A stretch of DNA of 38,691 nucleotides, taken from positions 1-38,691 of the forward strand of contig DAOWHW010000032.1 in the NCBI GenBank assembly GCA_030641225.1. Direction: 5' to 3'. A program made the translations under genes and the position numbers. This document shows, piece by piece, positions 1-38,691 of this stretch. The DNA is from an archaeon. GTDB lineage: Archaea > Nanobdellota > Nanobdellia > Pacearchaeales > UBA284. The notes under the pieces are model-generated. The model searched no databases and had not been told where the DNA came from. It saw nothing but the letters and a program-made list of their open reading frames with translations. The number at the start of each line of letters is the position of its first letter. The stretch's first letter is position 1.

Positions 1-384
1 ATATTCCTGCTTTTGCAAGTCTCATTAATTTTTTACTCTCTCCAGCACTGATTGTTTTATTTAATTTTAAATTTTTAATGTAAGAACGCAGATTTCTTAT
101 CCTTATCATATATTCTTTTTTTCTTTTTTTAACAATTTTTTTCTTTTTTCCTGCTCCTCTTCTTCTGCCTTCTTTTTTCTTTTTTGTCTTTTTTTTCCAG
201 CTCTTCTTTTAACTCCTTTAACAGGTTTTTTCTTTATGACTTTTTCCTTAATCAACTCTTTTACATCCTCTCTTGTAATAGCTTCTCTTATTTCACTAAT
301 TCTAGTTGGATCAAACCAGACCTTATTTAATCCTACCTTTAGTACAGACGCTGCAATTCTTTTTTGTAGTTGTAATGTTTTCAT
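1..384 (-). CDS. rpl19e: Ribosomal protein eL19, partial at window edge and split by a frameshift near 115-121
   Basis: N-part [45 protein letters not shown] is eL19. After a -1 shift the minus strand continues [38 protein letters not shown], the eL19 C-terminal region, running off position 1. Confidence 0.9.
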
Positions 385-935
385 TTTACTTCTGGTTTTT
401 CCTTATCTTTTACTTTTGGTTTTTCTTTTTTCATTTCTTTTTCTTTTTCCTTCTCTATCTTCATTTCTTTTTCTTTTGATGTTTCTTCCTTTTTTTCTTG
501 TTTTTTCTCTTTTTCTTTTGATTTTTCTTTCTTCTTTTCCAGTTCTTTCTTTTCTTTTTCAATTTTTTTAAGAAAAGTTTTGATATTGAGATTATAAATA
601 TCGAGTTTTTGTTTCATGGCTTCTTTAGCTATCTCTATTTTCTTTTTTTTACCTACCTTTCCAATTATTATAATTTCATTTTTCTCAATATTTTTTAGCT
701 CTCCTACAGAATAAATTAATCTTGATTGCAAGCCTTTTATTGTCGCTTTAATTTTTCTTTCTGTGCCATAACCTATAGATGGTTTTTTTCCATAACCTCT
801 TCTTTTTAATCTTATTTTACTATGTCTACCTCTTGCCCTTCTCCATTTCTGTTTCTTTTTTCTCCTTTTTCCCAATCGTGATTTCTTGAATGTATCCTTT
901 CTTACAAATCTGGGTTTTTTCTTTTTTTCACTCAT
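381..935 (-). CDS. rpl32e: Ribosomal protein eL32 with Lys/Glu-rich C-terminal tail
   Basis: [48 protein letters not shown] core; operon position between uL6 and eL19. Confidence 0.93.
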
Positions 936-1519
936 TTTAATTTTAATTTTGGTCTTCCTTTCTCTTTTTTAATTATCCAGATTCCATCTTGAAAAATCCT
1001 TCTATCACGTTTTTTGATTTTAGTTGCAATTTCAATATTTGCAGCTTGTTGTCCAGCTGATTCTTTGTTTATGGAACTCACAGTTATTATATCACTTTCT
1101 ATTTTCACATCTACATCAGGCATTAATTTAACAGTTCTTTCTTTATTTTCCCCAAGAAAATTTTTAATGATTAAAAGATTTTTTTCTTTATCAACTTTAA
1201 CAGTTATTGGAAAATGCACTGAACATATCTGTAATTTATATTTAAAGCCATCATTTACACCCCTAATCATATTACTAATGTGGCTTGCTATAGTAATCAC
1301 CATCTTTTTATCTTTTTTTGTAGCTTTTTCATGCTCAACTATTATTTCATCATTTTCCTTTTTTATCTTAATATCTTTAACTTTAATTTTTTTTTCTGTA
1401 CTGCCTAATGATCCCTTGACTATTATTTTTGGTAATTCAATTTTTACTTCTGTTTTTTCAGGAATCTTAATTTTTTTTGTAATTTTTTTTCTCATTTTCA
1501 TTTTATTCTTTAATAACAA
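932..1519 (-). CDS. rpl6: Ribosomal protein uL6 (true start may be an internal Met at about 1501 or 1495)
   Basis: uL6-like sequence (VKGSLGS..., HISNMIRGVNDGFKYKLQI, NKESAGQQAANIEIATKIKKRDRRIFQDGIWI); operon order. Confidence 0.93.
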   Translation of the reverse strand: MLLKNKMKMRKKITKKIKIPEKTEVKIELPKIIVKGSLGSTEKKIKVKDIKIKKENDEIIVEHEKATKKDKKMVITIASHISNMIRGVNDGFKYKLQICSVHFPITVKVDKEKNLLIIKNFLGENKERTVKLMPDVDVKIESDIITVSSINKESAGQQAANIEIATKIKKRDRRIFQDGIWIIKKEKGRPKLKLK

Positions 1520-1896
1520 TAAGCAACTAAACTACCACCAATATTCTGCTCCATTGCTTCATTATGGGTCATTAAACCTTTATTTGTAGAAACAATGATA
1601 ATACCAAAACCTCTTGCTGGTAAATATCTTTTGATATATTTGCTAAATTCATTTTTTTTAACAAAAAATCTTGGTTTGATTGCTCCACATTTATTTATCT
1701 TTTTAATTTTAATCAAGACTATCTTAAATCTATCCTCTTCTATTTTGTAGTCTTCAATATAATCATTATTTTTCAATATTTTTAATACTGCTAACATTAG
1801 ATTAGACACAGGCATTATGGCAGTCTCTTTTTTTCCAGCCTTTTTACAATTCATTAAATCATTCAACATACTTGAAAGCCAATCTCTTACTACCAT
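1510..1896 (-). CDS. rps8: Ribosomal protein uS8
   Basis: DWLSSMLNDLMNCKKAGKKETAIMPVSNLMLAVLKILK ... STNKGLMTHNEAMEQNIGGSLVAYCY. Confidence 0.94.
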   Translation of the reverse strand: MVVRDWLSSMLNDLMNCKKAGKKETAIMPVSNLMLAVLKILKNNDYIEDYKIEEDRFKIVLIKIKKINKCGAIKPRFFVKKNEFSKYIKRYLPARGFGIIIVSTNKGLMTHNEAMEQNIGGSLVAYCY

Positions 1897-1921
1897 TTTA
1901 CTATTATCTTACATATATTAT

Positions 1922-2152
1922 TTACATATACTTTTTGAAGCCTATTTCTTTAGCTATTTCTCTAAAACACTGTCTACAAAGATGTAAGCCATATGTTTTG
2001 ATATGGGCCCCATATCTCCCACATCTTACACATCTAAAAGCAGCAATCCCAGATTTTCGTTCTTTTGGCTTGCAGAACTTAAGGAATCTTGCTTTTACTG
2101 CAGGTTTGCTTTCTAATTGTTTCAGTATTTTTTTCCAGTCACTTGCTGTCAT
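1922..2152 (-). CDS. rps14: Ribosomal protein uS14, zinc-binding type
   Basis: [39 protein letters not shown]-x2-C...C-x2-C. Confidence 0.95.
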
Positions 2153-2171
2153 TCTTATTTTTCAGTTTAAT

Positions 2172-2669
2172 TTATTTTTCAAGATTTAGTGTAAAATTTT
2201 GTTTGAAAAATTCAATAGTTTCAGCCCTTGTAATTATATGAGGCTTTCCTATCTTGGTTCTTGCTTTTTTTCTTTGTGTAATTCTAAATCCTGGTCTTTT
2301 TATTTTCACAACAACATCAAAACCTATTATTCCTATTTCTCTTTGGTAAGGAATAGAAGCAATTTCAATATACTCTTTTACCCCAAAACTTAAAAATCCA
2401 GGATTAAATTGTTTCTCTTTAAGCTCGCTTATTCCAGTGAGTAAGATATTTAATAATTCTATAGTATTTTTCCTGATAGTTACTTTACACCCAATTGGTA
2501 AACCTGGCCTTATTTTAAATGCCGGAATTCTTTTTTTTGCTAGAGTTTTCACTGGTTTTGCTTTTGTAATTAATTTCAATAATTTGATACATCTTTCTAG
2601 CTTTGCTGGATCTGCTGTTGAGCAGTGTAATGTTATACTATCTATAGTGATTTCTTTCATGCTCTTCAT
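2172..2669 (-). CDS. rpl5: Ribosomal protein uL5
   Basis: FLSFGVKEYIEIASIPYQREIGIIGFDVVVKIKRPGFRI; operon position. Confidence 0.93.
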   Translation of the reverse strand: MKSMKEITIDSITLHCSTADPAKLERCIKLLKLITKAKPVKTLAKKRIPAFKIRPGLPIGCKVTIRKNTIELLNILLTGISELKEKQFNPGFLSFGVKEYIEIASIPYQREIGIIGFDVVVKIKRPGFRITQRKKARTKIGKPHIITRAETIEFFKQNFTLNLEK

Positions 2670-2670
2670 T

Positions 2671-3345
2671 TTATTTTTTTAATTCCTTTTCATCTATGAC
2701 AAAGATATTTTCTTTTGAAATTTTGAAAATTTTATCTTTAATTTTCACAGAAATTCTCTCATCTATTTCAGAAATTTTTCCTGTATAACCTATATGTTTG
2801 CCACCAATAATTAAAACAGAGCTTCCCTCACTCAATTTTAGATAATCAATAATCTTATTTGTTTTAAAATCGAGAATTAAACTATCTCCAACTCTAAGAT
2901 CTTTTTTCTTTTCTTTTTCTAGTATAAAGTTTTTACCATCATATAGATTAATTTGAAATTTATTTCCTTTTAGAATCTTCTTACCTATTATTTTACAGAT
3001 TTTTTTAGAGGCCTTATCTTTGCTTATTTCTTGAATTTTAAGTTTACCCTTTTTTGTTAGATAGATACTAAAAGCTTTTTCAAGTTTTTTAATATAAATT
3101 CTATCAAAAAGACCAACATTAAATTTTTCATCTTTTACTGCGCGATTATCAATTAGAATTAAATGATTATTTAGGAGTTTTTTAACTTCTCGTTTTGTTA
3201 GAGCCTCTTTTATTATATCTCTAACTATTACTAATAAAGGAATAGAAATTCTTGATGGATGTGCGCCCCTTCCCCTAACAATAAATTTCTTTTCTTTTTT
3301 TGGTATTGGCCAACTCCTTGGCATAGCTATTCTTTTAAGATGCAT
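2671..3345 (-). CDS. rps4e: Ribosomal protein eS4
   Basis: MHLKRIAMPRSWPIPKKEKKFIVRGRGAHPSRISIPLLVIVRDI. Confidence 0.95.
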   Translation of the reverse strand: MHLKRIAMPRSWPIPKKEKKFIVRGRGAHPSRISIPLLVIVRDIIKEALTKREVKKLLNNHLILIDNRAVKDEKFNVGLFDRIYIKKLEKAFSIYLTKKGKLKIQEISKDKASKKICKIIGKKILKGNKFQINLYDGKNFILEKEKKKDLRVGDSLILDFKTNKIIDYLKLSEGSSVLIIGGKHIGYTGKISEIDERISVKIKDKIFKISKENIFVIDEKELKK

Positions 3346-3346
3346 T

Positions 3347-3739
3347 TTATTTCTTTTCTCCTTTCTTATTTAATTTTGTAGTTCTTTTTTTATCTTCTAA
3401 ATTAAGATCTATAATAGTCAGATTCGAGGGATGGAATGAAACATTAACTTTTGTTCCATCTTTTTTTGTTCTCTGAATTCCTTCAATATAAACTATCATC
3501 TTTTTTGTATCAACTTGTGAAATTTTCCCTTGTTTTTTCTTGAATACTCCTTTCATAATCTTAACTTTATCATCCTTTCTTACTGGAATTGCTTTTCTTT
3601 GATACTTTTTTTTGAGTTCTTTTGAAAGACGTGCTGCTAACATTTTATGTTTTATGTGTAATGGAGCTCTAGCTTTGTATTTTCTTTGTTTTCGTGGCTG
3701 TTTTGATGCCACCCATTTAGTTGAAAATTTTTGTTTCAT
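3347..3739 (-). CDS. rpl24: Ribosomal protein uL24
   Basis: Starting at MKQKFSTKWVASKQPRKQRKYKARAPLHIKHKMLAARLSKELKKKY, KOW region DDKVKIMKGVFKKKQGKI. The longer ORF start at 3787 overlaps uL14 and is unlikely. Confidence 0.93.
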   Translation of the reverse strand: MKQKFSTKWVASKQPRKQRKYKARAPLHIKHKMLAARLSKELKKKYQRKAIPVRKDDKVKIMKGVFKKKQGKISQVDTKKMIVYIEGIQRTKKDGTKVNVSFHPSNLTIIDLNLEDKKRTTKLNKKGEKK

Positions 3740-3747
3740 TTTTTTAT

Positions 3748-4149
3748 TTAAACAATTAAGTTTGCTATTCTCGCCACAAAATGCCATCTATCTGCAGCTT
3801 CTCTAGCAATTGGTCCCTTAATTTGAGTCCCTTTAGGATTTCCTTCTTTATCTTTAAGCATAACAACAGCATTATCAGCAAAACTAATGCGTTCGCCCGT
3901 ATTTCTTCTATATTCTTTTCTTTGCCTTACTACTACAGCAAAAAAAACTTGTTTACGTACTTCAGGAGTACCCTTTCTAACACTTACTTTTATAAGATGT
4001 GCTACACCACAGGCTAACTGTCTGCCTTTACGGCCCTTTCCTCTCTTTATTCCAACAACCCTTACAATTTTTGCTCCACTATTATCAGCAACATTCATCA
4101 AACTTCCGATATTTATTCCTTTTACAATTCGTGCAGATACGGCTTTCAT
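3748..4149 (-). CDS. rpl14: Ribosomal protein uL14
   Basis: GSLMNVADNSGAKIVRVVGIKRGKGRKGRQLACGVAHLIKVSVRKGTPEVRKQV. Confidence 0.96.
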   Translation of the reverse strand: MKAVSARIVKGINIGSLMNVADNSGAKIVRVVGIKRGKGRKGRQLACGVAHLIKVSVRKGTPEVRKQVFFAVVVRQRKEYRRNTGERISFADNAVVMLKDKEGNPKGTQIKGPIAREAADRWHFVARIANLIV

Positions 4150-4508
4150 TTTTTCACTCCCTCTTCTATTTTTTCAATTACAGCAAAATGTATAATTTTG
4201 CTTAGAGGCCTACATTCTCCTATTTTTATTATGTCTCCAATCTTTATTTTATCAATTAAACATTTAGGCAAATAAGCATGTAATTTAGTAGAGGCTTTGG
4301 AAAAACGTTCATATTTTTTAATATAAATAAGCCTCTCAAACTCAATCATTACTCTCTGACCAATAATTTTTTTAACTCTTCCTCTAAAATACCTTCCATG
4401 AATACTTAATTGTCCATGAATTGGACATTTTTTATCTGTACACTTTACACTAACTTTTCCTTTATTCTCAAATTTTTTCTTTTTTTGCTTATTATATTTT
4501 TCTTTCAT
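4146..4508 (-). CDS. rps17: Ribosomal protein uS17
   Basis: CPIHGQLSIHGRYFRGRVKKIIGQRVMIEFERLIYIKKYERFSKASTKLHAYLP. Confidence 0.94.
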   Translation of the reverse strand: MKEKYNKQKKKKFENKGKVSVKCTDKKCPIHGQLSIHGRYFRGRVKKIIGQRVMIEFERLIYIKKYERFSKASTKLHAYLPKCLIDKIKIGDIIKIGECRPLSKIIHFAVIEKIEEGVKK

Positions 4509-4686
4509 TTTCTATTCTAAATTTGATCTGATCTTTAATCAATTTTTTTATTCCTTTATTTGTTTCAATTACAAGCAAGTTTTTTGTTTCATCAATTACT
4601 TGGCCTTCCATTCCTTTAAGGGTCTTGTTTTTTGCATTTGTTATTTTTATTCTTTTGCCTATTACTAACTGCTTTACTCTTTCCAT
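4492..4686 (-). CDS. rnp1: RNase P protein component 1 (Rpp29/POP4 homolog)
   Basis: GKRIKITNAKNKTLKGMEGQVIDETKNLLVIE; position between uS17 and SUI1. Confidence 0.85.
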   Translation of the reverse strand: MERVKQLVIGKRIKITNAKNKTLKGMEGQVIDETKNLLVIETNKGIKKLIKDQIKFRIENERKI

Positions 4687-4742
4687 TTTTCTTTTTCTTA
4701 CTTGTTTCTTGCCTGTATTTGTATTTTCTTTATTCTTTGTTT

Positions 4743-5033
4743 TTACTCTATGTTCTCTTCATCAAATCCTAGTTCAATCAGTTTTTGCTTTACGCTCTTA
4801 ACATGGTTTCCTTGTAATTCAATTATGTTATTTTTTACTGTTCCTCCACAAGCTAATTCTGCTTTTAGTTTCTTTGCAATCTCTTTAGTATCACTTTCAA
4901 TTCCTAAAACCATTGTAACTATTTTTCCAAATCTTCTCTTTGTTGTTTTAATTTTTATTTTTTGTTTTGTTTTTGCCAGTTCTTTACAAATACACGCTTC
5001 TTTAGGTAAGCCACACTTTGGGCATATATCCAT
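4743..5033 (-). CDS. Translation initiation factor aIF1 (SUI1 family)
   Basis: N-terminal zinc knuckle [14 protein letters not shown], then [58 protein letters not shown]. Confidence 0.95.
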
Positions 5034-5034
5034 C

Positions 5035-5229
5035 TTATTCTTTAATTTGATTTAACCGAGTATTAATTCTCGCTATTACACGTTTTATTTCTTTTGATTT
5101 TCTGGTGCCAGCAGTTGCCTGACCTTTTTGTATTTTTAATTTTAATAATTCGAGCTCAAGCTCACTTATTTTATTTAATAATTCTTTTTTATTCATACTT
5201 AGTATTTCTCTATTTCTTAGTATTGTCAT
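5035..5229 (-). CDS. rpl29: Ribosomal protein uL29 (start corrected from the ORF track)
   Basis: [64 protein letters not shown] with ATG at 5229-5227. The upstream Lys/Arg stretch in the track is the uS3 tail read in another frame. Confidence 0.93.
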
Positions 5230-6019
5230 TTTCTTTTCCTTTTTTGCTTTCTTTTCTCTTCTTTGTTTTTCTTGTCTTTTTCTTTTTTCCTTTTTCCTTT
5301 TTTTTCTTTTCTTCTTTCTTTTTTTCTTTCTCCTTCTTTTCCTTTTCTTTTGGTTTCTCTTCTTTCTTCTTTTCTTTTTCTTCCTTTTTTTCTTCAATGT
5401 CAAACATTATTTGCTCCTCTGTGATCTTTTTATTTATTCCTATTTGGTCAGGGATTTTTGTATCCTTTGGAACTATAGCAACTTTAATCCCAACCACCCC
5501 TGGCTTTGTAAATGCCTTTGCTGTAGCTCTCCTGACTATCTCTGAACTTGCGCCAGTTTTATTTAAATAACCAAATGCAAAACGCCAACTCTTGGCTCTT
5601 TCACTTGGGAGTCTCCCATTAAGCCTAATCTCAGCACCAAGAGCTCCTGCTTTGATGATTCTGTCAAGTTCTCTATAAGCTATTAATTTGAAACTTAAAT
5701 GTCCAAATCTTTCAAGTGATAATGCAATATTATCAGCGACTGTCTGTGCATCAAATATTGGATTTTGAATCTCAGCAACCTCTATTTGTGGATTCTCAAG
5801 TTTGAATTTTTTCTTTAATATCTCATTTATTTGTCTGATAATTTCTCCACCACGACCAATTACAAGACCTGGTTTTGAAGTTATAAGAATTATCTTTTCC
5901 CCTACAGGCGTACGTTCAATCCTAACTTCACTTAATTTTCCTTTTCCAATTTTCTTTCTTATAAATTCTTTTATTTCAAATTGCTGTTTTTTTGCTTCAA
6001 TAAATTTTTTCTCAATCAT
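5210..6019 (-). CDS. rps3: Ribosomal protein uS3 with long Lys/Glu-rich C-terminal tail
   Basis: MIEKKFIEAKKQQFEIKEFIRKKIGKGKLSEVRIERTPVGEKIILITSKPGLVIGRGGEIIRQI (KH domain). Confidence 0.95.
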   Translation of the reverse strand: MIEKKFIEAKKQQFEIKEFIRKKIGKGKLSEVRIERTPVGEKIILITSKPGLVIGRGGEIIRQINEILKKKFKLENPQIEVAEIQNPIFDAQTVADNIALSLERFGHLSFKLIAYRELDRIIKAGALGAEIRLNGRLPSERAKSWRFAFGYLNKTGASSEIVRRATAKAFTKPGVVGIKVAIVPKDTKIPDQIGINKKITEEQIMFDIEEKKEEKEKKKEEKPKEKEKKEKEKKKEEKKKKEKGKKKKTRKTKKRKESKKGKENDNTKK

Positions 6020-6699
6020 TTCCCCTCATCCCTCTTTTCCTTATCTTTTACTTCTTCTTTTTCCTTATTTTTTACTTTTGGTTTTTCTTTTTCTTTTTCC
6101 TTCTCCATCTTCATTTCTTTTTCTTTTGGTTTTTCTTCTTTCCTCTCTTCTTTTTTTTCTTCTTTCTTTTCTTCTTTCTCCTTCTTTTCTTTTTCTCCCC
6201 TCTTTTTGATTTCTATTTTTATTCCTTGTGTTTCAAGTTCTATATGCGATCTTTTGAAATGTTTTCTTCCAAAAGCAATTCTTGTTCCTCTAGATGGTCT
6301 TGCAGCTTTATTTGCTATCGCTTTTGTGATAATAAGGGAATCTATATCCAATCCCTTTATTGTTGTATTTGCAATTAAATTTCTTAATAATTTGATAAAG
6401 ACTTTTGATGCCCTTATAGGATATTTTCCAGAGGGTTTTCCTTTTGGCATATTGGGTTTATGAGGAATTTCTCCTTTCATTGGAACAGCAATCTTTTTCT
6501 TTAATACCTGCTCAAGAAGAGTAATGGCTTCTTGTGGTTTTTTTCCTTTAATGAAAGAACATATAGCCACAGCATATTTAGTGCTGATAGGAAGATCTTT
6601 TCCTTTAGCAATACCTATTAGATTCTTCTCTTTCTTTTTTTTCTTTTCTTCTTTCTTCTTTTCTTGTTTTGTTTTTTGTTCTTGTTTTTTTTCTGCCAT
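6016..6699 (-). CDS. rpl22: Ribosomal protein uL22 with Lys/Glu-rich N-terminal and C-terminal extensions
   Basis: SGKYPIRASKVFIKLLRNLIANTTIKGLDIDSLIITKAIANKAARPSRGTRIAFGRKHFKRSHIELE. Confidence 0.94.
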   Translation of the reverse strand: MAEKKQEQKTKQEKKKEEKKKKKEKNLIGIAKGKDLPISTKYAVAICSFIKGKKPQEAITLLEQVLKKKIAVPMKGEIPHKPNMPKGKPSGKYPIRASKVFIKLLRNLIANTTIKGLDIDSLIITKAIANKAARPSRGTRIAFGRKHFKRSHIELETQGIKIEIKKRGEKEKKEKEEKKEEKKEERKEEKPKEKEMKMEKEKEKEKPKVKNKEKEEVKDKEKRDEGK

Positions 6700-6710
6700 T
6701 TTATTTATTT

Positions 6711-7040
6711 TTATTTAACTGAAAGGAAGGCTGAGCTTCTTGTAGCACCTATACCTGGTGTCCCATGTTCAACTTTTCTTCTTGTGTGAGCAAACTCACC
6801 AAGACGATGACCGACCATCTCCTCAACTATTTTAACAGATAGAAATTCTTTTCCATTATAAACATAGATAGTTAAACCAACCATCTTTGGTACAATTATC
6901 AAATTTCTTTGGTGTGTTCTAATATTTTTACCTTTGCTTAATTTTTTATTACATTGATTTAGAAATTTTTCAATCACTTCTACTTGTCTAAGTAAACATC
7001 TCCTTTTTTTAGAAGGTAAAAACTCTGAAAATTCTCTCAA
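6711..7040 (-). CDS. rps19: Ribosomal protein uS19; N-terminus continues upstream to 7097 but is interrupted by an in-frame TAA
   Basis: [12 protein letters not shown]...[56 protein letters not shown]. The same frame upstream reads [18 protein letters not shown]. The track start at 7040 is a TTG codon. Confidence 0.93.
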
Positions 7041-7105
7041 CTCTAAGTTTTTTAATTCTGAAATTGTTTTTCCTCTATAAGTAAATTATTTTACCATTTT
7101 CTATT

Positions 7106-7807
7106 TTATTTTTTCTTTCCTGTCCTTTTTGGTCTTAGAGTACCAACTTTCTTGCCAGGAGGAGCATTTCTTTTAGGAATTTTTGCTTTGATTCTTTTTC
7201 CTCGGCCAGAACCAAAAGGATGATCTACAACATTCATTTTCACAGCACTTGTTCTTGGATAGACACGAGCTCCTGTTGCTTTTTTCATGTAAAACTTTTT
7301 TCCAGCTTTAAGAAGGGGTTTTTCATGTCTACCTGATGCAGCCACAATTCCTATTGTGGCCCTGACATTAGGAGAAAAAAGTTTTTCTTTTTTAGAGGGC
7401 AATTGAACATAAACACCCTTAACACTTTTTTTAATCACTCTAGCTGTTATACCACTTGTCCTAACTAGTTTTGGTCCTGCACCAGGAACAGTTTCAATAT
7501 TAAATATCTCTGTTCCTATTGGAACTTTTGCAAGTGTAACAATATTGCCTAGAGCAATTTTTGCCTTTTTTCCTATCATTATTTCCTGCCCTTCATAAAT
7601 ATTCTCAGCAGCAATATTATAGAATACTTTTCCATCCAGCTTTATCTTTGCAATAGGTGTTTTATAACAAGCAACATTCATTAGTTTCTCAACTTTACCT
7701 ATCCCTTCCTTCATAGGATAGCTAACACTAATTCTGAAAGCCTTTTTTCTTGTTCTATACCTAAGACTTCCCTTCCCTCTAGCTTGTTGTATTATTCTTT
7801 TTCCCAT
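7106..7807 (-). CDS. rpl2: Ribosomal protein uL2
   Basis: GKRIIQQARGKGSLRYRTR ... MNVVDHPFGSGRGKRIKAKIPKRNAPPGKKVG. Confidence 0.96.
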   Translation of the reverse strand: MGKRIIQQARGKGSLRYRTRKKAFRISVSYPMKEGIGKVEKLMNVACYKTPIAKIKLDGKVFYNIAAENIYEGQEIMIGKKAKIALGNIVTLAKVPIGTEIFNIETVPGAGPKLVRTSGITARVIKKSVKGVYVQLPSKKEKLFSPNVRATIGIVAASGRHEKPLLKAGKKFYMKKATGARVYPRTSAVKMNVVDHPFGSGRGKRIKAKIPKRNAPPGKKVGTLRPKRTGKKK

Positions 7808-7814
7808 TTTCTTT

Positions 7815-8075
7815 TTAGATTATACCTAATTTAGTTGCGATATCAATCGCAGGTGTTTCTGGCTTAAGCTTGATAAATGCTATTTTTTTATTATTTCTTA
7901 TTTGAACATTTACGCTTTTTACTTTTGATTTGAAATTTTTTGTGATTGCTTCTGCAATTTCTGCTTTTGTGGTTTTTCTATTAACTATAAAAGTAATTTG
8001 ATTTTCAATCTCAATCATTTTTATTGCTTTTTCTGTTGTTAATGGACAAATCAATATTTTTTTCATTTTAACCAT
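7815..8075 (-). CDS. rpl23: Ribosomal protein uL23
   Basis: ILICPLTTEKAIKMIEIENQITFIVNRKTTKAEIAEAITKNFKSKVKSVNVQI. Confidence 0.95.
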   Translation of the reverse strand: MVKMKKILICPLTTEKAIKMIEIENQITFIVNRKTTKAEIAEAITKNFKSKVKSVNVQIRNNKKIAFIKLKPETPAIDIATKLGII

Positions 8076-8087
8076 TTAATTTTATTT

Positions 8088-8861
8088 TTATTTTAACTCC
8101 TCTACAGCTTTTTCAGTCCAAATAGTAATTCTCCCAGGCTCTCCACCAGGAGCAAGAACCGAAATGTTTAATTGGCCAATTTTAAAGATATCTAAACCAA
8201 AATTCTTTAATTTAGTTGCTTTTTCTTTTTGTGAAATAACCAAGAGTACTCTTGATTCTTTTTTATATTTTCTGCCACGTCTTTTTCCTTTACCAGCTCT
8301 AACTTTCTTTTCTGATTTTATTTTTTTATTTAATAATTTTGAGAATAGTTTTATTATATCTTTAGATTTTTGATTAAGGATTGAAGAGTCTATTATAATT
8401 GGGAGATTAGGAGGAATCTTTAGTGTTTTGTACTTTTTTTTGATAGCCTCTTTTGAAGCAGTAGCTGCAATTGCTCCCTTAATTGCAAATTTTCTTTCTT
8501 TATCATTAATTTTAATTTTTCTTTTTATTGGTTTTGGAGGATGTGCAGCCCTACCACCAACTGTTCCAGGAATAAAAGCACCTCTCCAATAAAAACTCTC
8601 CCCTCTTCTTGTCATAACTTTTCTTGGAACTCTGGAGACACCATGACCATAAAGTGTCTTATATTTATGTCTTCTATGACTTTGTTTACTGCTTGCAGCT
8701 TGCTTTCCTGCAATAACATAAGTACCATAAGGTTGCTGTTTTTTTGTACACTCAAAAACTTTAGTAATCACATCATTTCTAATAGCAGAATTAAAAACTG
8801 ATGGCAGAACTATCTCTTTAGTTTTGTTTCCTTCAAATCCTATCACAATAGCTTTTACCAT
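8088..8861 (-). CDS. rpl4: Ribosomal protein uL4
   Basis: YGHGVSRVPRKVMTRRGESFYWRGAFIPGTVGGRAAHPPK ... LNISVLAPGGEPGRITIWTEKAVEEL. Confidence 0.95.
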   Translation of the reverse strand: MVKAIVIGFEGNKTKEIVLPSVFNSAIRNDVITKVFECTKKQQPYGTYVIAGKQAASSKQSHRRHKYKTLYGHGVSRVPRKVMTRRGESFYWRGAFIPGTVGGRAAHPPKPIKRKIKINDKERKFAIKGAIAATASKEAIKKKYKTLKIPPNLPIIIDSSILNQKSKDIIKLFSKLLNKKIKSEKKVRAGKGKRRGRKYKKESRVLLVISQKEKATKLKNFGLDIFKIGQLNISVLAPGGEPGRITIWTEKAVEELK

Positions 8862-8868
8862 TTTATAT

Positions 8869-9837
8869 TTATCTCAATAATTTAACAATTTCAAAATTTT
8901 TTTTAGCGATTTTTTTTGTTTCACGTAATGGTGCTGTAAGCAAAAACTGTCTTTTAGAAGGTCCTTGAATAGAACCTCTTAACAGAATGTAAGATGTTTT
9001 TATCTTATGATGATGAGGCAGGCCAAAAGCCAAATCCTTAGCTAATCCAACATCAATTATCTTAAAATTATAATGAACTCTAGTAAAGAAACCATACTGG
9101 CCGGCCATAGCTACCCTGAATGTAACTCTTGAAGGTCTCCATGGTCCAAGAGTCCCTGGCCGTCTTCTACCTTTTTCAGATTTATGTTGTTTTAAACCAA
9201 TTCCAAATCTCTTGACAGGACCTGTAAAACCATGGGCTTTTGTTACTCCCCTAACATCAACTATCTGGCCTTTTTCAAAAAATTCTTCTATTTTGATTTC
9301 TTTATTAATATGTTCTTTAATAAACTTAAATTTATCAGAAATATTCCCACCTAAGCCTATTTCAATAATGTCAGGAGTTTTTTTGATTCCTGTTTGTTTT
9401 ACAACAGAATAAACAATAATACGAATATCATCAAAATCATCTAAATTTTTCTCAATTTCAGAAAGCTTTGCAGAAATATCTTTTTTTTGTTTTGATATTT
9501 TGATTTTTCTTTTTAACTCTTTATCTATATTTTCATTTAAAATGCCAATAACCACCTTATTATCTTTATAGAATCTTATTGCGAGAATTTTCATAGAAGG
9601 ACATTCAATTAAGGTTGAGGGAATTATAATCTGTTTTCCTTTAGTCAGAGAATTTGGTGTTAAATCTTTAGCAAGAACTCGTAACATCCCAATCTTATAG
9701 CCAATAAAGCCAAGAATTCTATTCTCTTGTTCTTTTTTATACAAGGCTTTCCAGTTTACACTAGGCAGAATCTTATTTGCTCGTTTTCTGGGCCAAAATT
9801 GTAGTGACCCTGCTCTTGGTTTGTGTTTTTTTGGCAT
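8869..9837 (-). CDS. rpl3: Ribosomal protein uL3
   Basis: KHKPRAGSLQFWPRKRANKILPSVNW ... VDVRGVTKAHGFTGPVKRFGIGLKQHKSEKGRRRPGTLGPWRPSRVTFRVAMAGQYGF. Confidence 0.96.
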   Translation of the reverse strand: MPKKHKPRAGSLQFWPRKRANKILPSVNWKALYKKEQENRILGFIGYKIGMLRVLAKDLTPNSLTKGKQIIIPSTLIECPSMKILAIRFYKDNKVVIGILNENIDKELKRKIKISKQKKDISAKLSEIEKNLDDFDDIRIIVYSVVKQTGIKKTPDIIEIGLGGNISDKFKFIKEHINKEIKIEEFFEKGQIVDVRGVTKAHGFTGPVKRFGIGLKQHKSEKGRRRPGTLGPWRPSRVTFRVAMAGQYGFFTRVHYNFKIIDVGLAKDLAFGLPHHHKIKTSYILLRGSIQGPSKRQFLLTAPLRETKKIAKKNFEIVKLLR

Positions 9838-9885
9838 TTCTTACACTAAGGTTTATGTTTATTATCATTCTACCCGATGACCTCA

Positions 9886-9955
9886 AGGAACCAATGAAAT
9901 TAGTTCCTATAAAAATTATCCGTCGAGGCTTTATAAAGTTTACGAAACTTTATAA
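9886..9955 (-). promoter_or_regulatory. Putative promoter/leader of the S10 operon: 25-bp palindrome plus a downstream hairpin
   Basis: Inverted repeat TTATAAAGTTT-ACG-AAACTTTATAA (9931-9955) contains TATA-box-like TTTATAAA. Hairpin AGGAACcAAT-GAA-ATTaGTTCCT (9886-9908) lies between it and the uL3 ATG. Confidence 0.5.
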
Positions 9956-10018
9956 TTATTATTTTTCTTTCTTATTCTTTTCTTCTTCTCCTTTTAGGCC
10001 TCTTTTTTCATGAGAAAG

Positions 10019-10702
10019 CTAGGCTTCAAAATCTTTTTCTTTAATAAATTCTTTTTTATCTATAATAGCTTTTCTTATTATTTTACCTATTTTTTTTGCC
10101 CCTAATCTTATTTTTTCATAATCATCTTGTTTTTCAAGCTCTTTTGGAATTTTTATATCATTGATTATATACGTATGTTCTATATGAGCTTTTTTTATTT
10201 CAGAAGGAAAGTCAAATAAAAATTCATTATGAACTTGGGGCCAGTATCTGGCATCTAGAGTTAGTTTACAAAATTTATCATTAACTTTTGTCTTGCTCTT
10301 TCCTGGTTTTGGAATCTTTTTCTTAGTTTTTAATTCTATGCTGTTGTCTTGAGATAGGCAATCAAAGAGAGCGTAATAAGATTCTGATGCAAAGTTTTTG
10401 AGCTCTTCACTACTGATTTCTTTTTCTATCTTGTATTCATAAAATCCTTTCTTCTTTTTTCCATCTATTCCTGAAATCTGGTTCTTGGTAAGAAGAATTC
10501 CTTGGACCTTGAATTTTGTGGCAAGAGAGGTTATGAAGATTATTAAATCAGTGGCGAGTTCAAAGGATGTTGTAATTTTTATTTTTTGGCCTTTTTTTAT
10601 GTTAATTATTGCTTTATTTTCATATTGACCTTTACTAAATCTTATAAATTGTTTGTGAACAGATTCATCTATTTGATTTTGGAATATTTTTTTTATAAAC
10701 AT
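10019..10702 (-). CDS. Hypothetical protein (227 aa)
   Basis: Long ORF with normal composition; no family recognised. Confidence 0.7.
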   Translation of the reverse strand: MFIKKIFQNQIDESVHKQFIRFSKGQYENKAIINIKKGQKIKITTSFELATDLIIFITSLATKFKVQGILLTKNQISGIDGKKKKGFYEYKIEKEISSEELKNFASESYYALFDCLSQDNSIELKTKKKIPKPGKSKTKVNDKFCKLTLDARYWPQVHNEFLFDFPSEIKKAHIEHTYIINDIKIPKELEKQDDYEKIRLGAKKIGKIIRKAIIDKKEFIKEKDFEA

Positions 10703-10722
10703 TTTATTAGTATATTATTTAA

Positions 10723-10795
10723 TGGGCCTGAGAGGACTCGAACCTCCGAACTTCTCCGTGTAAGGGAGACGTCATAGCCACTAGACCACAGGCCC
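10723..10795 (-). tRNA. tRNA-Val (anticodon UAC)
   Basis: Acceptor GGGCCTG/CAGGCCC, anticodon stem TCTCC/GGAGA with loop CTTACAC, T-arm GGTTCGAGTCC. Confidence 0.95.
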
Positions 10796-10847
10796 ACTAT
10801 AACTATTTAAGTGTAAAACTTTAAAAAGCTTTTCTCCTTTATTTCGA

Positions 10848-12683
10848 ATGAAAATGGCTAAAAAAACAGAGAAGAAAGGCATAGAAAACATGGAAAAAAT
10901 GGAAAAATATGATCCTATTAAAAGTATTGGGGAAATGGAAAAACAGATTCCTGAAAAAGTAAAAAAAGAAATAGAAAAAGTTAGAAATAAATTAAAAGAA
11001 TTTAAGAAGGCAATTTTAAAGAAATTTCCTTATATTCAGGCCATAGGCATCTTGCCTCCTTTAGCCTCAAAAATAATTGAGGAAGAAGAAGAAATAGAGA
11101 AACAAAAAGATGAAAAATTAATCCATGTTATAATTATTGTTCCTGACGAAAAGGACAAGGAACTTAATAAATTAATGATTGAGGGAATAAAATATGTTCA
11201 GGGTATCAAACCAAAAATTTGGCTCCACATTAAAACTACCAAGCAGTTATGGGAATTAGGTTTAGATGCTAAATATGCTTTTATAGAGGCAATAGCAATG
11301 TCTCTTCCTTTATATGATAAAGGAATTCTTGGAGCATTGCGTGTTACTTCAGTCCATAAAACATTAACACTAAAAAAATTTGAAAGATATGTTGTTAGTT
11401 ATGTTGTTACTGGCTCTTTAGTAAGGGGACAGGCAATAAAAACAAGTGATGTAGATGTTTTTATTGTTATTGATGATACTGATGTAAAACGTATGAGCAG
11501 ATATGAATTAAGGGAAAAATTAAGAGCTATTATTTATGCATATGCTATTGAAGCTAGTGAAATAGCTGGAGTGAAAAATAAACTTAGTCCTCAAATTTAT
11601 ATTTTAACTGAATTTTGGGAAGCAGTAAAAGATGCGCATCCTGTAATTTTTACCATGATTAGAGATGGAATTCCCCTTTATGATCGTGGGGCATTTATGC
11701 CATGGAAACTATTGCTTCAAATGGGAAAAATTAAACCAAGTCCAGAGGCCATAGATATGTTTATGAGTCTTGGAGAGAGAGTTGCTAAAACTGTTCAAAG
11801 AAAATTGAATGACATAGTAACTGAGGATATTTATTGGGGTGTCATAACACCAAGTCAGGCAGTATTGATGTTATATGGTATAGCACCTCCAGTCCCTAAA
11901 GAAACAGCAAATTTAATGAAGGAAATTTTTGTGAAAAGGGAGAAAATTCTTGAACAGAAATATGTAGATATCTTGCGTAAAATAGTAATAATTTATAAAA
12001 AATATGAACATGAAAAGATCAAGACAATTTCTGGAAAAGAGATAGATAAACTTCTGGAGCAATCTTCAGACTATATAAAGAGACTTAAAGATTTGATGGA
12101 TCAGATAGAAAAGAAAGCAAGAGAGAGGGAGATTCTACAAATTTATGAAACTATTTTTAATCTTCTTGAAGGCATTTTTGGTAAAGCAAAAGAAACAATT
12201 TTAATGAAAAAATTTGAGGAAGAATTAATCAAAAAAACGAAATTACCTCAAAGAAGTCTAAGATTATTGAAAAAAATTGTTGATGCAAAGAAAAAATATC
12301 AAAAAGGAAAACTCTCAAAACAAGATCTTGGAGAAGTGAGAAAAGTAGCTCATGAGCTGACCTCGCAGCTTTTAGAATATACTCAAAGACGTGAGCTTTT
12401 GATACTTGAAAGAAATAAAATTAGTTTATTATATAAAACAAAAAAAGCTGGAAAAGAAATAAAAAAGAGAGGAGAAGTTTTATTGTTCAAAGATGCAATT
12501 TTTATAATTCCTGATATAACCTCAGACACAATTAAAAAATTTAGTAAAGATAAAATGTCAGAAAGTAGCAAAGAAGAAATTAAAAAATATATATCTAAAA
12601 AAGAACCTGTTGAAAAAAGAATTTCTCCAGAACTTTTATCAGGATTAAGAAAACTCTTTGGAGATTTTGAATTAATTTTTTAA
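10848..12683 (+). CDS. Nucleotidyltransferase-domain protein with a duplicated, degenerate N-terminal NTase-like unit
   Basis: GSLVRGQAIKTSDVDVFIVIDD pol-beta-type signature. N-terminal half resembles the second half (KIWLHIKTTKQLWEL...SLPLYDKGI versus QIYILTEFWEAV...GIPLYDRGA). Confidence 0.8.
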   Translation: MKMAKKTEKKGIENMEKMEKYDPIKSIGEMEKQIPEKVKKEIEKVRNKLKEFKKAILKKFPYIQAIGILPPLASKIIEEEEEIEKQKDEKLIHVIIIVPDEKDKELNKLMIEGIKYVQGIKPKIWLHIKTTKQLWELGLDAKYAFIEAIAMSLPLYDKGILGALRVTSVHKTLTLKKFERYVVSYVVTGSLVRGQAIKTSDVDVFIVIDDTDVKRMSRYELREKLRAIIYAYAIEASEIAGVKNKLSPQIYILTEFWEAVKDAHPVIFTMIRDGIPLYDRGAFMPWKLLLQMGKIKPSPEAIDMFMSLGERVAKTVQRKLNDIVTEDIYWGVITPSQAVLMLYGIAPPVPKETANLMKEIFVKREKILEQKYVDILRKIVIIYKKYEHEKIKTISGKEIDKLLEQSSDYIKRLKDLMDQIEKKAREREILQIYETIFNLLEGIFGKAKETILMKKFEEELIKKTKLPQRSLRLLKKIVDAKKKYQKGKLSKQDLGEVRKVAHELTSQLLEYTQRRELLILERNKISLLYKTKKAGKEIKKRGEVLLFKDAIFIIPDITSDTIKKFSKDKMSESSKEEIKKYISKKEPVEKRISPELLSGLRKLFGDFELIF

Positions 12684-12684
12684 A

Positions 12685-12942
12685 ATGAAAGCTTTTGTTA
12701 TTAATTTTAGACGTGGTAGGCATACATATAAGCCAAGACAATTCATTATTCAAATTCAGAAGGTTGAGACTAAAAAAACTGCAGAAAAATATTTAGGTAA
12801 GCAATTAAAATGGGAAAGTCCTGCAGGAAAAATTATTATTGGCAAGATAACTGCCTTACATGGTAATAAAGGCCTTCTTAGAGCTATTTTTGAAAAAGGC
12901 TTGCCTGGACAGGCAATAAATTCAGAAGTTGAAATTAAATAA
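12685..12942 (+). CDS. Ribosomal protein eL33 (L35Ae)
   Basis: VINFRRGRHTYKPRQFIIQI ... GKQLKWESPAGKIIIGKITALHGNKGLLRAIFEKGLPGQAI. Confidence 0.88.
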   Translation: MKAFVINFRRGRHTYKPRQFIIQIQKVETKKTAEKYLGKQLKWESPAGKIIIGKITALHGNKGLLRAIFEKGLPGQAINSEVEIK

Positions 12943-12980
12943 AAAATAAAAGAAAATAAAGAATAAAAATTAAATAAATT

Positions 12981-13160
12981 TTACTCGCTTTCTTCTTTCT
13001 TTTCTTCTTCTTTGTTTTCTTCACTCTCTTCACTTTTCTCACTTTCTTCTTCACTTGTTTCTTCCTGCTCTTCTGGCTGTTCTTCTGTTTCTTCTTCCTT
13101 ACTTTCTTCTTCTGTTTCTTCTTTCTTTTCTTCTTCTTTGTTTTCTTCTTCTCCTTCCAT
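12981..13160 (-). CDS. Small acidic low-complexity protein (59 aa)
   Basis: ATG frame MEGEEENKEEEKKEETEEESKEEETEEQPEEQEETSEEESEKSEESEENKEEEKKEESE*, preceded by Shine-Dalgarno-like GGAGGTTAAAAAATG. Absent from the ORF track, which lists a Lys-rich TTG frame instead. Confidence 0.6.
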   Translation of the reverse strand: MEGEEENKEEEKKEETEEESKEEETEEQPEEQEETSEEESEKSEESEENKEEEKKEESE

Positions 13161-13326
13161 TTTTTAACCTCCAAAATTTATGTTTAAAAGTTTAGAATAA
13201 AAATTAATCTAGTTTTTGTTTCTTATCTAAAGTTTTGATTTTTTTATTATTTAAACTTTTCTACTTTTATAAAATTCCAATATTATAAAACGAAAATCTT
13301 TAAAACCCATTTTTCTTTGACTTGAG

Positions 13327-14040
13327 ATGAAGCTCAAATTACTTGTAGATGGAGGAGAAATGAAGCCTGGCCCAGCTATTAGCCAAAAACTTGGTCCCCT
13401 TGGAATTAATTTAGGTAAAGTTATAAGCGAAGTTAATAAAGCAACTACAGAATTTAAAGGCATTAAAGTTCCTGTAACACTTGATATAGATACTAAAACA
13501 AAGGATTTTACAATCAGTGTTTCAACACCTCCAACAAATGAATTATTAAAGAAAGAGTTTGGCCTTAAAAAAGGCTCTTCAAAGCCTGACAAGATTAAAG
13601 TAGCTAATGCTGCTCTTGAGCAAATAATTAAAATAGCTAAAATAAAGCAAAAAGATATGTTTGTTGATTCTCTTAAAACTGCAGTAAAATCTGTCATAGG
13701 ATCTTGTGTTAGTAATGGAATTCTTGTAGAGAGTAAAGATCCTAAAATTGTTCTTGAAGAAATTGATTCTGGAACATATGATAAACTAATATCTGAAGGT
13801 AAAGAAATAGCAGACAAAGAAAAATTAGACAAGCTGACTTCTGATTTTGAAGAAATTAAGAAAACTCAAGAAGCATTAATTAAGGAGATGGAGAAAGAGA
13901 AAGAGGAAGCTGCTGCCACCGAAGTTGCTCCTACTGGTGTTGCTGCTCCTGAAGCAGAGGCTGAAACTGCTCCAACAGAAACAAAACCTGGCAGAGAAAA
14001 AAAGCCTGAGGAAAAGAAGAAGGAAGAAAAGAAAAAATAA
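13327..14040 (+). CDS. rpl11: Ribosomal protein uL11 with Ala/Glu/Pro then Lys/Glu C-terminal extension
   Basis: MKLKLLVDGGEMKPGPAISQKLGPLGINLGKVISEVNKAT; tail EEAAATEVAPTGVAAPEAEAETAPTETKPGREKKPEEKKKEEKKK. Confidence 0.94.
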   Translation: MKLKLLVDGGEMKPGPAISQKLGPLGINLGKVISEVNKATTEFKGIKVPVTLDIDTKTKDFTISVSTPPTNELLKKEFGLKKGSSKPDKIKVANAALEQIIKIAKIKQKDMFVDSLKTAVKSVIGSCVSNGILVESKDPKIVLEEIDSGTYDKLISEGKEIADKEKLDKLTSDFEEIKKTQEALIKEMEKEKEEAAATEVAPTGVAAPEAEAETAPTETKPGREKKPEEKKKEEKKK

Positions 14041-14084
14041 ACAATGAGCAACATTTAAATATAAAACAGCTCCTTTTTACATTA

Positions 14085-14159
14085 GGGGCTGTGGTGTAGT
14101 TTGGTTTAGCATTAGAGGTTTGGGACCTCTCGACCCCGGTTCAAATCCGGGCAGCCCCA
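14085..14159 (+). tRNA. tRNA-Pro (anticodon UGG)
   Basis: Acceptor GGGGCTG/CAGCCCC, anticodon stem AGAGG/CCTCT with loop TTTGGGA, T-arm CCCCGGTTCAAATCCGGG. Confidence 0.95.
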
Positions 14160-14175
14160 CTTCATTCAAGAAAAA

Positions 14176-14388
14176 ATGGCAACAAAAAAAACAAAATCAA
14201 CAGCACGTTTTGGACCACGGTATGGCGCTGTTGTTAAAGAAAGGGTCAGAAAAATAGAAACAAAACAGAGAAAAAAACAGAAATGCCCTTATTGCAAAAA
14301 ACAATCTGTCAAGAGACTCTCAAAAGGATTATGGTTATGTGGATCTTGTAAGAAAAAATTTACTTCCCAAGCTTATTATATTAAATAA
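14176..14388 (+). CDS. Ribosomal protein eL43 (L37Ae)
   Basis: TARFGPRYGAVVKERVRKIE...CPYCKKQSVKRLSKGLWLCGSCKKKFTSQAYYI. Confidence 0.94.
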   Translation: MATKKTKSTARFGPRYGAVVKERVRKIETKQRKKQKCPYCKKQSVKRLSKGLWLCGSCKKKFTSQAYYIK

Positions 14389-14435
14389 TTAAATAATTAA
14401 TAAACATTTATAAATTAAAAAACTGATAATAAAAG

Positions 14436-14573
14436 ATGGCAACATATAAATGTTTTTTTTGTGGCAAGACAATTTCAATTAAAGCTTTAAAAGAGAGATT
14501 TACCTGCCCTTATTGTGGTTCTAAAGTCTTTTTTAAACAAAGAGTTGCTGTAAAGAAAGTTAAAGCAATATAA
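14436..14573 (+). CDS. rpoP: DNA-directed RNA polymerase subunit P (Rpo12), 45 aa, below the ORF-track cutoff
   Basis: MATYKCFFCGKTISIKALKERFTCPYCGSKVFFKQRVAVKKVKAI; C-x2-C zinc ribbon; follows eL43. Confidence 0.88.
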   Translation: MATYKCFFCGKTISIKALKERFTCPYCGSKVFFKQRVAVKKVKAI

Positions 14574-14575
14574 GT

Positions 14576-14947
14576 TTGAAAATGATAAAAAAAGAAAAAG
14601 AAAAAGAAAAACAAGAGGCTAGTTTAGCACAACTACAATTAGCTGAACAAAATATCCAGAATTTACTTTTACAAAAACAAATGTTTCAATTTGAATTGAT
14701 TGAACTAAATAATGCTCTTGAAGAACTAAAAAAGAGCAAAGAAGGAGATGTTTTCAAAATTATTGGTTCATTAATGTTTAAATCCAACAATGCTGATTTA
14801 AAAAAAGATCTTGAAAAAAAGAGAGATATTATGAATCTAAGGATTAAAGCAATTGAAAAACAAGAAGAAGACTTCAAAAACAGACTTCTTCAGACAAGAG
14901 AAGAGCTTTTAAGAGGTATGAAGGGCTCTAAAAACATTAAAAAATAA
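14576..14947 (+). CDS. pfdB: Prefoldin beta subunit
   Basis: Coiled-coil protein with ELNNALEELKKSKEGDVFKIIGSLMFK central region; follows eL43-rpoP. Confidence 0.83.
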   Translation: MKMIKKEKEKEKQEASLAQLQLAEQNIQNLLLQKQMFQFELIELNNALEELKKSKEGDVFKIIGSLMFKSNNADLKKDLEKKRDIMNLRIKAIEKQEEDFKNRLLQTREELLRGMKGSKNIKK

Positions 14948-14998
14948 CATCAAAAAATTTATAAAGTAGAGAAATTTTGATAATTAAGATAATGTAAA

Positions 14999-15364
14999 AT
15001 GGGATTTGGATTTTTTAAAAGACGAGAGGAAACACCACAATCTCCTGAATATATAGAAGTTGATATAGGCAAGGAACAGAAGAAAGTTAAGATTGTTGTT
15101 AGACCTTTTGTTCTAAAATCATTTGATGATGTTAATAGAATTTTAGAAATTTTAAGAGTGGGCTATACAGTGGCTTTAATTGATATTAAACCTCTAAAAC
15201 AAAAGGATCTTGTAGAATTAAAAAGAGCAATTTCAAAATTAAAGAAGACAGTAGAGGCCTTAGAGGGAAGTATTGCTGGTTTTGGGGAAAATACTATTGT
15301 TGCAACACCTTCTTTTGTTGATATTTATAGAGGGGAAAGTGTAGGAAAAGTAGAAAAAATTTAA
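14999..15364 (+). CDS. sepF: SepF-like cell division protein
   Basis: N-terminal MGFGFFKRR, then VVRPFVLKSFDDVNRILEILRVGYTVALIDIKPLKQKDLVELKRAISKLKKTVEALEGSIAGFGENTIVATPSFVDI. Confidence 0.85.
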   Translation: MGFGFFKRREETPQSPEYIEVDIGKEQKKVKIVVRPFVLKSFDDVNRILEILRVGYTVALIDIKPLKQKDLVELKRAISKLKKTVEALEGSIAGFGENTIVATPSFVDIYRGESVGKVEKI

Positions 15365-15372
15365 ATGAGAGA

Positions 15373-16029
15373 ATGAGAGTTCTATTCGTGCCTGCTAAAT
15401 ATAAAGGTTCTTTTTCTCTAAAAAATATTCAAATAAAAAACTTGCCAAAAATTATAGGTTTAGTCACAACAATCCAACACATAGATTCTATAAATAAAAT
15501 AAAAGACTATCTAAAAAATAATAATAAAAAAATAATAATAGGAAAAAGTAAAACCCTACATTATGGACAGATTCTTGGTTGTGATGTAAGTGCAGCCACC
15601 TCAATCCAAAACAAGATTCAAGCTTTCCTATACATTGGCTCAGGAAAATTCCATCCTTTCCAGATTGCAATGGCAACAAATAAACCAATATTTATTTTCA
15701 ATCCACTTACAGAACAATTTAAATTACTAGAAAAAGAAAAAATTCAAAAATTCAAAAACAGAAGGAAAGGTCAAAAACTAAAATTTTTATCATCTAATAT
15801 TTTTGGAATTCTTGTCTCAACAAAACCAGGCCAGAATAAGCTTAAGGAAGCTTTACAATTAAAAAAGAAACTTGAAAAGCAAAAAAAGGAAGTTTACATA
15901 TTTACTTTCGATACTTTAGATATAAATCAACTTGAAAATTTTCCTGATATAGAATGTTGGATTAACACAGCATGTCCTGGTTTAAGTCTTGAGAATCCTT
16001 TTGTTTGGATAGGTGATATAAAAATATAA
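15373..16029 (+). CDS. dph2: Dph2-like diphthamide synthase, short form lacking the N-terminal domain
   Basis: GLVTTIQHIDSINKIKDYL ... GQILGCDVSAATSI...FLYIGSGKFHPFQIAMATNKPIF ... WINTACPGLSLENPFVW. Confidence 0.85.
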   Translation: MRVLFVPAKYKGSFSLKNIQIKNLPKIIGLVTTIQHIDSINKIKDYLKNNNKKIIIGKSKTLHYGQILGCDVSAATSIQNKIQAFLYIGSGKFHPFQIAMATNKPIFIFNPLTEQFKLLEKEKIQKFKNRRKGQKLKFLSSNIFGILVSTKPGQNKLKEALQLKKKLEKQKKEVYIFTFDTLDINQLENFPDIECWINTACPGLSLENPFVWIGDIKI

Positions 16030-16041
16030 ACGCCGGGACTG
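16028..16041. repeat. 14-bp copy of the tRNA-Ser 3' end (AAACGCCGGGACTG)
   Basis: Identical to 16319-16332, which covers the 3' terminus of tRNA-Ser. Confidence 0.7.
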
Positions 16042-16083
16042 TGCCATCAGCTAGGATTTCAAAGCATAGATTTTTTTATTTTA

Positions 16084-16278
16084 TTATCGAGCCATAAAGA
16101 CTTTTAATATCCCTTCTACAACATCTGTAGTTATTCTCATTCTTTCTAAATTCCCTTCTTTTCTTGCATTTTCCATGTTCTTTCCTGCTCGTTTTAGTAA
16201 CTTCATCTCTTCTGAGACATCTACTTTTTTATAATGTCCTTCTGGCTTTAATATATACGTATACATATTGTGTGACAT
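16084..16278 (-). CDS. Hypothetical small protein (64 aa)
   Basis: ORF MSHNMYTYILKPEGHYKKVDVSEEMKLLKRAGKNMENARKEGNLERMRITTDVVEGILKVFMAR. Confidence 0.6.
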   Translation of the reverse strand: MSHNMYTYILKPEGHYKKVDVSEEMKLLKRAGKNMENARKEGNLERMRITTDVVEGILKVFMAR

Positions 16279-16321
16279 TCTTGTTTTAAATAGCCAAAGT
16301 TTATATATTCTTTGTCAGAAA

Positions 16322-16402
16322 CGCCGGGACTGGGACTCGAACCCAGACGCCCTTACAGGCACGGCTTTCCAGGCCGTTACGATACCATTACGTGATCCCG
16401 GC
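16322..16402 (-). tRNA. tRNA-Ser (anticodon GGA)
   Basis: Acceptor GCCGGGA/TCCCGGC, anticodon stem ACGGC/GCCGT with loop CTGGAAA, long variable arm. Confidence 0.95.
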
Positions 16403-16415
16403 ATGGAAATTAGAA

Positions 16416-17081
16416 TTAATGGGCTTTAAAATAGTTTTCTAAGAATTCTTCAATGATTTTTATTGTTAGGTCTCCAACCTCTTTTTTAGGTTTTGTAGAG
16501 TCTATAATTTTTACTCTATCTTGATATTTATCAGCAACATATTGATAACCTTCCCAGACTCTCTGATGAAAATCTTTTGTTCCTTTATCAAAATCTGTTA
16601 ATTTCTTATTCTTGTCTTCTGCCATTCTTTTAAGAGCAATATCAACTGGTAAATCATATAAAAGAGTTAAATCAGGTTCAGTTCCTTGTAAAACATTGCC
16701 ATTATCATAAAGAATAGTATCTATTGGTATTCCATTTCCAAAACCCTGAAAAGCAATAGTTGAATCATAAAAACGATCAAGGAAAACAATTTTTCCTTCT
16801 TTCAAATTTGGAACTAAATATTTATCAACAAGCTGTGCTCTTGAAGCTACAAATAAATAAAATTCAGTCCAGTTACTATTTTCTTTTCTATGATATAACA
16901 ACATTTCTCTTATTTCCTCACAAATATCTTCTAAGTTTTTTATTGATCCAGGATCTCTAAAACGTACAAGCATGTTGGGATATTTTTTACTAAAATATTC
17001 AAATGCATTATCAAAGGCTGTTGTTTTTCCACTACCATCAAGCCCCTCAGCTGTGATTAAAACTCCTGGATAACCTGACAT
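16416..17081 (-). CDS. tmk: dTMP kinase
   Basis: VLITAEGLDGSGKTTAFDNAFEY P-loop; DRFYDSTIAFQGFG. Confidence 0.93.
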   Translation of the reverse strand: MSGYPGVLITAEGLDGSGKTTAFDNAFEYFSKKYPNMLVRFRDPGSIKNLEDICEEIREMLLYHRKENSNWTEFYLFVASRAQLVDKYLVPNLKEGKIVFLDRFYDSTIAFQGFGNGIPIDTILYDNGNVLQGTEPDLTLLYDLPVDIALKRMAEDKNKKLTDFDKGTKDFHQRVWEGYQYVADKYQDRVKIIDSTKPKKEVGDLTIKIIEEFLENYFKAH

Positions 17082-17086
17082 TTTTA

Positions 17087-18493
17087 TTATTCGTAAACCT
17101 CTTTTTTTATTTCATCAAATTTATCTTTTCCGCCAAGCAGAATTGTTGTTATTGGTGCAATATCTTTGGCACTATTGACTACCCTTGTAGCTAAATCTTT
17201 TATGTGCCACTGCGCATGTTTATCCTCTCTTAATCGTGAAAAATGATATAATTCTCTAAAATTCATTTCAACAAAAACTCTCCTTTTATGTGCATTAGTA
17301 ATAACATAAGGGGCATTAGGATCTTGTTCATATAACATTTTTTGATAAAGATTTGAAGACTGTTTTATTAATGATATATATCTACTGTTCATATCAGCGT
17401 CTTTGATGGACTGAGGGATAGTATAACCAAGTTCAGGAAGATATTTCTGTGTGATTAGAGTCATCATTCTATGTCTTTTTAATTGAGCAAAACAAGAAGC
17501 TGAAATTGGGGCTGAAAATCTTAAATAAGCTGTTTCAAAAGCTCTTGGGGCATCATGCCATAATTCCATATGTTTTAGAGCTATTTTAACTGCTTCTTTC
17601 TTTTCTTCCAAACTCATTTTGTTCACTAGATTTGAACAATCATTATAATCTAAATCCATTTCCTTAAACATCATAGCTTCTAGAATCTTATTATCTGCTT
17701 CTCTATCAATACTTACCAAAAGATTCTTTCTTCTTCTATTTTGATAATATTTTTTAAAAATATTTTTGAAATATTCTTCTAATTCTTTATTTTTCTGATA
17801 ATAAGGATCTTTTTGAGTGTGTTTTATTAGATGTTCAGCTTCAGGAACTTTATTTTTAGTCTCATTTTCTAAAAATTCACCAGCTTTAACTAGTTCTTCA
17901 AATTCATCTGATTTCATTCTTTGAATCATATATTCTAATTCACGTCCATTAACTGTAAAATTGAGTGGCCCTAAAAAACATAACATTAAAATCATTCTAG
18001 CATCTTCCTTTGCAATACCTTTTTCTAAAGCATCTTTGTAAGCATAAATTTGTTTTTCTGCAAGATTTTCAATCTCGGAACTATATGAACTTTCTGGAAT
18101 AAAAAAAGCATTTGAATCAACTTCAGTAAATCTTTGAGATTTTTCAGTATAGCTCGCAAGCCTGAATTTTTCAAACTTCTCAATCGCAATTCTTGTTAAT
18201 ATAATATCAAAATTAAAATTCATGTGTTCAACAATTGATTTATGGCCCATTTTTACTAACTTTTCATCTAAATTAACCATTTTCTCAAGATCTCTATATT
18301 TCTCTCTCAAATCTCTAAAATTTTTTTCTTGATGACTAATTCCTGCACAAGCAGTAGAAATAACTACTGGGGAAATTTTTTGTAATAGCTTATCAATTTC
18401 TTTACCTTCTAGTCCTATACTAAATTTTAATTCTTCTTTTAGCTTTTCTGCATCAATATTCCATCCATACAGATTCACATAAGGCGCAAACAT
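17087..18493 (-). CDS. thyX: FAD-dependent thymidylate synthase, two-domain
   Basis: LASYTEKSQRFTEVD in the first half; HDAPRAFETAYLRFSAPISASCFAQLKRHR and NFRELYHFSRLREDKHAQWHIKDLA in the second. Confidence 0.9.
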   Translation of the reverse strand: MFAPYVNLYGWNIDAEKLKEELKFSIGLEGKEIDKLLQKISPVVISTACAGISHQEKNFRDLREKYRDLEKMVNLDEKLVKMGHKSIVEHMNFNFDIILTRIAIEKFEKFRLASYTEKSQRFTEVDSNAFFIPESSYSSEIENLAEKQIYAYKDALEKGIAKEDARMILMLCFLGPLNFTVNGRELEYMIQRMKSDEFEELVKAGEFLENETKNKVPEAEHLIKHTQKDPYYQKNKELEEYFKNIFKKYYQNRRRKNLLVSIDREADNKILEAMMFKEMDLDYNDCSNLVNKMSLEEKKEAVKIALKHMELWHDAPRAFETAYLRFSAPISASCFAQLKRHRMMTLITQKYLPELGYTIPQSIKDADMNSRYISLIKQSSNLYQKMLYEQDPNAPYVITNAHKRRVFVEMNFRELYHFSRLREDKHAQWHIKDLATRVVNSAKDIAPITTILLGGKDKFDEIKKEVYE

Positions 18494-18508
18494 TTTTTAT
18501 CTTCCATC

Positions 18509-18967
18509 TTACCCTTCTAATTTTAGATAGTATTTCTTTTCCCATTTAATATAAGCATAAATAGCCTCAAATTCTTTATCCCAATTTTTTAATTCTTTTA
18601 AATAAACTACTGCAGCATCCATTTTTGTAAATGTTCTTTTTGCAGAAGCTACCAAAATAGGATGAGGGAACATCATTTCATCAATATAAATTGTTGGAAT
18701 ATTTTTCTTACTTACAGCATTCACACCACAAGCAATTCCGTGTTCCCAAGCTGCACCAATATATTCTCCTACAGGCGGTCTATAAAGAACAATTCCATCA
18801 GATTTAATAACAGATTCAAGATCTTCCCTAGTAAAGAACATAGGACTCTGTTGATTATTAGTTCTTGGATCTATAAATTGATGATTTGGTACTTTTTCAA
18901 TTAAAAAATCTCTCCAGTCTTTATAATTTTCATAAGGCAAAAAAGGTCCTGCAGTATAAAATTTCAT
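18509..18967 (-). CDS. Nucleoside 2-deoxyribosyltransferase-like protein
   Basis: KFYTAGPFLPYENYKDWRDFL...SDGIVLYRPPVGEYIGAAWEHGIACG. Confidence 0.75.
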   Translation of the reverse strand: MKFYTAGPFLPYENYKDWRDFLIEKVPNHQFIDPRTNNQQSPMFFTREDLESVIKSDGIVLYRPPVGEYIGAAWEHGIACGVNAVSKKNIPTIYIDEMMFPHPILVASAKRTFTKMDAAVVYLKELKNWDKEFEAIYAYIKWEKKYYLKLEG

Positions 18968-19036
18968 TTTTCTTCAGCATAGGACAAAAAAATCAACAAT
19001 ATTTAAATAATATTATAGCTAAATATATCTAATAAA

Positions 19037-20254
19037 ATGCAAATTATAGCTGATTTACATGTCCATAGTCGTTTTAGCAGAGCAACATCTCAGCAACTTA
19101 ATATTGAAAATCTTGAAAAATGGGCAAAAATTAAAGGTGTTAGCTTGTTAGGAACAGGCGACTTTACACATCCAAAATGGTTTGCTGAATTGAAAGAGCA
19201 TCTTAAAGATGATGGAACTGGAATTTTAAAAACATCAAGTGGCTTTCCCTTTATTCTTCAAACAGAAATCTCCTTGATGTATACTCAAGATAAAGGCAGA
19301 AGAATTCATCTTGTTCTTCTTGCTCCAAATTTTGATGTAGTTGAGCAAATAACTGAATATTTTAAAAAAATAGGAAGAGTGGATTATGATGGCAGGCCAA
19401 TTTTTGGTAAAAGTATAATTGAAATTACTGAAAAACTTAAGGCTATTTCAAATGATATTGAAATTATTCCTGCTCATATCTGGACACCTTGGTTTGGTTT
19501 ACTTGGTAGTAAATCTGGCTTTGATTCATTTGAAGAAGCATTTAAAGATCAACTCAAACATATTTATGCTCTTGAAACAGGCTTAAGTTCTGATCCTGCA
19601 ATGAACTGGCGTCTTAGCAAGTTAGATAGATATACTATAGTCTCTTTTTCAGATCTACATTCATTTTGGCCTTGGAGAATTGGTAGAGAAGCTACGATTT
19701 TTGATCTACAAAAACTTACATATAAAAATCTTATCAAGGCAATACGAAAAAAGGAAGGCTATGCAGGGACGATTGAAGTAAATCCTGCATATGGCAAATA
19801 TCATTTTGATGGCCATCGTTTTTGTAAATTTTCATGTTCACCAAAAGAAGCAATAGAAAACAAAAATATTTGTCCAGTCTGTCATAAACCATTAACAATT
19901 GGTGTAGAACATCGTGTTGAAGAACTTGCTGACAGGCCAGAGAATTACAAGCCAGAGAAAGCAGTTCCTTTCAAAATCCTATTGCCTTTACATGAGATTA
20001 TTGCTAAAGTCCTAAACACCACGATGTCCACCAAGAGAGTTTGGCAAGAATATAATAAGTTAATAGATGCTTTTGATAATGAGTTTAATATTCTTTTAAA
20101 TGTTCCATTTGAAGAACTTAGAAAAATCACGACTGAAAAGATTATTAATGCCATAAAAAAGAATCGTAAAGGCCAGATAAAAGTAAAACCAGGATTTGAT
20201 GGTGAATATGGCCAGGCAATCATAGAGACAGAAAAACAAGAAAAGCTTTTTTAA
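19037..20254 (+). CDS. Endonuclease Q-type PHP-domain protein (deaminated-base repair)
   Basis: DLHVHSRFSRATSQQLNIENLEKWAKIKGVSLLGTGDFTHPKWFAELKEHL; zinc motif CKFSCSPKEAIENKNICPVCHKPLTIGVEHRVEELADRPE. Confidence 0.88.
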   Translation: MQIIADLHVHSRFSRATSQQLNIENLEKWAKIKGVSLLGTGDFTHPKWFAELKEHLKDDGTGILKTSSGFPFILQTEISLMYTQDKGRRIHLVLLAPNFDVVEQITEYFKKIGRVDYDGRPIFGKSIIEITEKLKAISNDIEIIPAHIWTPWFGLLGSKSGFDSFEEAFKDQLKHIYALETGLSSDPAMNWRLSKLDRYTIVSFSDLHSFWPWRIGREATIFDLQKLTYKNLIKAIRKKEGYAGTIEVNPAYGKYHFDGHRFCKFSCSPKEAIENKNICPVCHKPLTIGVEHRVEELADRPENYKPEKAVPFKILLPLHEIIAKVLNTTMSTKRVWQEYNKLIDAFDNEFNILLNVPFEELRKITTEKIINAIKKNRKGQIKVKPGFDGEYGQAIIETEKQEKLF

Positions 20255-20276
20255 TCACTTTTTCTTCTTGCTTTTA

Positions 20277-20348
20277 GCCCCTATAGTTCAATGGATAGAA
20301 TATAGGCTTGCGGAGCCTGTGATCGCGGTTCGAATCCGCGTGGGGGCA
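20277..20348 (+). tRNA. tRNA-Arg (anticodon GCG)
   Basis: Acceptor GCCCCTA/TGGGGGC, anticodon loop TTGCGGA, T-arm CGCGGTTCGAATCCGCG. Confidence 0.95.
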
Positions 20349-20355
20349 TTTAAAG

Positions 20356-21186
20356 ATGAAAAAATTATTTATTTTATTAATAGTTGTAGTAATAGTGTTT
20401 TTAATTTCAGGCTGTGAACTTGCTGGCAATGTTGTTTCAGAACAAAGGCTTCTAGAATCAGCAAAGGTTCTCGAGGTTATTGATGGAGATACACTAAAAG
20501 TTGAGATTGGTGGAACCGAAGAAATAATAAGACTTTTACATATTAATACTCCAGAGAAAGGTGAAAAGTGCTATGAAGAGGCTAGACAAAGACTTTCAGG
20601 TTTAGTAAAAAATAAAACTATATGGCTCGAGCGAGATATGCAAGGAACAGATAAATATGATCGTAAGCTATATTATATATTCTTTAATTATAATACTAAT
20701 TCAGAAAATTATGATGATTTTGTTAATTTAATTCTTGTTGAAGAAGGACTTGCTTCTCTTCTAATCGTTGAGCCGAATATGAAATATAAACCCATTTTTG
20801 AAAAAGCAATCAAGGAGGCAGAAGGATGTCTTTTTGAGAAAAGTCCTTTTTACGGATGTTTTTCTATTAAGGAATTTCATTATGATGCTCAAGGAAATGA
20901 CTGTGATAATGCAAATGATGAGTATGTTATTATTGAAAATAACTGTGAGACTATTAATTTAGATGATTGGACAATAAAAGATTCTGCTCGACATGTTTAT
21001 AGATTTAGTGATTTTATTTTGGAGAAAAATTCTTTCTTTATTTTATATAGTGGTTCTGGTCAAAATACTGAAACAGATCTTTATTGGAATCGTAGTGGAA
21101 GCTGTCCTGTTGTTTGGAATAATAATCAAGATTCTTTATTTTTGAGAGATTCCGACGAGAATCTTGTTCTGTATTACAGTTACTAA
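20356..21186 (+). CDS. Secreted lipoprotein: SNase-like nuclease fused to lamin-tail domain (LTD)
   Basis: Lipobox LISGCEL; SNase signature VLEVIDGDTLKVEIGG...RLLHINTPE...GTDKYDRKLYYIF; C-terminal CFSIKEFHYDAQGND...EYVIIENNCETINLDDWTIKDSARHVYRF. Confidence 0.88.
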   Translation: MKKLFILLIVVVIVFLISGCELAGNVVSEQRLLESAKVLEVIDGDTLKVEIGGTEEIIRLLHINTPEKGEKCYEEARQRLSGLVKNKTIWLERDMQGTDKYDRKLYYIFFNYNTNSENYDDFVNLILVEEGLASLLIVEPNMKYKPIFEKAIKEAEGCLFEKSPFYGCFSIKEFHYDAQGNDCDNANDEYVIIENNCETINLDDWTIKDSARHVYRFSDFILEKNSFFILYSGSGQNTETDLYWNRSGSCPVVWNNNQDSLFLRDSDENLVLYYSY

Positions 21187-21218
21187 AGATTTTTAAATTT
21201 TCTTTCCTTGATTATTCT

Positions 21219-21291
21219 GCCGGTGTAACTCAGTGGTAAGAGTGCTGCTCTCATAAGGCAGATGTCGGGAGTTCAAATCTCCTCACCGGCA
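21219..21291 (+). tRNA. tRNA with anticodon CAU (elongator Met, or Ile2 if lysidine/agmatidine-type)
   Basis: Acceptor GCCGGTG/CACCGGC, anticodon loop CTCATAA, T-arm GGGAGTTCAAATCTCC. Confidence 0.93.
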
Positions 21292-21349
21292 TACTGAACA
21301 AAACCTGTTCAAGCAAAAATTTTATAAGTTAGGTAGTCTCTTTTTTAAT

Positions 21350-21838
21350 ATGTTATATGAAAATAAAAGCGAGATTTTTTGCAAATCTATATTTTTAAAC
21401 AATTTAGTATCAATCCTCCGTAATGATGCAAAGTTTAATCCTGAAATTAGAAGAAAGTCTCTAAACAAAGGTATAGATTATTTGACTTCAATAAAAAATG
21501 GTCTTCTTTTTATAAGAGGTGAAGATGTTGAAAATTGCTCTATAGCTTTTGCAGATTTTGATCTAGCAACAAGAATGTTTATGGATGCCAAATCTCTTGA
21601 TGAATTCTATATGAAAATGGCAGGAGGGGGTGAAAACATAAAATCTTTTGAAGAATTCTATAGAAATGATTTTCCTAATAAGATCGATGGTTATATAGAT
21701 ATTTTACATAAAATTTCCTGTTCTGCTAATTGTTCAATTAAATCTGTCCCTAAAAAACAATTAAATAAAACACTTGATTTTCTGAGCAAACTTGGTATAG
21801 AATTCCATAATTATTTGATGAGCTTTTATTACAGATAA
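21350..21838 (+). CDS. Hypothetical protein (162 aa)
   Basis: ORF with normal composition; no family recognised. Confidence 0.6.
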   Translation: MLYENKSEIFCKSIFLNNLVSILRNDAKFNPEIRRKSLNKGIDYLTSIKNGLLFIRGEDVENCSIAFADFDLATRMFMDAKSLDEFYMKMAGGGENIKSFEEFYRNDFPNKIDGYIDILHKISCSANCSIKSVPKKQLNKTLDFLSKLGIEFHNYLMSFYYR

Positions 21839-21846
21839 AATAAAAA

Positions 21847-22047
21847 ATGAAAGATAAAAAATTCCCAATAATTTTTCTTATTTTGGCTCTAGTGGTTACT
21901 TTTGGATTCTTTTTAACTATCACCATGATTCCTACAATCACAGGGGCAGCAATTGGCAGCGCTTTTTCCGGCTGGACTATAATTTGGACAACCCTGATTA
22001 TCATTTCTGTATTTGTAGGAATAGTTGTTCTACGCAAAGAAAAATAA
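21847..22047 (+). CDS. Small membrane protein with two predicted TM helices
   Basis: FPIIFLILALVVTFGFFLTITMI ... WTIIWTTLIIISVFVGIVVL. Confidence 0.6.
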   Translation: MKDKKFPIIFLILALVVTFGFFLTITMIPTITGAAIGSAFSGWTIIWTTLIIISVFVGIVVLRKEK

Positions 22048-22105
22048 AATTAAGAAAATATAAATAAAAAGAAAAAATAAAAAAGAAAAAAATAAAACTG
22101 GCTTT

Positions 22106-22405
22106 TTATTTCTTTGACAAAATTATGTCTATTGTTGAAACATTGACTTTCTTACCTTCTTTATTTTCAAATTCTTCACTATCGATTTTTATGTTTTTCA
22201 CTTCAATTTCATGTTCTTTAAGGAAACGTTTTGTTGCAACTTCTGCTACATCAACTGCTCTTGCTATGAATTTACCTCTTGCTTTAATTGTAACTTCTTT
22301 TGCTCCCTTAGTTGTAAATTGCATCACTACTCCTGTTACATAATTCATAAAAGGTTTTCCACCAATGAAAACAATGTTTTCATCTGTTTTTGCTTTTTCA
22401 GCCAT
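22106..22405 (-). CDS. albA: Alba DNA/RNA-binding chromatin protein (start corrected)
   Basis: MAEKAKTDENIVFIGGKPFMNYVTGVVMQFTTKGAKEVTIKARGKFIARAVDVAEVATKRFL. GGAGGTC Shine-Dalgarno-like site just upstream; the track start at 22420 would place it inside the coding region. Confidence 0.93.
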   Translation of the reverse strand: MAEKAKTDENIVFIGGKPFMNYVTGVVMQFTTKGAKEVTIKARGKFIARAVDVAEVATKRFLKEHEIEVKNIKIDSEEFENKEGKKVNVSTIDIILSKK

Positions 22406-22480
22406 TTTTTTGACCTCCATTAAATTTTTGTTATTTGTTTGTTATCTGTTTTCTAAGCTAGGCTTAGTATAATTTATGAT

Positions 22481-22675
22481 CTAAGTTTTTTGTTTTTCTT
22501 TTTTAATTAATCTTGTAATGTATCCAGCAACACTGTTTCTGGTTCTTTTATTTGTTTCAAGCATTTTGTCCAATATTTGTTTATTCTTCTCGAAATCATC
22601 TGTAAAAAAATTTGGATGTTGTTCTATGAGTTTTCTTGTTGTTCTCTTGATTGACAATGATTTCACTCGACCCAT
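22481..22675 (-). CDS. rps17e: Ribosomal protein eS17
   Basis: MGRVKSLSIKRTTRKLIEQHPNFFTDDFEKNKQILDKM...NSVAGYITRLIKK. Confidence 0.9.
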   Translation of the reverse strand: MGRVKSLSIKRTTRKLIEQHPNFFTDDFEKNKQILDKMLETNKRTRNSVAGYITRLIKKEKQKT

Positions 22676-22676
22676 T

Positions 22677-23327
22677 CTAATAGTTTTTTCCCTTAGCTTT
22701 GCCCTTATATCTACCTCGGGCTTCCACCTTTTTAAGTTTTTCTATCACTATATTGTATTTTTCTGAATTTTTATAACCCTTAAGGACAGCACCCACATAT
22801 TTTGGGGCCCTCTTAAAATGTTTTGACTCCAGAGCTTGTTTTAAAAGATGCATATCAACAGCCTTATCTTCTGCTCTTCCTGAATGAAAGCCAAGTCCAA
22901 AATCAATAAAATAGACATTTTTGCCTTTAAGAATCATATTACTTGTTGTCAAGTCTCCATGAATAATATCTTTATCATGAATCAGTGCAGTATTTCTACC
23001 TATTTGCCAACAAATTTGCAAGGCCCTGGGTATTGAGAATTTATCTAAATCTTCACTAAGGAGCTTGCCTGGAATAAATTGCATCTCTATCTCTGTTTCT
23101 GGATCAAATCTTCTTTTTGTCATACCATCAATTGCTTTAACAATAGGAGTAGAAATAATCTGTCCTGCTTTTCTAAGTAACCTAGCTTCATGTCTTGTTC
23201 TACTTGTTCTAAGTAGTAAATCAAGTCGTTCGTGTCTATAACCTTTCCTAATACGTTTTTTCAAAAGTAAATTTCCTTTTTTAATCAATAAAGCCTCTGC
23301 TCCTCTTCCTATAATTTTTTCTTTCAT
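22677..23327 (-). CDS. bud32: KEOPS complex kinase Bud32
   Basis: IGRGAEALLI ... KKRIRKGYRHERLDLLLRTSRTRHEARLLRKA ... IIHGDLTTSNMIL...YFIDFGLG. Confidence 0.95.
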   Translation of the reverse strand: MKEKIIGRGAEALLIKKGNLLLKKRIRKGYRHERLDLLLRTSRTRHEARLLRKAGQIISTPIVKAIDGMTKRRFDPETEIEMQFIPGKLLSEDLDKFSIPRALQICWQIGRNTALIHDKDIIHGDLTTSNMILKGKNVYFIDFGLGFHSGRAEDKAVDMHLLKQALESKHFKRAPKYVGAVLKGYKNSEKYNIVIEKLKKVEARGRYKGKAKGKNY

Positions 23328-23338
23328 TTTTAGAATTA

Positions 23339-24793
23339 TTAGTAAGTTTTAGCTATCCATACAGTATACTGGGCTTTTTTACCACAATAAATACATTTTC
23401 CTTTTGCTATAGCTTGCTCATTTATACCTATGATTTTAGCTCCAGCTGTTTTAGTTTTAATCCAATCCTCACATTCTTTATCTCCACACCATTCGCTGAT
23501 AACTAATTTTTTATTTTTAATAGCTTTAATTAATGCTAGCATATTTTTTGCTGTTATAGTTCCTTTTTTAAGCATGTTTTCTGATTTCTTTAGCAGATTT
23601 TTATGAATATCATCAAGAATTTTATTAATTTCTTCATCAATATTTTTAATTTTTATACTTTCTTTTTTCCCTGTGTCCCTTCTTGCTATAACTACTTGAT
23701 TTTTTGCGATATCTTTTGGTCCTATCTCTATTCTTATTGGAACGCCTTTCATCTCCCAATCATGAAATTTATAACCTGGGGTGTAGTCTTCTCTATTATC
23801 TAACAATATTCTAAATTTATTGAGTTTTTTTTCAAGTTCTTTTGTTTTTTTTAGAACTTTTTCTTTTTCTTTGGTTTTAAATATAGGTACAATAACTGCT
23901 TGAATTGGAGCAACTTTCGGAGGGATTATGAGACCCTTATTATCTCCATGTATTGCCAACATAATTCCTATCACTCTTGTTGTTATTGCCCATGTATTTT
24001 GCCAAACATATTCTTTTTTGCCTTGTTTGTTAAGAAACTGAATATTGAAAGCTCTAGCAAATATCTGGCCGTCATAATGAAAATCAGGTCCCTGAACTAC
24101 ACGGCCATTAGGTAACATACATTCTATTGCCTTGGTAAATTCTGCTCCTGCAAATTTTTCTGATTCTGTTTTTTTGCTTATGAAACCAGCTATTGCCATA
24201 TAATCTCTTAAAATGATATTATAAATTCCTAAAATTTGTTTTTCTTCTTTTAGAGCCTCTTGTTTTGTTGCAAAAACAGTATGGCCTTCATTCCATAAGA
24301 ATTCTCGAGTTCTAAGCAAGGGAATTGGATGTCTAAATTCCCATCTAACAACATTATTCCACTGATTATATTTTAATGGTAAATCTCTCCAGCTTCGTAT
24401 CCATTTTGAGTATGAATTATACATCAGAGTTTCAGATGTTGGTCTGATAGCAAGTCTTTCTGCTAGCTTTGTCTTTCCTGCTTGTGTTACCCATGCAACT
24501 TCTGGAGAGAATCCCTTTAAATGAGTTGCTTCTTTTTTGAGTAAGGATTCTGGAATAAAGAGAGGAAAATAAACATTTTTTATTCCTATTTTTTTGAATC
24601 TTTTATCAGTTTCTTCTTTTATTATTTCCCATATTTTATATCCAAAAGGCTTGAAAATCATGCAGCCAGAAATAGGACTATAATCAACTATATGCGCTTT
24701 AATTATAGCCTGGGAATACCATTCACTAAATTCGTCTTTCTCTGATTCTATTCCGAGATTTTTCTTTTTATTTTTAACCTTCTTTTTAGACAT
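23339..24793 (-). CDS. proS: Prolyl-tRNA synthetase, archaeal/eukaryal type
   Basis: EFSEWYSQAIIKAHIVDYSPISGCMIFKPFGYKIWE ... RPTSETLMYNSYSKWIRSWRDLPLKYNQWNNVVRWEFRHPIPLLRTREFLWNEGHTVF. Confidence 0.97.
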   Translation of the reverse strand: MSKKKVKNKKKNLGIESEKDEFSEWYSQAIIKAHIVDYSPISGCMIFKPFGYKIWEIIKEETDKRFKKIGIKNVYFPLFIPESLLKKEATHLKGFSPEVAWVTQAGKTKLAERLAIRPTSETLMYNSYSKWIRSWRDLPLKYNQWNNVVRWEFRHPIPLLRTREFLWNEGHTVFATKQEALKEEKQILGIYNIILRDYMAIAGFISKKTESEKFAGAEFTKAIECMLPNGRVVQGPDFHYDGQIFARAFNIQFLNKQGKKEYVWQNTWAITTRVIGIMLAIHGDNKGLIIPPKVAPIQAVIVPIFKTKEKEKVLKKTKELEKKLNKFRILLDNREDYTPGYKFHDWEMKGVPIRIEIGPKDIAKNQVVIARRDTGKKESIKIKNIDEEINKILDDIHKNLLKKSENMLKKGTITAKNMLALIKAIKNKKLVISEWCGDKECEDWIKTKTAGAKIIGINEQAIAKGKCIYCGKKAQYTVWIAKTY

Positions 24794-24872
24794 TTTATTA
24801 TTAGTTTATTCCAAGTCACTTTATCTTTTAAACTTTTTTAATCCCCAACTTAGAAACCTTTAAATAAATTAT

Positions 24873-25466
24873 TTGCTAAATAGAGATATGGTTGTATTAG
24901 AAAAAGAGGATGAGAGAAAAAATATTCTTCTAATCTTGAGAAATACTAGAAAGGCTCTTAAGACAGAGGATGCTTTACTTCTTAGAGATATGTCAAACAG
25001 GACTATTCATGGCGCCTCTATTTATAAAGATCCTGCAAGTGTTGTTATTGCCGTAACAGTCTATGCTCTTGGTAAGATTATTGAGCGAAGAGATTATAAG
25101 CAACATAAAGATTGGCAGATTTTTCTGTCTAGAGTTTCTAAAGATATTAATGAGGCAATAGGACATCTAGAAAAGAAAAAAATAAAAGAATTTCATAATG
25201 ATATGCAAAATATAAGAAAGGCAGTTAATGCTATAAGTGGGCATTTAAAACTTTATATTAAAGATGTTTTTAGAATGGCACAAATTAATAAGGCCTCAAG
25301 AATTTATGAACACGGTATTTCTAGAACAGAAACAGCCAGGCTTCTTGGTATAACACAATTTGAACTTGCTGAATATATTGGTAAGACAGGCATTGCTGAT
25401 GTTTCTCTTAGTTTAACAAAATCAATCAAAGAAAGAATAAAATTTGCACGAGGTTTGTTTGAATAA
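24873..25466 (+). CDS. Alpha-helical protein with C-terminal HTH-like segment, unknown function
   Basis: ASRIYEHGISRTETARLLGITQFELAEYIG resembles an HTH. Confidence 0.6.
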   Translation: MLNRDMVVLEKEDERKNILLILRNTRKALKTEDALLLRDMSNRTIHGASIYKDPASVVIAVTVYALGKIIERRDYKQHKDWQIFLSRVSKDINEAIGHLEKKKIKEFHNDMQNIRKAVNAISGHLKLYIKDVFRMAQINKASRIYEHGISRTETARLLGITQFELAEYIGKTGIADVSLSLTKSIKERIKFARGLFE

Positions 25467-25468
25467 AA

Positions 25469-25719
25469 TGATAAATTTAATTGCTACAATTGTTGGATGG
25501 ATTGGTATGTTCTTAATAATGTTAGCTTATTTGTTATTATCAACAGAAAAATTGATATCATATTCATGGCCATATCATTTAATGAATTTTTTTGGTGGCA
25601 CTGGCCTGATGATGAATACTTTAGTGAATAGGGCTTGGCCTACAATGGCATTAAATATTGTTTGGGCTCTAATTGCTTTAATCTCATTTGTAAAAATAAT
25701 AAAGAAAAAGAAAAAATGA
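25469..25719 (+). CDS. Small membrane protein (three putative TM helices)
   Basis: MINLIATIVGWIGMFLIMLAYLLLS...PYHLMNFFGGTGLMMNTLVNRAWPTMALNIVWALIALISFVKI; start moved to the internal ATG at 25469. Confidence 0.65.
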
Positions 25720-26387
25720 TAAAAACTAATAAAGCTTTAATTTTTGATTCAGGAGCAATTATTACACTTGCTCTAAATAATCTTCTATTCATTCTTGAGC
25801 CACTAAAAAAAGCTTTTGGAGGAGAATTCTATATTCCTGGAGCTGTGAAAAATGAGGTGGTTGACAAGCCATTAAAAACAAAAAGATTTATGTTAGAAGC
25901 TCTGATGATTAAATCCTTAATTAATAAAAAAATTCTCGTGGTGATTTCTGATGAACAGCTCAAGAAGGAAACCAAAAGAATTCTTGATATGGCTAATAAA
26001 ACTTTTAAAACACAGGAAGAATGGATTAGACTTCTTCATGAAGGCGAAACTTCTTGTTTGGCTTTATACAGCTTGATCAATGCAAAAAAGAAATCTATTG
26101 TTATTGATGAGAGAACCACTAGAATGTTATGTGAGGCTCCTGAAAATCTACGTAAACTGCTGGAAAAGAAGTTACATAACAAGATTAAAGCAGAAAGGAA
26201 AAATTATGAATTATTTAGTAATTTTAACATAATTCGGTCCAGCGAATTAGCCTTTATTGCTTACAAAAGAAAAATAATTGATTTGCCTGCTCATCCGAGA
26301 GATGCCTTGAGAGCTATTCTTTATGCCATCAAATATAAAGGATGCGCTATTTCTAATAGAGAAATAGAGATTGCGAAAAGAATGTAA
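25716..26387 (+). CDS. PIN-domain-like putative ribonuclease
   Basis: ALIFDSGAIITLALNN ... GAVKNEVVDKP ... HEGETSCLALYSL...KSIVIDERTTRMLCE; overlaps the previous ORF by ATGA. Confidence 0.65.
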   Translation: MIKTNKALIFDSGAIITLALNNLLFILEPLKKAFGGEFYIPGAVKNEVVDKPLKTKRFMLEALMIKSLINKKILVVISDEQLKKETKRILDMANKTFKTQEEWIRLLHEGETSCLALYSLINAKKKSIVIDERTTRMLCEAPENLRKLLEKKLHNKIKAERKNYELFSNFNIIRSSELAFIAYKRKIIDLPAHPRDALRAILYAIKYKGCAISNREIEIAKRM

Positions 26388-26472
26388 GAGCCAAGATTAA
26401 TTAAATTTTATATTAATTATGAAGTGATAACACAAATAAAGATTTATAAATAATAAGATTCTTTAGTATTCA

Positions 26473-27609
26473 ATGAAATTAAGAGTACTAAGCGATTTAG
26501 TTAATTTTGGGAAACGGATAATTAAAAACCCCCTTAAGTCAGCAATAATTACAATAGGATTAACAGGAATATTATGTGGAGGATGTTCATACCACTACCT
26601 TGATATTAATGCAAATAAAATTTCACAGCCAAAAAATAAAGAAAAATGGATGGACTCAATAGTTTATGAAGATTTTTATGATATAGATTTTGATGCACTG
26701 CCAACACATAAGATTGAGATGCCAAAACCATTTAAATCTTTAAATAAACGAATTAAATTACCAAAAGTTACAAATCAAAAAAAATTAGAAAAAATTGTAT
26801 TTGAAAATGCTGAGAAATTAAGTTATGATAAAACCAAAATTGCTAATCTTTCTATAAAAGATGCTTTAAATTTATGTTTAAACATAGTTAGTGAAACATT
26901 TGAATATTTTGATGTTGATAATGACGAAGAATTTATAAAAAAATATGGAGAATTTCTACCAATTGAAGAATACATGGAAATTGGTAATGGAGACTGCAAT
27001 AAGTATTCTGATGCATTTATTGCTACATTTAGAATAATTAAAAAACAAAATAAAAATCTTAATAATGTTTATGTGACATATGGAGATTTAGGTGGTATGA
27101 CCAAACCACATGCCTGGAATTCTTTACTTTATTTTACAGAAAATCAAATCATTATAACACATATTGATCCAACAAGGTATGATAATCATGGTAGTCTAGA
27201 GGCTAAAAAAGGTTATCATATTCCATGGGATTATCTGGAATTTAGAGCTAGGTTCTTTTCAAAATTAAAATTATATGATAAGAGTTATGAATATTATGAA
27301 AAATTATATTCTCAACCTTTGTATATTATAAGAAGAGCACAAACACTATCAAAAATGGCGTTCGTTTCTTCTCAACTAGACGATAAGCAAAAAATGGATA
27401 AAGTAAGGAAAAGATTTTCACACTTATTTACAAAAGAAATGACAAAAGAAGAATTAGATAATCTTTCTTCTTATCATGATAATATTTTATATTATTCATA
27501 TAAAATAGAAGAATCAAAAAAAAATTATAAAAAAGCTGAGCAATATAAAAAAGAATTAATTGAATTATTTCCTAAATCATATTGGACAAGACAATTTATG
27601 AAGAAATAA
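26473..27609 (+). CDS. Lipoprotein with transglutaminase-like Cys-His-Asp segment and C-terminal helical repeat
   Basis: ILCGGCSY lipobox; GNGDCNKYSDAFIATFRIIKK ... KPHAWNSLLYF ... THIDPTRYD. Confidence 0.65.
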   Translation: MKLRVLSDLVNFGKRIIKNPLKSAIITIGLTGILCGGCSYHYLDINANKISQPKNKEKWMDSIVYEDFYDIDFDALPTHKIEMPKPFKSLNKRIKLPKVTNQKKLEKIVFENAEKLSYDKTKIANLSIKDALNLCLNIVSETFEYFDVDNDEEFIKKYGEFLPIEEYMEIGNGDCNKYSDAFIATFRIIKKQNKNLNNVYVTYGDLGGMTKPHAWNSLLYFTENQIIITHIDPTRYDNHGSLEAKKGYHIPWDYLEFRARFFSKLKLYDKSYEYYEKLYSQPLYIIRRAQTLSKMAFVSSQLDDKQKMDKVRKRFSHLFTKEMTKEELDNLSSYHDNILYYSYKIEESKKNYKKAEQYKKELIELFPKSYWTRQFMKK

Positions 27610-27691
27610 GCTAGTGAGATTAGAACCACAAATTAGTAGTACATTAATAATAAAAACAACAAAGATAAAATAATTTATTATTCAATTTAAA

Positions 27692-29044
27692 ATGAAAAAT
27701 AAATTTTTGTTGTTTTGTTTATTTTTGTCAGTTTTTTATTTTTCTTTTATTTTTGCTCAAGCTTCTGTTATGATAAATGAAATTATGTATAATCCAGATG
27801 ATAATCATAGTGATAATTATGGTGAATGGATTGAAATATATAATTTAGAAGATTATGATATAAATTTAAGTGACTGGATAATAAAAGATAAAAATAGTGC
27901 GAATACTTCTCTTAATGGTTTACTTCCAGCACATTCATATGCTATAATTGCTGATAATATTACTTTTTTTAATAATAATTGGGGATGGCCATGTCTTGTT
28001 ATAGATGGAAGTTTGGGTTTGAGTAATTCTGGAGATGAAATTTGGTTATGGAATGGGATTAATTTGGTTGATTATGTTAATTATGAACCACTAGGAGAAG
28101 AAGGAGACAGTCTCCAGTTATGTAATGATGAACTCAGTCCCAATCTTCCAACACCCGGCGCTGCAAATAATTGTACAGGGCAAGGTCAGCAAGGGGAGGA
28201 AAGTATCGAATTAGATTATCCATCTGAAGTTAATTGTAATGAAGAATTTTCTATAGAACTTGAGGCTTATAATTTTGAAGATGGCGTTTATGATGTTAAA
28301 ATTGATATCTTGAGTGAGAGTGATGAAACGCGAATTGGAAAAGTCTGGGATCCTAATGAAGAGAAATGGCGCTCTACAAATTATTATATTAATTTTATCT
28401 TGAATATGGTGAATGGTGAAGGATTAATAAATCTCGATTTTAAAATTGAAGATTTTGAAGGAGAGGCAATTTTGAGGCCGAAAGTGAGAAATATAGGAAT
28501 ATTTGATGATCATTATCTTAGTGTAGAATGCAAAATTCAAGAAGAATCAAAGATTGATATTATTGATGCGCCTGATGAAGCCAGATTTGGAGAGAGTATT
28601 GAAGTTGAGATAGAAGTTTATAGAGGAAACACTGCAAAATATGCTGTATATGTTTATGTTCAGGATAATGATGGTGTAAAAGTAAGTAATAAGATTAGTT
28701 TACATTTTGATGAAAAATTTGAAACAAATATAGAGATAGTTGCGTTAATACTTAAATGTAAAGACGAACAAGGAACTTATGATATTATTGCTGAAGGTCT
28801 TGATGAACTGAATAGAGAACAGATATCTTTAGAGCCTTGCGAAGAAGAAGGAGAGGAAGAAACAAAGAACGAACAGACGAAATCTGAATCGAGTATTGAG
28901 CAAGAGACAACTAATAATTATAAATCAGTTTCTTCAAATACTGTTTTAGAATCAGAAAATTTTTTAATTACTAAGGGAATGCCTTACTTTCTAACTACTA
29001 TTTCTTTAATTCTTGTTATCTATCTTATCATCAAGAAAATTTAA
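27692..29044 (+). CDS. Secreted, membrane-anchored lamin-tail domain protein
   Basis: Signal peptide; ASVMINEIMYNPDDNHSDNYGEWIEIYNLEDYDINLSDWIIKD (LTD); C-terminal TM segment. Confidence 0.8.
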   Translation: MKNKFLLFCLFLSVFYFSFIFAQASVMINEIMYNPDDNHSDNYGEWIEIYNLEDYDINLSDWIIKDKNSANTSLNGLLPAHSYAIIADNITFFNNNWGWPCLVIDGSLGLSNSGDEIWLWNGINLVDYVNYEPLGEEGDSLQLCNDELSPNLPTPGAANNCTGQGQQGEESIELDYPSEVNCNEEFSIELEAYNFEDGVYDVKIDILSESDETRIGKVWDPNEEKWRSTNYYINFILNMVNGEGLINLDFKIEDFEGEAILRPKVRNIGIFDDHYLSVECKIQEESKIDIIDAPDEARFGESIEVEIEVYRGNTAKYAVYVYVQDNDGVKVSNKISLHFDEKFETNIEIVALILKCKDEQGTYDIIAEGLDELNREQISLEPCEEEGEEETKNEQTKSESSIEQETTNNYKSVSSNTVLESENFLITKGMPYFLTTISLILVIYLIIKKI

Positions 29045-29086
29045 GAAAATTTAAAAACAACCGAGTTTTTAGAGTAAGGGAATAAG

Positions 29087-29578
29087 ATGGATCCAAGAGA
29101 AATAAGAGATAAAATTTCAGTAGGATGGCTTCAAGTGAATCTAGTCTTTGAAGTACTTGGAAAACCAGCCAAACATGTTGAAGAAACTCTTAAAATCATA
29201 CTAGAAAAATTTGAAAAAGAAAAAAATTTGGAACTTGTCGAGAAAAAAATTTATGAAGCAAAACCAGTAGGAGAAAAGAAAAATGTTTTTACTACATTTG
29301 CTGAAGTTGAAATATTAATAGAAAAATTACCCCGCCTTATGGATATTGTCTTTGATTATATGCCCTCTTCAATTGAAATTGTTAAACCAATTAATTTTGT
29401 TTTTAAACTTGAAGATGCGAATGTTCTGCTTAATGATCTTGCTGCTAGACTTCATCAATATGATGCTCTTACAAAAACATTGAAGATTGAAAGAGAAATT
29501 CTGGCGAAAAGACTTTCTGAAGAGTTGAAAAAGGAAAAAGAGAGAGAAGAAAATAAAGAAAAAGAGGAAAAAGATTAA
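29087..29578 (+). CDS. Hypothetical protein (163 aa)
   Basis: ORF with normal composition; charged C-terminus. Confidence 0.65.
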   Translation: MDPREIRDKISVGWLQVNLVFEVLGKPAKHVEETLKIILEKFEKEKNLELVEKKIYEAKPVGEKKNVFTTFAEVEILIEKLPRLMDIVFDYMPSSIEIVKPINFVFKLEDANVLLNDLAARLHQYDALTKTLKIEREILAKRLSEELKKEKEREENKEKEEKD

Positions 29579-29581
29579 TAA

Positions 29582-31987
29582 TTATCTTCTTATACTTGGT
29601 GGTCTTTGAAACCTTTTTTCATAACCTTCTGTTGCTTCTTTGAGAAATTCCTGCATTTCTCTTCTTGGTTTTCTTCTTAATATTATTACTAATAGTATTA
29701 ATAAAATTATTATTATAAAAACAATTACGAGTCCAATTATTCTTCCTTTTGCAGATTTTTTCTTACAAGCAGTATCTGGAATACAGCAATAATAAGTATC
29801 CTTTGCACTTGTTATTATGCCTTCATTTTCATCACAAAATTCATTTTCCTCTTCACATTTTTTTCCACCCATTTCTGCACAGGTTTTTTCTTCTGTACTT
29901 GGTATTCCAGAAATATCTAGTGTTAATGGCAGATTTGTTGTTATTTTTTCTGAGCCATATTTTGCATTAGCAATAATTTCTCCCTCATAAATTTTGGCTG
30001 TTGTTGGTAAAAGATGTATGGTTATTGTTTCTTTTTCTCCTCTTTCAAGTTTTCCTATAAAACTTGGCTCAATTTTTTCAACTAAGCCTATAAGAGTTGA
30101 GCTGTATGTTATTGAAATATCTTCAAGATCTTTATCAAGTCTATTTTCAAGCCTAATTGTTATTGTAAAACGACCTTCTGCTAGGTCTGCAGTTGTATTT
30201 ATTTTCTTCTCAATAAATCTAAATCTCTGTTTTATGAGACTATCATTTAATTCTGTTGTTTTATTTTCCCATTCTTGTGTTGTATCATTAATAATCTCTT
30301 TCTGCTTAGATTCATTTATTTCTTTTTCACTTGAGCCCATACCACCTTGTCTTCCTTCACTGCTAGATTTTTCTGTAAAAATTAAGACAGGAATATAATA
30401 ATCATAATTTTCTTGAGAATTTTTTGATTTATAATTTAAGTAAAGATTTTCAAAAATAGTTTTTCCATCTATTGTTGTTATTCTAGGAAGATTAAATTGG
30501 ACATTCTTTATACTATCTATAGATAAATTTACACTGGATGTAGTGTTTAATAATTCTGTATCTATGATTATGTTTGTTGTTCCCCTATTTAGCAAAATTA
30601 AATCAAAAGTTCCTTGACTTTTTACTTTAATAATTCCTGGCCAGAAAGCTAGGAGTGGTTCTATATTTTTATTCTGAAAAGCGAATGTAAGTATAAAAGC
30701 CTCTTCACTAAGAGTTAGAATTTCCTTGTTAAGAAGCCACTCTTCTGCTTTTTGTAGTGCTTCTGACGTAGAATAATTATAAGATGGAGAATTTTTTAAA
30801 GCGAGAATTGCAAGACTTGTTGTTTTAATATCTGGTCCGTAATTTTCAATATTTTTGGGCCACCAACCACTAGAGGATTGAGAGTCTAAAATCTGGGTTA
30901 GTATTTCAGCTTCTTTTGTCAAATAATAATTTACTATTTTTTCTTCTACAGTCAGAGTATTTTGATTTAGCCAATAAATTGCAGCATTATGTGCAGTATT
31001 GTTCTTGTCTAGTTTGTTTGTCATTGCAAGACTAAGTAAAGCATAAAGAGTAGATTCCATTTCACATCCATTTCTTAATCCAGAACCCCAACATCCTGAA
31101 TTTTCTAAATTAAAAAGTAGATATGTTCCTGTTCCCTGACTTTCAAATTCTTTAGTGAGATATTTATAATTAAAAATGAGTTTTCCATCTACTTCTTTTT
31201 CACAATTAATGACTATATCTATTTGGTCATTAGTTATATTGCTAAGATCCAGATTAATTGTATTTACTCCAGAAGATAAATTGATTTGTATTGTTCCATC
31301 ATTTTTTGTAATGCTACACTGCTGACTTTCACCAGATATTATTTCTAAGTTCCATTCTCCCTTAACATAATTTTGAGATGCTTCAATATAATCTTGCATT
31401 TTTTGTCTGATTAGGCTATCTTTAAATGATATTAGTGTTAATGAGTTATGTTTAGTATTACACCTACCACCAAAACAAGAATCACTCCTACCTAGATATG
31501 CTATAAGAGCTTCATCATAGAAAATATGAGACATGGCAGCTGCCGAAAGCATATGTTCTTCTAAAGTTAGAGAGAGCCACTTATCTTCAACTTTTGGTCT
31601 TAAGTTTTCATAAAGTGAAGCCTTTGTTTTTTTAATTTTTACTGGGAGAGTTATTGTATGCCATTTTCCGTCCTGGCAAACTCCCTTCATCCTAAAAAAA
31701 TAATTTCCTGGTTCATTAGGCAAGTCAAACCATATAAAATATTTTGTTTCTGTAATTTTTGAAATAAAAAAATTGACAGGCAGTCTTGATGATGCTCTAT
31801 AAAAACCAACATCATTTAGAAGAATATCTCTTATCAAATCAGCATTCACTTCAATTTGAACAGTTTCTTTTGGTAAATATTCTGTTTTTGCAATTCCTAA
31901 ATCAATGCACTTTTCAGCCCTTACATTAGTTATGGCAAGTAAAAATACTAAGATTAAGACTAAAAATAAATATTTCTTTTGCCTCAT
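29582..31987 (-). CDS. Large surface protein: signal peptide, helical-toroid-like domain, Cys module, C-terminal TM
   Basis: CWGSGLRNGCEMESTLYALLSLAM ... SSGWWPKNIENYGPDIKTTSLAILAL; CAEMGGKKCEEENEFC...YYCCIPDTACKK before a TM helix. Confidence 0.75.
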   Translation of the reverse strand: MRQKKYLFLVLILVFLLAITNVRAEKCIDLGIAKTEYLPKETVQIEVNADLIRDILLNDVGFYRASSRLPVNFFISKITETKYFIWFDLPNEPGNYFFRMKGVCQDGKWHTITLPVKIKKTKASLYENLRPKVEDKWLSLTLEEHMLSAAAMSHIFYDEALIAYLGRSDSCFGGRCNTKHNSLTLISFKDSLIRQKMQDYIEASQNYVKGEWNLEIISGESQQCSITKNDGTIQINLSSGVNTINLDLSNITNDQIDIVINCEKEVDGKLIFNYKYLTKEFESQGTGTYLLFNLENSGCWGSGLRNGCEMESTLYALLSLAMTNKLDKNNTAHNAAIYWLNQNTLTVEEKIVNYYLTKEAEILTQILDSQSSSGWWPKNIENYGPDIKTTSLAILALKNSPSYNYSTSEALQKAEEWLLNKEILTLSEEAFILTFAFQNKNIEPLLAFWPGIIKVKSQGTFDLILLNRGTTNIIIDTELLNTTSSVNLSIDSIKNVQFNLPRITTIDGKTIFENLYLNYKSKNSQENYDYYIPVLIFTEKSSSEGRQGGMGSSEKEINESKQKEIINDTTQEWENKTTELNDSLIKQRFRFIEKKINTTADLAEGRFTITIRLENRLDKDLEDISITYSSTLIGLVEKIEPSFIGKLERGEKETITIHLLPTTAKIYEGEIIANAKYGSEKITTNLPLTLDISGIPSTEEKTCAEMGGKKCEEENEFCDENEGIITSAKDTYYCCIPDTACKKKSAKGRIIGLVIVFIIIILLILLVIILRRKPRREMQEFLKEATEGYEKRFQRPPSIRR

Positions 31988-32036
31988 TTTTTCTAAATTA
32001 AAAAGAAAAAGAGAGTTAATAAATTTTACTTATTTT

Positions 32037-34445
32037 TTATTTAGTTGTCATCTTTTTTAGTTTTTTTAGCGTCTTTGCAAGTTCTGTTTCTGTTTTTCCT
32101 TTCCTTCTTAGTGTTCTTAATGTTGGCTTAGTTATTGGTGCTCTGGGTGCAATAGGTGCTTTTGGTAAAGCTCTTGCCATTGGCCTTGCTGGTAAATGTT
32201 TTGCGCCTGGTCTTACTGGAATTGCAGTTCTTGGTCTTGTCCCTGGTCTTACTCCTGGTCTTGGTTGCATAATCATTCTTCTTTGAGTTTTTATTAATGG
32301 TCTTGGTCCTTGTCCTATTGGTCTTCTTGGTCTTATTATTGGTGTTATTCCTCCAAAAATTCCTGGTTTCTTTTTTGGCCTTTTCTTTTTGAATTTAAAG
32401 AAGTAGAATGCAATTCCCCCACCAATAACCAAAATAACTATAATAAGCCATAGCCACCAAAAACTTTTTGGTTTTTTACATTCACCATCAACACAACATC
32501 TCTTGTCCTCAGGATATTCAATAGAGTATTTTGATATTCCAGTACATTTTTCATCAATTGCACAAATCTCTCCATCTTGATTTGAACAAGATTTAAGACA
32601 TTGACCAACACAACAATTTTTAACATCTTTTGTTTCTTCTATTGTTCCATAACATTCTTCTGTAATACTACATTCTTCTCCTATTATAGAACATTCTCTA
32701 TCTTGAACACATTTTCCTGGATAAGGACAACATCTATCTTCATAAGTTGTCTGTACAAATGGAATTTCTAACCAGGTATTTTCATTAATACATATCTGGT
32801 TAAAGTCACAATTTATAGCACTTGGAATCATATCAATACAATAATCATAAACTCCTGCCTGTACACAAGAGCCTAAACAGCAGTCTCCATCTAAAGTATA
32901 AACAGTGGTTCCTGTACATTCAAAACCAACATCACATACATAACCTCCTGATTCTGTACAAGTTGCATCTTCATATTTTTTACAACAATATTCAAGAGGG
33001 TCATCACAAATTATTTCCCAAATTTCAAATTCATCCTGATCATCACACTGTATTTTACAAGTCCCGCCAGCATCACTACAACTAATATCACCTATACCTA
33101 CTAATTGACAGCACTTTAATCCAGGAGGACATATAAAAGGAACTTCAATTTCTTCTCCTAAAATGCAAGATTCATTGCATCTATAACCATAACCTTGATC
33201 TTCACAGTTTTGGCTGACTCCTACTCCAGGACAAAGATAAGGCCAATAAACCCACAACAAGAATGCAGTATCTCTCAGATCTTTACAAGCATCACTTCCT
33301 GATTCAGAACATTTCCAATATCTATAACCTCCTTGCTCTCTAAATCCAGGAGTTGTTGTAAGATAATATCTCGCTCCTCCATACTCTGAACCCAAGTTAC
33401 CTTTGCCAGTCATTCCACCAAGAGCAGTATCATAAAACTGTCCGTACTGTGTATTTTGTGTCATCCAAAAACCATAAATACTTTGATCTGCTTCAACTTT
33501 ATAGCCGTAATTTTCAATTCCTGCTAAGTAAAGGAAAGCTTCTGGGAAATATTTTGTATTTGTAGTTTCTTCTCCTTCAATAACAAGATAAGGAATAAAT
33601 CCTGAATAAGTTTCAGAATATTCTGTTTGTTTTAAAGCATAAACAGCCCAGGCTGTTCCCTCATAATCACATGCTCCTCCAGGATTTGTAAGACAATAAC
33701 TTTCTATATGGGCTTCAATAACATGACCAGAAGCTTCTTCCCAAAGCTCTGGAGAAACATGCCATTCTGGCTTGTTAGGCTTTTTGTAAAGAAAGTTAAC
33801 TCTAAATAATTTAGTATTGTCAGAGACTACACATCTAACCTTGAAAGGTTTTTCATAACAATCTTTATTTATTTTTAGCCAATATTGATCATAAATTGTA
33901 AAACAAGCAGTATTGTCCAGATTAGAAAGGGTTTTATCTTCATTTATAGTAACATTTGTTCTGCCTCCCTCATAAGTTATTTCACACTCTGCACTATAAT
34001 CTCTATCAACATCAAGTTGCATATACCAATCAATATTTTTGAAAAATTTCTTCTGTTCAAGAAGCCAATTAGTTATTTTTGTGGTATTTTCATCCAACTC
34101 ATCTAAAACAACTTTGCCAAGAGCTGTTTCTGTAACTAAACATAAAGTTTCTGATGAAGGTCTTGCTCCGCTGCCCCAACATTTTATTGATTGACCAATA
34201 TAAGCTTTGTTATTTAAGGCTGCTTTACCAGGATTAGTAAAACTAGTATCACATTTTAGGGCAAGCAAAGAAAAAATATGTTCTTTGGTATTGAGATTGT
34301 CCCATTTTCCTCGAACTTCTTTCATTAACCAATTATAAGCATCTTCAACTTTCTCATCTTCAGTTTGTTGCGCTATTGTAAGGTAAGCACTAAAAATAAA
34401 AACTAAAATTAAAATAATACAAAAAACTACACTCTTTTTTATCAT
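32037..34445 (-). CDS. Large surface protein: helical-toroid-like N-terminal region, about six Cys modules, TM, Arg/Pro-rich cytoplasmic tail
   Basis: KEHIFSLLAL...CWGSGARPSSETLCLVTETAL; repeated C..C..C..CC..C units; FWWLWLIIVILVIGGGIAFYFF; RPRRPIGQGPRPLIKTQRRM tail. Confidence 0.75.
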   Translation of the reverse strand: MIKKSVVFCIILILVFIFSAYLTIAQQTEDEKVEDAYNWLMKEVRGKWDNLNTKEHIFSLLALKCDTSFTNPGKAALNNKAYIGQSIKCWGSGARPSSETLCLVTETALGKVVLDELDENTTKITNWLLEQKKFFKNIDWYMQLDVDRDYSAECEITYEGGRTNVTINEDKTLSNLDNTACFTIYDQYWLKINKDCYEKPFKVRCVVSDNTKLFRVNFLYKKPNKPEWHVSPELWEEASGHVIEAHIESYCLTNPGGACDYEGTAWAVYALKQTEYSETYSGFIPYLVIEGEETTNTKYFPEAFLYLAGIENYGYKVEADQSIYGFWMTQNTQYGQFYDTALGGMTGKGNLGSEYGGARYYLTTTPGFREQGGYRYWKCSESGSDACKDLRDTAFLLWVYWPYLCPGVGVSQNCEDQGYGYRCNESCILGEEIEVPFICPPGLKCCQLVGIGDISCSDAGGTCKIQCDDQDEFEIWEIICDDPLEYCCKKYEDATCTESGGYVCDVGFECTGTTVYTLDGDCCLGSCVQAGVYDYCIDMIPSAINCDFNQICINENTWLEIPFVQTTYEDRCCPYPGKCVQDRECSIIGEECSITEECYGTIEETKDVKNCCVGQCLKSCSNQDGEICAIDEKCTGISKYSIEYPEDKRCCVDGECKKPKSFWWLWLIIVILVIGGGIAFYFFKFKKKRPKKKPGIFGGITPIIRPRRPIGQGPRPLIKTQRRMIMQPRPGVRPGTRPRTAIPVRPGAKHLPARPMARALPKAPIAPRAPITKPTLRTLRRKGKTETELAKTLKKLKKMTTK

Positions 34446-34451
34446 ATTTTG

Positions 34452-35852
34452 TTAAACTCTCACATATTTAAAATACTTTCGTTTTCCTTTTTTCTGTCTT
34501 CTTGTTTTTGTTTTTTTAGTTTTTCTTGCTTCTCTTTCTGCTCTTCCCATGATTATTGCTTTTTTTGTAACATAATTGAGAGGATTTTTTATCTTTTTAC
34601 ATAAAAAATCTGGTTGACATACACCAAGATCAAGATAATATGCTCTAAGACTGCAATTAGGTGGCAGTCTTGCTTCTTGTTTCCTGAACCATTGAAGCTG
34701 TGTAGCAATATAATTTTCTTTTAATGGTCGATAATTTTTTTTATTCCAATCCTTGATTTTTGATTCAATCTCCTCAAAATTAAGCTCAAGAGATCTAAAA
34801 AAATTAATCAGAACAAATAAAGCACGTTTTCTTCCATCATATTTCATTCCACCAAGAATTAATTTAATACAAGGAGGAAACATTTCCTCACTTAATTTGG
34901 TTATTTTAAATGTTGAAATCTTTTTCTTTTTCTCTACTATTTTTTCTCTTTCTTTCCTCGCTTCTTTTCTTGATTGCCAGTCTAGGGCCTGGATAAATAA
35001 TTCTTTTGCCTCTCCTAATTCAGGTTCAGGCATAAATGGTTTAACAAAGACACGTTCTGGTTTGGCCCAGGCTGGATGAAAAGCTTTAAGCTGTTCAGAT
35101 TTTATAACAATACTAACAAAACCTGTTTTTTCATGAAGAGAATAAGCCATTCTATAGAGATGTCTTGGTGCTATAAGAACAGCATCTATTTCTAGAATAC
35201 TAAAGGGATTAAATTTTTTTTCTCCATCAAGTAATATCTCAACAGGCTTACCACTTGCTTTTGCTATTTCCTTTATATTACTAATTTCTAAAATCCTCTT
35301 TGCTAGATCTTTTGTTATCATATTTTTAAGATATGCTGCAATCACTCTTGGTCCTTTAGGAAAAAAATCCTTTATCTCAATATTATTAATTTCAGAAGGA
35401 AAAGCTTTAAATTTGAGACCAATATGAAAACCTTTGTTTCCACTATACTTCAGTCCAAAATTTCGCACTCCATGAAAATATAATGCCTCACATAAAAGCC
35501 ATGCTGCAATTTTACTAAATTCTATAAATTTACAATCAATATCAAGAATAAGATCCCAGCCTTGCCGTAATTTATTAATTTGCTCAATACTTAATTTATT
35601 ATTAATCTCCAAGGGATTTTTCCAAATTTCTTCAGAACAATGGAAGCTGGTAGCTCCTTTGTAAGCAAGATTAGCAATATCTTGTGGATATTCAATTATA
35701 TCTGGACGCTTACCAAATGTATCAAAATAAAAAGGAATTGTTTCCTTATTTTTTGCTTGCTCAGCTAAAGCAGCTTGAACATCTTTTCTAGAATAATAGA
35801 TATAAGCTGTCTTCCTCAACCTCTTTAGTTTCTCTTTTTCAACTACCATCAA
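34452..35852 (-). CDS. Fused archaeal primase (PriS catalytic region plus PriL C-terminal Fe-S region)
   Basis: DLILDIDCKF...LKYSGNKGFHIGLKFKAFP (PriS); FPPCIKLILGGMKYDGRKRALFVLINFFRSL...PPNCSLRAYYLDLGVCQPDFLCK (PriL C-terminal, four Cys). Confidence 0.85.
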   Translation of the reverse strand: MMVVEKEKLKRLRKTAYIYYSRKDVQAALAEQAKNKETIPFYFDTFGKRPDIIEYPQDIANLAYKGATSFHCSEEIWKNPLEINNKLSIEQINKLRQGWDLILDIDCKFIEFSKIAAWLLCEALYFHGVRNFGLKYSGNKGFHIGLKFKAFPSEINNIEIKDFFPKGPRVIAAYLKNMITKDLAKRILEISNIKEIAKASGKPVEILLDGEKKFNPFSILEIDAVLIAPRHLYRMAYSLHEKTGFVSIVIKSEQLKAFHPAWAKPERVFVKPFMPEPELGEAKELFIQALDWQSRKEARKEREKIVEKKKKISTFKITKLSEEMFPPCIKLILGGMKYDGRKRALFVLINFFRSLELNFEEIESKIKDWNKKNYRPLKENYIATQLQWFRKQEARLPPNCSLRAYYLDLGVCQPDFLCKKIKNPLNYVTKKAIIMGRAEREARKTKKTKTRRQKKGKRKYFKYVRV

Positions 35853-36022
35853 TAAAAAGAGCAGAGAAAATTTAAATAATTAGTTATGATGGAAAAGATA
35901 TTTTTAGTCTTCAAAAAATTTTAATAAATCAACTTTCTCTCCGTAGAGAACTATAAGCTAATACAATAACAATAATGTTTAAAAACTTCTGAGAAATAAG
36001 ACATTTATATTATTATGTTAAA

Positions 36023-36757
36023 ATGTTAATTAAACTTGATAATCCAAAAATTCTGAGCACGGTAATTTCCCTACTCTCAGAACTTGTTCTTGAGGTTAAA
36101 GCAAAGATTACAAAACAAGGATTTGAAATCACAGCAATTGATCCTGCTAATGTTGCTCTTGTTTCATTAAAAATTCCAACAAAAATATTCTCACAATTTG
36201 AAGTTGATAAAGATTATGAACTTGGCCTTAATTTGGAGGATTTTAAGCAAGTATTGAGAAGAGCCTCCGCTTCCTCGAGTTTGGTTATTGAAAAAAGAGA
36301 GAATATGCTCAACCTAAAGATCCAAGAAAAATCAAAAAGAGATTTCAGTCTTGCTCTCATTAATGTTGAAACTGAAGAAAAAAAGATTCCAAGTTTGAAT
36401 TTTTCAACTAAAGTGGAACTTGATTCTGGGAGTTTTGCAGAATCTATTAATGATGCTTCTATTGTAGCAGATTCTTGCTCTTTTACAGCCATAGAAAATC
36501 TTTTCCTAATTGAGGCAAAAGGCACTCTAAATTCAGCTAAAATAGAATTTAATAGTGATGAAGTAAAAATTAATGCTAAAGAAAAAACAAAAGCTAAGTA
36601 TAGCTTAGATTATTTAATGAAATTTGCAAAAGCATCAAAGCTTGCTGATAAAGTAATTGTAAATTTTTCTAATGATTATCCTGCCCGTTTTGATTTTATA
36701 AACAAAGAAGGAATCGAATTAAGTTTTATTCTAGCTCCAAGAGTAGAGGAAGAATAA
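36023..36757 (+). CDS. pcn: PCNA sliding clamp
   Basis: KAKITKQGFEITAIDPANVALVSLKIPTKIF...YELGLNLEDFKQVLRRA...YSLDYLMKFAKASKLADKVIVNFSNDYPARFDF. Confidence 0.94.
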   Translation: MLIKLDNPKILSTVISLLSELVLEVKAKITKQGFEITAIDPANVALVSLKIPTKIFSQFEVDKDYELGLNLEDFKQVLRRASASSSLVIEKRENMLNLKIQEKSKRDFSLALINVETEEKKIPSLNFSTKVELDSGSFAESINDASIVADSCSFTAIENLFLIEAKGTLNSAKIEFNSDEVKINAKEKTKAKYSLDYLMKFAKASKLADKVIVNFSNDYPARFDFINKEGIELSFILAPRVEEE

Positions 36758-36837
36758 AAGAAGATTAGTGAAAGAATAAAAGAAGAATAATAGAGGAGTA
36801 GAACAAACTTTATAAATATCAAATTTATTATTAGGAT

Positions 36838-37662
36838 ATGATTAAAAGAGGAAAAAAGGGCCAGGTTACATTATTCATTATTATTGCTATTGCTGTTGTT
36901 GCAGTTGTAGCCCTTACAATTGTTTTCTGGCCACGTATTACCGGTATTTTTATGAGCCAACAAGAAGCAGAAGCTTTCTTGGCAACTCAATCTGAGTCAG
37001 TTAGAGACGCAGTTTATGACTGTACAGAATCTGTAAGCAAAGAAATTTTTGAAACAATTGGCTTACAGGCTGGCTATTATAATTGGGACCATCTTTATGC
37101 AATTGAATATGCTGGCCCAAAAATTGTGGTAATGTATAAAGATGAGAATGCTGTTAGAATGAATAAATTGCCGAGCATAGAAATGATAGCTCAAGAATAT
37201 CAAAGAGCTTTACAAGATTATGGTTATGATCAAATTGATAGCTGTTTGAATAATTTTGCAGGATTTAAGAGAAAAATGAATGTTGAGCCAGGTCAAAAGA
37301 CAATTACTGCCCAGATAAGTGATGATGATATTTTAATTGATATAGACTGGCCCATAACTATCAGTAAATCTGGAATTAGAGGAGATGCTAGCCAGACTCT
37401 TAACCAGAGAGATGTTTTGCTTCTTATTCCATTGGGTAAGGTCTGGAGAGTTGCTAATGATATTGTTAATAGCGAAGTTGAGCAAGAAGATTTTGTGAAT
37501 CAAATTGAAGAATATATTCAGTCGCATGACTTTCTGTTAAAATATATAAGTATTGGGATGCATTATCCAACATCAGAACAAAGTATTTATCTTTTAAAGA
37601 CAATCCCACATCGTTTGGGTGAAGAAGAATTTTTATTTTATTTTGCTGTGGATAGAACATAA
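36838..37662 (+). CDS. Pilin-like membrane-anchored protein
   Basis: N-terminal KRGKKGQVTLFIIIAIAVVAVVALTIVFW resembles a class III signal peptide/archaeal pilin N-terminus. Confidence 0.6.
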   Translation: MIKRGKKGQVTLFIIIAIAVVAVVALTIVFWPRITGIFMSQQEAEAFLATQSESVRDAVYDCTESVSKEIFETIGLQAGYYNWDHLYAIEYAGPKIVVMYKDENAVRMNKLPSIEMIAQEYQRALQDYGYDQIDSCLNNFAGFKRKMNVEPGQKTITAQISDDDILIDIDWPITISKSGIRGDASQTLNQRDVLLLIPLGKVWRVANDIVNSEVEQEDFVNQIEEYIQSHDFLLKYISIGMHYPTSEQSIYLLKTIPHRLGEEEFLFYFAVDRT

Positions 37663-37669
37663 AAAGAAA

Positions 37670-38691
37670 ATGAAAAATAAAATAGATAAAAAAATCGGAA
37701 GAAAATTCTTATCAATTTTCCTTAGTGTTTTAATTGTAACTATGACTATCTCTATATCATTTTCTTTATCTTTACCATCAGTTGAGGCTGCAGAAAGATA
37801 TGGTTGGTGTGTTGAAACAAGAGATGAGCCACCAAGATATTGTCAAGGAAATGATCCATCAGAATCAAATGCTTTTCCAGAGTCTCAATGTAAAAGAGGT
37901 TTCTCAACAACAAAACCTTCTGCTTGTCAAGAAGTTACTTGTGCAACATCTACAGGATGTATGGAAAATATTCCTAAAGAATCTTGTAGAAAAGAATATG
38001 GCGGAACTCCAGCAGTGGGTGATGAATGCGACATTGGCTGTTGTGGTATTGGTGGAAAAACTCTTGGTCCAGGTAAGATTATTATTACAAAAAAAGAATG
38101 TAAAGAAAATGCCTTGCCAGAGTATCCATTAGAGCCACCATATTTTGTTTTTAATACTGAAATACAGGATGAAAAAGAGTGTTCAGACTACTTTGAACCT
38201 TATGAAAAAGGCTGTTGTATTACTTCATCTGGCTGCCTTTATACAACAAGAGAATTATGTCAAGATGCAATTAATTTTCATGGAGGCATAATGTGTAAAC
38301 AAATTCCTGAAGTATGCCAAGTACAAGACATAGGCAAAAGATGTGGTAAGTTGCCTGGAAATGAAAATAAAGTAGTGATGTTAGACTCGAGCGGAGGAGA
38401 AGAAATTTTATGGGAATGTACCACACCAGCATATGCTTGTTTTGAATGTATGGAAGAGCAATGTTATAATGAACAACAAGGAGAAATTCCTTTAAAAGTC
38501 AATCAATTTGAAGGTTATTGTAAAAGTACTGTATGTGAATTTGAAAATATAGGAAGAGATCAAAAAGTAATGTCAGATGGAAAAATTAAAGTAAGTGATA
38601 GAGATAAACCACTTACTCTAACAAATGGACATTCTATTTGTTTTAATTTTTATGGTGTAAGTAGTGGGCATCATAAAGGAAATCCTAAGAT
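37670..38691 (+). CDS. Cys-rich secreted protein, incomplete at window end; missed by the ORF track
   Basis: Open frame to the edge: MKNKIDKKIGRKFLSIFLSVLIVTMTISISFSLSLPSVEAAERYGWCVETRDEPPRYCQGNDP...CDIGCCGIGGKTLGPGK...CSDYFEPYEKGCCITSSGC... Confidence 0.85.
   Translation, partial: MKNKIDKKIGRKFLSIFLSVLIVTMTISISFSLSLPSVEAAERYGWCVETRDEPPRYCQGNDPSESNAFPESQCKRGFSTTKPSACQEVTCATSTGCMENIPKESCRKEYGGTPAVGDECDIGCCGIGGKTLGPGKIIITKKECKENALPEYPLEPPYFVFNTEIQDEKECSDYFEPYEKGCCITSSGCLYTTRELCQDAINFHGGIMCKQIPEVCQVQDIGKRCGKLPGNENKVVMLDSSGGEEILWECTTPAYACFECMEEQCYNEQQGEIPLKVNQFEGYCKSTVCEFENIGRDQKVMSDGKIKVSDRDKPLTLTNGHSICFNFYGVSSGHHKGNPK

Follow-up and report, generated by a model that had tools for sequence, protein, structure and literature searches.

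A dph2 gene in two separate parts in a genome of Pacearchaeales

Structures of intact archaeal Dph2 homodimers have been solved for P. horikoshii (3lzc/3lzd), Ca. M. nitroreducens (6bxm-o) and M. smithii (6q2d/e). The enzyme described here shares with them the fold, three cysteines and the residues G158, H180 and Q237 (CmnDph2 numbering), but it differs from them in being made of two chains rather than one, in presenting a glycine in place of Arg285 and in its shorter C terminus. Like the eukaryotic Dph1–Dph2 heterodimer, it consists of two different polypeptides; the eukaryotic enzyme, however, pairs two full-length paralogs, whereas the present one corresponds to a single ancestral chain cut in two. 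The Dph2 of the nanoarchaeote Nst1 has been listed as split (Nst 222-440; Podar et al. 2013, PMC3655853), which likewise represents two separate Dph2 genes in a small DPANN archaeon, although our genome comes from another lineage of the group. Split Dph1/2 were further reported in Parvarchaeota, Pacearchaeota, Woesearchaeota and Altiarchaeota (Narrowe et al. 2018, as cited in the 2019 review PMC6349945) and, as conveyed by that review, this is the same phenomenon in the same lineages. The gene that we analyzed belongs to this already reported split Dph1/2 of DPANN: domain 1 and domains 2–3 are found in separate genes of one genome, and its nearest named relatives are records titled Woesearchaeota, Nanoarchaeota and Pacearchaeota, which fits the DPANN lineage with a split Dph2. 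Neither a break inside domain 1 nor the arginine loss was found in the literature searched, where Narrowe et al. (2018) is represented by the citing review (PMC6349945) and may contain an earlier mention.

The window, i.e., the whole stretch of 38,691 nucleotides that we analyzed, presents the following features around the gene:

14999..15364, + strand: putative sepF (as named in the preliminary description), an intact ORF whose end lies 8 bases from the start of the dph2 half; also found in front of the half in the genus-mate G001
15373..16029, + strand: dph2 C-terminal half, 218 aa with an ATG start; encodes domains 2 and 3, preceded by what is presumably the final strand of domain 1
15373..15390, + strand: codons 1–6, equivalent of strand 90–95 of an intact Dph2, presumably the final strand in domain 1; modelled as a strand in the intact protein (L245) but as coil when the C half is modelled by itself
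15580..15582, + strand: codon of Cys70, cluster ligand 2 (LGC motif), equivalent to PhDph2 Cys163; Cys in 130 of 130 C halves
15973..15975, + strand: codon of Cys201, cluster ligand 3 (ACP motif), equivalent to PhDph2 Cys287; Cys in 128 of 130 C halves
15979..15981, + strand: codon of Gly203 at the position of the SAM-pocket arginine (CmnDph2 Arg285, yeast Dph1 Arg370); the window reads NTACPGLSLEN
16321-16403, - strand: tRNA-Ser, whose 3' end contains AACGCCGGGACTG

The ORF matches PF01866 over residues 2–207, which correspond to positions 64–273 of the 302 of the profile (E = 3.4e-48), so that its C terminus stops early. It also matches TIGR00322 and scores 154.7 bits against TIGR03682, for which the full-length cut-off is 202.8; this shortfall is expected for half a protein. 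Among solved structures, hits were restricted to three archaeal Dph2 proteins (E = 4e-32 to 9e-29). Only two cluster cysteines are left in this ORF, C70 and C201, as had been noted in the preliminary description. The identity of the ligand at the first of these positions was established for PhDph2 Cys163 (PMC11048331), and the two C halves without an equivalent of Cys201 are both truncated. The ORF had also been described as a Dph2 without domain 1: most of this domain is indeed missing, but part of it appears to be kept. No upstream frame was overlooked, since the preceding ORF is intact and stops 8 bases 5' of the start codon; the pN/pS of this ORF between the window genome and G001 is 0.16.

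The missing domain was searched in the rest of the genome (G000), a MAG of 518,712 bases in 57 contigs that is about 80% complete. A whole-genome profile search revealed two places with PF01866, namely the ORF of the window and G000:C50:1289-1456, the latter within a gene of its own:

Contig C50, L002:1214-1456, outside the window: dph2 N half (stand-alone domain 1), an 80-aa ATG frame, MKYDLEIEK...LDTCYGACDIPNLKNIDLLVQFGHSPWK

This N half covers positions 1–59 of PF01866 (E = 2.7e-12) and ends just before the profile start of the window ORF (position 64). It supplies the third of the cluster cysteines, Cys60, in the motif CYGACD (GACD). When compared to the solved Dph2 of M. smithii, the N-half profile covers positions 4–86 and the C-half profile positions 94–300, such that the two halves together amount to a whole Dph2 minus about seven linker residues. 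The arrangement of three cluster cysteines, one per domain, is thus found solely in the two genes taken jointly (Cys60 of the N half with C70 and C201 of the C half). These results bear out the suggestion that domain 1 is encoded elsewhere as part of a split enzyme, as the window genome and its relatives contain a separate gene for domain 1 that carries the third cysteine.

We used predicted structures to locate the break. The AF2 model of the C half presents a mean pLDDT of 92.9, with the first 20 residues as coil, and all the Foldseek matches of this model with E < 1e-3 are Dph2 (best match against a solved Dph2: E = 1.9e-17, TMq = 0.84). In the model of an intact Dph2 from Bathyarchaeota (L245), the residues aligned with residues 1–6 of the window protein form strand 90–95, a fourth strand that follows three earlier ones and comes before the last helix, which leads into domain 2. 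The N halves, which aligned poorly to intact sequences, were left out of this second prediction. The ORF had been thought to begin at the boundary of domains 1 and 2; this is not exactly the case, since these six residues correspond to a strand preceding the last helix of domain 1 as well as domain 2. Judging from the models, the break appears to lie not at the domain boundary but in the loop that leads to the final strand of domain 1, and the C half may donate this strand to the sheet of the N half. An apparently broken enzyme would then be a natural two-piece form of a noncanonical radical-SAM enzyme, in which the boundary between the pieces seems to cross a cluster-binding domain. Such a two-piece Dph2 offers a ready test of the minimal covalent connection needed for a [4Fe-4S] site.

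The same organization is found in G001, a genome of the same genus whose assembly is a single contig of about 700 kb. The genes upstream of its C half (431776-432423) are those found upstream of the half in the window, and its N half (12271-12465) comes after KH-like and methyltransferase genes shared with contig C50; the two halves are about 420 kb apart. This genome also contains dph5, dph6 and EF-2. A full-length gene at this place in relatives would have pointed to a misassembly; instead, the half gene recurs at the equivalent position in G001, which, as a single contig with both halves in matching neighborhoods, rules out misassembly. Between G000 and G001, pN/pS is 0.27 for each half, which is similar to the neighboring genes (0.16–0.29) and indicates that neither half is decaying.

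The two-gene form prevails in the class. In the family (10 genomes), C-half and N-half matches were each found in nine genomes and both together in eight, and none of the 10 was found to contain a full-length dph2. Across the order (132 genomes), we identified split-type matches in 88 genomes, an intact gene in 19 (one of them cut by a contig end) and no match in 25 (E threshold of 0.001). In a draw of 119 genomes from the phylum, 117 matched PF01866 and nine had an intact gene. Halves were detected in relatives from Woesearchaeota, Nanoarchaeota, Pacearchaeota, Parvarchaeota, Jingweiarchaeum, Altiarchaeota and Huberarchaeum, while the loci fetched from Bathyarchaeota and Aenigmatarchaeota have intact genes. 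The break point is common to the split genes across the class. Both halves lie side by side at twelve loci, mostly with 0–3 bases between them or an overlap of a few bases.

Eight genomes of the class that are 93–100% complete (G132, G140, G141, G155, G182, G198, G215 and G247) present a single weak PF01866 match, apparently to the N half, and no C half was found in them with the C-half profile A3; the C half could have fallen into gaps of these assemblies or be more diverged. G201 possesses an intact dph2 plus both split halves at two other places (L049, L263 and L267). Another genome (G015) encodes a very divergent C half that is extended at length at both its N and C termini, measures 330 aa and also presents ACPG (L255). 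Finally, a C half of the DPANN split type occurs on a contig labelled as candidate division LCP-89 bacterium (L174); this probably represents contamination of that MAG.

We further analyzed the history of the split with a tree built from 70 C regions. The 50 split sequences all fall on one side and the 20 intact ones all on the other (branch support 96/97), and those intact genes that belong to the class group together in a single clade, separate from all the split sequences (support 100/100). Provided that the root lies among the intact genes, a single split event would suffice to explain this topology. We also considered the intact genes as re-fusions of split halves, which is unsupported given the position of the class's intact genes in one clade outside all split sequences. 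The AU test did not formally reject a clade of all the genes of the phylum (P = 0.08), and the intact genes of the class may thus have arisen by either transfer or retention.

The fate of the rest of the diphthamide pathway suggests that the split enzyme works. Across the 132 genomes of the order, dph2 and dph5 are both present in 103, both absent in 24 and discordant in five (P = 4e-21, a value that overstates the evidence because related genomes are not independent). The dph6 gene, searched with PF01902, is gone from the same pathway-less genomes. It was not found with this profile in the window genome either, probably because about 20% of the assembly is missing, but it is present in G001. 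The EF-2 loop HEDAIHRG was observed in all 30 genomes with Dph2 that we examined, including the window genome, and in none of the 22 without Dph2, of which 21 present H[VT]D(HM|NV)HRG. Since the genomes devoid of Dph2 also lack dph5 and have an altered EF-2 loop, the split enzyme almost certainly works. This retention of the pathway with a split Dph2, together with its coordinated loss without Dph2, constitutes the strongest evidence for a functional two-gene enzyme. The parallel loss of dph2, dph5 and dph6 and the change of the EF-2 loop mark the point where diphthamide turns dispensable. In the pathway-less genomes of the order (L112-L131, L150 and L151), the loop mostly reads HVDHMHRG, with one HEDPIHRG, and the histidine is unchanged.

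The SAM pocket of CmnDph2 includes Gly158, His180, Gln237, Arg285 and Asp289 (PMC10669111). In the window protein, the first three are kept, R285 is replaced by Gly and D289 by Glu. This loss of the arginine from the ACPR motif had gone unmentioned in the preliminary description. The substitution R370A in yeast Dph1 abolishes diphthamide, and the equivalent arginine of M. smithii has been proposed to guide the radical towards EF-2 (PMC10669111). Among the 83 split C halves of the order, the residue at this position is Arg (46 cases), Gly (34), Ala (two) or Asn (one), so that 37/83 have no Arg, while G158, C159, H180, Q237 and C283 are invariant. The arginine is kept in 32 of 32 intact genes and in 12 of 12 adjacent halves; of the 116 dispersed halves with the site in a wider set, 18 lack it. 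Its loss is a trait of the lineage and is clustered on the tree (four changes vs. about 27 in shuffles). No single alignment column was a convincing source of a compensating Lys or Arg, and one subclade reads CxGLARDD with an arginine nearby. Most arginine-less genomes keep dph5, those examined keep the canonical EF-2 loop, and arginine-less relatives also have dph6. Because dph5 is mostly kept, we read the loss of arginine as an altered active site in a working enzyme, and not as decay; the change to Gly would accordingly reflect a modified active site. A more specific proposal is that, throughout the lineage, the split Dph2 dispenses with this arginine both for cleaving SAM and for the transfer to EF-2, by means of a rearranged active site that the splitting made possible or necessary; this is plausible, if on balance somewhat doubtful. 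The arginine loss would be a natural counter-example to a residue that is essential in yeast, and we regard it as the most interesting open question.

Taken together, our results indicate that the ORF of the window is very probably one subunit of a split, working Dph2, whose catalysis must differ in detail since the equivalent of R285 is a glycine. The gene on C50 would provide an 80-aa domain-1 protein carrying the first cluster cysteine, and the gene at 15373-16029 would provide domains 2 and 3, the second and third cysteines and an N-terminal segment that is a domain-1 strand in the intact enzyme. The two chains would assemble non-covalently, with the strand of the latter completing the domain-1 sheet, and the assembled halves would jointly hold a three-cysteine [4Fe-4S] cluster. 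The unit would presumably dimerize like the archaeal Dph2–Dph2, cleave SAM into a 3-amino-3-carboxypropyl radical and modify the histidine of EF-2, possibly without the SAM-pocket arginine, before Dph5 (and Dph6) complete diphthamide. One could argue from the two cluster cysteines of the window chain, and from a C half that is predicted to fold confidently alone (pLDDT 92.9), that this half works by itself as a reduced Dph2 whose cluster has two cysteines, the domain-1 gene being irrelevant. We consider this extremely unlikely: a domain-1 gene accompanies the C half in most genomes under equal constraint, and residues 1–6 form a strand in the intact model but are predicted as coil when the half is modelled by itself. 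The preliminary description had listed such a two-cysteine enzyme, along with decay, as options, and both are contradicted by our data, as both halves are under purifying selection (pN/pS of 0.27 each) and the third cysteine comes from the other gene, being present in 42 of 42 N halves.

That the ORF is a decaying gene, or the artefact of an assembly break or a frameshift in a normal full-length dph2, is hardly credible. The MAG is fragmented (57 contigs, about 80% complete) and some relatives do have full-length genes, but the single-contig G001 presents the same half with the same flanks and a separate N half, both halves are constrained alike (pN/pS 0.27), the break point is common across the class and the intact genes form a separate clade. 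It is also conceivable that the halves assemble but that the arginine-less enzyme performs other chemistry, for instance another 3-amino-3-carboxypropyl transfer, or leaves its product unfinished; the presence of Gly, Ala or Asn instead of the SAM-pocket Arg in 37 of the order's 83 split enzymes and the loss of diphthamide in yeast Dph1 R370A (PMC10669111) point in this direction. This is very unlikely given the invariance of G158, C159, H180, Q237 and C283, the retention of dph5 in most such genomes, the presence of dph6 in arginine-less relatives and an EF-2 loop that is canonical in the genomes examined and changed where the pathway was lost.

Immediately after the dph2 stop codon, positions 16030-16043 of the window read AACGCCGGGACTG, a string that is repeated at 16320-16333 within the 3' end of the tRNA-Ser. 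A search with Rfam found no second tRNA remnant next to the dph2 half. The repeated string after the stop codon is possibly the remnant of a tRNA-targeted insertion.
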